Source: Polyangiaceae bacterium | GTDB lineage: Bacteria > Myxococcota_A > Polyangia > Polyangiales > Polyangiaceae | Assembly (NCBI GenBank): GCA_019637295.1 | Contig: JAHBVX010000009.1 | Coordinates: 186,001 to 250,000 of the forward strand | DNA length: 64,000 bases | Direction of reading: 5' to 3' | Shown here: piece by piece, positions 1-64,000 of the stretch | Layout: every line of letters starts with the position of its first letter | Numbering within the stretch: position 1 is the first letter of the stretch | Made by a program: the position numbers and the translations under genes | Notes under the pieces: model-generated | Seen by the model: the letters and a program-made list of their open reading frames with translations, nothing else | The model's database searches: none | What the model was told of the DNA's origin: nothing

Positions 1-227
1 GCGAGCTTGCCCCGGGTGCCGATGCCGTCGAACCGCTGCAGGCTCGCCTCGAGCTTCGGACAGGCCTCGTCGTTCTTGCCGCTCTTCATCAACGTGGTGG
101 CCTGATCGAACAGCGTCTGAGCCATGGCGCGATCTTCGGGCGAGGACGCTGGCGCTTGTGCCAACGCAGGCCTAGCGCAGACCAAACCCGCGATGGCGAT
201 GGCACGAAGACTCCACAGGCGGTGCAT
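1..227 (-). CDS. Secreted TPR-type protein, N-terminal part (cut by window edge)
   Basis: The minus-strand frame opens with an ATG at 225-227 and stays open to the left edge, so only about 75 residues are visible. The first ~23 residues form a signal peptide ending in a P-A-L-A-Q type cleavage site. The following segment (D-R-A-M-A-Q-T-L-F-D-Q-A, then C-P-K-L-E-A-S-L-Q-R-F-D-G-I-G-T) has the look of the first helix pair of the short TPR proteins that myxobacteria export in large numbers, often ahead of PEGA-like or hydrophobic C-terminal segments. It is too short for the ORF list because no stop is inside the window. It follows the kinase gene on the same strand with a gap of about 40 bases. 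Function unknown. Confidence 0.7.
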   Translation of the reverse strand, partial: MHRLWSLRAIAIAGLVCARPALAQAPASSPEDRAMAQTLFDQATTLMKSGKNDEACPKLEASLQRFDGIGTRGKL

Positions 228-267
228 CGACCGAGCATAGTCTAGCCGAAATGCTCTTCGCCGAGAA

Positions 268-1665
268 TCACTGCATCGTGTCGAAGGCGCTCTCATCGGG
301 CTTCTTCGGCGGTATCACCGGCGGCGCATCAGGTCTGGGCGCCGGTTTCGGTGTCGGCGCGGTCGCCGCGGGCCTGGTTGGAACCCGGGGCTCGGCGACG
401 ACTGGGGTCAGGGGCTCGGGCGGACCCGCGTCCGCCGCGGGCTCCACCGGGGCAGTGAGCTGAGCCGCGATGGGCGGCGCCTCGAGCGACCGGGCAGGCG
501 GCGGAACGGCGGCTGCCTGCTCTGGCGTCGGCGTCACGTTCCGCTCCGAAGCGTCCACCTCGGAGGCGAGCAGCGCACGAGCGCCGAGCGCAACGACTAC
601 GATGATCGCCAGCGCGGCTGCGTAGGTCCACACCCGCCGCGGCGGACGCTTCTCATCGGTGACGGACAGCGCGCTCTGGGTCGGTCCGTCGCTGACCGCT
701 GCGGCGCTCTTCACGACGACCGGCACCGAGGTGGTGTTGCGAGGGGCTGCCTCAGCGCCGGGATCCGTCGCACGGCCACTCAGTCGGAGGACCTTCGCGA
801 CGGACCGGGCGCCATCGGCAGAGGCCAAGGGCTCGAGGGCGAGCGCGAGTTCGGCCAGGTCGGCGTAGCGCTCCGCGGCGGTCTTCGCGAGACAGCGGTC
901 CACGATCGCGTCGAGGGGCGCGGGCGCGTCGGGCACGAGCGTGGAGGCGGGCGCGTGAGGTTCGTGCAGGATGCGAACGAAGAGATCGGCGATGTTGCTC
1001 GCCGTGAAGGGCGGGTGGCGGGTCACCAGCTGGTAGAGCACGGCACCCAGGGCCCAGATGTCGGCGCGATGGTCGACGTTACGGGACGACCGGGCTTGCT
1101 CCGGGGGCATGTACAGCGGAGACCCCATCACGGTACCCGTCTGAGTCGTCGGCATCGAGGGCTCGTCCTCCGAGCGCAGCTTGGAGACCCCGAAATCGAG
1201 CACCTTCACCAGGGGCGTGCCGTCGGGGGTGCGGGTCAGAAACAGGTTTGCCGGCTTGAGGTCGCGATGCACGATCCCCAGCGCATGCGCTTCGGCCAAC
1301 CCGACGCAAGCCTGGAGCACGAAGTCCACTGCTTCGCTCACGGGCAGCGCACGCTCGTCCACGACCTCTGACAGGTCCTGGCCCTGGAGGTACTCCATCA
1401 CGATGTAGGGCGAGCCATCCGGGAGGGTATCGACGTCGAGCACTCGGGCGACGTTCTCGCCACGTAGCTTCGCCACCGCGCGGGCTTCGCGTAGGAACCG
1501 GTTCATCGCGTCGGGCGGCAGGTCCTTGCTGACGTGCAGGAACTTCAGGGCGACTTGCTGCTCGAGCTGCTCGTGGCGAGCCAACACGACGACGCCCATG
1601 CCCCCCTCGCCCAGGACGCGATCGACGCGGTACTTGCCCGCAATCAGCTCGCCCGGCGCGACCAT
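268..1665 (-). CDS. Membrane-anchored Hanks-type Ser/Thr protein kinase
   Basis: A 465-residue kinase if it starts at the ATG at 1665, which leaves the usual short leader before the fold; the frame is open to another ATG at 1743. Visible motifs are the glycine loop GEGGMG (19-24), the ATP lysine in V-A-L-K (41), the alpha-C glutamate (about 60), the catalytic HRDLKPAN (Asp about 135), DFG (about 157) and the G-S-P-L-Y-M-P-P-E-Q activation segment, so it should be active. A single hydrophobic segment near residues 345-370 follows, then about 95 Pro/Ala-rich residues, presumably extracytoplasmic. It diverges from hipBA across a short AT-richer spacer. The target cannot be told from context. Confidence 0.93.
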   Translation of the reverse strand: MVAPGELIAGKYRVDRVLGEGGMGVVVLARHEQLEQQVALKFLHVSKDLPPDAMNRFLREARAVAKLRGENVARVLDVDTLPDGSPYIVMEYLQGQDLSEVVDERALPVSEAVDFVLQACVGLAEAHALGIVHRDLKPANLFLTRTPDGTPLVKVLDFGVSKLRSEDEPSMPTTQTGTVMGSPLYMPPEQARSSRNVDHRADIWALGAVLYQLVTRHPPFTASNIADLFVRILHEPHAPASTLVPDAPAPLDAIVDRCLAKTAAERYADLAELALALEPLASADGARSVAKVLRLSGRATDPGAEAAPRNTTSVPVVVKSAAAVSDGPTQSALSVTDEKRPPRRVWTYAAALAIIVVVALGARALLASEVDASERNVTPTPEQAAAVPPPARSLEAPPIAAQLTAPVEPAADAGPPEPLTPVVAEPRVPTRPAATAPTPKPAPRPDAPPVIPPKKPDESAFDTMQ

Positions 1666-1766
1666 GGTCGCAATGGTGGCCGTTTCCCCGCTCCGCCGCA
1701 ATCCGTTGACGGTGCAAACGCGACCCCCGGCACCAGGCATCAACTCGCGGAAACTGACGACCTAAG

Positions 1767-1798
1767 TTGACTAACGCCGATTAAGTCGCCAATATTTA
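1767..1798 (+). promoter_or_regulatory. Putative hipBA promoter and operator
   Basis: The short spacer between the kinase and hipB is much more AT-rich than its surroundings. It holds a TTGACT box at 1767-1772 and AT-rich sequence (AATATTTA) at 1791-1798 close to the GTG start at 1805. An imperfect inverted repeat, GACTAA at 1769-1774 against TTAAGTC at 1781-1787, lies between these and would suit autoregulation by HipB, which is the known mode for the family. The spacing of the -10 box is not ideal, so this is an inference. Confidence 0.35.
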
Positions 1799-1804
1799 CG
1801 AGTT

Positions 1805-2140
1805 GTGAAGGCCACCTCCGATTCCGCGGTGCAGAAGGCCCTGGGCGAGCGGCTGGCTCGCGTCCGGCTCGAGCGAAACCTGACGCAGACCGAGCTGGCG
1901 GACCAGGCCGGCGTGTCCAAGCGCACCGTCGAGCGGCTGGAAGGTGGCGGCTCCACCCAGCTCTCGAGCTTCATCCGGATCTGTCGCGCCCTCGGGCTGC
2001 TCGAGCGGCTCGAGCAGCTCGTCCCGCCGCCCGTGCCCAGCCCCATCGAGCAGCTCGCGCTGCGGGGCAAGCGGCGCCTGCGAGCTCGCCCACGTAGAAC
2101 CCCGGTCGAGCGCAAGCCGTGGAAGTGGGGTGACGAATGA
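1805..2140 (+). CDS. hipB: HipB-like antitoxin and autorepressor (HTH XRE family)
   Basis: A 111-residue protein starting at GTG. Residues about 10-65 form a Cro/C1-type helix-turn-helix (A-L-G-E-R-L-A-R-V-R-L-E-R-N-L-T-Q-T-E-L-A, then G-V-S-K-R-T-V-E-R-L-E-G-G). The tail is rich in Pro, Arg and Lys and probably contacts the toxin. The stop codon overlaps the hipA start (ATGA at 2137-2140), which couples translation of antitoxin and toxin. In the family the protein binds operators upstream of its own operon and neutralises HipA. The assignment rests on the fold plus the neighbour. Confidence 0.88.
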   Translation: MKATSDSAVQKALGERLARVRLERNLTQTELADQAGVSKRTVERLEGGGSTQLSSFIRICRALGLLERLEQLVPPPVPSPIEQLALRGKRRLRARPRRTPVERKPWKWGDE

Positions 2141-3447
2141 CGACCCTCGCGGAGGTGCGCCTGTGGGGCCGAACCATCGGCGCAGTATCGCTGGAGGCAG
2201 ACGATGACTACGCCGCGTTCCAGTACGACCCCGTCTTCGCTACCAGCGGCATCGAGGTCTCCCCGCTCGCGATGCCGCTCAGCGACCGCGTGTACGTGTT
2301 TCGAGAGTTGTCGTTGGCATCCTTCCACGGTCTGCCAGGTCTGGTCGCCGACTCGCTTCCGGACCGCTTCGGCAACGCGCTGATCAACGCCTGGCTGGCG
2401 ACGAAGGGTCGCAGCCCCGAGAGCTTCAACGTCGTGGAGCGGCTCTGCTACGTGGGCTCCCGCGGCATGGGTGCGCTCGAGTTCTTGCCTGCGACCGGAC
2501 CGAAGGCCACCCGCGCCGAGCAGATCCGCATCGACGAGCTGGTCGAGATCGCGTCGGCGGTGCTCACGCACCGGACGCGGCTCGAGACCTCTTTCGATGA
2601 GCTCGGCCGCGAGGAGGCACTCACGGACATCCTGCGGGTGGGCACCTCCGCGGGCGGCGCGCGCGCCAAGGCCGTGATCGCCTGGAACCCGCAGAGTAAC
2701 GAGGTGCGCTCGGGTCAGGCGGAAGTCGGCCCCGGCTTCGAGCATTGGCTGCTCAAGTTCGACGGCGTGCGCGGCAACCAGGACAAGGAGCTGGAAGATC
2801 CGCAAGGCTATGGCGCCATCGAGTACGCCTACCATCTGATGGCTCGCGCTGCTGGGATCGAGATGACCGAGTGTCGACTGCTCGAAGAGGGAGGACGGCG
2901 TCACTTCATGACGCGACGGTTCGACCGGCTCGGTGGCAAGGAGAAGCTGCACATGCAGTCCTTGGGAGCGCTAGCCCACTTCGACTTCAATGACGCGGGT
3001 GCGCACGGCTACGAGGAGGCGCTGCTCGCCATCCGCAACCTCGGGCTCGGCAGCGCGGTGGTGGAGGAGCAGTTCAAGCGCATGCTGCTCAACGTCTGTG
3101 CCCGGAACCAAGACGATCACGTCAAGAACATCGCGTTCCTGATGGACAAGTCCGGGCGCTGGTCTCTCGCTCCAGCCTTCGACGTGACCTACAGCCACAA
3201 CCCTGCGGGTCTGTGGACCGCGCGGCACCAAATGACCGTCAACGGCAAGCGGGACGGCTTCACCCTCGCCGATCTGCGCGCGTGCGCCGCCGCGGCCAGC
3301 CTGAAGCGAGGGCGAGTCGACACGCTGCTCGCGGAGGTCATCGCCGCCGTCCGGCGCTGGCCGGAGTTCGCCGCGGAGGCGGGCGTGACCCCGGACTGGA
3401 CGGAGCAGATCCGGCGCGACCACCGGCTCACGTTCCCCGAGGCCTGA
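2137..3447 (+). CDS. hipA: HipA-type Ser/Thr kinase toxin
   Basis: A 436-residue HipA. The N-terminal domain shows L-P-G-L-V-A-D-S-L-P-D-R-F-G (about 66-79). The phosphorylatable loop G-T-S-A-G-G-A-R-A-K is at 169-178, with Ser171 in the place of the autophosphorylated serine of E. coli HipA. The catalytic stretch N-Q-D-D-H-V-K-N (324-331) and the metal-binding F-D-V-T-Y-S (348-353) are intact, so the toxin looks functional. Known family members phosphorylate glutamyl-tRNA synthetase or other aminoacyl-tRNA synthetases and cause growth arrest; the target here is not predictable. Length is normal for the two-gene type. Expression should follow hipB through the coupled start. Confidence 0.93.
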   Translation: MTTLAEVRLWGRTIGAVSLEADDDYAAFQYDPVFATSGIEVSPLAMPLSDRVYVFRELSLASFHGLPGLVADSLPDRFGNALINAWLATKGRSPESFNVVERLCYVGSRGMGALEFLPATGPKATRAEQIRIDELVEIASAVLTHRTRLETSFDELGREEALTDILRVGTSAGGARAKAVIAWNPQSNEVRSGQAEVGPGFEHWLLKFDGVRGNQDKELEDPQGYGAIEYAYHLMARAAGIEMTECRLLEEGGRRHFMTRRFDRLGGKEKLHMQSLGALAHFDFNDAGAHGYEEALLAIRNLGLGSAVVEEQFKRMLLNVCARNQDDHVKNIAFLMDKSGRWSLAPAFDVTYSHNPAGLWTARHQMTVNGKRDGFTLADLRACAAAASLKRGRVDTLLAEVIAAVRRWPEFAAEAGVTPDWTEQIRRDHRLTFPEA

Positions 3448-3457
3448 GGGCTACGCA

Positions 3458-3483
3458 CAAAAGCCCGAGCGCTGCGGCTTTTG
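3458..3483 (+). terminator. Rho-independent terminator after hipBA
   Basis: Arms CAAAAGCC (3458-3465) and GGCTTTTG (3476-3483) are perfectly complementary over 8 bp around a 10-base loop. The T4 in the right arm and A4 in the left arm make it usable in either direction. It sits 10 bases after the hipA stop, which separates the toxin-antitoxin unit from the following operon. Confidence 0.6.
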
Positions 3484-3508
3484 CTGCGCGCCCGCGGCAA
3501 AACAGGCA

Positions 3509-4741
3509 ATGATCCGCGGGATGGTGCTCGCCTCCCCGTTTCGAGCGTTGCGTCCGACGCCGGCCGTCGCGCCGCGGGTCGCGTCGGTGCCCTACGACGT
3601 GGTGTCCACCGAGGAGGCCCGCGTCGGCGCGGACGGGGAGCCGTTGTCGTTCTTGCGCGTCACTCGCTCCGAGCTCGAGCTCGAGGCGGACGCGGATCCC
3701 TACGCGGATGAGGTCTACGAGCGCGCCCGTCGCAACTTTCAGAGTCTCAGGCAGAGAGCGCCGCTGCTGACCGAGGCTGAGCCCAGCCTCTACCTCTACC
3801 GCATGACCATGGGCGAGCACACGCAGACGGGCGTGGCCGCTGCCTTCTCGGTGGACGAGTACGAGCACGGGAGCATCAAGCGACACGAGAAGACGCGACG
3901 TGCAAAGGAGGACGACCGCACCCGTCACATCACCCGCTTGCGGGCGCAGACCGGTGTCGTGCTGCTCACCTACCGCGCGACCGAGGACATCGACACCATC
4001 GTCGAGCGCGCGGTGCAGGACGAGCCCTTGTACGATTTCGTCGCGCCGGACGGCGTTGCTCATCGAGTCTGGCGCACGTCCGCGAGCACGCGGGACGCGC
4101 TGACGGTCGCGTTCTCCCGAGTGCGAGCGCTCTACATCGCCGATGGCCACCATCGGGCCGCGTCCGCCGCGCGCGCGCGCGCCGAGCTCCGAGGGCAGGA
4201 TCCGACCACGGTGGAGCCCTGTGACACGTTCTTGGCGGTCGCGTTCCCCGACGCGCAGATGCAGGTGATGGCGTACCACCGGGTGGTGCGCGATCTGGCC
4301 GGGCACAGCGTCGACGCCTTTTGGGCGGAGCTCGAGGGGAGGTTTCGCACCCTCACCCCGACCCCGACCCCGCCCGGCGCAGGGACCTTCTCGGTGTACG
4401 CCGCTGGCGCGTGGCGCAGCTTCGAGCTCGAGCCCGCCAACGGAGACGGCTCGCCGGTCGAGGCACTCGATGCCGAGCGCTTGTCGCGCCAAGTTCTCGC
4501 TCCGCTGCTCGGCATCGACGATCTGCGCACCGACACCCGGGTCGATTTCGTGGGCGGCATCCGCGGCGTCCCGGAGCTCGAGCGCCGGGTAGACTCGGGT
4601 GAAGCGAGCGCCGCCTTCGCGCTGCACCCCGTGAGCATCGCGGAGCTGCTCGCGGTCGCCGACGCCGGCCAGATCATGCCGCCCAAGTCCACCTGGTTCG
4701 AGCCGAAGCTCAGAGATGGCTTGCTCATCCGCGAGATCTGA
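3509..4741 (+). CDS. DUF1015 family protein
   Basis: A 410-residue protein matching the DUF1015 pattern: an N-terminal P-Y-D-V-V (about 29-33), the segment L-Y-L-Y-R-M, then H-E-K-T-R-R-A-K-E-D-D-R and I-A-D-G-H-H-R in the middle. The family is widespread, often near serine metabolism genes in other bacteria, and its biochemical role is not settled. The start could also be the ATG at 3521, four codons in; neither has a clear Shine-Dalgarno. A short Thr-Pro repeat near residues 283-290 comes from a CCCCGA repeat at about 4355. Its end overlaps the next gene by 26 bases. Confidence 0.8.
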   Translation: MIRGMVLASPFRALRPTPAVAPRVASVPYDVVSTEEARVGADGEPLSFLRVTRSELELEADADPYADEVYERARRNFQSLRQRAPLLTEAEPSLYLYRMTMGEHTQTGVAAAFSVDEYEHGSIKRHEKTRRAKEDDRTRHITRLRAQTGVVLLTYRATEDIDTIVERAVQDEPLYDFVAPDGVAHRVWRTSASTRDALTVAFSRVRALYIADGHHRAASAARARAELRGQDPTTVEPCDTFLAVAFPDAQMQVMAYHRVVRDLAGHSVDAFWAELEGRFRTLTPTPTPPGAGTFSVYAAGAWRSFELEPANGDGSPVEALDAERLSRQVLAPLLGIDDLRTDTRVDFVGGIRGVPELERRVDSGEASAAFALHPVSIAELLAVADAGQIMPPKSTWFEPKLRDGLLIREI

Positions 4742-5873
4742 GCCGGGTCGCGCGCTCGCTGCCCTGGTCGCGGTCGCGCTGACGGCAGCGTGCGGCAGCG
4801 AAGGCGCGCCCGACCCCGGCTGCCCGGCGCCGGGAGCGGGTCGCGTCGTCACCGCAGACTGGCTGAACCGCTCGCTCACGGTGCTGGACCTCGGGCGCGC
4901 GAGCGACGCGCGCTGCGACGAGACCCAGGCGATCCTCGAGCGCATCGACCTGTCCGCTCACGCGCCGGGACCCATCGAGCTCGAGCTGTTGCCCGGCGGC
5001 ACGTCCGCGCTGGTGACGATTGGCCCTGGGTTCTTTGCCGGCGCGGGCAGCGCGCTGGTCGGCTCCCCCAGCATCGAGCCCGGCGGCGGTCTGCTCGTCG
5101 TCGACCTGGAGCAAGGTCTGGTCAGCCACGAGATCGCGCTCAGCGAAGTGCCCATGGGGCTCGCCGTGTCCCCGGATGGCAAGCGAGCGTTCACGGCCAA
5201 CTACGGGGACGGCGCCACGCTGGGCAGCACGGTCTCGGTCGTGGATCTGGAGCAGGGCGACGAGCTGGCCGCTGTTGTCGTCGGGCAAGGGCCCGAGCAG
5301 ATCGCGCTCACGCCGGATGGAGCCATTGGAGCGGTGAACCTCGCGGCCGAGGGCGCGGTGCGCTTCTTCCGCACGAGCGACGTACAGGCCACGCTCTCGC
5401 CGCCCGTGCCCACGGGCAGCGATCCTTCGGACCTGGCGTTCGCGACTGACGTTGCGCGCGCCCTCGTCACCAACTCGCAGAGCTTCAGCGTGTCGGTCAT
5501 CGACTTCGCTGCCTGGCGGGACGATCCCGTGGGGGCATTGCCCGAGGTCGTCGCGACAGTGGCCACTCTAGGCGTGCCTTACGCAGCGACCGTGGTGCCG
5601 AACACGAACGTCGTGCTGGTGGGCGCTACGCTCGGAACTGCCTCCGTCGTCGCCATCGATCTCGGTGCCGCGGCGCCCACGGCGTCGGAGCCGATCCCGT
5701 TGTTTGGCAGCGCGTTCGCCCTGAGCCTTGGCGTCGATGCCGCGGGACGCCTTGCGTTCGTGCCGCATCCCGCGGAGCGGCTGCTCTCGGTGCTCGAGCT
5801 CGACACCGGACGCACCCGCGGCCTCACCTGGCTGACCGACGTCGGCCCGACCTACGTCGCGGTGAAGCCATGA
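4716..5873 (+). CDS. Beta-propeller lipoprotein (YncE-like)
   Basis: A 385-residue predicted lipoprotein: the hydrophobic signal ends in the lipobox L-T-A-A-C (Cys about 26). The mature part is built of repeats of the type V-S-V-V-D-L...P-D-G...A, such as L-A-V-S-P-D-G-K-R-A-F-T-A-N-Y-G-D-G, typical of YncE/lactonase seven-bladed propellers. Such proteins bind ligands or partners outside the inner membrane; no catalytic residues could be assigned. The gene begins inside the DUF1015 gene and its stop overlaps the next start (ATGA at 5870), so it is co-translated with both neighbours. Confidence 0.8.
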   Translation: MACSSARSEPGRALAALVAVALTAACGSEGAPDPGCPAPGAGRVVTADWLNRSLTVLDLGRASDARCDETQAILERIDLSAHAPGPIELELLPGGTSALVTIGPGFFAGAGSALVGSPSIEPGGGLLVVDLEQGLVSHEIALSEVPMGLAVSPDGKRAFTANYGDGATLGSTVSVVDLEQGDELAAVVVGQGPEQIALTPDGAIGAVNLAAEGAVRFFRTSDVQATLSPPVPTGSDPSDLAFATDVARALVTNSQSFSVSVIDFAAWRDDPVGALPEVVATVATLGVPYAATVVPNTNVVLVGATLGTASVVAIDLGAAAPTASEPIPLFGSAFALSLGVDAAGRLAFVPHPAERLLSVLELDTGRTRGLTWLTDVGPTYVAVKP

Positions 5874-7102
5874 AGTCGGGCGAGGAGCGCCCGCGCTCGG
5901 ACGCGGAGGTCGAACCCGGCTGGCGCTGCGTGAACATGACCGTGACTCCGTCCGGGCCGGTCATGACCCTGCTACAGGCGGGCCTCGTCGCGACGGGGTT
6001 CGTGTTCATCCCCGCCGTGGCGGGGGTGGTCTCCGGTGGCTTTCACCTGCTGCCTTGGTGCCTGCCCTTCGCGGTGATGGTGCTCGTCTACCGGCAGCTG
6101 CTCGCGCGAGGGCAGCTGGGCAGCGGTCGCGCGCGACTCGATGGCGGCACCCTCGTGCTCGAGGGCCGGAGGCGCCGCCGTCGCCTGAAGCTCGATGACC
6201 TGCGAGGCGGCTCCCGCGCGGGGCCGAGCACGACGCTGCAGTTTCGGAGCGGCGCCCAGGCGTCGCTCTCGCTGCACAGCGAGCACGAGGCCGAAGCGTT
6301 GCTCGACCAGACCGGGACTTCAGTCGGGCAGCGCACCCTCTCGCTGCAGCTGCGCGGGACGATCGGGCCGTTCGTGGCGGGACTGCTGTTTTTCTTCGCC
6401 CTGTACACGCCGGTCTGGCTGGGCCTGGCGGCGGTCTTGTCGGTCATCGCTGGACTCCAGGGCTGGGCGCTGTCCAGCGTCCAGCCGGCTGCGGTGCTGC
6501 TCTCGCTGGTGACGTCCGCCGCGCTCGGCTGGTGGCTCGCGCGGGTGCGCGCGCCCAAGGTGACCATCGGCCAAGACGGGGTCGTCATCGAGCGCTGGCT
6601 TCGCCGCCGGTTCGTCCCTCACTCGGCGATACGGAGCGTGACGCGCAGCGGGATGTCCGTAGACCTCGCCTTGGGCGACGAGACCGTCTCGCTCGCCACC
6701 ATCGGCTGGAGTGAGGAGCAGGAGCTCGCGGCGCTTCGCCGCCTCCACGACGCCCGAGCGCTGTTCGACCAGGCTCGCGAGGCTGGCCCCGAGCGCGATG
6801 CGCTGTTCGCCCGACGCGGACAGAACGTGGCCGAGTGGCGAGAGCAGCTGCTCGACGCCGGGTTTCGTCGCAGAGTCGTGACGGACGCCGACGCCGAGTC
6901 GGTACTGAATGACGCCACTCAGCCGCTCGAGCACCGAGCCGGCGCCGCCCTCGCCCTCCGGGCGCTCGACCCCGCTCAGGGAGAGCGTCGCGTTCGCGTC
7001 GCCGCGGAGGTGGCCGCGGACCCCCGCGCCCGCGAAGTGCTGCTCGGGATGCTCGAGGCCGACGCCGAGGTCGAGGCGACGCTCCGGCGGCTGAAGAGGT
7101 AA
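5870..7102 (+). CDS. Integral membrane protein of unknown function
   Basis: A 410-residue protein not recognised as a named family. There are two clusters of hydrophobic helices: residues about 30-75 and about 160-225. Each is followed by a soluble beta-rich stretch with a basic patch (R-R-R-R-R-R-L-K-L-D-D-L near 98-109) that resembles the PH-like domains of bacterial membrane proteins, a tentative reading. The C-terminal 130 residues are charged, helical and Ala/Arg/Glu-rich. It overlaps the preceding lipoprotein gene and lies 9 bases ahead of the YihY gene, so it belongs to the same transcription unit. Confidence 0.6.
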   Translation: MKSGEERPRSDAEVEPGWRCVNMTVTPSGPVMTLLQAGLVATGFVFIPAVAGVVSGGFHLLPWCLPFAVMVLVYRQLLARGQLGSGRARLDGGTLVLEGRRRRRRLKLDDLRGGSRAGPSTTLQFRSGAQASLSLHSEHEAEALLDQTGTSVGQRTLSLQLRGTIGPFVAGLLFFFALYTPVWLGLAAVLSVIAGLQGWALSSVQPAAVLLSLVTSAALGWWLARVRAPKVTIGQDGVVIERWLRRRFVPHSAIRSVTRSGMSVDLALGDETVSLATIGWSEEQELAALRRLHDARALFDQAREAGPERDALFARRGQNVAEWREQLLDAGFRRRVVTDADAESVLNDATQPLEHRAGAALALRALDPAQGERRVRVAAEVAADPRAREVLLGMLEADAEVEATLRRLKR

Positions 7103-7111
7103 CCTGACGTC

Positions 7112-7966
7112 GTGCTCGCCGCACTCGAAGACGCCAGAGAACTCGCCCGCGAGGCGTACCGCATCTTCTCCGACCGGGGCGCGCGGCTGCTCGCGGCGTC
7201 CATCGCCTTCTACGCGCTGCTCAGCGTCGTGCCCATACTCGTCATCGCGCTTCGCGTCGCCGGGCTCTTCGTCGGGCCGGCGGAGCTCGACTCGACCCTG
7301 CGCGCTCAGCTCGTCAGCTGGGTGGGGGCCGAGGGCGGGGAGACGCTGTTGTCACTGGTGAGTTCGACACGGGCGCCGTCCCACTCGTCTCTCACCAGCC
7401 TCGCGGGGTTGATCGTGCTGGTGTACGGCGCCACCCGGCTCTTCTCGCAGCTCACGCGCGCGCTCGACCTGCTCTGGAACACGGAGCCGCCGGCACGACC
7501 CGAGGGGTGGCTAGCGCGCGGTCTGCTCCAGCTCCGCAAGCGCGCGCTCGCGTTCGCGATGGTGCTCGGGGTCGGCGTCTTGCTCATCCTGCTGGTGCTC
7601 CTGCACACCGCCCTGGCCGCCGCGCGACACGCCGTGGCAGCGGACGTCTCGCTCGGACTCCGGCTCGTCGAGGTGGTCGGCTCCTTCGCGCTGACGACGC
7701 TCTTGTTCTTCATGGTGTTCCGGGTGTTGCCACGCACGCCGGTCACCAGCCGAGATGCCCTGGTCGGCGGCGCGGTCACCGCCGTGCTGTTCACGGTTGG
7801 TTCCTTGCTCGTCACGGCGTATCTGACGTATCGAGACCTGAGCGTGTACGGCACGGCGGGTGCCATCGTGATGCTGATGCTCTGGGCCCACTACAGCGCG
7901 CATGCCTTCTTCCTCGGCGCGGCCTTCACCCGTGCCCACTCGCTGCGCAGGAGTTCCCCGCCATGA
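7112..7966 (+). CDS. YihY/BrkB family inner membrane protein
   Basis: A 284-residue protein starting at GTG. It has the family signature near the N-terminus (R-I-F-S-D-R-G-A-R-L-L-A-A-S-I-A-F-Y-A-L) and about six membrane helices, ending with the conserved M-L-M-L-W-A-H-Y-S-A-H-A-F-F-L-G-A stretch. The family is widespread; proposed roles in transport or envelope integrity are not established, and the old label ribonuclease BN is wrong for it. The stop overlaps the next start (ATGA at 7963), a direct link to the lipid kinase gene. Confidence 0.88.
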   Translation: MLAALEDARELAREAYRIFSDRGARLLAASIAFYALLSVVPILVIALRVAGLFVGPAELDSTLRAQLVSWVGAEGGETLLSLVSSTRAPSHSSLTSLAGLIVLVYGATRLFSQLTRALDLLWNTEPPARPEGWLARGLLQLRKRALAFAMVLGVGVLLILLVLLHTALAAARHAVAADVSLGLRLVEVVGSFALTTLLFFMVFRVLPRTPVTSRDALVGGAVTAVLFTVGSLLVTAYLTYRDLSVYGTAGAIVMLMLWAHYSAHAFFLGAAFTRAHSLRRSSPP

Positions 7967-8979
7967 AGTCAGTCCTCTTGGTCGCCAACCCCACCGCACA
8001 GTCGGGCAAGAACGCCGAACGCATCGAGCGCGCGCTGGCCGAGCTCAGGGCACTGGAGATCCACGCGGAGCTCTTCCCGACGCTGCCCGGTGGCAAGACC
8101 GTGCCGGCGTTGGCCGAGCGGCTGCGACCGGGCGGCGATCCGGTCGTCGTCTCGATGGGTGGAGACGGCACCTTTCGAGAGGTCGCCGCCGGCATCCTCG
8201 ACTCCGGCCGCGGCGAGCAGCTCGTGATGGGCATGTTGCCCACCGGCACCGCGAACGACCAGGGCAAGAGCTTTGGTCTCGAGGCCACGGACGCGGCGCT
8301 CGGGCGCAACGTGCGCGTGCTCGTGGCCGGGAACGAGACGCGCCTCGACGCGGGCCGGCTCGAGCTGTGCACTCCCGCCGGCGAGGTGGAGCGGAGCGAA
8401 TGGTTCTTCGACTCGGCCGGCTTCGGCCTCAGCGCGAGGGTGCTCGCCGTGCGCAACCAGGATCGCCAAGTGGTCGACAAGCTCGGTCCGCTCAAGGAGC
8501 TGTACCGCGACCAGCTCGTCTACGCGGGCGCGCTGCTGCGCACCTTCCTCGAAGCGCAGGTGATCGACGACAAGTTCTCTGCGGTGGTCGAGGCGGACGA
8601 CGAGACCCATACCTACCATGGTCTGACGGATCTGGTGATCAAGGGCACCCGCGTCTACGGCGGCGCGTGGGTGTTCGACGCCGAGAGTCGGCACGACGAC
8701 GGGAAGTTCGAGTTGGTGGTGTTTCGCAGCAAGCGTGAGTGGGTCAGCAAGGCCTTCGTGGATCTCGACGGCAACCCCATCGACGATGCCATGCTCGCTC
8801 CGCTCGGTGTGGAGCACTCCCGTCCCATCGCCGCCGCGCACTTCGACATCACCCTGGCGCCCGAGGGCGAAGTGCCCATCGCCGCGCAAATGGACGGCGA
8901 GGAGTTGCAGCCGTGCTACCAGGTCCGGATCGCGGTGGTCCAAGGTGCCATCCGGTTGATCGTGCCGCGGGAGGGATGA
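7963..8979 (+). CDS. Diacylglycerol-kinase-catalytic-domain lipid kinase (YegS/DgkB type)
   Basis: A 338-residue kinase. The ATG at 7963 is preceded at a good distance by GGAG (7950-7953) and overlaps the yihY stop. The nucleotide-binding motifs V-A-N-P-T-A-Q-S-G-K (7-16) and S-M-G-G-D-G-T-F-R-E-V (about 64-74), followed by G-M-L-P-T-G-T-A-N-D, define the DAGK catalytic fold. Members phosphorylate diacylglycerol, phosphatidylglycerol, ceramide or similar lipids with ATP. The substrate is unknown; the position beside yihY and yhhN suggests membrane lipid turnover. Confidence 0.92.
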   Translation: MKSVLLVANPTAQSGKNAERIERALAELRALEIHAELFPTLPGGKTVPALAERLRPGGDPVVVSMGGDGTFREVAAGILDSGRGEQLVMGMLPTGTANDQGKSFGLEATDAALGRNVRVLVAGNETRLDAGRLELCTPAGEVERSEWFFDSAGFGLSARVLAVRNQDRQVVDKLGPLKELYRDQLVYAGALLRTFLEAQVIDDKFSAVVEADDETHTYHGLTDLVIKGTRVYGGAWVFDAESRHDDGKFELVVFRSKREWVSKAFVDLDGNPIDDAMLAPLGVEHSRPIAAAHFDITLAPEGEVPIAAQMDGEELQPCYQVRIAVVQGAIRLIVPREG

Positions 8980-8980
8980 G

Positions 8981-9631
8981 TTGGACTTGCCGCGTCTGTT
9001 CGTGCTCGGCGCCGCCCTGACGGCCTGTGCGCTCGTCGTCGTGCTGATCGCGGAGCTGCGCCGTCACCAGCTGTTGCTCGCGCTCGGCAAGCCCGCGGCG
9101 TCCACCGGGTTCTTGCTCGCCGGCTGGGGCGCCGGCGCGATGCAGTCCGCCTACGGTCAGGTGACGTTCGTCGCCCTCGTATTCTGTTTCATCGGGGACG
9201 TGTGCTTGATCGCGCGCAACAAGAAGGCGTTCCTAGCCGGGCTCGTCAGCTTTCTCCTGGGTCATCTGGGCTTCGCCGTCGCGTTCGGTGTTCGTGGCAT
9301 CGACCTGACCGTGCTCGGTCTGACGCTGGTGGCCATGCTGGCGCCTGCCCTCGTCATCTGGCGCTGGCTCTCGCCTCACGTCGAACCCAAGATGCGCGCC
9401 CCGGTGATCGCCTACATCGTGGTCATCTCGTTCATGGTGGCGTGCGCTGCGGGCAACGGCTGGCGCACGCACGCGCTGCTGCCGCTCATCGGCGCCGTCC
9501 TGTTCTTCCTCTCGGACATCGCCGTCGCTCGCAATCGGTTCGTGAAGCAAGAGGTGACCAATCGGCTGTGGGGTCTGCCCCTCTACTTCACCTCCGTGCA
9601 GCTGCTCGCGGCGACGATTCTGGAGCGCTGA
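8981..9631 (+). CDS. YhhN family membrane protein (lysoplasmalogenase-like)
   Basis: A 216-residue, seven-to-eight-helix membrane protein starting at TTG one base after the lipid-kinase stop. The family pattern is visible: L-G-K-P-A-A-S-T-G-F (about 34-43), F-C-F-I-G-D-V-C-L-I (about 68-77) with a conserved aspartate, and F-L-S-D-I-A-V-A-R-N-R-F late in the chain with the second aspartate. Human TMEM86 proteins of this family hydrolyse lysoplasmalogens, and myxobacteria do make plasmalogens and other ether lipids, so a lipid-hydrolase role next to a lipid kinase is plausible but inferred. Confidence 0.88.
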   Translation: MDLPRLFVLGAALTACALVVVLIAELRRHQLLLALGKPAASTGFLLAGWGAGAMQSAYGQVTFVALVFCFIGDVCLIARNKKAFLAGLVSFLLGHLGFAVAFGVRGIDLTVLGLTLVAMLAPALVIWRWLSPHVEPKMRAPVIAYIVVISFMVACAAGNGWRTHALLPLIGAVLFFLSDIAVARNRFVKQEVTNRLWGLPLYFTSVQLLAATILER

Positions 9632-9671
9632 ACGGACCGGTCCACCGCACGGTCGCGAGGTATACTGAGCC

Positions 9672-11540
9672 ATGGCGCAGGCGCGACCCCGAGCCTCCCC
9701 GCGCGGCGGGGCTGCCGTCTTGGCGCTGGCCCTGTCGGCTGGGTTGCACGCGCTGCCGTGGGGCGGTCCCCGCATCGCCGACTGGCTCGGTCCGGCCGCG
9801 CTCGGCCCAGTACAGGCCGAGGGCGCAGCCGGGGCGCCGGCGCCCGCGTTTCGCTCCCAGCAGCAGCTGGACGAGGCCAGGCGCGAGTTGGTGCGGCGCG
9901 CGCTCGCCGATCGCGAGGGAGGCCGCCTGGCGCTGGGTCGCTTCGTGCTCGACGCCGACGCGCTCGACGCCGAAGAGGCCCGCGTCGGTCTCGATAGCTC
10001 CGAGGCCCGCCGTCGCTACGAGGCTCGCTGCCTGACTTACCGCGAAGCAGCCCAAGGAGGCACCGTGCTCGACGCAGTCGAGACCGCCTTCGGCGACATC
10101 GCGTACTCGATCGCCGTGACGCGACTGTCGGACCTGCTGCTCGCGGGGGTCGGAGCCTGCGGGCCGAGCGCGCAGCTGCTGGCGTCCTGCTTGTACGACA
10201 GCGGGCACCGCGACGGGCTCGCGCTGCGTTACTGGGGCGGGTTGGGCGCGACAGGCACCGCACATGTGACCGCGACTTGGTCGGACGGCCGTCGGACGCT
10301 GGATCTCACCGAAGGCGGCCCGGTGCAGCGGGGTGGGGCGAGCATGCCCGCGGATCAGTTGGTCGAGGCGTACGCCCGCGCTCACGGGCTGCTGCCGCCG
10401 CTCGAGGGTCCGGTCGCGCGCGACGACGCGACGCCGGACGCCGACGTCACCGCCAGCGAGCGCTTTGCCTATCCGCCCAACAGCGACGTGTTCGAGAGCG
10501 GGTCCGTGCCCCTGTTTGCCGAGGCCAGGCGCCGGACCGCGACGAGGGCTGCGGGCCGCAGCGCTCCGACTACCAACGTGCGCCCCCAAGGCGCGCTCTC
10601 CGCCGGGGCGCCGGGCAGTCCAACTGATCTCGACGACGAGCTGTGGCAAGACTTCTCCTGGCCTCTGCTGTACGCCGGCGGCGATGCGGACGACGAGGTT
10701 CGTTGCCCGCTCGATCCCCGCGCGCTCGCCGCCTCGACGGCGACGCTCTTGCGTGATGCCGACTCCACGCGAGTCGAGCTGGTGCCCGTGCTCGGCCCGC
10801 GCAGCCTCGGGTACGCCGCGAGCGTGCTGGATTGGTACGAACGGCGCGCCCCCCGCCAGACCGGCGTCGAGCGGCTGGTTCTCGAGGCCTGCCTGGTGCT
10901 CGGCTACCGCTGGGCGGGCGTGCGCTTCGCGGCGGCAGGCTACGTGGCGGTGTCCCGCGAGAGCTTCCTGCGCGCCGAGCGTCACCTGCGTCGCGCGAAG
11001 TCCGAGCACGAGGTCGTGCTCGGTTCCACGCCGGGCGATCTGCCCCAGGCTCTGCTCGAGGAACCGGATCATTGGGTCCTCATTGCCTTCGAGGACGGAG
11101 CCAACACCCTTCTCGAGATCGAACTCGCGATCGCGCACGGCGGCGATGACACCAGTCTGACCCGTCCGCACTGGAGTCGCGATCGCCGCACCCGGGCGCT
11201 CTTGTCGTCGGCGAGCACGGCCGCGCGGCTGTTCGAGCGGGCCGCGAGCTACCCCTTCGAGGAGCGCATCCACCTGATCGGTATCCTGGCCACTGCGCAG
11301 CTCTCCGGGCTCGACAGCGAGCTCGAGCTGCCCGAGAGCGGCTTTATCCCAGCGTCACTGGCCGCGTACGATCGACTGCTGGCGGTGATGCGGGAGCCCG
11401 AGGTGGATCCGGATCTCTACTACGAGCGCTGGGCCGAGGTGATGAACGCCGCGGGAGCGACACCCGCGGATCTCGCGAAGCTAGAGAAAGAGATGGAGCG
11501 CGCTCGCCAGATCATGCGGAAGAGGAAGCCCCGGCTCTGA
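9672..11540 (+). CDS. Secreted protein of unknown function with a transglutaminase-like core
   Basis: A 622-residue protein with a possible N-terminal export signal. It matches no family that could be named with certainty. Residues about 155-220 read like a transglutaminase/papain-type core: G-A-C-G-P-S-A-Q-L-L-A-S-C-L with a candidate Cys, then T-A-H-V-T-A-T-W with a candidate His, then L-D-L-T-E-G-G with a candidate Asp. The rest is Ala/Arg/Glu-rich and helical, with a Ser/Thr/Pro linker near 285-310. It follows the yhhN gene by 40 bases and precedes another secreted unknown by 49 bases. Confidence 0.6.
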   Translation: MAQARPRASPRGGAAVLALALSAGLHALPWGGPRIADWLGPAALGPVQAEGAAGAPAPAFRSQQQLDEARRELVRRALADREGGRLALGRFVLDADALDAEEARVGLDSSEARRRYEARCLTYREAAQGGTVLDAVETAFGDIAYSIAVTRLSDLLLAGVGACGPSAQLLASCLYDSGHRDGLALRYWGGLGATGTAHVTATWSDGRRTLDLTEGGPVQRGGASMPADQLVEAYARAHGLLPPLEGPVARDDATPDADVTASERFAYPPNSDVFESGSVPLFAEARRRTATRAAGRSAPTTNVRPQGALSAGAPGSPTDLDDELWQDFSWPLLYAGGDADDEVRCPLDPRALAASTATLLRDADSTRVELVPVLGPRSLGYAASVLDWYERRAPRQTGVERLVLEACLVLGYRWAGVRFAAAGYVAVSRESFLRAERHLRRAKSEHEVVLGSTPGDLPQALLEEPDHWVLIAFEDGANTLLEIELAIAHGGDDTSLTRPHWSRDRRTRALLSSASTAARLFERAASYPFEERIHLIGILATAQLSGLDSELELPESGFIPASLAAYDRLLAVMREPEVDPDLYYERWAEVMNAAGATPADLAKLEKEMERARQIMRKRKPRL

Positions 11541-11589
11541 AGCGGATCGGGGGAGGGCTCGTGAGCGCGTCGATTCTACGCAACCGCTT

Positions 11590-12396
11590 GTGAGCTGGGT
11601 CCGACCGGCGGCCATGTTCGCCGGTCGACTTGCTCTCACTCTCCTCACACTGCTGCTGGCCCTGCTCGTGAGCCCCGCGCTCGCGCGGGCGGGCTCGCTC
11701 ACCGTCTCGGCCCAGGCCAGCGTCGTTCGCGACTCGCTGGGAGGGTCGGGTCACTCGCTCTTCTTCAGCCTCGACGTGCCCCTGGATCGAGTGGCCCGCT
11801 CCCGCGCGTCCTTCGTCGCTGACGACGCGGCGGCTCGGGAGCCCCCCGCGCGGCTGAAGCGCCCAAGGCCCCCGCTCTTGAGCCACGAGCTGGTCCGACG
11901 CACGGTGCGCCAGGCGCTGATCGCGGGTGGCCGAACCGAAGCTCGGCGCCGGCTTCAGGGGCTCGCGTCGCGCGCTCGAACGTCGGCGGCGTTGCCCGAG
12001 GTGGCTCTGCGAGGGGACCGCACGGTGGACGAGACGCTGCGCCTCACCCCCACCCTCGATGACCCGTACCGCTACACCCAGGCGGGCGGGGTGCGCCTGT
12101 CGGTCGGCGCGCGCCTCAGCTGGCGCCTCGACCGAGCCGTGTTTGCCAGTGAAGAGCTGATGGTCGAGCGCCTGCGGGGACAGCGCGACGCGGCCGACGC
12201 CCGCCGTATCGAGCGGGTGCTGCGGGCTCTGTTCGCCTGGCATCGCGCGGTGCAGGTCGCGGACTCGCCCGACGCTGGCGACGATGAACGCGCGGAGGCC
12301 GAGCTGGTGGCGCTCGAGCAGGGCTTCACCTTGGACGTCCTGACGGGGGGCTGGTTTGGGGAGCACGTGTCGGCCCCGTCTCGCCGGCGGCGCTGA
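11590..12396 (+). CDS. Exported protein of unknown function
   Basis: A 268-residue protein from GTG at 11590 (alternative ATG at 11614). It starts with a long signal peptide (hydrophobic about 14-34, A-R-A-G site). The mature part is Arg-rich, with a conserved-looking block around residues 140-180 (L-T-P-T-L-D-D-P-Y-R-Y-T-Q, then V-G-A-R-L-S-W-R-L-D-R) and a helical end. The blocks of alternating residues could be outer-membrane strands, but too few to form a full barrel. Likely a periplasmic or outer-membrane partner of the upstream gene. Confidence 0.55.
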   Translation: MSWVRPAAMFAGRLALTLLTLLLALLVSPALARAGSLTVSAQASVVRDSLGGSGHSLFFSLDVPLDRVARSRASFVADDAAAREPPARLKRPRPPLLSHELVRRTVRQALIAGGRTEARRRLQGLASRARTSAALPEVALRGDRTVDETLRLTPTLDDPYRYTQAGGVRLSVGARLSWRLDRAVFASEELMVERLRGQRDAADARRIERVLRALFAWHRAVQVADSPDAGDDERAEAELVALEQGFTLDVLTGGWFGEHVSAPSRRRR

Positions 12397-12440
12397 GCGC
12401 CCTTGCGCTCGGCGGGAAGTGGCGGTAGTTGCCGGCCATC

Positions 12441-13581
12441 ATGCTTGCCGAGACCCGCTCCACTCTCGAGGACCTAAACCGGCGCGTCGATGCGCTAAGG
12501 GGGTCTCTTTGACGTCCCGCAGCTGACGCGGGAGGTCGAAGAGCTCGACCAGGTCTCCAGCGAACCGGGGTTCTGGAACGACCAAGGCAAGGCCCAGGTG
12601 ATCCTGCGCCGGCGCGCCGCAGCGCTCGAGAAGATCAGCAGCATCGAGGCACTCACCAAAGACGTGAGCGAGGCGACCGAGTACCTCGAGCTGTGCGCTG
12701 CCGAAGAGGACGAGAGCGCACTGGCCGACTGCGAGCGCCAGGCCAACGAGCTGGCGCTGCGCGTGCGCAAGGCCGAGCTGCAGCGCATGCTCAGCGGTCC
12801 GGCGGATCACGCCGACGCCATCGTCAGCATCCATCCCGGCACCGGGGGCACGGACGCCAAAGACTGGGCGGAGATGCTGCTCCGCATGTACCTGCGCTGG
12901 TGCGAGCGGCGCGGCTTCAAGACGGAGCTCATCGATTATCAGGTCGGTGACGAGGCGGGCATCGACGGCGCGTCCTTCACCGTCAGCGGTCCCAACGCGT
13001 ATGGCCATCTGCGGGCCGAGATGGGCGTACACCGCTTGGTGCGCATCAGCCCGTTCGACGGCAACGCGCGGCGACAGACCAGCTTCGCCGCGGTCGAGGT
13101 CACCCCGGACATCGAAGACGAGATCGACATCGAGGTCAAAGACACGGACCTGGACATCACCACCATGCGCGCCGGCGGCAAGGGCGGCCAGAACGTGAAC
13201 AAGGTGGAGACGGCCGTGCGCCTGAGGCACTTGCCCTCGGGCATCATGATCGTCTGCCGCGCCGAGCGCAGCCAGCATCAGAACCGCGCCATGGCGCTGA
13301 AGATGCTCAAGGCCAAGCTGTACGAACTCGAACTGGCCAAGCGCGAGGCAGATCGCGCGGCCGTGGACGCGCAGAAGGGGCAGATCGCCTGGGGCAACCA
13401 GATCCGGAGCTATGTGATGCAGCCCTACCAGCTCGTGAAAGACCTGCGCACGGAGTTCGAGACTGGGGCCGTGGACGCCGTGCTGGACGGCGACCTCGAC
13501 GGCTTCATCGAGGCCTATTTGATGATGAGCGCCGACAAGAAGAAGGAAAAGGCCGTGGTCACTGCGCGGGGCGAGGCCTGA
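12441..13581 (+). CDS. prfB: Peptide chain release factor 2, made through a +1 programmed frameshift
   Basis: The ATG at 12441 opens a 23-codon frame ending with CTT-TGA (12507-12512). Reading then continues in the +1 frame from GAC at 12511, giving a 379-residue RF2. The SPF stop-recognition tripeptide (about 203-205) and GGQ peptidyl-tRNA hydrolysis motif (about 248-250) are intact, at nearly the same positions as in E. coli RF2. RF2 recognises UGA and UAA in the ribosomal A site and releases the peptide. An annotation starting near 12598 would miss the N-terminus. The acyl-CoA synthetase gene follows after 94 bases. Confidence 0.97.
12498..12513 (+). other. prfB: prfB programmed +1 frameshift site
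   Basis: An internal Shine-Dalgarno (AGGGGG, 12498-12503), a three-base spacer and the slippery CTT-TGA-C (12507-12513) are in the canonical arrangement, differing from the E. coli site only in the spacer. Low RF2 leaves the UGA unread and lets the ribosome slip forward, so RF2 controls its own synthesis. Confidence 0.96.
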
Positions 13582-13675
13582 TCGGTTTCTGCGTCTCCGA
13601 TTCGGGTTGAGCGGCCCCGAAAGCTCTGCTTCTAATCCAGCTGGCGCGCCCTCCGGCTCGCCAAGGAGCAGGACC

Positions 13676-15337
13676 ATGGCCATCGTGACGCAACTCGACC
13701 GGGTGCAGGAATTCGAGAAGGAGCTGGCCGACGAGCTCTGGCTCACCCAGCCGCTCGGGGGCGGCGAGGTCCAGACCTTCACCTACGCTCAGGCCGTGGA
13801 CGAGGCGCGCCGCATGGCCGCTCACCTCAAGTCGCTGGATCTCCCGCCCAAGAGCCACATCGCGCTGTTCTCCAAGAACACGGCGTGGTGGCTGATCGCG
13901 GATCTGGCCATCTGGATGGCCGACCATGTGTCGATCCCGCTCTATCCGATCCTCACGCCCGAGACCATTCGCCAGATCATCGACCACAGCGGCGCGAAGC
14001 TGATCTTCATCGGCAAGCTCGATGGCTACGACGTCATGGCGCCCGGCATCCCCGAGGGGCTCCCGCGCATCGCCATGCCTCTGGCGCCGAAGCTCGACGC
14101 GCCGCAGTGGAAGGACATCGTGAAGTCCACCGAGCCGCTCGCAGGCGTCATCGAGCGCGACCCCAACGACATGGCGACCATCATCTACACCTCGGGCAGC
14201 ACGGGTGTGCCCAAGGGCGTGATGCACAGCTTCGCGACCATGAGCGCGCCGGGGGACGGCTTTCGCGACTTGCTCGAGATCACGCGGCACGACCGCATGC
14301 TCTCGTACCTCCCGCTGGCCCATGCCTTCGAGCGCACGGTCGTCGAGACCGGCACCTTCCTCAGCGGCTTTCAGGTGTACTTCGCCGAGAGCCTCGACAC
14401 GTTCGTGGCAGACCTGAAGCGCGCGCAGCCCACGCTGTTCGTGAGCGTGCCCCGCCTCTGGCAGAAGTTTCAGCTCGGCGTGTTTCAGAAGATGCCGCCC
14501 GAGCGGCTGTCCTTCCTGCTCAAGATCCCGATCGTGGCCGGTATCATCCGCAAGAAGGTGCTCTCGGGCCTCGGCCTGGACCAGGCCCGCTTCGCCGGCA
14601 GCGGGTCCGCGCCCATCCCCGCTCAGCTCATCGATTGGTATCGGTCGCTGGGGCTCGAGCTGCTCGAGGGCTACGGCATGACCGAGAACTTCTCTTATTC
14701 GCACGCCACCCAGCCGGGGGACGTGCGGGTCGGCTACGTCGGCACGCCCATGCCGGGTGTGGAGCACAAGCTCAGCGACGCCGGCGAGATCCTGGTCAAG
14801 AGCCCGGGCACCATGCTGGGCTACTACAACGCGCCGGAGCTCACCGCCGAGGTGCTCACCGCCGACGGCTGGCTCAAGACCGGTGATCGCGGCGAGATCG
14901 ACGACAAGGGTCGGCTGCGCATCACGGGTCGCGTCAAGGAGCTGTTCAAGACGACCAAGGGCAAGTACGTCGCTCCCGCGCCGATCGAGAACAAGCTGCA
15001 GCTCCACGACGACGTCGAGATCGCCTGCGTCACCGGGGACGGCTTTCCGCAGCCCTACGGCATGGTCGTGCTGAGCGAAGCGGCTCGCCCCAAGGTCAAA
15101 GAGGAGGCCGAGCGCACGCGCATCGAGAAGACCCTCGCCGCCCACCTCGCGAAGCTCAACGAGGAGCTCGACCAGCACGAGCAGCTCGACTTCGTGGCCG
15201 TGATCAGCGACGACTGGACAATCGAGAACGGACTGCTGACGCCCACCCTCAAGCTCAAGCGCGGCGCCATCGAAGACAAGTACCGGCCCAAGGCGGACGA
15301 CTGGGCCAAGAGCAAGCAGAAGGTGATCTGGTCCTGA
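13676..15337 (+). CDS. Long-chain acyl-CoA synthetase (AMP-forming)
   Basis: A 553-residue adenylating enzyme. The ATG at 13676 is chosen because AAGGAG lies just upstream (13663-13668); the open frame reaches 13607. Motifs are the P-loop Y-T-S-G-S-T-G-V-P-K-G (about 176-186), Y-G-M-T-E-N, T-G-D-R-G-E-I and the hinge G-R-V-K-E-L-F-K, with the catalytic lysine region after it. It should activate fatty acids with ATP and CoA. It is a little shorter than the usual 600 residues of FadD15-type enzymes. Substrate chain length is unclear. It is the last gene of the plus-strand run and faces the VWA lipoprotein gene. Confidence 0.92.
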   Translation: MAIVTQLDRVQEFEKELADELWLTQPLGGGEVQTFTYAQAVDEARRMAAHLKSLDLPPKSHIALFSKNTAWWLIADLAIWMADHVSIPLYPILTPETIRQIIDHSGAKLIFIGKLDGYDVMAPGIPEGLPRIAMPLAPKLDAPQWKDIVKSTEPLAGVIERDPNDMATIIYTSGSTGVPKGVMHSFATMSAPGDGFRDLLEITRHDRMLSYLPLAHAFERTVVETGTFLSGFQVYFAESLDTFVADLKRAQPTLFVSVPRLWQKFQLGVFQKMPPERLSFLLKIPIVAGIIRKKVLSGLGLDQARFAGSGSAPIPAQLIDWYRSLGLELLEGYGMTENFSYSHATQPGDVRVGYVGTPMPGVEHKLSDAGEILVKSPGTMLGYYNAPELTAEVLTADGWLKTGDRGEIDDKGRLRITGRVKELFKTTKGKYVAPAPIENKLQLHDDVEIACVTGDGFPQPYGMVVLSEAARPKVKEEAERTRIEKTLAAHLAKLNEELDQHEQLDFVAVISDDWTIENGLLTPTLKLKRGAIEDKYRPKADDWAKSKQKVIWS

Positions 15338-15352
15338 GTAGCTCGGGCGCCG

Positions 15353-16633
15353 TCAGCGCGGGCCATCCACCTTGCAGCCATAGAGGATGGAGAGCTTGGC
15401 GGCGTCGTCGTTCTGGATGGTCGTGCAGGCGTCGGGACACAGCTTGAGCAGACCGCCCTCGATGTAGAACGAGTTCGCGGTGCACGCAGCCGAGTTTGCC
15501 ACTTGGTTGAGCTTCTGTTCGGCACCGCCCGCGCCCGGGGTGTAGCCCACCACGATGGTAGCGAGGTCGATCTCCTTGCCCTCCGAGTCCGTCGGGATCT
15601 GCACCTCGCACGCCACCTTCGCGCCCTGGATCACGCCCTCGGCGATCTTCTGGAATACGGCGTCGAAGCCCGCACCCTCGCACACCGGAAAGCGCAGGCC
15701 GCCGGTCAGCTTGGCGACGTGCTGATAGCCCGTTCCGGGGTCGACGCCGGTGGGACACTCGCCCGTGGTGATGGGGTCCGCCGGGAAGTGCGCCTTGGAA
15801 GCGTCGCTGCCCGCCACGACGCCTAGGATGCCGTGCAGGGTATAGTTGCGGCTCGCGGCGGTGCCGAACTGCGCGGGATCCAACGCGAGCAAGTCCGTGT
15901 CGAACTTGTCGCCGCTCACGATGCCGTTGGCCTCGTTGTTGCCGTCGTTGTAGTTGTTGCCGGTCCGAGCGCTCGTGCACGACACTCCGTCGTCCGTGAT
16001 GACGACGATCACCTTGGCAGCCTCGGTGCGTACCCAGTCCTTCCAACCGTTGCCGAAGCCGTGTGGATCGGCGGTCTCGTACGTGTCGAACAGCCGGCAC
16101 CAGGCGTTGTGGCTGCCGATCGTGGTGTTGTAGTGGTAGAAGATGGGCGGGTTGTTGTGCGGCACGTTGCCGCCCGTGCCGCCGCCGAGCGGTGGGGCCA
16201 CCTTCACGCTGTAGCCGGACGAGTAGGACGTGAGCATGATCACGCGATAGTCGATGCCACTGGCGCCGATGATGGAGGCGAAATTCTGATTGATGTTGTT
16301 CTGGACGGCAGCGTTCTCGTTGCTCATCGAGCCCGAGTTGTCGATCACGAACAAGATATCCACGGGCTTCTTGACCAGGGTCGCTTCCGCGTTCTGGGCT
16401 GCGCAGGCGCTGTCCGCGGTGAGACCGGAGTCGTTCGGTCCTGCATCGATCACGGACACCGCCCCGCTGCCGCCACTGGCCGAGCTGGCGCCGGTCCCCG
16501 AGTTTGCCGCAGACCCGCCGCCCACGCCGCTGAAGTTGTTGGCGCTGCCGCTTTCGTCCCCGCCGGAGCAGGACAGGGCTGCGGTCATGCTGCCCAAGGT
16601 TGCGATGATGGCGAAGCGTCCGACGTGGGTCAT
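15353..16633 (-). CDS. VWA-domain lipoprotein
   Basis: A 426-residue lipoprotein. The ATG at 16633 has GGAGGA close upstream. The signal ends in A-A-L-S-C (lipobox Cys about 22), then a Ser/Gly/Asn-rich linker. The von Willebrand A domain begins near residue 80 with the MIDAS motif D-I-L-F-V-I-D-N-S-G-S-M; I-V-V-I-T-D-D-G-V further on is the matching strand. Cysteines near the C-terminus suggest disulphides outside the cytoplasm. Such myxobacterial proteins are probably surface adhesins or metal-dependent binders; the partner is unknown. It diverges from lysS across 85 bases. Confidence 0.88.
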   Translation of the reverse strand: MTHVGRFAIIATLGSMTAALSCSGGDESGSANNFSGVGGGSAANSGTGASSASGGSGAVSVIDAGPNDSGLTADSACAAQNAEATLVKKPVDILFVIDNSGSMSNENAAVQNNINQNFASIIGASGIDYRVIMLTSYSSGYSVKVAPPLGGGTGGNVPHNNPPIFYHYNTTIGSHNAWCRLFDTYETADPHGFGNGWKDWVRTEAAKVIVVITDDGVSCTSARTGNNYNDGNNEANGIVSGDKFDTDLLALDPAQFGTAASRNYTLHGILGVVAGSDASKAHFPADPITTGECPTGVDPGTGYQHVAKLTGGLRFPVCEGAGFDAVFQKIAEGVIQGAKVACEVQIPTDSEGKEIDLATIVVGYTPGAGGAEQKLNQVANSAACTANSFYIEGGLLKLCPDACTTIQNDDAAKLSILYGCKVDGPR

Positions 16634-16718
16634 GGGTCCTCCAGCCACCGAAGCCTAGCACACCCCGCCCGTCGGCCCGTTGATGCGGCCGTCGGGCCGC
16701 GCTAGACCCCGCGCACCC

Positions 16719-18434
16719 ATGAGCCAGGACGAGTCCGAGGCGACGGGCGGCGAAGAGGCACTCATCGCCGTTCGGCGCGAGAAAGCCAGCCGCGTGCGCA
16801 GTCGCGGAGAGCACCCGTTCGCCAACGATGTCGACACGGAGGGCCGGGAGAAGGTCGCCGCGCTGCGTGCGCGCTTCGCCGCTGCTCTGATCGAGCCGAC
16901 CGAGCAACGCTACTCGCCCGAGCGGGTGAGCGAGCTCGGCGCGGGCAAGAGTGTGACGGTACTCGGCCGGCTGATCGCGCGCCGCGGCTTCGGCAAGGCC
17001 AGCTTCCTCCGGCTGCGCGACGACAGCGGGGAGCTGCAGCTGTTCGCCAAGCTCGACGTGCTAGGCGAGGACTTCGCGCGGCTCGAGGACGTCGACGTCG
17101 CCGATCACATCGAGGCCCGCGGCGTGGTCATGGTGACGAAGACGGGCGAGCTCTCTCTCGAGTGCCGCCGCCTCCGGCTCGTCACCAAGGCGCTGCGACC
17201 GCAGCCGGACAAGTGGCACGGCCTGACGGACGTGGACCAACGCTACCGTCGGCGCTACGTCGACCTGGTCGCCAACCCCGACGTCGCGGTGGTGCTTCGA
17301 GCGCGGTCCATCATCGTGCAGGCGCTCCGGCGGTTCCTGGATGACGCGGACTTCGTGGAGGTGGAGACACCCACCCTGCACTCGCTGATCGGCGGCGCCG
17401 CGGCGCGACCCTTCGTGACCCACCACAACGCCCTCGACTTGCGGCTGTTCCTGCGCATCGCGCCGGAGCTGTTCCTCAAGCGGCTCTTGGTCGGCGGCTA
17501 CGAACGCGTCTACGAAATTGGACGCTGCTACCGGAACGAGGGCATCAGCACGCGGCACAATCCCGAGTTCACGATGCTGGAGTACTACCAAGCGTACGCC
17601 ACGTATCAGACCCTGATGGACAACACCGAACGCATGCTTCGCTTCGTGGACGATGAGCTCGGCCGCCGCTTGACGGCGCTCGGCTTCGGCAGCCACTTCC
17701 TGCGCTTCCGGGAGCAGCGGCCGTTCGTCCTGGACGAGCCCTTCGCCCGCCTGCCGATGCGAGATGCCATCGCTCAGGGCCTCGAGCGCGCGGGCCTGCC
17801 CTCGGAGGTCGTCGCGCGGTTGGGAGACCTCGGCGTGCCGCCCCAGGGGCACCACGGGCCCGCGCCGGATCGCGCCGTCGGGGATCGCGCGGTCGAGGGC
17901 TGGCGCGGCGCGAGTGAGCGCGCCGCGCGCATCGACTGGCACAATTTTCGGCGAGGTCTGTTCGCCTGCGAGACCGACGGGGATCGCACCTTCGCGGCCT
18001 ACGAGTACCTGGTGGAGCCGTTCTTGGCCGAGGACTACCGCTCGAGCGCTGGCGACAAGAGTCGGCCCGTGTTCATCACGGACTACCCCTTCGAGGTCTC
18101 GCCGCTGGCACGCAGGAAGGATGCGAGCCCTGAGCTCACGGACCGCTTCGAGCTCTTCGTGGAGGGACGTGAGCTGTGCAACGCCTTCAGTGAGCTGAAC
18201 GATCCGGATGACCAGGCCAGTCGCTTCCGCGATCAGGTCGAGCGCAAGACCCGAGGCGCGGAAGAGACGATGGACTACGACGAAGACTACGTTCGCGCCC
18301 TCGAGCACGGGATGCCGCCGGCTGCTGGCTTCGGTCTGGGCGTGGACCGCCTGGTGATGATGCTCACTGCGCAGCAGTCCATTCGAGACGTCATCGCGTT
18401 CCCGCTCATGCGCTCGGAGAGCGACGGTTCATGA
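16719..18434 (+). CDS. lysS: Lysyl-tRNA synthetase, class II
   Basis: A 571-residue LysRS when started at the ATG at 16719 (the frame is open to 16680). The N-terminal OB-fold anticodon-binding domain is followed by the class II core: motif 2 around Y-E-I-G-R-C-Y-R-N-E-G and F-T-M-L-E-Y-Y-Q-A-Y, and motif 3 G-F-G-L-G-V-D-R-L-V-M-M. It charges tRNA-Lys. A segment of about 50 residues between motifs 2 and 3 (P-P-Q-G-H-H-G-P-A-P-D onward) is unlike E. coli LysS and makes the protein longer. It overlaps the next gene (ATGA at 18431), an arrangement of lysS followed by lol genes. Confidence 0.95.
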   Translation: MSQDESEATGGEEALIAVRREKASRVRSRGEHPFANDVDTEGREKVAALRARFAAALIEPTEQRYSPERVSELGAGKSVTVLGRLIARRGFGKASFLRLRDDSGELQLFAKLDVLGEDFARLEDVDVADHIEARGVVMVTKTGELSLECRRLRLVTKALRPQPDKWHGLTDVDQRYRRRYVDLVANPDVAVVLRARSIIVQALRRFLDDADFVEVETPTLHSLIGGAAARPFVTHHNALDLRLFLRIAPELFLKRLLVGGYERVYEIGRCYRNEGISTRHNPEFTMLEYYQAYATYQTLMDNTERMLRFVDDELGRRLTALGFGSHFLRFREQRPFVLDEPFARLPMRDAIAQGLERAGLPSEVVARLGDLGVPPQGHHGPAPDRAVGDRAVEGWRGASERAARIDWHNFRRGLFACETDGDRTFAAYEYLVEPFLAEDYRSSAGDKSRPVFITDYPFEVSPLARRKDASPELTDRFELFVEGRELCNAFSELNDPDDQASRFRDQVERKTRGAEETMDYDEDYVRALEHGMPPAAGFGLGVDRLVMMLTAQQSIRDVIAFPLMRSESDGS

Positions 18435-20152
18435 GTCAACCGGGTTTGGCTCAAGAGGCCAACGCCGGGTTCATCGCCAACCTGTGGACCGCCATCGGCC
18501 TGCCGGGGCGCCTCGCCGTCATCGCGCTGCTCGCGCTGCTGATCGGCACGGGGATCGTCTGGGGCCTGCGCAAGCTCGGCCGCCGCGGGCGTCGCAGCTT
18601 GCTCGTGGGCGTCACCGGGGTCTGCTTCGTGGGAGTGCTCGCCCTCGGCACCTGGGCCGCCAAGCTGCCGGAACCTCGGGGCAGTTCGTTCATCCTCTGG
18701 CACCAGGTGGTACGCGTCGGCGCGGCGCTCTCGGCGACCGGATTCGTCATCGGGTTCATGGGGCTGGCGCTGCCCTGGCTGCTCGATCGCATCGAGAGGG
18801 GAGGCTTCGTCGCGTTCGTATCGGTGCGCCACGTGCGCGCGAGCAAGAGCGGCTTTCTGACGGTGATCTCATTTCTGAGCATCGCGGGCGTCGGCGTGAG
18901 CGCGTTCGCGCTGTGCGCGGTGGTCAGCATCATGGGCGGCTTCGGGGCCGATCTGAAGCGCAAGATCCTCGGCAACAACGCCCATTTGAAGGTCGAAGCG
19001 ACCAGTCACGGCGGCTTCGAGGAGTGGCAGACCCTGCTCTCGGACGTCCGCACCGTGCCCGGGGTGGTGGCAGCGACGCCCGTCGTGTCCGGCGAGGCGA
19101 TGGCGTCGAGCACGTCGAACCGGGCCGGGACCCTGATCCGGGGCATCGACGCGGACACGATCGGCTCGGTGATCGATCTGGTCAAGAACATCGACACCGG
19201 GAAGTTCGAGTATTTGATGGAGCCGAAGGCGCTCACCGAGCTGCCGCCGGACACCGTGATCGGCATGGGCCGGGGCGGAGAGAAGTTCATGAAGGGGCCC
19301 AAGCTCAGGCCCTTCGGCAGCGGGCTCGACCCGGATGTCGAGAAGGCGACCGAGCCGGTCTATCCGGGCATCATCATTGGGCGCGAGCTGGCCAAGACGC
19401 TGCACCTGTATGTGGGCGACGAGGTCACGCTCGTCTCCCCCTTGGGCGATCTCGGGCCCATGGGCGTGCTGCCGCGCACGCGACGGTTCCGCGTCGCTGC
19501 CATCTTCTACAGCGGAATGTACGAGTACGACTCGAGTCACGCCTACATCAAGATGGACGTGGCTCAAGAGTTCCTGGATCTCGGTCCGCGGGTCACGGGC
19601 ATCGAGGTGCGTGTGGTCGACCCGGAGCGGGTAGAGGAAGTGACCGAGGCCCTCGCGGCTCGAGTCACGGACGACGCGCTGCGGGTGCGGGACTGGAAGG
19701 AACTCAACAAGAACCTGTTCTCCGCGCTCAAGCTGGAGAAGATCGCCACCTTCATCATCTTGAGCATCGCCATCGCGGTGGCGAGCTTCTGCATCATCTG
19801 TACCCTGTTGTTGATGGTGACCGAGAAGAGCAAGGAGATCGCCATCATGAAGGCCCTCGGGGCGAGCGACCGCGCCATTCTGCGCGTGTTCATGACGGAG
19901 GGCATCATCATCGGCGGCATCGGCACCGTGTTCGGTGTGGTGACCGGGCTCATCACCGTCCTCGGGCTACTCTGGTTCGGTGTGCGCCTCGATCCGAACG
20001 TGTACTACGTCGATCGCCTACCCATTTCGGTCGATCCGGTGGACTACACGCTGGTCGCCATCAGCGCCTTCGCCATCACCACCCTCGCCACCATTTATCC
20101 CGCCCTCGCCGCCAGCCGCCTGCGCCCGGTCGATGGCATTCGCTACGAGTGA
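18431..20152 (+). CDS. Lipoprotein-releasing ABC transporter permease (LolC/LolE family)
   Basis: A 573-residue permease. The C-terminal 400 residues are standard LolC/E: V-S-V-R-H-V-R-A-S-K-S-G-F-L, a first helix, a large periplasmic MacB-like domain (about 185-430), then three helices ending in Y-P-A-L-A-A-S-R-L-R-P-V-D-G-I-R-Y-E. The first ~125 residues are an additional segment with about three more membrane helices. With the adjacent LolD it should extract outer-membrane lipoproteins from the inner membrane, a heavy task given the many lipoproteins around it. Only one permease gene is present, so a homodimer (LolF-like) is likely. Confidence 0.92.
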   Translation: MSQPGLAQEANAGFIANLWTAIGLPGRLAVIALLALLIGTGIVWGLRKLGRRGRRSLLVGVTGVCFVGVLALGTWAAKLPEPRGSSFILWHQVVRVGAALSATGFVIGFMGLALPWLLDRIERGGFVAFVSVRHVRASKSGFLTVISFLSIAGVGVSAFALCAVVSIMGGFGADLKRKILGNNAHLKVEATSHGGFEEWQTLLSDVRTVPGVVAATPVVSGEAMASSTSNRAGTLIRGIDADTIGSVIDLVKNIDTGKFEYLMEPKALTELPPDTVIGMGRGGEKFMKGPKLRPFGSGLDPDVEKATEPVYPGIIIGRELAKTLHLYVGDEVTLVSPLGDLGPMGVLPRTRRFRVAAIFYSGMYEYDSSHAYIKMDVAQEFLDLGPRVTGIEVRVVDPERVEEVTEALAARVTDDALRVRDWKELNKNLFSALKLEKIATFIILSIAIAVASFCIICTLLLMVTEKSKEIAIMKALGASDRAILRVFMTEGIIIGGIGTVFGVVTGLITVLGLLWFGVRLDPNVYYVDRLPISVDPVDYTLVAISAFAITTLATIYPALAASRLRPVDGIRYE

Positions 20153-20159
20153 GTACGCC

Positions 20160-20909
20160 ATGACGTTTGACAAGATCCCCCTGGTCGAGGTCAGGGATCT
20201 GCACAAGAGCTTCGACCACATGGGGCGGATCCTGCATGTGCTCAAGGGCATCGATCTGACCATCTATCAGGGTCAGATCTTGAGCATCGTCGGCCCGTCC
20301 GGCGCGGGCAAGAGTACCCTGCTGCACTGCATCGGCACCCTCGACTTGCCCACCAGCGGAAGCATCGCGCTCGGTGGCGAGGAGCTGACGAAGATGAACT
20401 CGTCGCGCCTGGCGGCGGTGCGCAACCGCGACATCGGGTTCGTGTTTCAGTTCCACCACCTGCTCCCCGAGTTCACTGCCCTCGAGAACGTGATGCTGCC
20501 CGGACTGATCCAGGGCAAGTCGCGCAAGGAGATGGACGCTCGTGCCCGTAAGCTGCTCGACGAGGTGGGACTTGGCCCCCGCGCGTCGCACCGCCCAGGA
20601 GAGCTCAGCGGCGGCGAGCAGCAGCGTGTCGCCGTCGCGCGCGCGCTCTCCCTCGGTCCGCGCCTGGTGCTGGCGGATGAACCCACGGGCAACCTGGACA
20701 GCGCGACCAGCGAGGCCATCCACGAGCTGTTCTTCGAGATCAATCGGGAGCACGGCACCACCATCGTGGTCGTGACGCACAACCCGTTCTTCGCGGAGAG
20801 CATGCCGCGGGTGGTGCGCATGCTCGATGGTCGCGTGGACAAGGACGATCGCGGGCAACGCAGCGTCAGCGTCCCGGACGCGGACGTTCAGGGCCAAGTA
20901 GCCACCTAG
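20160..20909 (+). CDS. lolD: Lipoprotein-releasing ABC transporter ATPase
   Basis: A 249-residue ATPase started at the ATG at 20160, 8 bases after the permease stop. Walker A G-P-S-G-A-G-K-S-T (about 42-50), Q-loop F-V-F-Q-F-H-H, signature L-S-G-G-E-Q-Q-R-V-A, Walker B L-V-L-A-D-E-P-T-G-N-L-D and the switch histidine V-T-H are all intact. The Q-loop sequence and the partner permease place it in the LolD/MacB class rather than amino-acid importers. It drives lipoprotein release toward the outer membrane. Confidence 0.94.
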   Translation: MTFDKIPLVEVRDLHKSFDHMGRILHVLKGIDLTIYQGQILSIVGPSGAGKSTLLHCIGTLDLPTSGSIALGGEELTKMNSSRLAAVRNRDIGFVFQFHHLLPEFTALENVMLPGLIQGKSRKEMDARARKLLDEVGLGPRASHRPGELSGGEQQRVAVARALSLGPRLVLADEPTGNLDSATSEAIHELFFEINREHGTTIVVVTHNPFFAESMPRVVRMLDGRVDKDDRGQRSVSVPDADVQGQVAT

Positions 20910-20924
20910 CCCCCGCTACGCGGA

Positions 20925-21959
20925 TCAGCGCAGCGGCAAGTGAAAGATGCTGTCTCCCTCCACCACCTCGAGCCGCCCGGCGATCTCTTCGCCCAGCACC
21001 AGCTTGCCCTCCTCGGTCTTGGCGGTGGGCGTCGCGTATGCGCGAAAATAGGGGGGCTCCGCCAAGTCCCGGGCGACCAGCGCCATGGGCCCGGCGGGCT
21101 CGGCTGCAGTGATGGCGCCGACGGCGATCACCTCGGTCTCTTCCACCAGCGTGATCTCGTCGGCGTCCGCCACGAAGTGCGGCCCACCATCGAAGGGGTC
21201 GACCCGGTCGGCGTAGCGGAAGCCCACGCGTTGCAGCATGCGCTCCACACCCTTGGTCTGTGCGCCGACCTTGCCGATCACCGCCTGCGCTTCGGGGCTG
21301 AGCACGCTCGCGTAGACCAGCCCATTGGGGAACAGGTCCCGCACGAACTCCTTGTTCTCGCTCGACAGGCGGTCCGCCTCGGCGTAGCTCATGTCCGTGA
21401 AGCGGCGGCCCAGCGCTTCCCACAAATGACTGGTCCCGTCCGCTTCGAGGGGGGGCAACAGCTCCGCCAGGATCTGCTCTTGGAACAGCTCCCGGTGCGT
21501 CGCGATGTACAGGAACCGGACGTAGGAGATCTGCAAACCGAGGCGCGCCTTGGCGGCTCGAAACTCCGGGGCCACCACCAGGCCGCCGATCTCGGTTGGC
21601 CCCGCGAAGGAGTAGCCGATGCGCAGCGCCGTGTGGTGAAAGTGTCGATCGAGGAGCTTGGAGTACTTCTCCTCGTCGATGACGTCTAGGTAGATGTAAG
21701 GGGCGTCCCGCCGGCCCAGTTGCGCCACGATCATGCTCGTGCCCACGGCGGTGTCCCGCTCCAAGTCCCACAACACGAACACGTACTTGCGATGCGGCTT
21801 GCTGCGGAGTCGGCCCGAGAAGCTGTCGTCGCTGTGCTCGAGCAGCGAGCGGATGTAGTCGCGGTCATTGGGCAAATTGACCGAGTTCAGATACTGGGCG
21901 AGTCGGTAGATCTCGGCCTCGTCGGCGGGAACCGCGCCTCGGATCTCGAACTTCACCAT
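20925..21959 (-). CDS. astA: Arginine N-succinyltransferase family protein (AstA/AruF)
   Basis: A 344-residue protein resembling AstA throughout: an N-terminal GNAT-like half (F-E-I-R-G-A-V-P-A-D, then L-N-S-V-N-L-P-N-D), the central blocks Y-S-F-A-G-P-T-E-I-G-G-L-V-V and F-R-D/R-R-F-T-D-M-S-Y-A-E-A-D, and F-P-N-G-L-V-Y. AstA transfers succinyl from succinyl-CoA to arginine, the first step of the AST catabolic route. None of the other ast genes is nearby, so the acceptor could be arginine, ornithine or something else. It is convergent with lolD and divergent from the MoxR gene. Confidence 0.85.
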   Translation of the reverse strand: MVKFEIRGAVPADEAEIYRLAQYLNSVNLPNDRDYIRSLLEHSDDSFSGRLRSKPHRKYVFVLWDLERDTAVGTSMIVAQLGRRDAPYIYLDVIDEEKYSKLLDRHFHHTALRIGYSFAGPTEIGGLVVAPEFRAAKARLGLQISYVRFLYIATHRELFQEQILAELLPPLEADGTSHLWEALGRRFTDMSYAEADRLSSENKEFVRDLFPNGLVYASVLSPEAQAVIGKVGAQTKGVERMLQRVGFRYADRVDPFDGGPHFVADADEITLVEETEVIAVGAITAAEPAGPMALVARDLAEPPYFRAYATPTAKTEEGKLVLGEEIAGRLEVVEGDSIFHLPLR

Positions 21960-22035
21960 GCATGGTTTCTACATCACCGCTGCCCGCTCGGCGACAGCGC
22001 TCGCGGTTTGGCGAGGCTTGAATTAGATTCCCCCC

Positions 22036-22881
<846 letters not shown>

Positions 22882-22927
22882 GGCGGGTCGCACGCCGCGG
22901 TTCCCTCGGATCGAAAGATCCTCTACC

Positions 22928-25900
22928 GTGGTACCTCCCGTGAGTCTGACTTGGGAGCCTGGCCGCCGCTTGGGTGGGCGATTCGTCATCGAGCGGGAGG
23001 TGGGTCGCGGGGGCTCGGGGATCGTGTACCTTGCGCACGATCTCGAGACCAACCAGCCGGTCGCGCTCAAGGTGCTCGCCGCCGAGGCGGGGGTCGCGCC
23101 CGAGGAGGAGGCGCGGTTGTCCCGGGAAGGGGAGCTGCTTGCCGAGCTGAGGCATCGCGGGATCGTGCGCGTGGTCGCCGCCGGCGTCCTCGACGACGCC
23201 CAGCCCTTCGTCGCCATGGAGTGGCTCGAGGGGGAAGACGTCTGCGCTCGCCAGCGTCGTGCGCCGCTGGATCTGGTTCACGCCGTCGAGGTGGTGGCCA
23301 AGGTCGCCGACGCGCTGGTCGCCGCGCACGACGTGGGTGTGATTCATCGGGACATCAAGCCGGGCAACATCTTCTTGTGCGGCGGGCACAACGGCTCCTC
23401 CTCGGCGCTAGAGCCCAAGGTCGTGGATTTCGGTGTGGCGGCGAAGTCGGACCTGCGCATCACCCGAACCGGGGACGTGGTCGGCACGCCCGCCTACATG
23501 GCGCCCGAGCAGGCGCGCGGGGATGCACCGGTCGATGCCCGCTGCGACATCTACTCGCTAGGGGCGACGCTGTTCGAGTTGATCGCGGGCAGACCGCCGC
23601 ATGTCGGGCCCTCCGCGATCGCGACCCTCGCTCGCTTGGTCACCACGCCCGCCCCGCGCCTGTCCGAGCTGCGCCGCGACGTACCCGCGGAGATCGACGA
23701 CCTGGTGCGCCGCATGTTGGCGACGGATCCCGACGATCGCCCGCGGAACATGCGCGAAGTCAGCGCGGCGCTGTACGGAGCGCTGCGCACGTCCGTGCGC
23801 CTGCCCGCGCACGGACGGCACAGCGAGCCCGTGCTCTCCTCACGCCTTGGCTCGAGCGCGTCGCGCCTGGTGACCTCCATCGTCGCGATTCGCTTCGAGA
23901 GCGCCTCGACTCGGGACCGGTCGCTCGAGCAACTGCGTCAGCGCGGCGCCGACGCCGTACCCCTGGGCCAGGACTCGCTGGTCGCTCACTTCGGGGCTCG
24001 TCGCGCGGTCGGCACCGAAGCCAGCACCGCGCTGGAGGTCGGCCGACGCCTGGCGCGGGCGGGGGCGCGGGTGGGCGTCGCGAGCGGTCGCGCCCGGCTG
24101 GCGTTGCAGGACCGGGACGGCATCGTGCAACCCGTCGGCGAGGTGGTGGATCGCGCGTCGGCGCTGGCTCGGGATGCAGACGTCGGCATGGTGCTCGCGG
24201 ACACGACGACGAGCGAGCTTGGGCGAGGTCGCTACGAGTTCAAGGCGCGCGACAACGGGTCGGCGGTCGTCGGCGAGGCGGTGCCCGGGCCTCGAGCCGA
24301 GCGGGTCGGTGGCGCACCCTTCGTGGGTCGCGACGCGGAGCTCGCGCAGGTGCTGCACGCGTTCGAGCGCACCTGCTCGGAAGCCACTCCGATCCTGATC
24401 AGCATCACCGGCCCACCGGGCATCGGCAAGAGCCGCCTGAGGCGAGAGGTCTTGGCGCGCATCAACGCGCAGGCGGACGCACCTCACGTCATCTTGCAGC
24501 GCTCGGACGCCTACAGCCGCGGTCACGCCCTCGGCGCTGCAGGCGACATCCTGCGCGCCATCATCGGCCTGAGCAAGGGCGCGACCTCGGCTGAGGCGGC
24601 GGAGGCCATCGTGGTGCGGCTCGGCCCGGCGACGCGCAGCGAGCTGTCCGACAACAGCCTCGAGATCTTGGCGCGTCTGTTGGCCAACCAGCCGCTCCCG
24701 GAGGGACTCGATCCCCGCGGTGCTCGCGACGTGCTCTGGCTCGCCATGACCGAGCTGGTGGCGCAGGTCACTGCGGCTCAGCCCACGGTCATCGTGACCG
24801 AGGATCTGCAGTGGGCCGATCCCGAGAGCATCGGCTGGCTCGATCACATGCTCGGTCGGACGCAGCTGCGGCCTCTCATGGTCATGGTGCTCGTCCGGCC
24901 CAGCTTCTGGCAGGACTACAGCCAGCGCTTCGCCGGTCGGGATCACATTCGGCTCGAGCTGCGCCCAATCTCCAAGAAGGCATCTCGGGCCATCGCCCGA
25001 GCCCTGCTCGGCGAACAAATCGGAGACGACGCGCTGGAGCGGATCGCTGAGCAAGCTGGCGGACTGCCCCTGTTCGCCGAGGAGCTCTCGCGCCTGACGG
25101 CGGCCGGCCGCGGCGGACTGCGCGCACCGACCATCGAGTCGGTGATACAGGTGAGCTTGGACTCACTCGACGACGAATGTCGCGACGCGGTCGGACGCCT
25201 CAGTGTCTTCGGACTCACTTGTTGGGACGCGGGCCTGGAGGCTCTCGGACTGCCGCAGGCCGAGAGCGTGATGAAGTCCCTAGCCGCCGCGGAGGTGCTG
25301 GTGGAGCAGAACACCCCGCGCTTTCCCGGGACCCGAGAGTGGCTCTTCAAGCACGCGCTGGTGCGCGAGGTCGCCTACAGCTCCCTGGGCGAGCGGGAGC
25401 GGCGCGAGCTCCACGCCCTGGCCGCCAAGTGGCTCGCGTCCATGGGGGAGGACTCTGCGACGGTGGCAGGACACTTCGACCTGGGCAAGAAGGAGTCCGC
25501 CGCGGCCGAGCACTGGGCGCGAGCCGCCCAACGTGCGCTGGCCACCAATGCGCTCGGTGACGCGCTGACCATGGCCGAGCGGGCGCTCGCGTTCGCCGAG
25601 GACAAGCCGACTGCCTTCTTGCGCGCCTCCTACATGGATGAAGCCTGGAGCCGACTCGACCCGCGCGCCGCGGATCGCGAGTCAGCCATCGGCGCCATGG
25701 AAGACAACGTGTTCGACGACGCCAGCGCGGTGCGAGCGAGCGGTGCGCGAGCGCGCTACGATGACGCGCGCGGTAGCGGTCACGAGATCAGCGCGCGTCT
25801 GGCCGCGATTCGCGATCAGGCCGCCGCCAAGGAGCTGGTGGACGAGGAGGCTCGCTGTTCAGCCGCTCTCGCGGCGCGGATGGCGTTCGCGGGTCGGCTC

Positions 25901-26833
25901 GCCGAGGCAGAGCTCGAGGCCGACCGCTTGCTCACCTTGGCGGAGACGCGCGGCATCACCGCGGCCGCGGTCGACGGCTGGCAGACCTTGGCCATCGTCC
26001 GTCAGACCCGCGGCGAGCTGACCGCCGCGCTGGACGCGCGCCGCAGCGCAGTGAGCGCGGCGCGAAAGGCGGGCCTCAAGGAGCGGGAGGCGATGCTCAT
26101 CACCAATCTCGGCTTCGCGCTGACCACGATCGGCGCTCGCCAGGAGGCGCGTGGCTCACTGGCCACGGGCCTGGCCCTCGCGGACGCCATCGGCAGCAGC
26201 GGAGCGCTTCGACACGTGCAGATGAACCTGCTCGGTTGGGCGGCGACCTTCGGTAGCGACAAGCAGTTCGACGCGACCCTGGCCGAGACCCGCTCGGACG
26301 CGGACGCTGCGGCCACCGGCTTCTGGGCCGCACCGGATCGCTCCAACCTGGGCGCCATCTTCTATCGCGGCTGGGAGCACCTGCGCGCCAAGACGCCGGC
26401 TACTTGCCAGAAGGCGCGTACGCTGCTCGCCACCGCGACCGAGGGCTACCGTAGCACGGCCAATCGCGACGTCCTCCCCGTTGCGCTGGGCATGTGGGCC
26501 GACGCCGAACGCCGCTGCGGTCACGCCGACCGTGCCCTGGAGTTGGCGCGGGAAGCCGCGGACCTGCTCGAAGGAGGCGCTCCCAGCTTGCTGAATGAAG
26601 CTGCCGTGTACCTGGCGCTGCACGACGCGCTGCGCGAGCTCGAACGGCCCGCCGACGCGAAGGACGCCATCGCGCGGGGCATGCCGCCGCTCGAGCGGCG
26701 CCTCGAGGGACTCTTGGGCACCGCCTACGCGCGGCTGTTCCTCACGCAGTTGCCCCACAACGCAGCGCTGATCGCCACGGCCGAAGAGTATGGCGTGGTT
26801 CCAGAGCGGATCCACCGGTTGCTCGAGGGCTAG
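22928..26833 (+). CDS. Large Ser/Thr kinase fused to an AAA/STAND-like ATPase and TPR region
   Basis: About 1301 residues from the GTG at 22928 (another GTG at 22940; the frame is open further but overlaps the MoxR gene). Domain order: kinase (about 15-285) with G-R-G-G-S-G, catalytic H-R-D-I-K-P-G-N, D-F-G and a T-P-A-Y-M-A-P-E-Q loop; a stretch (about 315-455) with V-G-E-V-V-D-R-A-S-A-L-A that looks like a decayed nucleotide-cyclase fold; an ATPase (about 460 onward) with G-P-P-G-I-G-K-S-R and V-T-E-D-L-Q-W-A-D; and a C-terminal helical repeat region. This architecture recurs in myxobacteria as a cytoplasmic signalling hub. Substrates unknown. Confidence 0.92.
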   Translation: MVPPVSLTWEPGRRLGGRFVIEREVGRGGSGIVYLAHDLETNQPVALKVLAAEAGVAPEEEARLSREGELLAELRHRGIVRVVAAGVLDDAQPFVAMEWLEGEDVCARQRRAPLDLVHAVEVVAKVADALVAAHDVGVIHRDIKPGNIFLCGGHNGSSSALEPKVVDFGVAAKSDLRITRTGDVVGTPAYMAPEQARGDAPVDARCDIYSLGATLFELIAGRPPHVGPSAIATLARLVTTPAPRLSELRRDVPAEIDDLVRRMLATDPDDRPRNMREVSAALYGALRTSVRLPAHGRHSEPVLSSRLGSSASRLVTSIVAIRFESASTRDRSLEQLRQRGADAVPLGQDSLVAHFGARRAVGTEASTALEVGRRLARAGARVGVASGRARLALQDRDGIVQPVGEVVDRASALARDADVGMVLADTTTSELGRGRYEFKARDNGSAVVGEAVPGPRAERVGGAPFVGRDAELAQVLHAFERTCSEATPILISITGPPGIGKSRLRREVLARINAQADAPHVILQRSDAYSRGHALGAAGDILRAIIGLSKGATSAEAAEAIVVRLGPATRSELSDNSLEILARLLANQPLPEGLDPRGARDVLWLAMTELVAQVTAAQPTVIVTEDLQWADPESIGWLDHMLGRTQLRPLMVMVLVRPSFWQDYSQRFAGRDHIRLELRPISKKASRAIARALLGEQIGDDALERIAEQAGGLPLFAEELSRLTAAGRGGLRAPTIESVIQVSLDSLDDECRDAVGRLSVFGLTCWDAGLEALGLPQAESVMKSLAAAEVLVEQNTPRFPGTREWLFKHALVREVAYSSLGERERRELHALAAKWLASMGEDSATVAGHFDLGKKESAAAEHWARAAQRALATNALGDALTMAERALAFAEDKPTAFLRASYMDEAWSRLDPRAADRESAIGAMEDNVFDDASAVRASGARARYDDARGSGHEISARLAAIRDQAAAKELVDEEARCSAALAARMAFAGRLAEAELEADRLLTLAETRGITAAAVDGWQTLAIVRQTRGELTAALDARRSAVSAARKAGLKEREAMLITNLGFALTTIGARQEARGSLATGLALADAIGSSGALRHVQMNLLGWAATFGSDKQFDATLAETRSDADAAATGFWAAPDRSNLGAIFYRGWEHLRAKTPATCQKARTLLATATEGYRSTANRDVLPVALGMWADAERRCGHADRALELAREAADLLEGGAPSLLNEAAVYLALHDALRELERPADAKDAIARGMPPLERRLEGLLGTAYARLFLTQLPHNAALIATAEEYGVVPERIHRLLEG

Positions 26834-26854
26834 CGTTGCCCGTCGGAGGTCGGC

Positions 26855-27886
26855 TCAGGTGATGTGCAGCACGCTGGTCCGCACCTTCCCCGCGACGGAC
26901 TCCGCCTTCCTCCAGCCGCTGTGGTCGTTCATGGTCACCCAGCGCCGCTCTTCGGCGCGATAGAACCAGTCCTTGTCGAGCTGGAAGTACACCAAGCTCT
27001 CACGCGCCTCGAGGATGTTCGTGATCTCGTTGCCGTGGGACCGGATCTCGTCGTAGTCGGTCACCGCTTTCTGTCCCATCTCGCTGTAGGCTTCGGCCAG
27101 CTCCAGCAAGAGCGCGTTCACTTCGCTGGACATGGACGTGACGTTGAGCCCCAGCCGCTCGGCCTCGTCCTGCAAGATAGGGTAGCTGTGTGAGGGGTAG
27201 CGGGTGTTCAGCGCGTCGGCAATGTCCTTGATCTTGCGCTTGTCCGTCAGGTGATACGAGAGCAGCTCTCTGGACAACATGACAGACAAGGACGACGCAC
27301 GGTCCACCGCACCGATCACCAACGGGTGTACGTGTGGGTACAGGTGCTGGTACGGGTTGCCTTCGTCGGCTACGTGTTCGCTGCGCCACAAGCGGACCAC
27401 GCGCCGTAGCTCATCCAGGCTCACGCTGACGCGCTCGTTGTCGCGATCGATGGGTGACAGGTCGTGGGTCAGCGACGTGTCCACCGCCGTGAGGTAGGCC
27501 ATCGGACCCATCTGTATCTCGTTGGCCCCCAGCGCGATCATGGTGGCTGCGGACGCGCAGTCCAATGGGACCAGGACCACCAAGCGCTCACAGTGCTTGC
27601 GGATCAGGTTGACCATGCGTAGTGAGGCCTGCCCGTTTCCGCCATCCGACTTCACGAACAGGTAAATGGTGTCCACGTGCTTCACGCGTTCGAGCAGATC
27701 GAACAGCGCGACCACGTCCGTGTGGCAGATCGCGCCGCGTGGGCTGTTGAAGTAGGTGAGCAAAGTTCCGCCCAGGGCGGCCTCCAGCTCGCCGATCAGG
27801 TGCTGGGTCCGGTCGAACAAGATCGGCGGCTGGCGGGGCGCCCTGGGGCTCTCTTCACGCCGCGTTGCGCTCTTTCGGGATGCCAT
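26855..27886 (-). CDS. ClpP/SppA-fold serine protease (SDH-type)
   Basis: A 343-residue protein when started at the ATG at 27886; the frame is open to 28141, but that part crosses a gene remnant on the other strand, and an intermediate ATG lies at 27964. The fold is recognisable from Y-L-F-V-K-S-D-G-G-N-G-Q-A-S and from L-D-C-A-S-A-A-T-M-I-A-L-G-A-N-E-I-Q-M-G-P, where the Ser of S-A-A-T is the likely nucleophile, as in SppA/SDH proteases. No signal or membrane segment is evident, so it should be cytoplasmic. Substrate unknown. It is convergent with the large kinase. Confidence 0.78.
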   Translation of the reverse strand: MASRKSATRREESPRAPRQPPILFDRTQHLIGELEAALGGTLLTYFNSPRGAICHTDVVALFDLLERVKHVDTIYLFVKSDGGNGQASLRMVNLIRKHCERLVVLVPLDCASAATMIALGANEIQMGPMAYLTAVDTSLTHDLSPIDRDNERVSVSLDELRRVVRLWRSEHVADEGNPYQHLYPHVHPLVIGAVDRASSLSVMLSRELLSYHLTDKRKIKDIADALNTRYPSHSYPILQDEAERLGLNVTSMSSEVNALLLELAEAYSEMGQKAVTDYDEIRSHGNEITNILEARESLVYFQLDKDWFYRAEERRWVTMNDHSGWRKAESVAGKVRTSVLHIT

Positions 27887-27956
27887 GGCCACCACTACCA
27901 CGGTCGTTGGCGGTCGTACGGGCTTCCTCGCCACGGTGTGCTGCTTCAGACCGGCC

Positions 27957-28350
27957 ATGCGCATCTCGCCCAGCCTGATCGCCGTGGCGCTGCTCGGGGC
28001 AACCGAGCTCGCCCTCGCGGCGGACACCTGGAGCACGCCGCATCCGGGGACGCGGCACCTGTACCGCACCACGGCGACGCCCGGGCGCATTCGCGCGTTG
28101 GAGGTCGACCTGTGCGCCGCGGGTGTTTCGCTGCGCGCCACGGCGAGCGGCGAACGACAGCGTACGACTTCGTCCTTCGGCTCCTTGGTTCAAGCTAGAG
28201 CGGCCCGGCGCGAAGAGCGGGTCCACCACGCTCGTCCCCCGGGATGACGCCGGCTGCGGTTGCCGCGCGGGCTCACCGGCGAGCCTCAGCTGGCTTGCGG
28301 CGCTGAGCGCGGCCGGGCTGCTCGGCGCCGGCGGGCTCAGGCGGACAAGA
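27957..28350 (+). pseudogene. Remnant of an exported phosphodiester-glycosidase-like protein with MYXO-CTERM tail
   Basis: An ATG at 27957 opens a signal peptide (ending A-L-A-A) and a segment V-D-L-C-A-A-G-V-S-L-R-A-T, then G-E-R-Q-R-T-T-S-S-F-G-S-L-V, which resembles the start of NAGPA/phosphodiester-glycosidase family proteins of myxobacteria. The frame loses similarity near 28190 and stops at 28247. In another frame, about 28245-28350, there is G-C-G-C-R-A-G, a hydrophobic helix and R-R-T-R, which looks like a MYXO-CTERM sorting tail. The middle of the gene is missing and the two ends are out of frame, so an internal deletion destroyed it. Confidence 0.5.
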
Positions 28351-29542
28351 ACCTCCGCAGGCGCCCGCAGGCCTCGTCGATCCGAGGTGGGTCCTCGATG
28401 AGCGCGAAGCGCAGGTAGCCCTCGCCCTCGGGCCCGAAGCCGGTGCCGGGCGCGAGGGCGACGTGGGCCTCCTCGACGAGGCGGGTGGCGGCCTCGACGG
28501 CGCTCAGCGCGGCGAGTTTGTCGGGCAGTTTGGCCCACACGAACATGGTCCCGCTCGGCTCGGGCACTTGGCCCCAACCCGCCGCGGACAGCCCAGCGAC
28601 CAGCGCCGATGCGCGCGTCTGGTACAGGGCGCGGATCTCGTCGACGAGGCCGTCACCGTTGTCGAGCGCCCAGGCTGCCGCGTGCTGGATGGGCATGAAC
28701 GTCCCGTAGTCCATGTAGGTCTTCAGGTGCGCGAGCGCGGCGACCATGCGCTCGTTGCCCACCATGAAGGCGATGCGCCAGCCCGCCATGTTGTAGCTCT
28801 TGGACATGCTGAACACCTCCACCGCGAACTGCTTCACCTCTTCCGCCGGGAGCCCGCAGTCGAAGATGCTCGGCGCGTGACGGCGCTCGAAGTCGAGGTC
28901 TGCGTAGGCGGCATCGTGCAGCAGCATGGCGCCGGAGTCTCGCACCATGCGGACCAGCTCGCCGAGGGCCTGTTGCGAGATGACCTGACCCGTGGGGTTG
29001 TGCGGATAGTTGGCGATCACGAGCTTGGCGCGACCGCCGTCGCGCGCGGCGCGCGCGATGGCGTCGGAGACCGCCTGGGCGGGCGCGAGCCCCTCGCGCA
29101 CCGCGTAGCCCACTGCGGAGGCGCCCGCGATCAACGGAGCGCCCTGGTGGATCGGGTAACAGGGATCCGGGACCACGGCGACGTCGCCCCGCTCCAAGAT
29201 CGCGAGACACAGGTGGCTGATGCCTTCCTTTGCGCCCATGGTCACGATCGCCTCGCGCTCGGGGTCGAACGCGGTGCCGTAACGCCGCTGATACCAGCTG
29301 CAGATCCCCTGCCGCAGCGCCAGGAGGCCGCGCCCCGGGTGATAGCGGTGGTTGTTGCCCACGTCTGCGGCTTCGTGCAGTCGCTGTACGATGGGACTCG
29401 GGGTTGGGCGGTCCGGGTTACCGAGGCCTAGGTCGATCAAATCCACGCCGCTCGAACTCACGCGCTTCTTGACCGCGTCCATCGCCACGAAGGCGTAGGT
29501 CGGCAGGGATTCGGCCCGGGGAAACCGCCATTTCTCGCTCAC
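28337..29542 (-). CDS. Class I/II aminotransferase (AlaC-like)
   Basis: A 401-residue PLP enzyme. The GTG at 29542 is preferred because the conserved N-terminus (S-E-K-W-R-F-P-R-A-E-S-L-P-T-Y) begins there; the frame continues to 29680 without similarity. The core shows L-G-L-G-N-P-D, N-Y-P-H-N-P-T-G and the PLP-lysine motif S-M-S-K-S-Y-N-M-A-G-W-R. This resembles the AlaC/YfdZ glutamate-pyruvate aminotransferases and LL-DAP aminotransferases; the exact amino donor is uncertain. It diverges from the next gene across 136 bases. Confidence 0.9.
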   Translation of the reverse strand: MSEKWRFPRAESLPTYAFVAMDAVKKRVSSSGVDLIDLGLGNPDRPTPSPIVQRLHEAADVGNNHRYHPGRGLLALRQGICSWYQRRYGTAFDPEREAIVTMGAKEGISHLCLAILERGDVAVVPDPCYPIHQGAPLIAGASAVGYAVREGLAPAQAVSDAIARAARDGGRAKLVIANYPHNPTGQVISQQALGELVRMVRDSGAMLLHDAAYADLDFERRHAPSIFDCGLPAEEVKQFAVEVFSMSKSYNMAGWRIAFMVGNERMVAALAHLKTYMDYGTFMPIQHAAAWALDNGDGLVDEIRALYQTRASALVAGLSAAGWGQVPEPSGTMFVWAKLPDKLAALSAVEAATRLVEEAHVALAPGTGFGPEGEGYLRFALIEDPPRIDEACGRLRRFLSA

Positions 29543-29678
29543 GAGCCGTCTATAGCAAACCGCGGCCGAGGCGTCTCTGACCGTCGCTCCGCCGCGCCGC
29601 GCCCAAAGACGACAAAGCCCGGGCGGGGTCGGTTGCGCTCGGGGAATTTCGGCTATCATCAGCGGCCGTGAGTCGACC

Positions 29679-31145
29679 ATGCTCGAGAGGATAGCGGTAC
29701 ATCAGACCCGGCTCAGGGTGCCGGGGCTGGGCCTCGATGCGCGTGGTGTCGCCCTCGGCTCGCGCGGACTCGTGTTGCTTCCGTCGCTCGACCGTCTGGT
29801 CGCCTTCCTCGCGGTGTATACGGAGCAGCAGTCGCTCGGTGGACTGTCGGACTCGCTGCGTATCGAGATCGTGCGGTCGAAGCTGGGCACGCGCGAGGTG
29901 GTGCTGACCTTCGACGCGGGCTCGAGCGATCGCCTCGATCGCGTGTCGGAGGTCGCGCGCTTGACGGGCGGCTTCACCTTCACTGGCACCAGCCGTCACT
30001 TCGTACAATTTCGGGACGCCAGCGCCCCCTTTGGCTTCGACTCCAGCGAGGTGCTGCAGACGAGCTCCACCTTCGCGCTGTATCATCAGACGTTCTCGCA
30101 AACCTACGACAGTGAGCGCGTGATCGAACTGCGCAGCCTGCTGCTCCGACTCGCGCCGCACGCGGATCCGAGCGCGAAGCTCGGCGGCGGTCCGCTCTGG
30201 GTGCTGGCAGACGCCGGGCTCGGGCCGAGCTTGCTCTCGTACTTCGCCCGTTCCGGGGTGGCGGCTTCGGTGGGCGTGGCAGAGTGGCCGCCCGAGACCA
30301 GCTTCGATGAGGAGCCCGTACGACGCTTCCTGTTCCAGGTGCAGGACATGCCGGCGCGCCTGCGTCCACTGCTGGCCAACACCCCCGGACTCGCGGCCTA
30401 CCTGCAGGTGACGAGCGGTGCGGCGGTGGAGCACGGCTACCACCACCCCATCGCGCTCGAGGCCTGCCCGGTCTTCGAGCCGCAGGGGCTGGTGCTGTTC
30501 CGAGGTCGTGGGGAGCCGCCTCTCGAGCTGGAGCAGGTGCCGGCCATGGCGGAGCTCTCGACCCTCAAGCGCGCCGACTTGGACCTGGAGCGGAACGTGC
30601 TGAGAGGGGACCCGGGTCAGCATCCCGACCTGGTGCGTGTGCCCGTGCGCTTGCTGGCCGATCCCGCAGCGCCCGCGGGAGTGGCGGCGGCGCACGTGCC
30701 GATCGAAGAGCTGGAGCTGCTGCGTCGCTTGGCCTATGCGCTGCCTCCCGAGACGATCCGGCGCACCAAGGTGATCTTGACGGACCTGGGCGTGTTCCTG
30801 CTGGGGGACGGGGCCTCTGACGGGATCCCGCTCGGGCACTTGTACTGGCGCTACCATGCGCAGGTGTTCGTGCCTTTGGGCAGTCGCCTCGTGCCCGCCG
30901 TAGAACCGGAGGTGTTGTTTCGTTCCTTGGGCTCACCCGCCGGGGAGCTGCTCTTCTTCCGCCCGGACGGCAGCGCCCTGAGCATCCCGGGCCGCGCTGC
31001 CGTGCCGCTCGACACGGCGCTGCTCGCGGGTCCGCGCTGGGCGCCAGTCACCGTCACCGAGCTGGACGAGGTGTTCGCCGAAGAGCTGCCGACGGTGTGG
31101 CTCGAGGAGCTCGGGCGTAGCGCGATGCGCGGGGTCGAGGTGTGA
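29679..31145 (+). CDS. Protein of unknown function, first of a coupled pair
   Basis: A 488-residue soluble-looking protein with no signal peptide, membrane helix or recognisable catalytic motif. It has alternating hydrophobic strands, with repeated patterns such as G-L-V-L-L-P-S-L, L-G-V-F-L-L-G-D-G and V-F-V-P-L-G-S-R-L-V-P in the C-terminal half that suggest a beta-rich fold. No family could be named. The stop overlaps the start of the next gene (GTGA at 31142-31145), so the two products probably act together. A TATCAT box at 29654-29659 may belong to its promoter, with a poor -35. Confidence 0.7.
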   Translation: MLERIAVHQTRLRVPGLGLDARGVALGSRGLVLLPSLDRLVAFLAVYTEQQSLGGLSDSLRIEIVRSKLGTREVVLTFDAGSSDRLDRVSEVARLTGGFTFTGTSRHFVQFRDASAPFGFDSSEVLQTSSTFALYHQTFSQTYDSERVIELRSLLLRLAPHADPSAKLGGGPLWVLADAGLGPSLLSYFARSGVAASVGVAEWPPETSFDEEPVRRFLFQVQDMPARLRPLLANTPGLAAYLQVTSGAAVEHGYHHPIALEACPVFEPQGLVLFRGRGEPPLELEQVPAMAELSTLKRADLDLERNVLRGDPGQHPDLVRVPVRLLADPAAPAGVAAAHVPIEELELLRRLAYALPPETIRRTKVILTDLGVFLLGDGASDGIPLGHLYWRYHAQVFVPLGSRLVPAVEPEVLFRSLGSPAGELLFFRPDGSALSIPGRAAVPLDTALLAGPRWAPVTVTELDEVFAEELPTVWLEELGRSAMRGVEV

Positions 31146-31990
31146 CGCCGAACGCTGCCGAGCTGTCGGATCGCGTGCTGTTGCCGCTGCTGGCGGGCGG
31201 AGCGCTCCGCCCATTGCCGCCCATTGGACCGGAGCGAGCGAAGCAGCTCGCTGCCGCGGAGGGCGTGATGCCCACGGGCGGGTCGATGGACGCCGTTCGG
31301 GCTCATCGCTTGCGGGTCTCACGGCGGATCGCCTGCCTCGACGCGCTCGGCGATCTCGGCGCCGGGGAGTGGATGCTCGCGTGCGCGCTCAACGACCTGC
31401 TGCAGGTGACCAACCCGTCGCTCTTGGGCTGGTTCGACAAGGATCGCCCCGTTACCCTGTTGGCAGCCGTGCGGCAGACCATCGACAACGCGGGACCACC
31501 CCGCGTGCTCGGGGAAGCCATCGCCCGTCACGCGACGTTCTCCCGCGTGTTCGCGCTCAGGCGCGTCGACACGACGGTCCATTGGTGGGTCGGCAGCGAG
31601 ACCTTCGTGGGCCGAAAGCCGCCCCAACGCCTGTTGCGCTGGCGCGGGGTGAGGCGTGTGCGCCTCGAGGAAGCAGCCGTGCCGTTGTGGGCGATGGCGC
31701 CGTCGTCGTTCGAGGGACAGGGGTTCGAGGACGTGATGTCGTCCTGGCTGTCGCACTCACCGCTCACGGACCTCGCGCACGCGGACCGAGAGCGTCCCCC
31801 GTTCCAGTGGACGGGGCCCACGCTGTCGCTGCTCTACACCACGGCGGGTCAGAACCTGGCGCGACGGGTCGTGCTGCGCTGCCGGGATCCCAAGCAGGCC
31901 ATCGCCGCGCTCGGGCGCGCTACCGCCGCGCTCGGCGCGCATCCGGCGTCCGGTCCCGCCAATGGGCTGCTCTCGGCGCTCGAGGGCTGA
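31142..31990 (+). CDS. Protein of unknown function, second of a coupled pair
   Basis: A 282-residue protein starting at GTG inside the previous stop. It is mainly helical, with Arg- and Trp-rich stretches (H-W-W-V-G-S-E-T-F-V-G; L-R-W-R-G-V-R-R-V-R-L) and no export signal. The segment A-L-G-D-L-G-A-G-E-W-M-L-A-C-A-L-N-D is the most conserved-looking part, but no family is recognised. Its only genomic link is the preceding gene; the following gene is convergent. Confidence 0.65.
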   Translation: MTPNAAELSDRVLLPLLAGGALRPLPPIGPERAKQLAAAEGVMPTGGSMDAVRAHRLRVSRRIACLDALGDLGAGEWMLACALNDLLQVTNPSLLGWFDKDRPVTLLAAVRQTIDNAGPPRVLGEAIARHATFSRVFALRRVDTTVHWWVGSETFVGRKPPQRLLRWRGVRRVRLEEAAVPLWAMAPSSFEGQGFEDVMSSWLSHSPLTDLAHADRERPPFQWTGPTLSLLYTTAGQNLARRVVLRCRDPKQAIAALGRATAALGAHPASGPANGLLSALEG

Positions 31991-31994
31991 GGTC

Positions 31995-32009
31995 GCGGGC
32001 GTCGCCCGC
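31995..32009. terminator. Possible hairpin between convergent genes
   Basis: GCGGGC (31995-32000) and GCCCGC (32004-32009) form a perfect 6-bp stem with a GTC loop in the 19-base gap between two convergent stop codons. There is no T-tract on either side, so it may be only a weak or Rho-assisted stop. Confidence 0.3.
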
Positions 32010-32966
32010 TCACGTGGCGGGACGTTTACGCCAGTCCGTCCACGCTTCACCCACGGACTTCCGCCCGGTGCCGCCCTCGGCCGCCAGCTCCGCCAGCGCC
32101 GCTTGCATCACAGCCTCCACTCGCGCCTTGCAGGCGGAAACGACGTCCGCGTCGTCGGCGGCGCGCGGGTCGAGCTCGGGCCAGCCCATGGCCGGCAAGA
32201 TGCGCATCTTCATCTTCACCGGCCAGGGCAAGTAGAACAGGGTACCCAGGAACAGACCCCAGGGGAGTCCAATTGACACGGGCAGCACCTCCGATCGCAT
32301 GACGCGCTTGAGTCCCGTGCGCTGCACGAACGAGCGACCGTCGGTGAGGATCTTCAGCGCGTCGTGCGCGCCATGGGAGACGACCGGCACGATGGGTACC
32401 CGAGCACGCAGAGCGACGCGCACGAAGCCGCGACGACTCCCAAATACGACGCGGGCCGCCTGAGAAGCAGGGCGAAATGCGTCGATGTCTCCCCCCGGGT
32501 AGACGAGCACCTTCGCGCCCCGCGCGAGCAGAGTGGCGGCGTGCGACGGATGGGCAGGTACCGCGCCCAGCTTCGCCATGTAGCGCCCGACGGGCGGAAC
32601 CCTGAACACCGCGTCGTGCATCAGTCCGTACGCTGATGCCTCCACGCCGTACCTCCGCCACCAGGCCACCATCAACGCGAACATGTCGGGAGCCATGGCG
32701 CCGCCGCTGTGGTTGCCCACCACCAACGCGCCGCCCTCGGGCACGTTGTCCCAGCCTGTGATCGAGGCCGTGTGATAGCGCTCGATCAGCGGTGCGAGGC
32801 GCCCGAGCTCGCCACGGATGAACTCGGGATCGCGCGCCGCGAGTGGGTCCGGCGGTGGAGCCGGTACCCAGAGCCAGGGATCGAGCAAGCGGTTCACGCG
32901 AGCGTCAGAGTAGCGCATCGTCCCGGCCGCGGACCCAGCACGAGCGGAGCCGATGATGCTCGTCAA
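32010..32966 (-). CDS. Lysophospholipid/MGAT-like acyltransferase
   Basis: A 318-residue protein. The ATG at 32966 overlaps the stop of the upstream gene. Motifs are V-V-G-N-H-S-G-G-A-M-A-P-D (about 81-93), in the place of the acyltransferase HX4D block but with a wider His-Asp spacing as in MGAT-like members, and K-V-L-V-Y-P-G-G-D (about 150) corresponding to the PGG glycerol-phosphate site. It should move acyl groups from acyl-CoA or acyl-ACP onto a lysolipid or glyceride at the inner membrane. Acceptor unknown. It is co-translated with a membrane regulator-like protein, which may tune its activity. Confidence 0.82.
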   Translation of the reverse strand: MTSIIGSARAGSAAGTMRYSDARVNRLLDPWLWVPAPPPDPLAARDPEFIRGELGRLAPLIERYHTASITGWDNVPEGGALVVGNHSGGAMAPDMFALMVAWWRRYGVEASAYGLMHDAVFRVPPVGRYMAKLGAVPAHPSHAATLLARGAKVLVYPGGDIDAFRPASQAARVVFGSRRGFVRVALRARVPIVPVVSHGAHDALKILTDGRSFVQRTGLKRVMRSEVLPVSIGLPWGLFLGTLFYLPWPVKMKMRILPAMGWPELDPRAADDADVVSACKARVEAVMQAALAELAAEGGTGRKSVGEAWTDWRKRPAT

Positions 32967-35314
32967 GACCGGCGCAGCATGCGCCGCGGGCGAGTCCGGG
33001 GCCGGGTAGTGACCGGAACCGGCGTCGCGCTAGACGCCTCCGAGACGACTGGACGGAAGCCCGCCGCGAACAGGTCCGCCGCCATGACCCGCTCCCCGTT
33101 TGCCACCGTAGCCGCGCGTTCGAGGACGTCTTGCAGCTCGGCGTCGTTCCCCGGCCAGGTGTGTTCGATGAGCAGGCGCAGCGCGGACCCGTCCACCCCG
33201 AGCGGCCGGCAGCTCTTGCGCAGCCCGGCGCGGCTCAGCCCGTCGAGCACCAAGCCGCGCATGTCCTCGGCGCGCTCGCTGAGGCGTGGGAGCGATACCG
33301 CCGCTTGTGCCAAGTAGCGCAAGAGGGTCGGTTCGAACGAGGTCAGGCTCGCGAGCTCCTCGATGGACGCGCGTCCGGTGGCGAAGACCGCCGGTGGCAG
33401 GATGGTAGAGCGCCGTGTTTCGCTGGTCGCCCGCGTCAACGCTCGCGCGATCGCGCGCATCGCCGGCTCGGGCAGCGCGGCCACGTCGAGCAGCACCAGC
33501 GTTCCGCCGTCCGCCAGCGCGAGGGGCGAGCCGGTCCTGTCCTCCCAGCGAGACTCGAGCTGCCAGTGTCCGTCGGTGCAGTCGATGGGCACGAGCGGTC
33601 CGTTGCTGCGCGGTCCCGCCAAATGCGCGGCGGCGGCCCAGCCGAGCGCGTCCACCCCTTGCGGTGCTTGAAGGTACAACGCCGAGGCGAGCTTGGCGTA
33701 CCGCTCGAGGCTGCCGAGCGCGTCGCGGGCGGCGGGACTGAAACAGGTCGACCTCACGCCCAGCGCCCAGCGCTCAGCGAGCGCACGATTGCGACCCGCG
33801 TCCAGTCCCAAGATGTGCTCGAGACGGTGCAGCTCGTCGTCAGTGGCGTCCGCGCGCTCGATCGCGCTCAGCTCACGGGCGCGCGATCGGGCCAGGGCGG
33901 ACGAAACGCTGAGCAACGAGCTGATGCGATCCGCAAGCAGCCGGATCGCCCGCGCCTCCTCCAGCATCAGCGCACCCGAGCGTCCCGTCCGGGGCAGCAG
34001 GATGAACCCCAGGGGACCCTCGTCATCCACGATCACGGTCGCGGCGGCGGCGTCTCGGCTCTCCATCCACTGCAGGACGGGGCGCACTTCTGGGCGCCTG
34101 ACCTGGAGAGCCGCGAGAACCTCCGTGCGCAGCGTGCGCTCCGGCTCCTGCAGCGCGAGCTCGTACAGCCGCTCCGGCGCCTGCCCTGGCTTCTCGTGAA
34201 GGTAACCAGCCAAGTCCACGCTCAGCACGGCGGCCGGATCCGTGCGCCAGAGCTCGGGGCGTGCGTTTGGGCTCGGGCTGGCCGCCGTCAGCGCGAACAG
34301 CGCGCGGGACAAGGCCGTCTCCGGGTCGGGCTGCAGCGCGGCTCGGCTGGCGTTCTCGACGGCATCCAGCCAGCGGGACTGCTCCGGGCCGAGCGGACGA
34401 GCGACGTTACGCGCGAGCAAGCCGGTGAGGATGCTGGCGACCGCGGTGAAGAGCACGACGGCGCCCGCGTGGGCCGGTGCTTGACGCGCGACGAAGCCTG
34501 CCGTGAGTACCACGGGGATGCCCAAGATCAGCACCGCGAGCAGGCCGCGCAGCGTGCTGCTCACTCGGCTCGGCTCGCGAGTGCTTGCAGCCCATGTGCA
34601 AGCGAGGGCGGCGCCGAGCGCCGCGACAGGCAGGAGTCGGTCCGGCGCGGCCACGTCCAGGAGCGCTGCCGGCACCGCGGCGCCGAGCGCCGCGATGGAC
34701 ATAGCCAGGGCGCCGGCGACTCGGTCCCCCGCGCCGAGCTCGTAGCGCCGCAAGATGCGAAGCCGCAGGCAGGAGGCGAACAGCAGCAGCAGACTGCCGG
34801 CGGCGGCCGTCGTCGTGGCGTAGTCGATGGCGAGCGGGTCGAGCAGGATCGACTCGGCCGGCGCCAGCGCCCGCGTGGCCGGTAGCGCCGTCGCGATGCC
34901 CCACAAGAGCGCTGCGAAGGCGGCGGCGTCGAGCGAACGTGCGGCGGGAGGTACCGCGAGCAACCCCCCGAGGCTGCCGATGCGACCGAGGGCGATCAGC
35001 GCGGAGACGATGGCGACTCCGGTGCCGAAGTTGGCAATCGCGTCGAGCCCCGGCCGCCCGGCGACCCCGGAGCGGGCCGCCACCCAGAACGCGGCGCCAG
35101 TGACGACCGCGCGAACCGCGAGCCGTGCGGTCCGCAGCGTGTGGTCTTCGCCCGTCCGCGGCGCGTCTGTCCGTCGCCACACCACGACCAGCAAGGGCGG
35201 CAGGCCGATCAGCGCCGCGAGGGGTAGGCTGCTGCCAGCGCCCCGCATCGCTGCCACGCACACGTAGGCCACCGCCAACGCGGGCAGGAGCGCGGACCGA
35301 AGCCAGGAACTCAC
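32963..35314 (-). CDS. Polytopic membrane protein with degenerate sigma-54-activator AAA+ module
   Basis: A 783-residue protein. The first ~325 residues carry about ten hydrophobic helices. A GAF-like region follows (about 330-500). Residues about 530-770 align by eye with the sigma-54 activator core: V-P-I-D-C-T-D-G after strand 2, A-D-G-G-T-L-V-L-L-D-V-A-A-L-P in the Walker B position, L-S-E-R-A-E-D-M-R-G-L and W-P-G-N-D-A-E-L-Q-D-V-L-E-R-A. Walker A is replaced by Q-A-P-Q-G-V-D-A-L-G without the lysine, GAFTGA is absent, and there is no C-terminal HTH. It is therefore unlikely to hydrolyse ATP or activate sigma-54. Confidence 0.8.
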   Translation of the reverse strand: MSSWLRSALLPALAVAYVCVAAMRGAGSSLPLAALIGLPPLLVVVWRRTDAPRTGEDHTLRTARLAVRAVVTGAAFWVAARSGVAGRPGLDAIANFGTGVAIVSALIALGRIGSLGGLLAVPPAARSLDAAAFAALLWGIATALPATRALAPAESILLDPLAIDYATTTAAAGSLLLLFASCLRLRILRRYELGAGDRVAGALAMSIAALGAAVPAALLDVAAPDRLLPVAALGAALACTWAASTREPSRVSSTLRGLLAVLILGIPVVLTAGFVARQAPAHAGAVVLFTAVASILTGLLARNVARPLGPEQSRWLDAVENASRAALQPDPETALSRALFALTAASPSPNARPELWRTDPAAVLSVDLAGYLHEKPGQAPERLYELALQEPERTLRTEVLAALQVRRPEVRPVLQWMESRDAAAATVIVDDEGPLGFILLPRTGRSGALMLEEARAIRLLADRISSLLSVSSALARSRARELSAIERADATDDELHRLEHILGLDAGRNRALAERWALGVRSTCFSPAARDALGSLERYAKLASALYLQAPQGVDALGWAAAAHLAGPRSNGPLVPIDCTDGHWQLESRWEDRTGSPLALADGGTLVLLDVAALPEPAMRAIARALTRATSETRRSTILPPAVFATGRASIEELASLTSFEPTLLRYLAQAAVSLPRLSERAEDMRGLVLDGLSRAGLRKSCRPLGVDGSALRLLIEHTWPGNDAELQDVLERAATVANGERVMAADLFAAGFRPVVSEASSATPVPVTTRPRTRPRRMLRRS

Positions 35315-35396
35315 GGCGGCTGGAACTCTATACAGCTTCCCGCCGTGCGACCAACTTGGCGCGCCGGCCGAAGGAGCGCGCCCGCGTGCGTCGACC

Positions 35397-36398
35397 TCAG
35401 CGAGCGGGTTCGGCCGCCGCCAGCTTCACGAAACGCTGCTCGGGCCCCGAGGGCGTGTAGAGCTGAACCGCGAGCAGTGGCCGACTGCGAGCGGAGCTGA
35501 AGGCGTGCCTGAGCCCGATCGGGATGTGAAACACCGCACCCGGACGCACCGGATGGTCGGTGTCACCGAGCTTCATCGTGCCCTCCCCGTCGAGGATGGC
35601 GATGTGCTCCCACGTCGGGTGGTCGTGCTCGGCGATGCTCGCCGCCGGACTGGCGAGCAGCGTCTCGAAGCTCGCCGCGCGGGGGGGCGAGTCGCCGCCC
35701 ACCGCGATGCGCGCGTGGAAGGCGCCACCGCCCCAGGTGTGGCTCTCGAGCGCGGCGAAGTCGAAGGTGGCCAGCGGCGCCGCACGCTGCTGCCAGCGAA
35801 CCTCCTTCGGCGTCTTCGCGATCGCGGCGCCGAGCGAGGCGGCCTCGCTGGTGAGCGCGACGAGCACGCTGGCGTCCTCACTGGCTACCAGCGTTGCGCC
35901 GCAGCCGGGCACATGCGCACCATGCCAAGCATCGAGCTCGCGCGGGGTATTCTCGTCGTCCGCGCGCAGCGCCAGCCGACCGTCGAGGTTGACGACGAAC
36001 AGGTGTAGACCTCCGTGCCGCGGCAGCGTGACGCTCGAGCCGCCGGCGATCCGATGCAGCCAAATCGCCGCCGGTCCCCGAGCGTCTGTTGGAACCGAGC
36101 GGGCGAAGGCCGGATCCGGCAGCCAGCCGTCGAGGCGACAGAGCTTGGCGCTGCAGCTCGCTTCGCGCTCGAGGGACACGCCGGGAGTCCTGGGCAGGCT
36201 GCCGTCGACCGGGGCCGGCTGGTCCGTCGCGTCGTCGCCGCTCGCGGGTTCGGAGTCGTCCTCGTCGTCTTCCTTGGCGGGGATGGTCGGCAGCCCGTCG
36301 CTCGGACCTGGCGGCGGCCACTGGGTGTCCGGCACGGTTCGGGAACAGGCCAGGGCGAGTACGAGGAGCGGGGCTAGCCCGAGCGCGCGCGTCGTCAT
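35397..36398 (-). CDS. Cupin-domain lipoprotein
   Basis: A 333-residue lipoprotein from the ATG at 36398, which places the lipobox L-A-L-A-C at about residue 18; the longer open frame upstream is not supported. An acidic Pro/Asp/Glu linker (about 30-70) leads to two beta-sandwich halves. The C-terminal one is a cupin: H-D-H-P-T-W-E-H-I-A-I-L-D-G-E-G-T-M-K-L-G with histidines in the metal-binding places, then P-I-G-L-R-H-A-F. The N-terminal half (G-G-S-S-V-T-L-P-R-H-G-G-L-H-L-F) looks like a second, degenerate cupin. Function unknown. Confidence 0.78.
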   Translation of the reverse strand: MTTRALGLAPLLVLALACSRTVPDTQWPPPGPSDGLPTIPAKEDDEDDSEPASGDDATDQPAPVDGSLPRTPGVSLEREASCSAKLCRLDGWLPDPAFARSVPTDARGPAAIWLHRIAGGSSVTLPRHGGLHLFVVNLDGRLALRADDENTPRELDAWHGAHVPGCGATLVASEDASVLVALTSEAASLGAAIAKTPKEVRWQQRAAPLATFDFAALESHTWGGGAFHARIAVGGDSPPRAASFETLLASPAASIAEHDHPTWEHIAILDGEGTMKLGDTDHPVRPGAVFHIPIGLRHAFSSARSRPLLAVQLYTPSGPEQRFVKLAAAEPAR

Positions 36399-36607
36399 GC
36401 GGCGACCAAGCCCCGCCTCGCGGGTGAGGTCAAGCAGGCGGCCGACGCCGCGCGCGAACCCGTGGAATTTCCAGCTCTTCGCGCGACCCACCCGGTGGCC
36501 TCGGGGCGCGCTGGCGGCTCGGGCTGCATCGAGGTTGCGACGAGCGGGTCCCGATGCGCACACTTCGCGCCGAGCCCGCGGCGAGGGGGCACGCCCACCG
36601 AGACCCC

Positions 36608-37924
36608 ATGAAGAAGAACTACGTCCTCGACACCAACGTCCTGCTGCACGATCCGAACGCGATCTTCAAGTTCGAGGACAACGACCTGCTCCTTCCCATC
36701 TACGTCATCGAGGAGATCGATCAGTTCAAGCGGGACAACACGGAACGCGGGCGGAACGCCCGGACCGTCTCGCGCTTGCTCGACGCGCAGCGCGAACGCG
36801 GGGGCTCTCTCGCGACGGGAGTCGCTACCTCGGAGGGAGGCACGCTGCGCGTATATGTCCCAGACCGTCGCCCCGAGCTCCGGATCGCGCTCAATCCCGC
36901 CTCTGGAGACCACGCGATCTTGCAGAGCGCGATCGAGCTGCGAGACGCGGAGCCGAACAAGCCGACCATCTTCGTGACGATGGACGTGAACTTGCGCATC
37001 CGGGCGGACACCCTGGGCCTCACGACGCAGGCCTACGAGAATCAGTCCGTCGACATCGATCACCTCGACACGGGCGTGGTCGAAGTGCCGGTGAGCGGGG
37101 CCGAGCTCGACAAGTTCTTCGAGGCCGGGCACATGCCGCGCGACGACGAGAGCCTGTATGCCAATGCCTGCATCGTGCTGCGCGACGACAGCGCGCGGCC
37201 TCGGACCGGGCTTGGGCGCTATCACGCCGAGAAGCGTGAGATCCGCGCGCTGCGCACGCCCCGCGAAGGCGTGATGGGCATCCGCCCGCGCAACAAGGAG
37301 CAGAGCTTCGCCCTGGACCTGCTGATGGACGACTCGGTGAGGCTGGTGACCATGGTGGGTAAGGCCGGTACCGGCAAGACCCTCCTGGCGCTGGCCGCGG
37401 GGCTGAAGCGCACGGCGGAGGACGGCACCTACTCGCGCTTGCTCGTCAGCCGTCCGGTCATGCCCATGGGTCGCGATCTCGGGTTCTTGCCCGGCGCGGT
37501 CGAAGAGAAGCTCAACCCCTGGATGCAGCCGATCTTCGACAACCTCGAGTTCTTGCTGGTGGCCGGTGGGGCAAAGCGCCGAGGCGTGCGCGGCTTCGAC
37601 GAACTGTTCGAGAGCGGGCAGATTCAGGTGGAGCCGCTCACGTACATCCGGGGCAGGAGCCTTCCGCAGCAGTACGTGATCGTGGACGAGGCGCAGAATC
37701 TGACGCCCCACGAAGTCAAGACCGTGGTCACGCGCTGCGGGGAGGGCACCAAGATCGTGCTGACAGGCGATCCCTTTCAGATCGACAACCCCTACGTCGA
37801 CAGCGCCACCAATGGCTTGTCCGTCGCGGTGGATCGTCTCCGCGGGGAGCCGCTGATCGGGCACATGTTCTTGAGCAAGGGCGAGCGCAGCGAGCTCGCG
37901 AACATCGCGGCGAACAAGCTCTGA
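36608..37924 (+). CDS. PIN-PhoH ATPase (PhoH2/YlaK type)
   Basis: A 438-residue protein from the ATG at 36608. An N-terminal PIN domain (Y-V-L-D-T-N-V-L-L-H-D at 4-14, I-E-E-I-D-Q-F-K-R further on) has the acidic residues expected for a ribonuclease. The C-terminal PhoH domain has Walker A V-G-K-A-G-T-G-K-T (about 255-263) and Walker B Y-V-I-V-D-E-A-Q-N-L-T-P-H-E. Related PhoH2 proteins act as ATP-dependent RNA helicase/RNases. The stop overlaps the next start (TGATG), so it is co-translated with a metallopeptidase-like protein. Confidence 0.93.
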   Translation: MKKNYVLDTNVLLHDPNAIFKFEDNDLLLPIYVIEEIDQFKRDNTERGRNARTVSRLLDAQRERGGSLATGVATSEGGTLRVYVPDRRPELRIALNPASGDHAILQSAIELRDAEPNKPTIFVTMDVNLRIRADTLGLTTQAYENQSVDIDHLDTGVVEVPVSGAELDKFFEAGHMPRDDESLYANACIVLRDDSARPRTGLGRYHAEKREIRALRTPREGVMGIRPRNKEQSFALDLLMDDSVRLVTMVGKAGTGKTLLALAAGLKRTAEDGTYSRLLVSRPVMPMGRDLGFLPGAVEEKLNPWMQPIFDNLEFLLVAGGAKRRGVRGFDELFESGQIQVEPLTYIRGRSLPQQYVIVDEAQNLTPHEVKTVVTRCGEGTKIVLTGDPFQIDNPYVDSATNGLSVAVDRLRGEPLIGHMFLSKGERSELANIAANKL

Positions 37925-39027
37925 TGGCGACGTCCTTCGGCGTGAAGCGACGGGAGCTCGAGCGCGCACTCCTGGCAGCGGAGCAGTCGATTGCGCTACT
38001 CGATCGCTGCCGACCCGAGAACGCTCCAGCCGAGCGAGCACGCCTCCTGCGGGCGCTCGAGCGGGGACGGCCCGCCGACCCCCGTTGGCGCTACGGCCGA
38101 AGCGGGGGGCTGGGCGAGCTCGCGACGGGCCTCGCGCGCCTGAGTGAGAGCGCCGCCCGGGCCGGCCCCTGGGGCGAACTGTACGCCGCGCGCGCTCGAG
38201 AGCTGCTGCTCGAGGCCCGGGCTGCCGAGGTGGTGGGCAAGCCCGAGCTGCGGGATCTTGCCCTGGCCCGATTCCGCGTCGACGACGACCAAGACAGCAG
38301 CGACGCGCTCGCCTGCGCGACGCGTTGGGCTCGGTTGCCCGCGCCCACGCCGTGCACCGCCCGCGTACCCAGTGAAGACGACTCGGATCCGAGCAGTCTG
38401 ATCTCTCGACTGCGCGCCGCGATCGGGCTGCGCCGTCTACCCTTCCGAGTCGTCGTGGTCGACGGGCTAGCGTCCGCGTCGGCTACGGGGGACGGAGTGA
38501 TCGCCGTCCGCGCTGGTGACCGACACGACGAGGTGACCACACGACGCATCGTCCTGCACGAAGTGCTCGGTCACGCGCTCCCACGCTTCGCGGCTCGGCG
38601 GGAGCGCTCGGCGCTGTTCGCGCTCGGAACCGCGGGGGGCTCGGACGACGAGGAGGGGCGCGCGCTGCTCATCGAGGAGCGCGAGGGGTGCCTCGATGAG
38701 GGGCGACGCCGCGAGCTCGGCCTGCGGCACCTGGCCGCGCTCGGCGTCCAGCAGGGGGCGAGCTGGGTCGACACGGCCCGGGCGATGCAGCAGTGGGGCG
38801 CCAGTGTCCAAGAAGCGGTCGACCTGGCCTCGCGAGCTCATCGCGGTGGCGGGCTCGCCCGGGAGGTCGTCTACCTCCCGGCGCTGTTCCGAGTGCGACG
38901 ACTCTTGTCCGATCGTCCGGAACTCGAGCGCTGGCTCGAGCGCGGTCGCATCGCCGTGAGGCTAGTGCCCGCGCTCGAAGCACTGGGCGCGCCCCCCGAG
39001 CTGCTGCACCTGCCCCTGGCGGCTTGA
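37924..39027 (+). CDS. DUF1704 / MATCAP-like metallopeptidase
   Basis: A 367-residue protein. The second half carries H-E-V-L-G-H (212-217), an HExxxH zinc motif, followed by D-D-E-E-G-R-A-L-L-I-E-E (about 241-252), which corresponds to the Glu-Gly block of the DUF1704 family. That family includes the animal tubulin carboxypeptidases MATCAP1/2; bacterial substrates are unknown. The N-terminal half is helical. It is translationally coupled to the PIN-PhoH gene and is followed by the TonB-dependent receptor after 57 bases. Confidence 0.72.
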   Translation: MATSFGVKRRELERALLAAEQSIALLDRCRPENAPAERARLLRALERGRPADPRWRYGRSGGLGELATGLARLSESAARAGPWGELYAARARELLLEARAAEVVGKPELRDLALARFRVDDDQDSSDALACATRWARLPAPTPCTARVPSEDDSDPSSLISRLRAAIGLRRLPFRVVVVDGLASASATGDGVIAVRAGDRHDEVTTRRIVLHEVLGHALPRFAARRERSALFALGTAGGSDDEEGRALLIEEREGCLDEGRRRELGLRHLAALGVQQGASWVDTARAMQQWGASVQEAVDLASRAHRGGGLAREVVYLPALFRVRRLLSDRPELERWLERGRIAVRLVPALEALGAPPELLHLPLAA

Positions 39028-39084
39028 GCGTCACTCTCGGGATTGCGATTCGCGAGGCGAGGTACTACCAGAGGCAATCGCGAC

Positions 39085-41838
39085 ATGCGCTTCCGCTCCT
39101 CGCCCTTCGTCGTGGCGGCAACGCTGGCCGCGTCGCCAGCGGCCGTCGCCCAGACAGGTGATGGCGACACGGGCTCGGTGCCGCGCGGTGGCCCGGGCGC
39201 CGTGGTGCGCCCAGCCGCGCCCGCCGCGCCGAAGGCGGTGGTGAAGATGCCCGAGCTGGTGCGCTTCGTCGAGGCGCCATACCCGGCCGCTGCTGCGAGC
39301 GCGGGCGTACAGGGGGACGTCATCCTGCGCTTGACCATCGACGTCGAGGGTCGTGTCACCCAGGTGGAGGTGGTGGAGCCGGCGGGGCACGGTTTCGACG
39401 AGGCAGCGCGCGAGGCGGCCCGTCGCTTCGAGTTCCAACCGGCCACCCGCGACGGCAAGCCGATCGCTGCCAAGATCTTGTACAAGTACTCGTTCACGCT
39501 CAAGGCGGCGCCGCCGCCGAAGGACGCACCCAAGAGCAAGCCGAGCGTCGGCAATCTCGGCGGCGTCCTGCGCATCGCCGACACGAACTCGCCGCTCGCC
39601 GGCGCGGAGGTGGTGGTGGTCCTTCCGGACGGCACGGAGCGACGCGTGCTCACGGACGACGCAGGGCGCTGGGAGCTGCGCGAGCTGGCCCCCGGTCGCT
39701 ATCGGGTGCGCGCGGGCGCTCAGGGCTTTCAGACTCGGGAGGAGGTCGAAGAGATCAGCGCCGGACAGGCGACGGAGGTGACCTACCGGCTGGCCCCCGA
39801 GCTCGAGGAGGGCACCCTCGAGGTCGTGGTGCAGGGCGAGCGCCCGCCGCGGGAGGTCACCCGCCGGACCTTGGAGCGCCGCGAGATCGAGCGGATCCCC
39901 GGCACCAGCGGCGACGCTCTGCGCTCGATCCAGAGCTTGCCCGGCGTCGCGCGACCCCCGGGGCTAGCAGGGCTGCTCATCGTGCGCGGCTCCGCGCCGA
40001 ACGACACCGAGACCTTCGTGGACGGCACCACCGTACCGTTGATCTATCACTTTGGCGGCCTCTCGAGCGTGGTGCCGACCGAGCTGCTCGATCGCATCGA
40101 CTTCTACCCGGGCAATTTCAGCGCTCGGTACGGCCGCGTGCAGGGCGGCATCGTGGACGTGGGGCTGCGCAAGCCCAACACGCGTTGCACTGGCCCCTAC
40201 GGCAAGCCCTCGGAAGAGACGGGCTGCTATCACGGGCTCGCGCAGGTCGATCTCATCGATGCCCGCGTGCTGGCCCAGGGACCCATCCCGGGGCTCCCCA
40301 AGTGGAGCTTCGCGGTCGGAGGGCGCCGCAGCTGGATCGATGCGTGGCTCAAGCCCGTGCTCGAGGAGTCCGGCGCCGGTGTGACGACCGCGCCCGTTTA
40401 CTACGACTACCAAGCCATCGCCGAGCACGAGCCCACGCCCAAGTCGCGCCTGAGCTTGCGGGGCTTCGGCTCCGACGATCGGCTCGAGATCCTGATCCGC
40501 GACCCCGTGGCGGAGGATCCGGCGTTCGGCGGCAACATCCGCTTCCGCACCGCCTTCCACCAAGGTCAGGCCCTGTACACCGGCGAGCTGTCTCCGGACG
40601 TGGACTTCTCGTCGATGGCGGGATTTCAGTACGGCCTCATCCGGTTCTCGCTCGGCAACTTCCTGTTCGACCTGGACATCTACGCGGTCACGCTGCGCAA
40701 CGAGCTCGGCTTCAAGCTGGGCAAAGGGTTCAAGCTCAACGCCGGGATGGACTTCTTGACTGGGCCCGCGGAGGTCACCGTGCGCGCGCCGCCGCCGCCG
40801 CGGCCGGGGGAGCCGAGCCCCGGTCCCTTCGCCTCCCGTCCGGTGCTCGAGACGCAGCAGCAGATCATGCTCTACCGCCCGGCCTGGTACCTGGAGGGAG
40901 AGTGGACGCCCACTGCTCGGCTGCGGGTAGTCCCGGGGGTACGGCTCGACTATGCGCGTGACTCCGGTCATGCGGACGTGAGCCCGCGCTTCAACGCGCG
41001 CTACGATCTGGTGTCCCCCACGGACGGCGACGAAGAAGCTGCCTCCAGCGCAGCAGGCCGCCGCCGCATGCGCACGACGGTGAAGGGCGGCGTGGGCGTC
41101 TACCACCAGCCGCCGGAGTTCCAGCAGACCGACGAGGTCTTCGGCACGCCCGGCATCCGCTCCAACCGAGCGATTCACTACTCGGTCGGTGTGGAGCAGG
41201 AGCTGACGCGTCACGTCGAGCTGAGCGTCGAGGGCTTCTACAAGGATCTCGACAATCAGGTGTCCCGCGCTCCCAACGATCGCGGCGCGTTCACCTACAA
41301 CAACGAGGGGCTCGGCTCGGTCCACGGCCTGGAGACGCTGCTGAAGTACAAGCCCGACTCGCGCTTCTTCGGTTGGCTGGCGTACACTTTGTCACGCAGC
41401 GTGCGGCAAGATGGCCCCGACGATCCCGAGTACTTGTTCCAGTTCGACCAGACCCACAACTTGATCATGCTCGGCAGCTACCGGCTCGGGCGCGGGTGGG
41501 AGTTCGGCGCGCGCTTCCGCATCGTGTCCGGGCCGCTCGCGACGCCCGTGCTTCGCGCGCCCGCGTTGCCGGCGCTGTTCTCCGCGGACGCCGGCGCTTA
41601 CACGCCGCTACAAGGTGAGCCCTACAGCGAGAGGTTGCCGTTGTTCCACCAGCTCGACCTACGGGTGGACAAGCGCTGGCAGTTCCAAGACTGGCGCCTG
41701 AGCGCCTACCTCGACGTGCAGAACGCCTACAACAATCAGGCGGTCGAGGCGCTGGTGTACAACTACAACTTCAGCCAAGAGACCTATCAGACGGGCCTGC
41801 CCCTCATCCCCAGCGTGGGCCTCCGAGGTGAGTTTTGA
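39085..41838 (+). CDS. TonB-dependent outer-membrane receptor with fused TonB C-terminal domain
   Basis: A 917-residue exported protein (ATG at 39085; signal ending A-V-A-Q). Domain order: a TonB C-terminal-like domain (about 50-145: A-P-Y-P-A-A-A-A-S-A-G-V-Q-G-D-V through F-E-F-Q-P-A), a carboxypeptidase-regulatory-like beta sandwich (about 160-245), the plug (R-S-I-Q-S-L-P-G-V-A-R-P, then F-Y-P-G-N-F-S-A-R-Y-G) and a 22-strand barrel ending in aromatic-rich strands and a final Phe. Outer-membrane transport driven by TonB is the known role; the fused TonB domain is unusual outside this group. It overlaps the next lipoprotein gene. Confidence 0.92.
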   Translation: MRFRSSPFVVAATLAASPAAVAQTGDGDTGSVPRGGPGAVVRPAAPAAPKAVVKMPELVRFVEAPYPAAAASAGVQGDVILRLTIDVEGRVTQVEVVEPAGHGFDEAAREAARRFEFQPATRDGKPIAAKILYKYSFTLKAAPPPKDAPKSKPSVGNLGGVLRIADTNSPLAGAEVVVVLPDGTERRVLTDDAGRWELRELAPGRYRVRAGAQGFQTREEVEEISAGQATEVTYRLAPELEEGTLEVVVQGERPPREVTRRTLERREIERIPGTSGDALRSIQSLPGVARPPGLAGLLIVRGSAPNDTETFVDGTTVPLIYHFGGLSSVVPTELLDRIDFYPGNFSARYGRVQGGIVDVGLRKPNTRCTGPYGKPSEETGCYHGLAQVDLIDARVLAQGPIPGLPKWSFAVGGRRSWIDAWLKPVLEESGAGVTTAPVYYDYQAIAEHEPTPKSRLSLRGFGSDDRLEILIRDPVAEDPAFGGNIRFRTAFHQGQALYTGELSPDVDFSSMAGFQYGLIRFSLGNFLFDLDIYAVTLRNELGFKLGKGFKLNAGMDFLTGPAEVTVRAPPPPRPGEPSPGPFASRPVLETQQQIMLYRPAWYLEGEWTPTARLRVVPGVRLDYARDSGHADVSPRFNARYDLVSPTDGDEEAASSAAGRRRMRTTVKGGVGVYHQPPEFQQTDEVFGTPGIRSNRAIHYSVGVEQELTRHVELSVEGFYKDLDNQVSRAPNDRGAFTYNNEGLGSVHGLETLLKYKPDSRFFGWLAYTLSRSVRQDGPDDPEYLFQFDQTHNLIMLGSYRLGRGWEFGARFRIVSGPLATPVLRAPALPALFSADAGAYTPLQGEPYSERLPLFHQLDLRVDKRWQFQDWRLSAYLDVQNAYNNQAVEALVYNYNFSQETYQTGLPLIPSVGLRGEF

Positions 41839-42863
41839 TCACGCGCCGTACTCTTGCCTGTGCCTCGCTCCTCGCCCTAGTTGGGTGTGGCCCAGAGTTG
41901 GATCGCCCCGGCGAGGTCAAGACGTTGCGCGTGCTCGCCGTCCAGAAGTCCTCGGCCTACGCGAAGCCCGGCGAGACCGTGGAGCTCTCGATGCTGTGGC
42001 ACGATGGTTCCCCGAAGGCGCCGCGGCCGGTCAGCGTGGTGTGGCTGTCGGGTTGCTTCAATCCCCCGGCCGATCTGTACGCTGGCTGCGGTGCCGTGTT
42101 CGCCCAGTCTGCCGCGGGGGGCGGGAGCGGACAGTTTGGCCTGCCGCCGGGGGTCGAGCTCGGCTTCGGGGATCAGTTCGAGTTCACGATGCCTGCCGAC
42201 GTGATTTCTTCCCGCCCTCCACCGGCGGATCCCGCGGTGCCGCCGTACGGTGTGGGCTACGTGTTCTTCGCCGCGTGTGCCGGGGCGCTCGGCCCCGCTG
42301 CGCCCGGGGCGGCGTTCCCCCTCAGCTGCAAGGACGCCGCCGGCAGAGCGCTCGGCTCCGACGACTTCGTGGCTGGCTACTCGGCGACCTACGCGCACGA
42401 CGACTTTCGCAACGCCAACCCGATCATCACGGGGTTCTCCTTCAACGGGGTGTCCGTCGTGCCATCCTGCACGGACGTGGAGTGTCTCTCGGTCGCACCC
42501 GCGGAGCGTGACTGCAGCGCGGGCGAGCCGTGCGTGGAGGCGTGCTCGAAGGATGGGGACGAGGACTGCCCGGGGTTCGAGATCCGGCCGGTCATAGCGC
42601 GCGAGAGCGCCGAAGTGGACGAGATCGCCAAGTCGGCGTACGGCCGCGACATCAGCGAGCAGGTCTGGGTGCGCTACTACACCTCCGGCGGCTCCGTGGA
42701 CAGCGACGCGCGCCTGGTGAACGACGCACAGGCGGGTTGGAACGAGCAGTACGAGACGAAGTATCGTGCGCCCTCGCGCAAGGGCCCCGTGAGCATCTGG
42801 GCCGTCGTTCACGACAACCGAGGTGGCGTCGCCTGGACGCGCCTCGACGTACAGATCCGCTGA
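41835..42863 (+). CDS. Lipoprotein of unknown function, TonB-receptor partner
   Basis: A 342-residue lipoprotein starting at TTG, four bases inside the receptor gene. The signal ends in the lipobox L-A-L-V-G-C (Cys about 18). The first part looks like an Ig-like sandwich; a Cys-rich stretch (C-S-A-G-E-P-C-V-E-A-C-S-K-D-G-D-E-D-C) around 215-235 probably forms disulphides; the end (G-P-V-S-I-W-A-V-V-H-D-N-R-G-G-V) is again sandwich-like. Coupling suggests it is the surface-exposed substrate-binding partner of the receptor. No family recognised. Confidence 0.75.
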   Translation: MITRRTLACASLLALVGCGPELDRPGEVKTLRVLAVQKSSAYAKPGETVELSMLWHDGSPKAPRPVSVVWLSGCFNPPADLYAGCGAVFAQSAAGGGSGQFGLPPGVELGFGDQFEFTMPADVISSRPPPADPAVPPYGVGYVFFAACAGALGPAAPGAAFPLSCKDAAGRALGSDDFVAGYSATYAHDDFRNANPIITGFSFNGVSVVPSCTDVECLSVAPAERDCSAGEPCVEACSKDGDEDCPGFEIRPVIARESAEVDEIAKSAYGRDISEQVWVRYYTSGGSVDSDARLVNDAQAGWNEQYETKYRAPSRKGPVSIWAVVHDNRGGVAWTRLDVQIR

Positions 42864-42866
42864 GCG

Positions 42867-43451
42867 CTACTGGCAGAGGGGGTGAGCGTAGCAGTCCGGG
42901 CAGCTGCACCCTTCCTCGTACGGATCGCATTTGCCGTCGTTGAAACAATACTTGGTGTTGTTGCAGTCAGGATCGCCCCAGCAGGCGGGACAGACGCAGT
43001 CCGACAGCGGGTAGAAGCTGGTCGGGTGCAGGCAGAAGTAGGGATCGCAGCCCAGGCACCGGCAGGCGGCCGCGCTGGGCTCCCAGCACGCGGGATCCTT
43101 GGCCACGTCGGCGCAGGCGAACGGGGGAGCACCGCCGCTGCCGGTGGCTCCCGTCCCGCCGGAGGAGCTGCCGCCCGAGGAAGCCGCCCCGGTGGCGCCA
43201 GAGCCTGCTGCTGCTGACGCCCCCGCGGCCCCACCCCCGCCCGGAGTTCCCGCGCTGCCGCCGGTCGGCGCGCCACCGCTCGAGCTTGCGCCGGTCCCCG
43301 TCGCGGCGGCGCCGCCGCTGGCGCAGGAGGCGCCGCAGCCACCAATCGCGACCGGGGTGGCGCCGCCCTTTCCCGAGGATTCCTGCAGCGGATCCAGATC
43401 GAACGAGCAAGCGGCCAGCGGCAGGCCGAGGATCCACCAGCGCAGTCTCAT
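42867..43451 (-). CDS. Cys-rich lipoprotein with Gly/Ala/Ser linker
   Basis: A 194-residue protein from the ATG at 43451. The lipobox is L-P-L-A-A-C (Cys about 15). Residues about 40-110 are low-complexity Gly/Ser/Ala/Thr, a flexible tether. The C-terminal 85 residues hold about 20 cysteines in repeated units of the form C-x-C-x-x-C-x(3-5)-C: C-R-C-L-G-C, C-V-C-P-A-C and C-S-C-P-D-C. Such units are common in lipoproteins of this phylum and may bind metal or form a disulphide knot. It is convergent with the previous gene and divergent from the next kinase. Confidence 0.75.
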   Translation of the reverse strand: MRLRWWILGLPLAACSFDLDPLQESSGKGGATPVAIGGCGASCASGGAAATGTGASSSGGAPTGGSAGTPGGGGAAGASAAAGSGATGAASSGGSSSGGTGATGSGGAPPFACADVAKDPACWEPSAAACRCLGCDPYFCLHPTSFYPLSDCVCPACWGDPDCNNTKYCFNDGKCDPYEEGCSCPDCYAHPLCQ

Positions 43452-43545
43452 GCCTGGCCCGAGCCTACCACAGCGGCAGCGGAATTCGACCCGCGGGCCG
43501 ACTCCGGGATCCCGAACCGCCCTCAGGCGCGATAAGCTTCCACTC

Positions 43546-45207
43546 GTGCAGGACTCCGTCGCGCGACGCAGTCGAGCCCGACCTTTTCCCAAGACTCTGG
43601 GCCGATACGAGCTGCTCCTGCCCATCGCCAGCGGTGGGATGGCGACGGTCTATCTCGCGCGGGCCACCGGCATGGCGGGCTTCGAGCGAGAGGTGGCGCT
43701 CAAGCTGACCCACGAGCACTTGAGGGATGAGCCCGCCTTCACGACGGCCCTCATCGACGAGGCGCGGTTCGCCGGTCGCATTCGCCACTCGAACGTCGTC
43801 TCGGTGCTCGACGTGTCGGACTGCCCGCAGGGCGTGTTCATCGTGATGGACTATGTGGAGGGCGACTCACTCGCTGGCATCGTCGCCACCCTCACGGCTC
43901 AGCGGCGCCAGGTTCCGCTCGACGTCTCGCTGAAGATCCTGGATGACGTGCTGGCAGGGCTGCACGCGGCGCACGAGCTGAAGGACTCTGCTGGCCGGGC
44001 GCTCCACCTCGTGCATCGCGACGTCACGCCTCACAACGTGCTGCTCGGACTCGACGGCGTCGCGCGTCTGACCGACTTCGGCGTCGCGACTGCGGCGCGC
44101 CGAATGACCAAGACCCAGACCGGGCTCGTCAAAGGCAAGCTCACGTACATGTCCCCGGAGCAAGTGCGCGCGCAACCGCTCGATCGCACCTGTGACGTCT
44201 GGGCTGCGGGCGTCATCGCGTGGGAGCTGCTCAGCGGCCGACGCCTGTACGACGGCCTGGGCGAGGCCGCGGTCTTGCTCAAGGTCTCGCGTGAGACTCC
44301 GCCGCCGCTGCACCACATCCGCCAGGATCTGCCGCCAACCCTCACCCGCGCGGTGATGCGAGCGCTCGCCTTCGCCCCCGCGGATCGCTACCCGACCGCG
44401 GAGGCGTTTGGCGACGCCCTCGCTCGAGCGGCCCGCAGCGATGGTGTTCACGTCGCGGACGTCAGGGCCGTGAAGAGCGTCGTGCAACCCATCGTCGAGC
44501 CCATGCTCGAGAAGCGGCGCGCCAAGCTGAAGCAGCTGCTCGGCGCGGTCGACACGGAGGTGCTCCAGCGGCCGGAGCTGCCGCCGTCGCGCCCGTCCGT
44601 CCCCGAGCTGCCCAGGCAGAACACCGCCTCGAGCACCGGGGCGGACGAGTCCTCGGTGATCACCGAGTCCGACCCCGGTCGGCCCGGCGGTGGCGCTGTG
44701 ACCACCTCCGCGGCAGCAGCTACGGGGATCACCGTGTACAGCGGACCGAAGGGTCTGCGCCCAGAACACACCGCGACCTACGGCGCGGCCATGGAGCTGC
44801 CGGAGGGTGCGCTGCGCCCGAGCCAAGTGCCGCGCTCCATCGCGGCGGCCTCCGACAAGCCGTGGTTCTGGGTCGCGGTGTTCACCCCGCTGGTGCTGCT
44901 CGCGCTGACCTGGTTGGTCTTTGCGCTCAGGCCGTCCGCCGGCGCCTCGACCTCGGCGGTCACCGCGGCTCCGGCGGGCGAGCAGCCAGCCGCTCCCCCG
45001 GCGGTCGCCCTGGACGCCGAGGGCGCGACGGACAAGGAAGAGCCCATCGATCTCGAGAGCCTGCCGCCCGAGCAGAGCGCCGCCCCGCCGGCGACCAAGG
45101 CGGGTACTTGGTCCCCGCCGCGGCGTCCGGCCAAGGCGCAGCCCACGGCTACGGCCGAGCCTACGATCACTCCGCAGCCCAACCCGTATCCCACGCGCAG
45201 GCCCTGA
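43546..45207 (+). CDS. Ser/Thr protein kinase with single membrane helix
   Basis: A 553-residue kinase from the GTG at 43546; the frame is open back to 43099, but that part lies over the Cys-rich lipoprotein gene. The kinase domain (about 20-300) has A-S-G-G-M-A-T-V-Y, the ATP lysine in V-A-L-K-L, H-R-D-V-T-P-H-N-V-L-L with the catalytic Asp, and D-F-G-V. The H-R-D-V-T-P variant, with Thr where most kinases have Lys, is typical of a large myxobacterial kinase group. One transmembrane helix near 445-470 is followed by a Pro/Ala-rich periplasmic tail. It is convergent with a TPR membrane protein. Confidence 0.92.
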   Translation: MQDSVARRSRARPFPKTLGRYELLLPIASGGMATVYLARATGMAGFEREVALKLTHEHLRDEPAFTTALIDEARFAGRIRHSNVVSVLDVSDCPQGVFIVMDYVEGDSLAGIVATLTAQRRQVPLDVSLKILDDVLAGLHAAHELKDSAGRALHLVHRDVTPHNVLLGLDGVARLTDFGVATAARRMTKTQTGLVKGKLTYMSPEQVRAQPLDRTCDVWAAGVIAWELLSGRRLYDGLGEAAVLLKVSRETPPPLHHIRQDLPPTLTRAVMRALAFAPADRYPTAEAFGDALARAARSDGVHVADVRAVKSVVQPIVEPMLEKRRAKLKQLLGAVDTEVLQRPELPPSRPSVPELPRQNTASSTGADESSVITESDPGRPGGGAVTTSAAAATGITVYSGPKGLRPEHTATYGAAMELPEGALRPSQVPRSIAAASDKPWFWVAVFTPLVLLALTWLVFALRPSAGASTSAVTAAPAGEQPAAPPAVALDAEGATDKEEPIDLESLPPEQSAAPPATKAGTWSPPRRPAKAQPTATAEPTITPQPNPYPTRRP

Positions 45208-45218
45208 ACGGATCGCGC

Positions 45219-46103
45219 TCAGAAGCTTCCGCGCAGCGCGACGCTACCGCCCGAGTCATCCTTGCCGACGATCAGCAGCACGCCGCCGGTAACCGCGAAC
45301 GCGGCGGCGCCGCCCCAGGCGATGTTCGTCCACAGCCGCATGCGCTCGGCTCGCTCCCGCGCCGCGGCGTCGCGATTGCCCGAGGCCTCGTAGTCGTCCC
45401 GCGCGCGCAGCGCCGTAATGCCGAGGGCTACGGCGCCGATGGACAGCGCGCCCGCGGCACCGATGGCCGTCCAGCCGAGCGCACGTTCGGTGCTGCCTCT
45501 GGAGGCTGCGGTCTCGTCGGCAGTCTCGCGAGTGGGCCTGCGGGTCGGTGGTGCGTCGTCCTGGCTACCAGCGGACTCCACCAGCACGACCGCGGTCTCC
45601 CCGGGCATCACGTCGACGCGGCGGACGGCGTAGTCGCCGCCCGGCAGGGTCACGTCGATGCGCCTCCGGCCCGGCTCGAAATAGAAGACGGCGCTGGCGG
45701 CGCGCACGACGAAGGGCTCGGAGCGGATGGTCGAGCCCTCGGGCGCGGCGACCTCGACTCGACCGAGCACGTCGGCGAGCTTGGCCAAGCGGGTGCGCGC
45801 GTCGCTCGCCGCCGCGTCGCTCAGCTTCATCTGCAGTGCTGTCTCGTACGCCGTCGCCGCGAAGGCGCGCTGCTTGGCCAGCTCCCAGGACAGGCCGGCG
45901 TTGTAGAGCGCGTCCGCGTGCGGCGTGAGGCGGTGAGCTTCGTAGAAGGTCTGTGCGGCCTCGGCGTGAGCCCCCAGCTTGAACAGCGCCAGCGCCTCGT
46001 CGAACTTGGTGGCGGCGCGCGGCTTGCCGCTCGCGACCGAGGCGCCGCCGAGCAGCCCCAGGGCGAGGGCACAGCCGAAGCACCAGCGAAGGACGAGTCT
46101 CAT
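45219..46103 (-). CDS. TPR and PEGA-like membrane protein
   Basis: A 294-residue protein with a signal peptide (ending A-S-G-K). Residues about 30-100 are TPR-like helices (F-D-E-A-L-A-L-F-K-L-G-A-H-A-E-A-A). A small beta domain at 110-170 (G-R-R-R-I-D-V-T-L-P-G-G-D-Y-A-V-R-R-V-D-V) resembles PEGA repeats. Two hydrophobic helices close the chain (about 205-230, 260-282). Similar proteins often sit beside kinase genes in myxobacteria. Function unknown; possibly a receptor or cell-wall sensor. Confidence 0.75.
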   Translation of the reverse strand: MRLVLRWCFGCALALGLLGGASVASGKPRAATKFDEALALFKLGAHAEAAQTFYEAHRLTPHADALYNAGLSWELAKQRAFAATAYETALQMKLSDAAASDARTRLAKLADVLGRVEVAAPEGSTIRSEPFVVRAASAVFYFEPGRRRIDVTLPGGDYAVRRVDVMPGETAVVLVESAGSQDDAPPTRRPTRETADETAASRGSTERALGWTAIGAAGALSIGAVALGITALRARDDYEASGNRDAAARERAERMRLWTNIAWGGAAAFAVTGGVLLIVGKDDSGGSVALRGSF

Positions 46104-46231
46104 CGGGACGAAGACGCGGGCGGGCAGGGGCCGCCACAGGTCCCGAGGTATACCCCATCCACGCGCGCGCTGGCACTCCGGGCCGAGCTTCCGCGCTCGA
46201 CCCGACGCAGGACCCGTGGTTAGTTTGTCCC

Positions 46232-48184
46232 GTGCGAGGAAGCGTCGTTCGTCCGTGGCTGCTCGCGATGCTGCTGCCGGCGGGTGCCCTCGCGGTTCCA
46301 GCGCCGCGCTGGCTCGACTCGATGACCCCCACGCCCGTCGTCCCGCCGCCGGTGCCGCTGCCTGCTGGCGCCCTGCGCACGCTCGCCACGAGTCCGGTGA
46401 ACGTCACCTCCATCGCCTACGACCTCACCCTCGACCCAACGACCGGCGCGGCAAGCGGGACCGTCACCGTCGAGCTCGGCTCACCCACGGTCGCGATCAC
46501 CGGGCTGCTGCTGTACATGGACCCGGGGCTCGCCGTCACCGCGGCGAGCAGCAGCACCGGCGGGGCGACGACGAGCGTGGACGACGCGTGGGGCTATCGC
46601 TACGTGTCTGTCTCCCTCGCGCAGCCCGCGCCGAGCGGCTCCGCCGCGTCGGTGACGATCGACTTCTCCGGCACGCTGGCGTGCCCGGATCAACAGGGGC
46701 GCCAGAGCTGCAGCATGCAGCAGGAGCTCTCCTACGCGCTCCAGGGCTCGGCGCTGCCGGGCGTATACGATCAGTTCCAGGTGGGCGGCTTCAACGCCTG
46801 GCCCGCTGAGCGCGCGCTCACGCTCCGGACGCCTGTGGGCGTCTCCGCCGTTGCCAGTGGGGAGCTGACGAGTGAGAGCACCGAGGCCGGAATGCTGGTG
46901 CGCAAGTGGACGACTCCAGGGTACGCCTCGGCGGGCGGCTACTTGGTCGTGCTCGGACAGCTCGAGACGTCACCCATTGCAGGTGGCTCCTTACCGAGCA
47001 GCGTGGTGTACGCGAAGAGCATGCCCAACTTCACAGCCAAGATGGGCTCATGGATGGGCTCGATCCTGCCCTTCGTGGACGCGCAGGCGGGCGCGCCGCT
47101 GCCGTACCCCCAGCTGTCGGTGGTGAAGCTGCCGGCCGGGCAAGGGTTCCCCGGTACGGCGGGTCATGGCATCACGCTGCTGAGCGAGTCCTATGGAGGC
47201 TACGGCGACGCCTACTTCGAGGAGACCCTCGCTCACGAGCACGCGCATCAGTGGTGGGGCGTGCTGGTCTCGCCCAGCGACGTGGGGGTCACCCGCTTGC
47301 TCACCGAAGGGCTCGCGACCCAGACGCAGGTTCACTACGCCGCGCGGCTGCTCGACGGAGACGCCCGCGAGCGCTTCCTGAGCCGCCGACTGCGCGAACA
47401 CCAGATGCTCCTGCGCTATCACACCAATCCCGCTGAGCTGCCTGCGTTGGTCGTCGCGAGCCCCCAGTTGGCGCCGGCCGACTCCGTGGGCCACACCGTG
47501 TGGGCGTACATCAAGTCCAGCGCAACGCTGGAGCACCTGCGAGCGGCCATCGGGGACGCCGCCTACGCCGAGCTACTCGTGAAGTATGCGGCCAAGTGTC
47601 AGATGGCCGCCTGCGCAACCGCTGATTTCACCGCTGTGGCCGAGCAGGTGAGCGGCGAGTCGCTCACGGCGTTCATGAGCCAGTGGGTGTACGCCACGAA
47701 CTATCCGGAGCTGCGCCTCTCGTTCAGCGAGCAGCCGGCGGCCGAGGGAGTGGAGGTCACGCTGCAGGTCTCGGGGGCGGAGGGCCTCGAGGTCCCGCTC
47801 GCCTTGCTGGTGACGCTCGAGACTGGAGAGGTGCTCCGTCGCCGCGTGACCTTGCCCAAGACGGGTGAGGCCGTCAGCTTCCAGGTGCCATCGGCCGTGC
47901 GCAGCGTTCGCCCCAGCGCGCGTCACGACGCGGTGATCTGGAGCCGCTCGGCCCAAGACGGCGACGTCGACTTCGATGGCGAGGTCGACGGCTTCGATCT
48001 GCTCTACTGCGCGCGGACCGTGGGCATGAACACGGGGCTCTACCAAGAGGGAGGCGAGGGTCTTTGGCAGATGAACCTCGACTTCGACCCCCGCTGCGAC
48101 GGGGTATTCGACGGTCAGATGACCACAGCGGATCTAGGCGGCATCTTCGCCGCGTTCGGCAGCCTGCGGGAGCCGAAGCCGTGA
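46232..48184 (+). CDS. Exported M1-like metallopeptidase with C-terminal dockerin-like domain
   Basis: A 650-residue exported protein from GTG. After the signal peptide comes an M1-type N-terminal beta domain (about 55-255), then the zinc site H-E-H-A-H (335-339) with a downstream L-L-T-E-G-L-A (Glu359). There are 19 residues between the last His and Glu359, one more than the usual 18, and the G-x-M-E-N aminopeptidase motif is missing (G-T-A-G-H-G in its place). A beta domain (about 495-570) is followed by two calcium-loop repeats, D-V-D-F-D-G-E-V-D-G-F-D (578-589) and D-G-V-F-D-G-Q-M-T-T-A-D (623-634), the hallmark of dockerins. It overlaps a lipoprotein gene carrying a cohesin-like domain. 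Confidence 0.85.
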   Translation: MRGSVVRPWLLAMLLPAGALAVPAPRWLDSMTPTPVVPPPVPLPAGALRTLATSPVNVTSIAYDLTLDPTTGAASGTVTVELGSPTVAITGLLLYMDPGLAVTAASSSTGGATTSVDDAWGYRYVSVSLAQPAPSGSAASVTIDFSGTLACPDQQGRQSCSMQQELSYALQGSALPGVYDQFQVGGFNAWPAERALTLRTPVGVSAVASGELTSESTEAGMLVRKWTTPGYASAGGYLVVLGQLETSPIAGGSLPSSVVYAKSMPNFTAKMGSWMGSILPFVDAQAGAPLPYPQLSVVKLPAGQGFPGTAGHGITLLSESYGGYGDAYFEETLAHEHAHQWWGVLVSPSDVGVTRLLTEGLATQTQVHYAARLLDGDARERFLSRRLREHQMLLRYHTNPAELPALVVASPQLAPADSVGHTVWAYIKSSATLEHLRAAIGDAAYAELLVKYAAKCQMAACATADFTAVAEQVSGESLTAFMSQWVYATNYPELRLSFSEQPAAEGVEVTLQVSGAEGLEVPLALLVTLETGEVLRRRVTLPKTGEAVSFQVPSAVRSVRPSARHDAVIWSRSAQDGDVDFDGEVDGFDLLYCARTVGMNTGLYQEGGEGLWQMNLDFDPRCDGVFDGQMTTADLGGIFAAFGSLREPKP

Positions 48185-48717
48185 GGCGCTGCTTCGCCAC
48201 CCTGCTGTGCGGCGCTCTCGCGCTCGCCACGCTCGGCTGCTCACAGGACGATCCCCCCAAGCAGGCGGCGGGCCCCCGTCAGGACTTCGTCGCGGATTCG
48301 CCGGTCGGGGGGCCCGCGCTCAGCCTGCGGCTCTCGAGCAAGAGCGCGACGTCGCTGACGCTGCAGATCGTTGGCAGTGGCATCGCGGAAACGAGCGGGG
48401 TTGCCTATCGCCTGAGCTATGACGCCGCCGTGCTGTCGTACTCGGCGCAGCGGGTAGGAGCGGGGTTCTCGGCCGTCGGCGACACGGTGGCGGCCGCCAA
48501 AGAGTCGCGTCCCGGGCTGCTGGTGGGCGCTGTGGGCGTGCAGGGACTGGGCACGCTGAAGGCGCAAGACGTCGTGCTCGCCGAGGTGGATTTCGCGCTC
48601 CCGGGCAAGGGCCAGACCCGAGTCGACTTCGTGCCAGGCCGCAGCGCCGCCCTCGACGCGCAGTCCGCGCCGTTGCCCGGCGTCAGCCTGCTCGGCGGCT
48701 CCTTGACCGTGCGCTGA
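48181..48717 (+). CDS. Cohesin-like lipoprotein
   Basis: A 178-residue lipoprotein starting at GTG inside the stop of the dockerin peptidase gene (GTGA). The lipobox is L-A-T-L-G-C (Cys about 20). The ~135-residue mature domain has the cohesin pattern: Y-R-L-S-Y-D-A-A-V-L-S-Y, then G-L-L-V-G-A-V-G-V-Q-G-L-G, then V-V-L-A-E-V-D-F-A-L-P and a final L-G-G-S-L-T-V-R strand. Cohesins bind dockerins tightly in the presence of calcium. The genetic coupling suggests that it holds the peptidase on the outer membrane. The fold call is by eye. Confidence 0.72.
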   Translation: MRRCFATLLCGALALATLGCSQDDPPKQAAGPRQDFVADSPVGGPALSLRLSSKSATSLTLQIVGSGIAETSGVAYRLSYDAAVLSYSAQRVGAGFSAVGDTVAAAKESRPGLLVGAVGVQGLGTLKAQDVVLAEVDFALPGKGQTRVDFVPGRSAALDAQSAPLPGVSLLGGSLTVR

Positions 48718-48732
48718 GTGGCTGGGCTCGCG

Positions 48733-50151
48733 CTAGTCGCGTCGCACGTACTCGAACTCGACAGCCTTGCCCTTGATGCCGCGGTTGGGGGCGGCGATCC
48801 AGTTGGCCATCTTGCCGGGTTCGAGCACGGGCTCCTGCATCAGCTCGTCGATGAAGGCCCGATCCGCGGGGCTGGGCAGCCAATCGCCCTGCTTCGCAGC
48901 CCAGCCGGCTTCGTCCAAGGGCTGGCCGTCGGGGGAGAAGTGCATCCCCGCGTACAGGCCCACGTGACGGTGAAAGCGCCTGCTCGGCAGCCGCAGCTCG
49001 AAGTCCACGCCGGCCTCGGCGATGGTCTTGTTCCACTTGTCCACGCCGCGCTGGCAGTCCTCCACGTACGCGTCGCGCAAGATCTCGTTCATGGCGTTGC
49101 GCAGGCTCACGCTCTCTTCGACGAGCTTGCCGTCCTTCGGGACGGTCATCTCGTAGCTGCCCTCGAGCGCCACGTGGTCTTCGTAGCGGTCCTCGTGCGC
49201 GCGGCCCTTGAGGCCCGTGGCAAAGTACTGCGCCGCGTTGCTCGAGACCTCTCCGCCGAAGAGGTCCAAGCTCTGAGAGTACCAGTAGTTCAGGTAGCGT
49301 TGCACCGTCGGCAGGTCGATCAGTCCGAGCTCCCGCGGCTCCCGACCCGGGTTCGCCTTCATCTGCTCGGCGGTCCGCTTGACGATGCGCTGTACGCCGG
49401 TCTCGCCGACGAACATGTGGTGCGCCTCCTCCGTCAGCATGAAGCGAGTCGTCCGGCTGAGGGGGTCGAAGGAGCTCTCCGCCAGGGCCAAGAGCTGGAA
49501 CTTGCCGTCCCGATCCGTGAAGAAGGTGAACATGAAGAAGCTGAGCCAGTCCAGCATCGGCGCGTTGAACGCGCCGAGGATACGCGGGTTGTCGGCGTCG
49601 CCGCTGCGGCGCTCGAGCAGCGCTTCGGCTTCTTCCCGGCCATCACGACCGAAGTGGCTGTGCAGCAGGTAGACCATGGCCCACAGGTGGCGCCCCTCCT
49701 CCACGTTGACCTGGAACAGGTTGCGCAGGTCATACAGGCTTGGCGCGGTCTCCCCCAGACGCCGCTGTTGCTCCACGCTGGCCGGCTCCGTGTCACCCTG
49801 GGTGACGATCAACCGCCGTAGCGCGTTGCGGTGTTCCCCGGGCACCTCCTGCCACACGGGCTTGCCCATCTCGTCGCCGAAGCCGATGCGCCGGTCCTTG
49901 ACCGGGTCTGCCAGGAAGATGCCCCAGCGGTAGTCCGGCATCTTCACGTAGTCGAAGTGCGCCCAGCCGTCCGAGTCCGCGCTGATGGCGGTGCGCAGCC
50001 ACACGTCGTGGGCCTGGAAGCCGACGGGGCCCATTTCGACCCACCACTTCACGAAGCTGGGTTGCCACTGTTCGAGCGCGCGCTGCAGGCGCCGGTCGCT
50101 CGCGAGGTCGACGTTGTTGGGGATCTTCTCGTTGGTTGCGATCTGTGACAT
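48733..50151 (-). CDS. boxB: Benzoyl-CoA 2,3-epoxidase, oxygenase subunit
   Basis: A 472-residue BoxB. The ATG at 50151 has GGAG upstream at a normal distance and gives the family N-terminus. The di-iron carboxylate residues are visible in V-N-V-E-E-G-R-H-L-W and L-T-E-E-A-H-H-M-F, with further Glu/His in F-F-T-F and L-L-E-R helices. BoxB, with the reductase BoxA, turns benzoyl-CoA into 2,3-epoxybenzoyl-CoA. It lies 11 bases after boxC. No boxA or benzoate-CoA ligase gene is in the window. Confidence 0.95.
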   Translation of the reverse strand: MSQIATNEKIPNNVDLASDRRLQRALEQWQPSFVKWWVEMGPVGFQAHDVWLRTAISADSDGWAHFDYVKMPDYRWGIFLADPVKDRRIGFGDEMGKPVWQEVPGEHRNALRRLIVTQGDTEPASVEQQRRLGETAPSLYDLRNLFQVNVEEGRHLWAMVYLLHSHFGRDGREEAEALLERRSGDADNPRILGAFNAPMLDWLSFFMFTFFTDRDGKFQLLALAESSFDPLSRTTRFMLTEEAHHMFVGETGVQRIVKRTAEQMKANPGREPRELGLIDLPTVQRYLNYWYSQSLDLFGGEVSSNAAQYFATGLKGRAHEDRYEDHVALEGSYEMTVPKDGKLVEESVSLRNAMNEILRDAYVEDCQRGVDKWNKTIAEAGVDFELRLPSRRFHRHVGLYAGMHFSPDGQPLDEAGWAAKQGDWLPSPADRAFIDELMQEPVLEPGKMANWIAAPNRGIKGKAVEFEYVRRD

Positions 50152-50162
50152 GGCGGTCTCCG

Positions 50163-51797
50163 TCAGGTGCGGCGGTAGTCGAACACCGGGCGCTCCGGCG
50201 ATCCGTACAAGGTCAGGGCGCCCTTCTCGCCGACGGCGTTCGGGCGCTGGAAGATCCAGTTCTGCCAAGCCGAGAGGCGTCCGAAGATCTTCGTCTCCAT
50301 CGTCTCCGGGCCCGCGAAGCGCAGCGACGCTTCCATACCGGTCAGCGCGTCTGGCGAGAACGCCGCGCGCTCCTCGATGGCGATGCGGACCTCGTCGTCC
50401 CAGTCCAGGTCGTCTGGCGCGTAGGTGACCAGCCCGAGCTCGAGGGCGCGGTCCGCGGCGATCGGCCCTTCCTGGCCGCGCAGCTCATCCACGTGCTCGG
50501 GAGTCGCCAGGAAGCGGGTGGCGAGACGTGACAAGCCGTTGCTCATCGGCAGCGCGCCGAACGACAACGCCGACAGCGCGACCGTCGGGCCGCCGCTCAC
50601 GTCGAGCATGTACGAGCGGTCCGCCGCCAGCGCGAGCTCGAACAGGCTGCCGGCGAAGCAGGAGCCGGGTTCGATGAAGGCAAACGCGGTACGTGCGGAC
50701 AAGTCGAGCCGCTTGAGGACGCGCGCCATGTGCCAGAGAACCTCCCGCGCAAACCAGTCGCGCTCCGCCAGAGCCAGCAGGCGTGCGTCGTGCGCCAGCA
50801 CCGTCGCCGGCTCGCCCGAGGTCTTCAGCGCGATCACGCCGATGTCCAGGTGGTTGAAGCGCAGATCGAGCAGCGCGGCGTCGAGCTCGCGCATGGCCCG
50901 GAGGGACCAGGCGTCTGCGCCCTGAATGCGCAAAGCGCTGGCGTCGGCCGGCGGCGCCTCGGTTGGCCCGGCGACGGTCAACGTCGCCAGTCGCCGCTTG
51001 CGATCCACCGCGAGTGTGACGTGACGATAGCGAGTCACGTCGCCGTCTCGCGTGGGCTCGAGGGGGGGGAGCTTCACGCCCGGTCCCTCGCGCTCAGCGC
51101 GACCCTGCGCCAGCCGCGTGCTCGCGGCTTTCACGGCATCATCGAACTTGGAGCGTGGCGCGATCTCGTCCACCAGGCGCCACTGCACGGCGCGCTTGCC
51201 CCGGACGCCTTCGGCCACCGTGCTGAACGCATCCGCCAGATCGCGGCGTACCTTGCGCTTGTCCACCAAACGCGTCAGGCCGCCGGTTCCCGGGAGCACG
51301 CCGAGCAGCGGGACCTCCGGCAAGCTGACCGCGGTGTTGCCGTCGTCCTGCAGAAGGATGTGATCGCAAGCCATGGCCAGCTCGTAACCGCCGCCGGACG
51401 CCGTGCCGTTCAGCGCGGCGATCGAGGGCACGCCGGTCTGCGCCGAGAGCGTCTCGAGGTACAGCCGAGTCTCGTTGGTGTACTTGCAGAAGTTCACCTT
51501 GAAGGCATGGCTGGAGCTGCCCAGCATGTAGATGTTCGCGCCGGAGCAGAAGATGCCATCCTTCAGGCTGGTGACGACCAGCGCCTTCACCTCCGGGTGC
51601 TCGAAGCGGATACGCTGAATGGAGTCCGCCAGCTCGATGTCCACGCCCAGATCGTAGCTGTTGAGCTTCAGGACGTAGTCCCCGGCCAGCGCGCCGTCCT
51701 CGGGCACGTTCATCGCGAGGGTGGCCACGGGGCCATCGAAGGTCAGCTTCCAGCGGCTGTAGCGGTCGGGCGACGTGTCGAAGCGGATGGGGTCCAT
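50163..51797 (-). CDS. boxC: 2,3-Epoxybenzoyl-CoA dihydrolase
   Basis: A 544-residue BoxC, made of two crotonase-like halves. The N-terminal half shows D-G-I-F-C-S-G-A-N-I-Y-M-L-G and A-L-N-G-T-A-S-G-G-G-Y-E-L-A-M-A, the oxyanion-hole and active-site loops; the C-terminal half is the extension typical of BoxC. It opens the epoxide ring and releases formate to give 3,4-dehydroadipyl-CoA semialdehyde. It is first in the boxCB operon and starts about 40 bases from the nearest BoxR-type operator repeat, facing boxR. Confidence 0.95.
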   Translation of the reverse strand: MDPIRFDTSPDRYSRWKLTFDGPVATLAMNVPEDGALAGDYVLKLNSYDLGVDIELADSIQRIRFEHPEVKALVVTSLKDGIFCSGANIYMLGSSSHAFKVNFCKYTNETRLYLETLSAQTGVPSIAALNGTASGGGYELAMACDHILLQDDGNTAVSLPEVPLLGVLPGTGGLTRLVDKRKVRRDLADAFSTVAEGVRGKRAVQWRLVDEIAPRSKFDDAVKAASTRLAQGRAEREGPGVKLPPLEPTRDGDVTRYRHVTLAVDRKRRLATLTVAGPTEAPPADASALRIQGADAWSLRAMRELDAALLDLRFNHLDIGVIALKTSGEPATVLAHDARLLALAERDWFAREVLWHMARVLKRLDLSARTAFAFIEPGSCFAGSLFELALAADRSYMLDVSGGPTVALSALSFGALPMSNGLSRLATRFLATPEHVDELRGQEGPIAADRALELGLVTYAPDDLDWDDEVRIAIEERAAFSPDALTGMEASLRFAGPETMETKIFGRLSAWQNWIFQRPNAVGEKGALTLYGSPERPVFDYRRT

Positions 51798-51831
51798 GGG
51801 GCAGAGTCACCTAGCGGCACCTCCGCCGACG

Positions 51832-51880
51832 TGCAAGCAATAAATTGCATGACGGAGATCATGCTATGCATTATAGTGCA
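51832..51880. promoter_or_regulatory. Divergent boxC/boxR promoter with BoxR/BzdR-type operators
   Basis: TGCA occurs four times (51832, 51846, 51867, 51877). The last two form TGCA-N6-TGCA exactly, the operator type known for BzdR/BoxR. GCATGA (51847-51852) and TCATGC (51859-51864) form a second inverted repeat with a 6-base spacer, and GCAATAAATTGC (51837-51848) a third. On the minus strand a perfect TATAAT (plus-strand positions 51870-51875) lies inside the TGCA-N6-TGCA site, so a bound repressor would cover the -10 box of boxC. Confidence 0.65.
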
Positions 51881-52630
51881 GAAGTGATGGTTTCCCGGAA
51901 CGTCGTGCTCGCGGACCTCGGCCGCGCGGTGCGCGCGGCGCGCGCGGGTCGGGAGCTGACCCTGGCCCAGCTCAGCGATCGGGCGGGGGTGAGCCTGCGC
52001 TTCCTGGCGCAGCTCGAGGCAGGCCAAGGCAACATCAGCGTCGTCCGGCTGTGCGACGTCGCCGCCGCTCTCGGCACGACGGCCTCTCTGCTGCTGTCGA
52101 GCGCGGAGGCCGGTCCGGCGCGCTCGCTGCGGGTGGCGCTGCTCGGCTTGCGGGGAGCGGGCAAGAGCACCGTGGGCCCGGAGCTCGCCCGGCGCCTGGG
52201 CGCTTCGTTCGTGGAGCTCGACCAGCTCGTCGAGCAGAGCGCCGGCATGTCGCTGGCGGAGGTGTTCGAGTTGAAGGGCACGACACACTACCGCCGCCTC
52301 GAGCGGGACGCGCTCCAGCAGATCCTGAGCGACGACAGCCCCGCCGTGATCGCTACCGGCGGGAGCATCGTGAGCGATCCGAGGACCTTCGCGCTGCTGC
52401 GCAAGGGCGCGACGACGGTCTGGCTCAAGGCCCGCCCAGAAGACCACATGGACCGAGTCCGCGCCCAAGGGGACGAGCGTCCGATGCGTGACCGGCAGAA
52501 CGCCATGGCCGAGCTGAGGGCGCTGCTGCGCTCCCGCGCGCCGTTGTACACCAGCGCCGACCACGTCGTGGACACGTCGAACCGAACCGTGAGAGCGACG
52601 GTGGACGACTTGTGCCGCTTGCTGACGTGA
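51866..52630 (+). CDS. boxR: Benzoyl-CoA responsive regulator (HTH plus shikimate-kinase-like domain)
   Basis: About 254 residues. The ATG at 51866 has GGAG 8 bases upstream; ATG at 51887 and TTG at 51845 are alternatives, and 51887 would keep the operator outside the gene. Residues about 15-75 are an XRE helix-turn-helix (L-A-Q-L-S-D-R-A-G-V-S-L-R-F-L-A-Q-L-E-A). The remainder is shikimate-kinase-like with the P-loop G-L-R-G-A-G-K-S-T-V-G and A-T-G-G-S-I-V. This fusion is the hallmark of BzdR/BoxR, repressors released by benzoyl-CoA. It diverges from boxCB. Confidence 0.92.
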   Translation: MHYSAEVMVSRNVVLADLGRAVRAARAGRELTLAQLSDRAGVSLRFLAQLEAGQGNISVVRLCDVAAALGTTASLLLSSAEAGPARSLRVALLGLRGAGKSTVGPELARRLGASFVELDQLVEQSAGMSLAEVFELKGTTHYRRLERDALQQILSDDSPAVIATGGSIVSDPRTFALLRKGATTVWLKARPEDHMDRVRAQGDERPMRDRQNAMAELRALLRSRAPLYTSADHVVDTSNRTVRATVDDLCRLLT

Positions 52631-52949
52631 CGGCTGTGCGGTCCGGCTGTCGCGAGGGCGGTGGCGTGGGCGTCTGCGGGGGCGTTCGCGGGGGCGGGGG
52701 CGTGGGCGGAGGCGTGTTGCGGGGGCGTGGGCGGAGGCGTGTTGCGGGGGCGTGGGCGCGGTCTGCGCTGCGGTCGTCTGAGGCTGTTGCGGGGGCGTGG
52801 GCGATGGAGTCGGCGCGGCCGTGAAGCGACTGCGGGGGCGTGTTGCGGTGGGCCATCACGGGGTTCTCTGCCCGACCGGGGGGCGGGTGCTTGATCGGCA
52901 ATGGAGCGCGTGTCAGCGTCTCCGGAGCTGGTATGTCTTTGGAGCTCGA
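52631..52949. other. Non-coding spacer, G-rich on the plus strand
   Basis: This 319-base stretch between boxR and the cytochrome-like lipoprotein gene holds no supported gene. Most of it (52650-52860) is repetitive and strongly G-rich on the plus strand, with several GGGGG runs that could fold as G-quadruplexes. Long frames on the minus strand here read as Pro/Thr/Arg-rich low complexity and are products of the repeat. Confidence 0.6.
52701..52758 (+). repeat. Tandem 25-bp G-rich repeat
   Basis: Two perfect copies of a 25-base unit lie head to tail at 52701-52725 and 52726-52750, each beginning CGTGGGCGGAGG and ending TTGCGGGGG. A partial third begins at 52751. Related pieces of the unit (TGTTGCGGGGGCGTGGGCG) return at about 52784-52803 and 52830-52847. 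Confidence 0.75.
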
Positions 52950-53999
52950 GTGAAGCCGTGGTCGTTCATCCTCGGGCTCGGCGCGCTCGGGGCGTGTTCG
53001 AGCGAGACGCCTGCGGAAGCTCCGGGCGGTGGTCTGCTCGACGCGGGGCTCGACGCGGAAGCGTCGACCACCGAGGCGGGTGGTGACGCGGCTGGTGACG
53101 CGGGTTCCGATTCGGCGCCGCCCTTCGACGGCCCGGAGACCCTGGCGGACACCGGGCTGTACGCCGACATCGGGAGCAAGACGATCGCCGCAGACGTGAT
53201 CGCGTTTGGGGTTCGCTATCCGCTGTGGTCCGACGGCGCGGAGAAGGCGCGCTTCTTCCGGCTGCCCCCGGGTGAGGTGATCGACACCTCGAACATGGAC
53301 TTCTGGAAGTTCCCCTTGGGCACCCGCGCGTGGAAGGAGTTCTCCCTTGGCGGCAAGCGCCTCGAGACGCGCTACCTCGAGAAGCGCGGGTCCGGGCCCG
53401 AGGGGTGGCTCGAGATCAGCTACGTCTGGGACGCAGGCGAGACCAACGCGCTGCCCATGGTCCTCGGGCAGCCGAACGTGGCCGGCACGAGCCACGACGT
53501 GCCGAGCAGTCAAGACTGCACTCAGTGTCACAACGGCGCGGGGGACGTGCTCATCGGCGTCAGCGCCATCCAGCTCAGCGCAGGCGGGACGCTGAGCGAG
53601 TGGACGGCTGCGGGGCGCTTCTCGATCGCGCCGCCCACGGACATCGACGTGCCCGGCACGGGGAACGTGCAGGACGCGCTCGGCTATCTCCACGCCCAGT
53701 GCGGTCACTGCCACAACGACGTGCACTTCCTCGCGAGCAAGCGCCTGATGCGGCTGCGGCTGCCCAGCGCACCTCTGTCGCCGGGGCAAACGCCCACCTA
53801 CCTGACCACGATCGGCGGCGCGATGAGCCACTCCATCGCCGGTAGCACCATCGCCGTCGTGCCCGGCGCCCCGGATCAGAGCCAGCTCTTCTTGCGTATG
53901 ACCAAGCGCGACTTCGACGCCATGCCTCCGCTGGGCACCAAGGTCGTCGACCCGGAGGGGCTCGCCACCATCTCGACCTGGATCAGCTCGCTGCAGTGA
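52950..53999 (+). CDS. Di-haem c-type cytochrome-like lipoprotein
   Basis: A 349-residue lipoprotein from GTG at 52950, with GGAG 5 bases upstream. The lipobox is L-G-A-C (Cys about 15), followed by an acidic Ala/Gly/Asp linker. Two haem-binding C-x-x-C-H motifs are seen: C-T-Q-C-H (about 190) and C-G-H-C-H (about 250), each preceded by a conserved-looking block ([15 protein letters not shown]). The pattern resembles the surface cytochrome-like proteins common in Myxococcota and Planctomycetes. A redox role outside the inner membrane is likely; the partner is unknown. Confidence 0.8.
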
Positions 54000-54125
54000 C
54001 GCAATGGGTCGCTCCACGCGGCCTACTCGCCCCGTGCACGTCGCGTGAAGACTTCGTGCAGCGCGGAATCTCAGGCCAAGGACTCGGCGTTTGGCGCGTA
54101 TGTCCCCGTGGAGGAGCGCTGGAAC

Positions 54126-55382
54126 ATGAGACGACTAGTGGCGATTGCGTTGATCTGGCTGGGCTGCGCCGCTGCCTGGCTCGTGCTCGGCTCCACCCTG
54201 GTGGTTCGCTCCGGCGAGGTCTCCACCAGCCTCGAGCGCGAGGTACACGCGCTATGGGGACCGCCGATCGATCAGGGCCCGCCAGCCGGACAGCTCGTCG
54301 ACCTCGCGCAGCCGCCCCCGGTCGCCGATCCTGACCAGGCCCCAGCGCCGGCCGTCGTCCAGGCGCCACTCCGCCAATCCAAGCTCGACGTGGCCCTCGC
54401 GCTCACCCAGCGCAAGAAGGGCTTGATCTGGTTTCCGACCTACGACGTCGACTTCTCCGGCGTCTACACGTTTCAGAACACGGCCGAGGGTCCGCGCCGG
54501 CTCGACGTCAGGTTCCCGCTGGTGCGGGACAACGCGCTGTACGAGGGGTTCGAGGTGAGCCGCAACGGCGAGCCGGTGGACGTTGACGTTCGGGACGGCG
54601 AGGCGCGCTTCGGCGACGACCTCGCCGCCGGCGAGCAGCGCGCCTACACCATCGCCTATCGCTCACGCGGTAGCAGCCGCTGGGGCTACGAGCTGACGGC
54701 ACAGACCGGCAAGGTGGAGGGCTTCGATCTCACGCTGCGCACCGACTTCGCTGACGTCAACTTCCCGAGCGGCACCGTCTCGCCCAGCGAGCACGCCCGG
54801 GACGGCGCGGGTTGGCGCGGACGCTGGCAGTTCAAGAGCTTGGTCGCGAGTACGCCCATCGGCGTCGAGCTGCCTCAGCTGATCAACCCGGGGCCGCTCG
54901 CCTCGCGCATCACCTTCTTCGCGCCGGTCAGCTTGTTGTTCTTCTTCTTCGTCGTCGCCATCCTGGCGGTCGCGCAGAAGAAGGAGCTCCATCCGCTGCA
55001 CTACTTCTTCCTGGGCTGCGCGTTCTTCGCCTTTCACCTCTTGTTCTCGTATCTGGTGGATCACGTCTCGGTGTCCATCGCGTTCGGGTTGTCAGCGGTC
55101 GTGTCCGTCGCGCTCACCGTCAGCTACGCGCGGCTGTTCGTGGGTTGGAAGTTCGCTGTGCGCGAGGTGGGTGGCGCGCAGCTGCTCTACCTGGTGCTGT
55201 TCTCGTTCACGTTCTTCTGGAGCGGCTTCACCGGCCTCGCCGTCACCATCGGTGCGATCCTCACGCTCTTCGTCGTGATGCAGATCACCGGGCGCAAGAG
55301 CTGGAGAGAGCTGCTGTCGGAGCCCGCGGAAACGAGCCGCTGCGCCAGCCCCTATCGCTGCGCCCACGCCCTCGGCGAGTAG
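54126..55382 (+). CDS. creD: CreD-family inner membrane protein
   Basis: A 418-residue membrane protein from the ATG at 54126, which has GGAGGAG upstream. One N-terminal helix (about 4-24) is followed by a large periplasmic domain (about 60-265) and then six helices, including L-H-P-L-H-Y-F-F-L-G-C-A-F-F-A-F-H-L-L and W-S-G-F-T-G-L-A-V-T-I-G-A-I-L-T-L-F, both conserved in CreD. E. coli CreD belongs to the CreBC regulon and affects colicin E2 tolerance and envelope integrity; its biochemistry is unknown. No creBC genes are adjacent. Confidence 0.85.
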   Translation: MRRLVAIALIWLGCAAAWLVLGSTLVVRSGEVSTSLEREVHALWGPPIDQGPPAGQLVDLAQPPPVADPDQAPAPAVVQAPLRQSKLDVALALTQRKKGLIWFPTYDVDFSGVYTFQNTAEGPRRLDVRFPLVRDNALYEGFEVSRNGEPVDVDVRDGEARFGDDLAAGEQRAYTIAYRSRGSSRWGYELTAQTGKVEGFDLTLRTDFADVNFPSGTVSPSEHARDGAGWRGRWQFKSLVASTPIGVELPQLINPGPLASRITFFAPVSLLFFFFVVAILAVAQKKELHPLHYFFLGCAFFAFHLLFSYLVDHVSVSIAFGLSAVVSVALTVSYARLFVGWKFAVREVGGAQLLYLVLFSFTFFWSGFTGLAVTIGAILTLFVVMQITGRKSWRELLSEPAETSRCASPYRCAHALGE

Positions 55383-55464
55383 CCGACGCACGCACGCGCC
55401 GCTCCTCGCCCGGGTCTCGCGCGAAAACTTTGCGCGTTCTGGCCTCGAGAAGCAGGACTCAGGC

Positions 55465-55481
55465 TTGGCACGCGACGTGCT
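55465..55481 (+). promoter_or_regulatory. Possible sigma-54 promoter before the radical SAM gene
   Basis: TTGGCACG-N4-GTGCT has GG (55467-55468) and GC (55479-55480) separated by exactly 10 bases, the key feature of sigma-54 -24/-12 elements. A start point about 12 bases downstream would fall almost on the ATG at 55494, leaving little leader, which weakens the case. Confidence 0.3.
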
Positions 55482-55493
55482 CTGCAGGCGACG

Positions 55494-56594
55494 ATGCATC
55501 CTGGCCGCGCTCGCGATCTCAGCCACGCCCCCATCAACGTCTACTGGGAGATGACCCGAGCCTGCTCGCTCGCCTGCCGCCACTGTCGCGCGAGCGCGTT
55601 GCCGCAGCCGGATCCGGCAGAGCTGGACACGGAGCAGGCGTTCGCCTTGGTCGATCAGGTGCGGCGGCTCGGGAGCATGCTGATCCTGACTGGGGGCGAT
55701 CCTCTGGAGCGCCCGGATCTGTTCGAGATCATCGCCTATGCACGCGCGCTGCACGTGCCGGTGGCGGTGACGCCCGCCACGACGCCAAAGCTGACCGAGC
55801 AGCTGGTCGCTGAGCTCAAGGAGGCGGGTGTCGCGGCGCTTGGTCTGTCCCTGGACGGCTCGACGCCCGAGCGACACGACGCGTTCCGCGCGGTGGCTGG
55901 CACCTTCGAGTGCGCCATGCGCGCGCTCGAGTGGGCGAAGGGCGCCAGGCTCCCAGTGCAGGTCAACACCACCGTCAGCCGCCAGACCCTCGACGATCTG
56001 CCCGCGGTGTTCGACTTGCTGCGCACCCGGGCGTGCCCTCCAGTGGTGCGCTGGAGTCTGTTCCTGGTCGTGCCCACGGGGCGCGCCAGCTCGTCGGATC
56101 TGCCGAGCCCTCACGAGGTGGAGGAGATGTTTGGTTGGGTGTACGAGGCTAGCGACACCGCGCCCTTCCACATCAGCACCGTCGAAGCCCCGCACTACCG
56201 CCGCTACTGGATGGAGCGGCGCCTGGCCGAAGGCGGCAGCGTCGAGGAGCTCTTGACCCACGGTCGCCGTCAGGGGTTCGGCGTCCGCGATGGTCACGGG
56301 GTGATCTTCGTCTCCCACCTGGGCAACGTCTATCCCGCGGGGTTTCTGCCGGAGCCGCTGCTGGGCAACGTGAAGGACACGAGCCTGGTCGAGCTGTATC
56401 GGAGCCACCCGGGTCTGCTGGCGTTGCGAGACGAGTCCCGTCTGTGCGGCAAGTGCGCGAGCTGCGAATACCGGCGCATCTGCGGCGGCTCGAGGTCCCG
56501 GGCGTTCGGCGTCACCGGCGACGTGTTCGCCGAAGAGCCCACCTGCTCGTACATCCCCAAGGGGACGGCTGCGCTGGACGCGCGCCCGAGCTGA
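55494..56594 (+). CDS. Radical SAM/SPASM protein (TIGR04053-like)
   Basis: A 366-residue enzyme. The radical SAM cluster motif C-S-L-A-C-R-H-C is at about 24-31, with the glycine-rich L-T-G-G-D-P-L following. The C-terminal SPASM part has C-G-K-C-A-S-C-E-Y-R-R-I-C-G-G-S-R-S-R-A and a later Cys, for auxiliary Fe-S clusters. The sequence resembles the AhbD/NirJ haem-modifying branch and TIGR04053. The substrate (a haem intermediate or a peptide) is unknown, and no precursor peptide gene was seen. It is convergent with cdaR, with no base between the stops. Confidence 0.88.
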   Translation: MHPGRARDLSHAPINVYWEMTRACSLACRHCRASALPQPDPAELDTEQAFALVDQVRRLGSMLILTGGDPLERPDLFEIIAYARALHVPVAVTPATTPKLTEQLVAELKEAGVAALGLSLDGSTPERHDAFRAVAGTFECAMRALEWAKGARLPVQVNTTVSRQTLDDLPAVFDLLRTRACPPVVRWSLFLVVPTGRASSSDLPSPHEVEEMFGWVYEASDTAPFHISTVEAPHYRRYWMERRLAEGGSVEELLTHGRRQGFGVRDGHGVIFVSHLGNVYPAGFLPEPLLGNVKDTSLVELYRSHPGLLALRDESRLCGKCASCEYRRICGGSRSRAFGVTGDVFAEEPTCSYIPKGTAALDARPS

Positions 56595-57563
56595 CTACCA
56601 GCGCACGTTGACCGTGGGCGGCTGGATCTCGGCGTCCGCGTGGGCCAGGTCGAGGGTCACCTTCGCCGTCAGCGAACCGCGCTTCTGCTTCTCGAGGTCG
56701 AGGCCAGAGACCTTCGTCAGATCCACCCGCGGCACGACCTGCTCCGGCCGCAGCGCGCGCACCACCTCGGGGGGGCCGATGACGGTGACGTCGACGGTGC
56801 GCGGCGAGACGACTCCATTCTGCACGCCCACTACCTCCACCGGTCGCTTGGCGAAGCGCGCTTCGCTGACGCGGCGGGCGATCACGACACTGACCGTCGC
56901 CGTGCGCGGGCCGATGTAGCTCATGCGGTTGGGCGGCGCGTCCAGGGCGATGGGCCGGCGATAGACCCCTTCGGTGAGGCCGGACACGTCGAACGCGGCG
57001 AGCCGCACGAACTGCAGGGTCTCCACCGAGCTCTGGGGGCCGCGGACCGTCATCTCCTGAGGCTCGACCTCGGGTTCCCCTTTGACCACGTAGCCCTCGG
57101 CGGGCTTGCTCGTGATCGACGCTTGCACCGGGATGAGCCGAGTGACCACGTCTTGCCACTCCAGGTCGATGTGGGGTGGGTCGACGATGGTGATGTCCAC
57201 CCCCGGGGGCAGCGAGAACATCTTGTCTTCGAACGTGAGCGTGTCTCTTCGTCCGTCGCGGAGATCCACCTCCACCGGTGCGACGCCGGTCGCGATCAAG
57301 CGGTCGATGTCGCGGGTGGAGCCTCGCAGCGTCACGTGGATGCTGGCGGGGATGGGCGTCATCAGCTCGCGCTTGGCGGCATCCGGTGGCAAGCGCATGA
57401 CCACGCCGACGGGAACGGTACGCTGCTGCTGATCTTCTTGCCCCTTCTGATAAGCGAACAGCCCGAGCGCGATGGTCATGGCCAGCGCCTTGAGGCCGAG
57501 GTTCGCCGTCGTGGCTTCTCGGAGCCAACTCAGCAGCGCTGCGACGATTTCCGATAGTCTCAT
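56595..57563 (-). CDS. cdaR: YbbR-domain protein (CdaR-type)
   Basis: A 322-residue protein with one N-terminal membrane helix (about 22-40, L-G-L-K-A-L-A-M-T-I-A-L-G-L-F-A) and about three YbbR-like repeats outside (V-x-V-x-G-P-x-S-x-V-E-T-L and V-I-G-P-P-E-V-V-R-A-L). In Firmicutes CdaR binds and controls the diadenylate cyclase CdaA. It starts 4 bases after the cdaA stop, so the pair is co-translated. Confidence 0.88.
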   Translation of the reverse strand: MRLSEIVAALLSWLREATTANLGLKALAMTIALGLFAYQKGQEDQQQRTVPVGVVMRLPPDAAKRELMTPIPASIHVTLRGSTRDIDRLIATGVAPVEVDLRDGRRDTLTFEDKMFSLPPGVDITIVDPPHIDLEWQDVVTRLIPVQASITSKPAEGYVVKGEPEVEPQEMTVRGPQSSVETLQFVRLAAFDVSGLTEGVYRRPIALDAPPNRMSYIGPRTATVSVVIARRVSEARFAKRPVEVVGVQNGVVSPRTVDVTVIGPPEVVRALRPEQVVPRVDLTKVSGLDLEKQKRGSLTAKVTLDLAHADAEIQPPTVNVRW

Positions 57564-57567
57564 GGCG

Positions 57568-58725
57568 TCACGCCTTGGCGTCGTCCCGCGCGGAGAGGGC
57601 GTCCTCGTCGTCGTCGTCGTCGTCGTCCTCGTCCTCGTCGCGCACCCGGCTGATGGCGATGGGGCCCGGCTTGATCAGCTCTCCGCCCACGGGCGTGCGG
57701 ATGGGGAGCACGCTGGTCCGCGACGCTGGGGCCTCGTCCGTGCTGATGCGGGGCCGGAGCGGTGCGGGCGCCGGAGGCGGCTGACTCTCGCGAGTGGCCT
57801 CCTCCACCGCGGGGGGTGGGGGCGTCGGCTCGCGGCGCTCGACGGGCGGCGGGCGCGGCGTGGGCGTGTCCGCCGCCTGGGTCAAGATGCTGGGGAGCAG
57901 CGAGCGCCGATCCTTCGCGCGCTTCTTGCTGCGGAACTTGGGGCTGAAGATGGCCTCGAGCATGGCGCGGAGCTTGGGGCCATCGAGCCCGCTGGCGATG
58001 TTGCCGTTGAACACGAAGCTGATCGTGCCGCGCTCCTCGCTCACGACCACGACCACGGCGTCGGTCTCTTCGGAGATGCCGAGCGCGGCGCGGTGACGGG
58101 AGCCGAAGCTCTCGTCCACGACCTTGCCCTCGGGCATGGGGAAGAATACCCCCGCCTTGGCGATGCGAAGGTTGCGGATGATCACCGCGCCGTCGTGCAA
58201 GCGGTTGATCCCCTCGGGCACGAACAAGCTGACCAAGAGCTCGCGAGAGACCGCCGCGTCCAGCACGTGGCCCTTGTGGGCGCCCACGAACTCGTCGAGG
58301 TTCGCCTCCTGCTCGAAGGTGATGATCGCGCCGATGCGGTGGCGAGCCAGTTCGGTCGCGGCCTCCACCACCTCGTCGATCACCTTGCTCTCCTGGGAGC
58401 GGGCGAGGCCGCCCAGCCAAGCGCGGCTCCCGACGCGCTGCAGCCCGCGGCGAATGTCGTTCTGAAACACCACCACGATCACCAAGATGATGCTGGAGAT
58501 GAGCGCACCCAGGATGCTGAGCACGGTGACGAGCTGAAGCCACTGCGCCACCAGGTAGAAGCCGAACACGACCGCCAGGCCCAGCCCGACCTGCATCGCG
58601 CGAGTGCCTCGCAGCACGAGCAGGGCGCGGTAGAGCACGTAGTAGACCAGGAGCACGTCCAGCGCGTCCCGCCCCAGCTGCGCGGGGGTGCGCGCCTGAA
58701 AATACTCGAGCAGGCGCTCAAGCAT
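57568..58725 (-). CDS. cdaA: Diadenylate cyclase CdaA (DAC domain)
   Basis: A 385-residue membrane cyclase. Three N-terminal helices (about 20-90) are followed by the DAC domain (about 115-260) with D-G-A (178-180) and R-H-R (210-212), the catalytic motifs that join two ATP into c-di-AMP. A C-terminal extension of about 110 residues, Pro-rich and ending in an acidic run of Asp/Glu, is absent from the ~270-residue Firmicute enzymes and could be regulatory. Its start overlaps folP by 8 bases; it precedes cdaR. Confidence 0.95.
   Translation of the reverse strand: MLERLLEYFQARTPAQLGRDALDVLLVYYVLYRALLVLRGTRAMQVGLGLAVVFGFYLVAQWLQLVTVLSILGALISSIILVIVVVFQNDIRRGLQRVGSRAWLGGLARSQESKVIDEVVEAATELARHRIGAIITFEQEANLDEFVGAHKGHVLDAAVSRELLVSLFVPEGINRLHDGAVIIRNLRIAKAGVFFPMPEGKVVDESFGSRHRAALGISEETDAVVVVVSEERGTISFVFNGNIASGLDGPKLRAMLEAIFSPKFRSKKRAKDRRSLLPSILTQAADTPTPRPPPVERREPTPPPPAVEEATRESQPPPAPAPLRPRISTDEAPASRTSVLPIRTPVGGELIKPGPIAISRVRDEDEDDDDDDDEDALSARDDAKA
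57601..57638. repeat. GTC trinucleotide run inside cdaA
   Basis: A near-perfect run of GTC/CTC triplets on the plus strand, which encodes on the minus strand the acidic tail of CdaA (Asp and Glu only, about 12 residues). Gain or loss of triplets would change tail length without shifting the frame. Confidence 0.7.
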
Positions 58726-59581
58726 GGGTCACCTCCGGCGGGCGGCCGAGCGCTCGACCCAGCGCCAGCGCTTGTCGGACGGCGAATACGTCGTGGACTC
58801 GCAGCATCGCCGCGCCCGCGCTCGCGGCATGAAGGCAGGCCGCGATGGTGCCCCCGAGACGTTCGCCCGGGGCTGCGCTCCCCACTTCCGCGATGAACGA
58901 CTTGCGGCTGGGGCCAACGACGATCGGCGCGCCGAGCGCTGTCAACTCGGACAGGCGGGCCAGCAGGGTGAGGGAGTGACGCGCGTTCTTCGCGAAGCCC
59001 AGGCCGGGATCGAGGAAGCAGCGCTCAACGGCGAGGCCCCGAGCCCGAGCGCGCTCGCGAGCCGCGCTCCACTCCCGCGCCACGTCCGCGACGACGTCGT
59101 CGTAGGCGTCGTCCGCGTACTGCGAGAAGCCGCGCATCTCGCTCATGCTGCCCCGGGAGTGCATCAAGATCAGCGTTGCGTCATGGCGCGCGGTCACGCT
59201 TGCGAGGTCCGGATCAGCGAGACACGACACGTCGTTGACGTAGCGTGCGCCGAGGCCGAGCATGCGCTCGGCGACCAACGGGTCCTGCGTGTCGATGCTG
59301 ACGACGGCCCCGCGCGCGAGCGCGTGGCGCACCACGGGCTCGATGCGGCGGAGCTGCTCGTCGGCCCCGACGGGCGTCGACCCGGGCCGCGTCGACTCTC
59401 CGCCGATGTCGAGCACGTCCGCGCCTGCCGCGAGCAGCGAGTCGACGTGCGCACGAGCAGCATCGGGCTCGAGGAACGCGCCGCCGTCGGAGAAGGAATC
59501 CGGGGTCACGTTCACCACGCCGAGCAGCCTCACACCCGGGCCAGGTGTTGGACTGCGACGTTCGGTGACTCTCGTCCCCAC
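58718..59581 (-). CDS. folP: Dihydropteroate synthase
   Basis: A 287-residue DHPS from the GTG at 59581; the frame continues upstream over the promoter region without similarity. Family signatures are L-G-V-V-N-V-T-P-D-S-F-S-D-G-G (about 20-34), D-I-G-G-E-S-T-R-P-G (about 57-66), Y-V-N-D-V-S and G-P-S-R-K-S-F, all lining the pterin or pABA sites. It makes dihydropteroate from pABA and the pterin diphosphate in folate synthesis, the target of sulfonamides. It opens the folP-cdaA-cdaR operon. Confidence 0.95.
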   Translation of the reverse strand: MGTRVTERRSPTPGPGVRLLGVVNVTPDSFSDGGAFLEPDAARAHVDSLLAAGADVLDIGGESTRPGSTPVGADEQLRRIEPVVRHALARGAVVSIDTQDPLVAERMLGLGARYVNDVSCLADPDLASVTARHDATLILMHSRGSMSEMRGFSQYADDAYDDVVADVAREWSAARERARARGLAVERCFLDPGLGFAKNARHSLTLLARLSELTALGAPIVVGPSRKSFIAEVGSAAPGERLGGTIAACLHAASAGAAMLRVHDVFAVRQALALGRALGRPPEVTHA

Positions 59582-59619
59582 TCTCTTCGGGTAGCAAGAC
59601 CTGGGCCGACGCGCAAGGT

Positions 59620-59632
59620 ATTGATATTCAAT
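59620..59632. promoter_or_regulatory. Inverted repeat in the folP/pgpH intergenic region
   Basis: ATTGA-TAT-TCAAT is a perfect palindrome and the only AT-rich spot in the 187-base spacer between the divergent folP operon and the PgpH-like gene. It could be an operator or an AT-rich promoter element for either side. A GC-rich palindromic run (CCCGGGTCCCGGGCCCGG) lies about 25 bases further on. Confidence 0.3.
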
Positions 59633-59768
59633 GTCGAATCCGGCCGAAAATGCCCCGGGTCCCGGGCCCGGCGGGCAGCCCCGCAGGGCGGCCAGCCGTG
59701 GCCGTCGCGAGCCGGTGACGTGGGCGGCAAGCGTGGTAGCGTAGCCCTCGGCCATTTGGCGTCGCCCC

Positions 59769-61574
59769 ATGCTGCGAACGCGCGTGAAAGCCGCTCCCGT
59801 CGCGGGGGTCATCATCAGCCTGCTGTGCGCGGTGGTGCTCACCGCCCTGTCCGTCGCGGACCACTTCGTCCAGCGCTGGGCGCCAGCCATGGGGTCGCCC
59901 GCGCCAGTGACGGTTCGTGTGCCCTACGGTCCGCGCTTGGTGCGGGACCAGGTGAGCGACCGGGTCGACATCGAGTACGCCCACGCTCATGTCGTGGTGC
60001 CACGGGGCACGGTCTTGCGCGCCGAGAAGCCCGAGCACTGGACGGCGTTCTTGTACGAGTCCGCCCACCGCCCTCCCTCGACCGGCAGGCTCGTCGGCGT
60101 CTTCGCCATCTTCTTCACGCTCATGATGGGGCTGACCGCGTACTTGAGGAGCTTCGCTCGCGGTCGCCTTCGTCTGTTGCGCGTTCAGATCGGCTTGGTG
60201 GTGCTGATGACGGCCCTGGTCGTCGTGGGCAAGGGGCTGCTCTTGTTCACCTCGTTGCCCGAGTATTGGATCCCGATCGCTACGGTGCCGCTCTGGGTTG
60301 CGTCGAGCTTCGATCGCCGAACGGCGTTCCTGGTGACCGTGGTGGTCGCGTTCCAGGTCGCGTTGTTGCTCGGGCTGGATCTGGTGCTCTTGTGCGTCAT
60401 GCTGGCGCGCGGCATGGGGTCCACGTTGCTCTACGTCGACAAGAAGCACGCCCGTCAGATGGTCGCGAGCGGGAGCATTGGCGGCTTGTGCGCCATGGTC
60501 TTGTTCGCGGCGCTCATGCTCATGTTCGAGGGGCGAGTGGACGTGGTCGCGGATCTGCTCGCGCTCGAGGGGTCTTCACTGCTCGCCTGTTTCGGCGGCG
60601 GCGTGGTGGGTGGCTTGATCGCCGCGCTGTTTCGCGCGCCGGTGGCGCGTCTGCTGGGCGACGTCCCGCGGGATCGGCTGGTCGACCTCTCGGATCTGGA
60701 GCAGCCGCTCTTGGTCAAGCTCTCCCGCGAGGCGCCGGGTACCTACGAGCACTCTCGGGCCATGGCCAACCTGGCCGAGCAGGCCGCCAGCGCGATCGGG
60801 GCCGACGCGCTGCTCACCCGTGTGGGCGCCTACTACCACGACCTCGGCAAGACGGTGCAGGCCAAGTACTTCGTGGAGAATCTGAGCCCCGACGAGCGCT
60901 CTCCCCACGATGAGCTCGATCCCGAGGTCAGCGCGGACGCGATCATGGCCCACGTCGTGGTCGGTACCAAGATCCTCCGCGACGGGGGCGTGCCCGAGCC
61001 CGTCGTCGAGTTCGCCTACACCCATCACGGCACGCAGCTCGTCGAGTACTTCTGGAACAAGTGCCAGCAGCAGGGCAACCCGGGCGAACTGACCGAGGAT
61101 GCGTTCCGGTATCCAGGCATGACGCCGCAGACCAAGGAGACCGCGATCGTCATGCTCGTGGACTCGATCGAGGCGGCATCCCGAACGGTGGAGCCCCCGG
61201 AGCGCGCCGCCTTCGAGCAGATGATTCAGCGCATCGTGTTCACGAAGGTGCAGACCGGACAGCTCGATGACTCGGGGCTGGAGATGAAGGATCTGAACGT
61301 CATCGTGACCCGCATGGCGGACACCCTCGTGAACATGCACCACCATCGCATCAAGTATCAGTGGCAGGCCAAGCGGGCGGAGGAGTTTGGGGTGCCGTCC
61401 AGCGCGGTTCACGACTCCATCCCGGACATCGAGGTTCATCGCGACAGTGCTCCGGTCCATGCGCCGACAGCAGAAGAGCCGCCTCCCTCGGTCGAGGACT
61501 TGGCCGCTACCCTCGAGAGCGGCACTGCCGCCGAGGTGACGGGCGACGACCCCTCCACGGAGCGCGTGGAGTGA
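59769..61574 (+). CDS. PgpH-like 7TM-HD phosphohydrolase, probable c-di-AMP phosphodiesterase
   Basis: A 601-residue protein. One N-terminal helix (8-29), about 75 extracytoplasmic residues and about six further helices (about 107-300) precede an HD domain: Y-E-H-S-R-A-M-A-N-L, then Y-Y-H-D-L-G-K, then M-A-H-V-V-V-G and Y-T-H-H-G-T, then V-D-S-I-E-A-A. The order matches PgpH of Listeria, which hydrolyses c-di-AMP to pApA, but the extracytoplasmic domain is much shorter. Its position opposite cdaA-cdaR supports this role. It overlaps the next gene (GTGA at 61571). Confidence 0.88.
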   Translation: MLRTRVKAAPVAGVIISLLCAVVLTALSVADHFVQRWAPAMGSPAPVTVRVPYGPRLVRDQVSDRVDIEYAHAHVVVPRGTVLRAEKPEHWTAFLYESAHRPPSTGRLVGVFAIFFTLMMGLTAYLRSFARGRLRLLRVQIGLVVLMTALVVVGKGLLLFTSLPEYWIPIATVPLWVASSFDRRTAFLVTVVVAFQVALLLGLDLVLLCVMLARGMGSTLLYVDKKHARQMVASGSIGGLCAMVLFAALMLMFEGRVDVVADLLALEGSSLLACFGGGVVGGLIAALFRAPVARLLGDVPRDRLVDLSDLEQPLLVKLSREAPGTYEHSRAMANLAEQAASAIGADALLTRVGAYYHDLGKTVQAKYFVENLSPDERSPHDELDPEVSADAIMAHVVVGTKILRDGGVPEPVVEFAYTHHGTQLVEYFWNKCQQQGNPGELTEDAFRYPGMTPQTKETAIVMLVDSIEAASRTVEPPERAAFEQMIQRIVFTKVQTGQLDDSGLEMKDLNVIVTRMADTLVNMHHHRIKYQWQAKRAEEFGVPSSAVHDSIPDIEVHRDSAPVHAPTAEEPPPSVEDLAATLESGTAAEVTGDDPSTERVE

Positions 61575-63289
61575 GCAGCGAGCAGAGCTTCATGAAGGCG
61601 GCGTTCTTCGGCGTCGTGGCCGAAGATCTGCTGTTCCCGTTCCCGTCACTGGCCGAGTCCGAGCAGGACACCCTGCGCGCGGTGCTCGACCGAGTTCGCC
61701 GCGCGCTCGCCGACACCGACTCGACGCAGATCGACCGAGAGCGGCGGATCGACGAGCCCACGATCGAGCGCTCGAGAGCGGCCGGCTTGTTCGGGCTCGT
61801 CATCCCCGCGCGATACGGGGGGCTGGGCCTGACGAACTTCGGGTGCGCGCGCGTGGCTCAGGAGCTTGGCGCACGCGATCCGTCGGTCGCGCTGTTCTTG
61901 CTCACGCACAACGCCATCGGCGCTCGCTCGCTGCTCTCCTTCGGCAACGACGAACAGAAGCAGCGCTACCTGCCCAGGCTGGCGAGGGGCGAGTCGGTCG
62001 CCGCGTTCGCGCTCACCGAGCAAGCGTCGGGCACGGACGCAGGGACCATCCGGACGCATGCCGAGCTCGATCCGGCCACCGGCAACTACCTGCTCGGCGG
62101 TGAGAAGCCGTGGGTGACGAACGGCGCCGAGGCCGAGTTGTTCACGGTGTTCGCTCGTACCAGCCGGCCCGACGAGGGCCACAAGCCTCGACTCACCGCG
62201 TTCTTGGTCGAGCGTGGAGCTGGCGTGTCCACCGGCGAGCGTCTCGAGACGCTGGGCGTGCGGGGTGTGAGCGTGACGCCGCTGAACCTGGACGGCGTGA
62301 CCCTGGGCAAGGAAGCCGTTCTCGGTGATGCGGGTCGCGGCTATCGGGTGGCCGTGGCCGTGCTGAACGACGCGCGTATTGCGCTGGCGGCTTCGAACTT
62401 CGGTCAGGCTCGCGCGCTGCTCGATCGCACGGTGCGGCATGTGGCCAAGCGGCGCAGCTTCGGTCGCGCCATCGGAGAGTTTCCCATCATCAAGGACAAG
62501 ATCGCCAAGATGATGTCCGACTGCTACGCCGTCGAATCCATGATCTACTCGACCGCCGCGTTGGCCGATCAGGGCGTGGAGGACTACTCCCTCGAGAGCG
62601 CCATTTGCCGCGTGGCCAGCGTGGAGTCCCTGTGGCGTGTGGTCAACGAGTCGCTCCACGTCGTCGCTGGGCGCGGGTACGTGGCGGGCGACGGCTTCGA
62701 GCGCAGCCTGCGGGATGCGCGGGTGGGGTTCGTGCTCGACGGGACCAACGAGACCCTGCGCTGCTTCATCGCCCTGGCGGGTCTGAGGGGGCCCGGCTCG
62801 CGCCTGGAGGAGGTGGAGAGCGCGATGCTCGAGCCGCTCAAGGGCTTCGGGCTGCTTCGTCGCTTCGCACCCCGGCGGGTGCGCGAGGCGCTCCGACGCG
62901 AGCGGCTGACCCGAGCCTCTCCGCTCTTGGGGCGGGAAGCGGTGATGTTCGAAGAGTGCGTCGACGCGCTGCAGGAGGCCTCCCTGCGCGTGCTCCGCGA
63001 GCATGGCCGCGAGATCGCGGAGATCCAGTATGCTCAGAAGCGCCTCGCCAACGTGGCCATCGATCTGTACGCGCTCGCCGCCTGCCTGGCGCGCACCACG
63101 CTGGCGCTCGACAACCGCGGGGAGACCGGCGCCCGGCGGGAGCTGGATCTGACCACCATGTTCGCCTCCGCCGCCCACGCGCGGATGAAGTCACACCTCA
63201 AGCGCCTGTTCACCAATGACGACGAGCTGCGCAAGCTGATCGCCGCGCGCGCCTACACCGACGGCGGTTATCCCTTCGAAGTGGTCTGA
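61571..63289 (+). CDS. Acyl-CoA dehydrogenase, ACAD9/VLCAD-like
   Basis: A 572-residue flavoprotein from the GTG overlapping the previous stop. The dehydrogenase core is clear: A-F-A-L-T-E-Q-A-S-G-T-D-A-G (FAD/substrate loop, about 141-154), E-K-P-W-V-T-N-G and R-R-S-F-G-R-A-I-G-E-F. A C-terminal helical extension (about 410-572) matches the VLCAD/ACAD9 class, which are membrane-associated and take long-chain acyl-CoA. The catalytic-base position reads L-D-G-T-N-E: Asp390 where VLCAD has Glu, so activity may be altered. Confidence 0.9.
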   Translation: MSSEQSFMKAAFFGVVAEDLLFPFPSLAESEQDTLRAVLDRVRRALADTDSTQIDRERRIDEPTIERSRAAGLFGLVIPARYGGLGLTNFGCARVAQELGARDPSVALFLLTHNAIGARSLLSFGNDEQKQRYLPRLARGESVAAFALTEQASGTDAGTIRTHAELDPATGNYLLGGEKPWVTNGAEAELFTVFARTSRPDEGHKPRLTAFLVERGAGVSTGERLETLGVRGVSVTPLNLDGVTLGKEAVLGDAGRGYRVAVAVLNDARIALAASNFGQARALLDRTVRHVAKRRSFGRAIGEFPIIKDKIAKMMSDCYAVESMIYSTAALADQGVEDYSLESAICRVASVESLWRVVNESLHVVAGRGYVAGDGFERSLRDARVGFVLDGTNETLRCFIALAGLRGPGSRLEEVESAMLEPLKGFGLLRRFAPRRVREALRRERLTRASPLLGREAVMFEECVDALQEASLRVLREHGREIAEIQYAQKRLANVAIDLYALAACLARTTLALDNRGETGARRELDLTTMFASAAHARMKSHLKRLFTNDDELRKLIAARAYTDGGYPFEVV

Positions 63290-63301
63290 GGTTCCCACGA
63301 T

Positions 63302-64000
63302 CTAGGCGAGCTCTACGCCCGTGAGCCAACCCCGGGCGGCGAAGTGGCCGAACCAGGAGCCCAGCTCCGACTCCACCCGCGCCTCCGCCTCGGGACCAAG
63401 CGCGATCACGGCCTCGGTGGCCCGAAGCAGCGCCTGGCCGCGCGCGAGCCCCGACAAGAGAACGAACTCGGCCCGGTCGAGGCGCTCGTGCCGGAGGTTC
63501 CGATCGCTGCCGCGGTACACCACCACGAGGTGCGCCTCCCCCCGCGCGGGAAGCTCGGGGTCCTCTCCCAGGCGGATCTGGCGGCGCAGCGCCGGGGCGG
63601 GGAAGTCGAGCTCGAGCAGCCGCACCGACGGCGCCACGAGCAGACGAGCCCGCTCCCAGGCGTGCTCGGGGATCTGCGCCAGCGTGCTGGGATCGAGCGG
63701 GGCGCTGTCCACGGCGTCGAAGACCTCGACGTAGGCCCACTCGGTCGCCGCGAGGTCGGCGCTCAGCGAGTGGTGCGGCAGCCAGCTGGCAGACCGCACG
63801 AACTCGGGCAGCCGCGCGCCGAGGTCGCGCAGCGTGAACGAGCTCGGCGGGTGCGCGGCGAGGTACTCCTCCACCAGCCGCTCCCAGGCTTGCTGCTCAA
63901 TCACGTGGGCCAGGGCCTCGAAGTCCTCGAGCAGCGCGCCGGTGTGTCGGAGCCAGAACTGCTCCCGGTAGGTCTCGAGCTGTGCCTCCGGCGCGACGCG
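63302..64000 (-). CDS. DUF2063 (HvfC/BufC-like) protein, C-terminal part
   Basis: The frame runs from the stop at 63302 to the right edge without a supported start inside the window; the GTG at 63904 is internal to similarity. About 232 residues are visible. The segment Y-R-E-Q-F-W-L-R-H-T-G-A-L-L-E-D-F (near the edge), A-W-E-R-L-V-E-E-Y-L, and L-A-A-T-E-W-A-Y-V-E-V-F-D-A-V-D match the DUF2063 N-terminal domain. Members partner MNIO enzymes (HvfB/BufB) in making copper-binding peptides. It is convergent with the acyl-CoA dehydrogenase. Confidence 0.75.
   Translation of the reverse strand, partial: RVAPEAQLETYREQFWLRHTGALLEDFEALAHVIEQQAWERLVEEYLAAHPPSSFTLRDLGARLPEFVRSASWLPHHSLSADLAATEWAYVEVFDAVDSAPLDPSTLAQIPEHAWERARLLVAPSVRLLELDFPAPALRRQIRLGEDPELPARGEAHLVVVYRGSDRNLRHERLDRAEFVLLSGLARGQALLRATEAVIALGPEAEARVESELGSWFGHFAARGWLTGVELA

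Follow-up and report, generated by a model that had tools for sequence, protein, structure and literature searches.

The locus described here raises the question of whether a metallopeptidase and the lipoprotein encoded directly after it belong together as a dockerin and its cohesin and, if so, what such a pair would do outside a cellulosome. The two genes lie in a 64,000 nt stretch of DNA (the window) from a 7.65 Mb genome whose relatives belong to the Myxococcota. An earlier note, made from the sequence alone, had proposed that they encode a dedicated one-to-one pair of a kind not previously described.

Gene layout and surroundings

The first gene (46232–48184, GTG start) encodes a protein of 650 aa which was identified from its translation, Pfam searches and alignment as an M1-family metallopeptidase with a C-terminal dockerin. 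The second (48181–48717, GTG start) encodes a lipoprotein of 178 aa, recognized as a cohesin from its translation, from Pfam matches in its relatives and from its predicted fold. Both genes, and all of the features within them given below, are on the forward strand. The start codon of the lipoprotein gene lies over the stop codon of the peptidase gene in the sequence GTGA (48181–48184), and the limits of both reading frames and the four-base overlap are exactly those of the earlier note. The two genes would form a translationally coupled module.

Genes for BoxB, BoxC and a BoxR-like regulator (aerobic benzoyl-CoA breakdown) are found directly downstream of the pair at 48733–52630. The box genes do not belong to the module, and homologues of them adjoining the pair were not found in the related loci compared; no other convincing shared neighbours were seen around the pair among those loci. 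Two further genes in the window, both on the forward strand, were also noted. One (52797–53999) encodes a probable lipoprotein that is matched by the diheme c-type cytochrome subfamily model TIGR03806 with a score below the cut-off. The other (39043–41838) is an ORF of 931 aa in which a domain of the energiser type, the TonB C-terminal domain (PF03544, 2.4e-18), is fused to a receptor consisting of a carboxypeptidase-regulatory domain, plug and TonB-dependent receptor barrel.

Relatives of the two proteins

The Pfam models Dockerin_1 (PF00404) and Cohesin (PF00963) do not match the window peptidase and lipoprotein, respectively, and a genome-wide Pfam search was likewise negative for both models. 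Hence, relatives were required in order to judge the domains. A scan of public genomes using the peptidase alignment yielded 11 further myxobacterial loci (12 members including the window), and in all 11 the lipoprotein gene adjoins the peptidase gene and overlaps it in ATGA or GTGA. Dockerin_1 matches 8 of the 12 aligned peptidases (best 1.4e-4) and Cohesin 7 of the 12 lipoproteins (best 1.7e-5), so that the Pfam models suggested in the earlier note miss the window proteins themselves and match some of their relatives. Models built without the window sequence recover both window proteins, with values of 5e-27 for the peptidase and 3e-31 for the lipoprotein, and have zero matches in 8,840 shuffled ORFs. 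With the addition of the pairs in loci L076–L078, the 12 members make up a window-type set of 15 pairs, in all of which the overlap is of four bases and reads NTGA.

When 184 genomes of the order were searched, the tail profile was found in 14 and the lipoprotein profile in the same 14, with one of each per genome and the two adjacent. The genome containing the window has one tail and one cohesin lipoprotein; Pfam and profile searches found no further dockerin or cohesin in it, and the search for other dockerin proteins that the earlier note had called for thus leaves the peptidase tail as the sole dockerin found. Additional weak matches to the lipoprotein profile in this genome and in relatives (E 0.007–0.16) look like matches to signal peptides and were set aside; the three that were read fully are unrelated proteins.

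An M1 peptidase lacking the aminopeptidase motif

The window peptidase is matched by the Pfam model Peptidase_M1 (3e-11) and begins with a probable Sec signal peptide, MRGSVVRPWLLAMLLPAGALA (46232–46294), assigned by eye from the translation. The zinc site and catalytic Glu, HEHAH (H335, E336 and H339; 47234–47248), are followed at the spacing HExxHx18E by the third zinc ligand, Glu359 (47306–47308), located by alignment, and HEHAH-x18-E, the zinc site that marks the M1 family, is invariant in all 12 aligned members. Tyr426 in a WAY motif (47507–47509), which is a candidate for the catalytic Tyr of M1 enzymes, is also invariant (12/12). The protein would be a Sec-exported zinc metallopeptidase of the M1 fold ending in a type I-like dockerin.

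At the position where the alignment would place the M1 exopeptidase motif GxMEN, the window protein has GTAGHG (47153–47170). GxMEN was absent from all of the members read, which have GTAxxG, GAAFGW or GGGYAP instead. GxMEN is the aminopeptidase (exopeptidase) motif of M1, and M1 subgroups without it have been described (PMC2241622). Because such subgroups are known, membership of the M1 family stands as judged from the sequence motifs, but the aminopeptidase label does not, and, since GxMEN is replaced throughout the members read, the putative enzyme is expected not to be an ordinary aminopeptidase. In one divergent M1-dockerin protein (L076, about 4229–6076), the third zinc-ligand Glu is replaced by Asp and the cohesin lipoprotein partner is kept; this peptidase is possibly inactive.

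The dockerin tail

The peptidase ends in two calcium loops of the dockerin type, as the earlier note had recognized. Loop 1, DVDFDGEVDGFD (residues 578–589, 47963–47998), is perfect, and loop 2, DGVFDGQMTTAD (residues 623–634, 48098–48133), is degenerate at positions 3 and 9, with two of the usual ligands gone in the window protein, though it is complete in several relatives. Translation and alignment thus reveal the two D-x-[DN]-x-D-G loops of a type I dockerin, with the second loop degenerate here, and each is followed by a helix (16–23 and 61–70 in the tail model). Two cysteines, Cys593 (48008–48010) and Cys622 (48095–48097), are conserved in all 12 rows of the window-type set, and their equivalents are missing from most other dockerin tails of the phylum. 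They may form a disulfide, which would make this a candidate disulfide-locked dockerin.

Modelled alone, the tail was predicted with middling confidence (pLDDT 72.8, pTM 0.55). In a Foldseek search with this model, 26 of the 27 matches were to chains in dockerin or cohesin-dockerin entries, none of them significant singly (E at least 0.2), and the best VIA-align match was a weak one to a Bacteroides cellulosolvens dockerin (Z 4.6). A profile search of the PDB with the tail also picks up EF-hand proteins.

The cohesin lipoprotein

The second protein has a signal peptide and a lipobox, identified by eye (ATLGC|SQDDPP), in which the LGC motif places the Cys at residue 20 (48238–48240), and N-termini are similar in the aligned relatives. 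Structure prediction for the mature lipoprotein, based on the alignment of 12 rows, gave a mean pLDDT of 90.3 and a pTM of 0.83. It consists of a single domain (mature residues about 22–159, 48301–48714) which, on the evidence of this model and of the Foldseek and VIA-align comparisons made with it, has the cohesin jelly-roll fold. All 50 Foldseek matches listed were to cohesin structures, to modules resembling cohesins or to scaffoldin complexes that contain a cohesin (best E 2e-7). With VIA-align, the best match had a Z of 15.2 and an rmsd of 2.6 over 132 residues, rows 1–49 were all cohesins, and the first non-cohesin was GspB at Z 9.4. A PDB search with the single lipoprotein sequence produced only chance matches, and the profile search returned mostly cohesins. 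A match to DUF2807 (E 0.15) is at chance level, has no support in the relatives and was rejected. The proposal that the only domain of the lipoprotein is cohesin-like is therefore borne out by the predicted structure and by the Pfam Cohesin matches in relatives. The mature protein would be lipidated, with its one cohesin attached through a short linker of some 20 residues.

A lipoprotein encoded next to an enzyme could also be its chaperone, activator or inhibitor rather than its anchor, as translational coupling, whichever gene comes first, is typical of enzyme-chaperone and enzyme-inhibitor pairs too. The Asp found as third zinc ligand in L076 would suit such a role, in that an enzyme may have lost its activity and still retain its partner. 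However, the cohesin is the only domain predicted in the lipoprotein and searches of the genome found no dockerin other than the peptidase tail, and we consider a role of this kind improbable.

Distribution and gene order in the phylum

In the phylum, 379 genomes were searched, of which 38 were matched by the tail profile and 32 by the cohesin profile. The loci were fetched and searched with models of the M1 body, the tail and the cohesin, revealing 39 more adjacent pairs on the same strand, or 54 in total with the 15 of the window type, a count that takes in L161, where the M1 gene is cut by a contig end. The loci L148 and L159, which are cut by contig ends, are exceptions to the pairing. The cohesin gene is downstream of the peptidase gene in one branch and upstream in another, and gene order tracks the peptidase tree with few changes. 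The four-base stop/start overlap was found at 9 of 13 downstream junctions and 19 of 20 upstream junctions which, with the 15 window-type pairs, makes 43 of the 48 examined. Four other matches to the tail in the phylum scan, in L170, L171, L176 and L177, are to non-M1 proteins; they are weak and not part of a pair, and were rejected.

Four further M1-dockerin genes (L164–L167), three of them from one clade, have no neighbouring cohesin gene, though each of these genomes has a full pair elsewhere, and these M1-dockerins may share the cohesin of their own genome. Hence, the pairing is not strictly one-to-one everywhere. The adjacency, overlap and co-occurrence of the two genes, which survived the inversion of gene order, support the dedicated pairing proposed in the earlier note, but its strict one-to-one form does not extend to these four genes. 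A mirror-tree test gave a partial r of 0.24 over 41 pairs (naive permutation p 0.001). Inside the window-type set, the partial r was −0.03, and the co-divergence of dockerin and cohesin does not exceed what shared descent accounts for; as the signal is gone there, pair-specific co-evolution was not relied on.

The retention of adjacency and coupling through the inversion is, at the level of gene sequence and order, the strongest argument that the two proteins would act jointly. It also bears on whether they bind at all. A cohesin-like fold that binds some other target and a tail that is a generic calcium repeat would be consistent with the EF-hand proteins among the PDB matches to the tail profile and with the weak structural match of the tail. 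However, adjacency outlasts the inversion across the phylum and both parts occur in the same genomes, which makes this explanation very improbable. We favour docking, and consider it likely that the exported peptidase docks onto the cohesin of its own lipoprotein and is thereby kept at the envelope, probably at the outer membrane. The dockerin would bind the cohesin one to one, presumably in a calcium-dependent manner through the two loops.

Membrane placement

Known cohesin-dockerin pairs bind very tightly, and ready release of a docked enzyme is therefore doubtful. The mature lipoprotein has Ser at +2 and Pro at +7. In Myxococcus xanthus, Lys+2 is found in inner-membrane lipoproteins and Ala+7 in those of the extracellular matrix, to which some lipoproteins are sent by an unknown route (PMC3222651). 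The residues here match neither Lys+2 nor Ala+7 and, by elimination, the lipoprotein would be in the outer membrane, where the docked peptidase is most likely to be held. No export signal beyond the signal peptide was seen in the peptidase sequence, and for this reason we give the periplasmic face the edge over the outside.

Docking at the inner face of the outer membrane, which refines the docking explanation and does not compete with it, would make the peptidase a periplasmic housekeeping or peptide-processing enzyme kept close to the membrane, as opposed to one with a surface or predatory role. This placement needs only export and lipoprotein sorting, for which the Sec signal and the lipobox suffice, the residues at +2 and +7 agree with simple sorting to the outer membrane as in M. 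xanthus (PMC3222651), the peptidase has no visible secretion tag apart from its signal peptide, and one pair per genome suits a single defined job. Against this, the cohesin-dockerin systems so far described mostly work outside the cell, and we give this placement an even chance. The surface-held protease of the earlier note, which was hypothesized there to serve a predator, with both proteins outside the outer membrane and the enzyme released as calcium falls, has precedents in the proteases docked on cell-bound cohesins in cellulosome bacteria (PMC12484212) and in the export of some M. xanthus lipoproteins to the matrix (PMC3222651). However, the sequences tested contain no indication of the outer face, and there is Pro at +7 where the M. 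xanthus matrix lipoproteins have Ala (PMC3222651); we regard this placement as rather unlikely.

Comparison with known systems

Most of what is known of cohesin-dockerin pairs comes from cellulosomes, though they have been noticed in all domains of life. A cellulosome, with a multi-cohesin scaffoldin and several dockerin enzymes, was not found here, as the whole genome yielded one cohesin and one dockerin. OlpA and OlpC of Clostridium thermocellum, whose cohesins (PDB 3ul4 and 4dh2) are matched by the lipoprotein model, are Gram-positive anchors of the cell surface; each has one type I cohesin, and their partners are encoded elsewhere. The NagJ and NagH proteins of Clostridium perfringens (PDB 2ozn and 2jh2) provide good fold matches and are, like the pair described here, a non-cellulosomal cohesin-dockerin pair of secreted enzymes, but they join enzymes to each other and have neither a lipoprotein anchor nor a dedicated operon with one peptidase.

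ScaE, the surface-anchoring cohesin of Ruminococcus flavefaciens, is an anchor of the sortase type shared by many of the dockerin proteins in a cellulosome. One of the proteins it binds (PMC12484212) is RflaF_05439, a putative cysteine peptidase with an X-dockerin (PMC3573020). As is proposed for the present pair, a peptidase with a dockerin is kept at the cell by an anchor with a single cohesin, but the bacterium is Gram-positive, the enzyme is a cysteine peptidase and the two do not form a dedicated two-gene pair. The S8 protease of C. thermocellum with a double dockerin (dDoc_0689) prefers the cell-bound scaffoldin ScaD (PMC12484212), and the proposed anchoring of a protease on the bacterial surface via a dockerin is alike. 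However, it is a serine protease with a double dockerin that uses the scaffoldin of a Gram-positive cellulosome bacterium. Non-cellulosomal cohesins and dockerins have been reported from ANME archaea (PMC9012536) and syntrophic sulfate reducers (PMC10553843). These and the Archaeoglobus fulgidus system (2xdh) resemble the present one in their non-cellulose use and possible cell-surface attachment, but partner domains and counts vary and, in the passages of those reports consulted, there is no pair of an M1 peptidase and a lipoprotein.

Hence, the claim that such a system had not been described does not hold for cohesin-anchored peptidases in general, which are on record (PMC12484212, PMC3573020), and appears to hold only for the form seen here. 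Neither the coupled pair itself, nor an M1-family peptidase with a dockerin, nor a dockerin in the Bradymonadales was found in the open-access literature, a body that leaves the 2009 survey of non-cellulosomal modules outside. The dedicated, translationally coupled pair of M1-dockerin and lipoprotein-cohesin genes of the Myxococcota, in its Gram-negative two-gene form, therefore appears to be new.

Implications

The pair looks like a minimal docking system of one enzyme and one anchor outside cellulosomes. A broader proposal, which we put forward only tentatively, is that docking unrelated to cellulose places, throughout this Gram-negative phylum, a non-aminopeptidase M1 enzyme on its own lipid-anchored cohesin, that holding and release are switched by calcium, and that the socket also serves a second M1-dockerin in certain genomes. 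The two-gene module of the Myxococcota, found in both gene orders, provides a clean case in which the role of cohesin-dockerin pairs outside cellulosomes can be tested. It further draws attention to a group of M1 peptidases that lack the aminopeptidase motif, and would offer a small, naturally occurring docking pair for Gram-negative cells.
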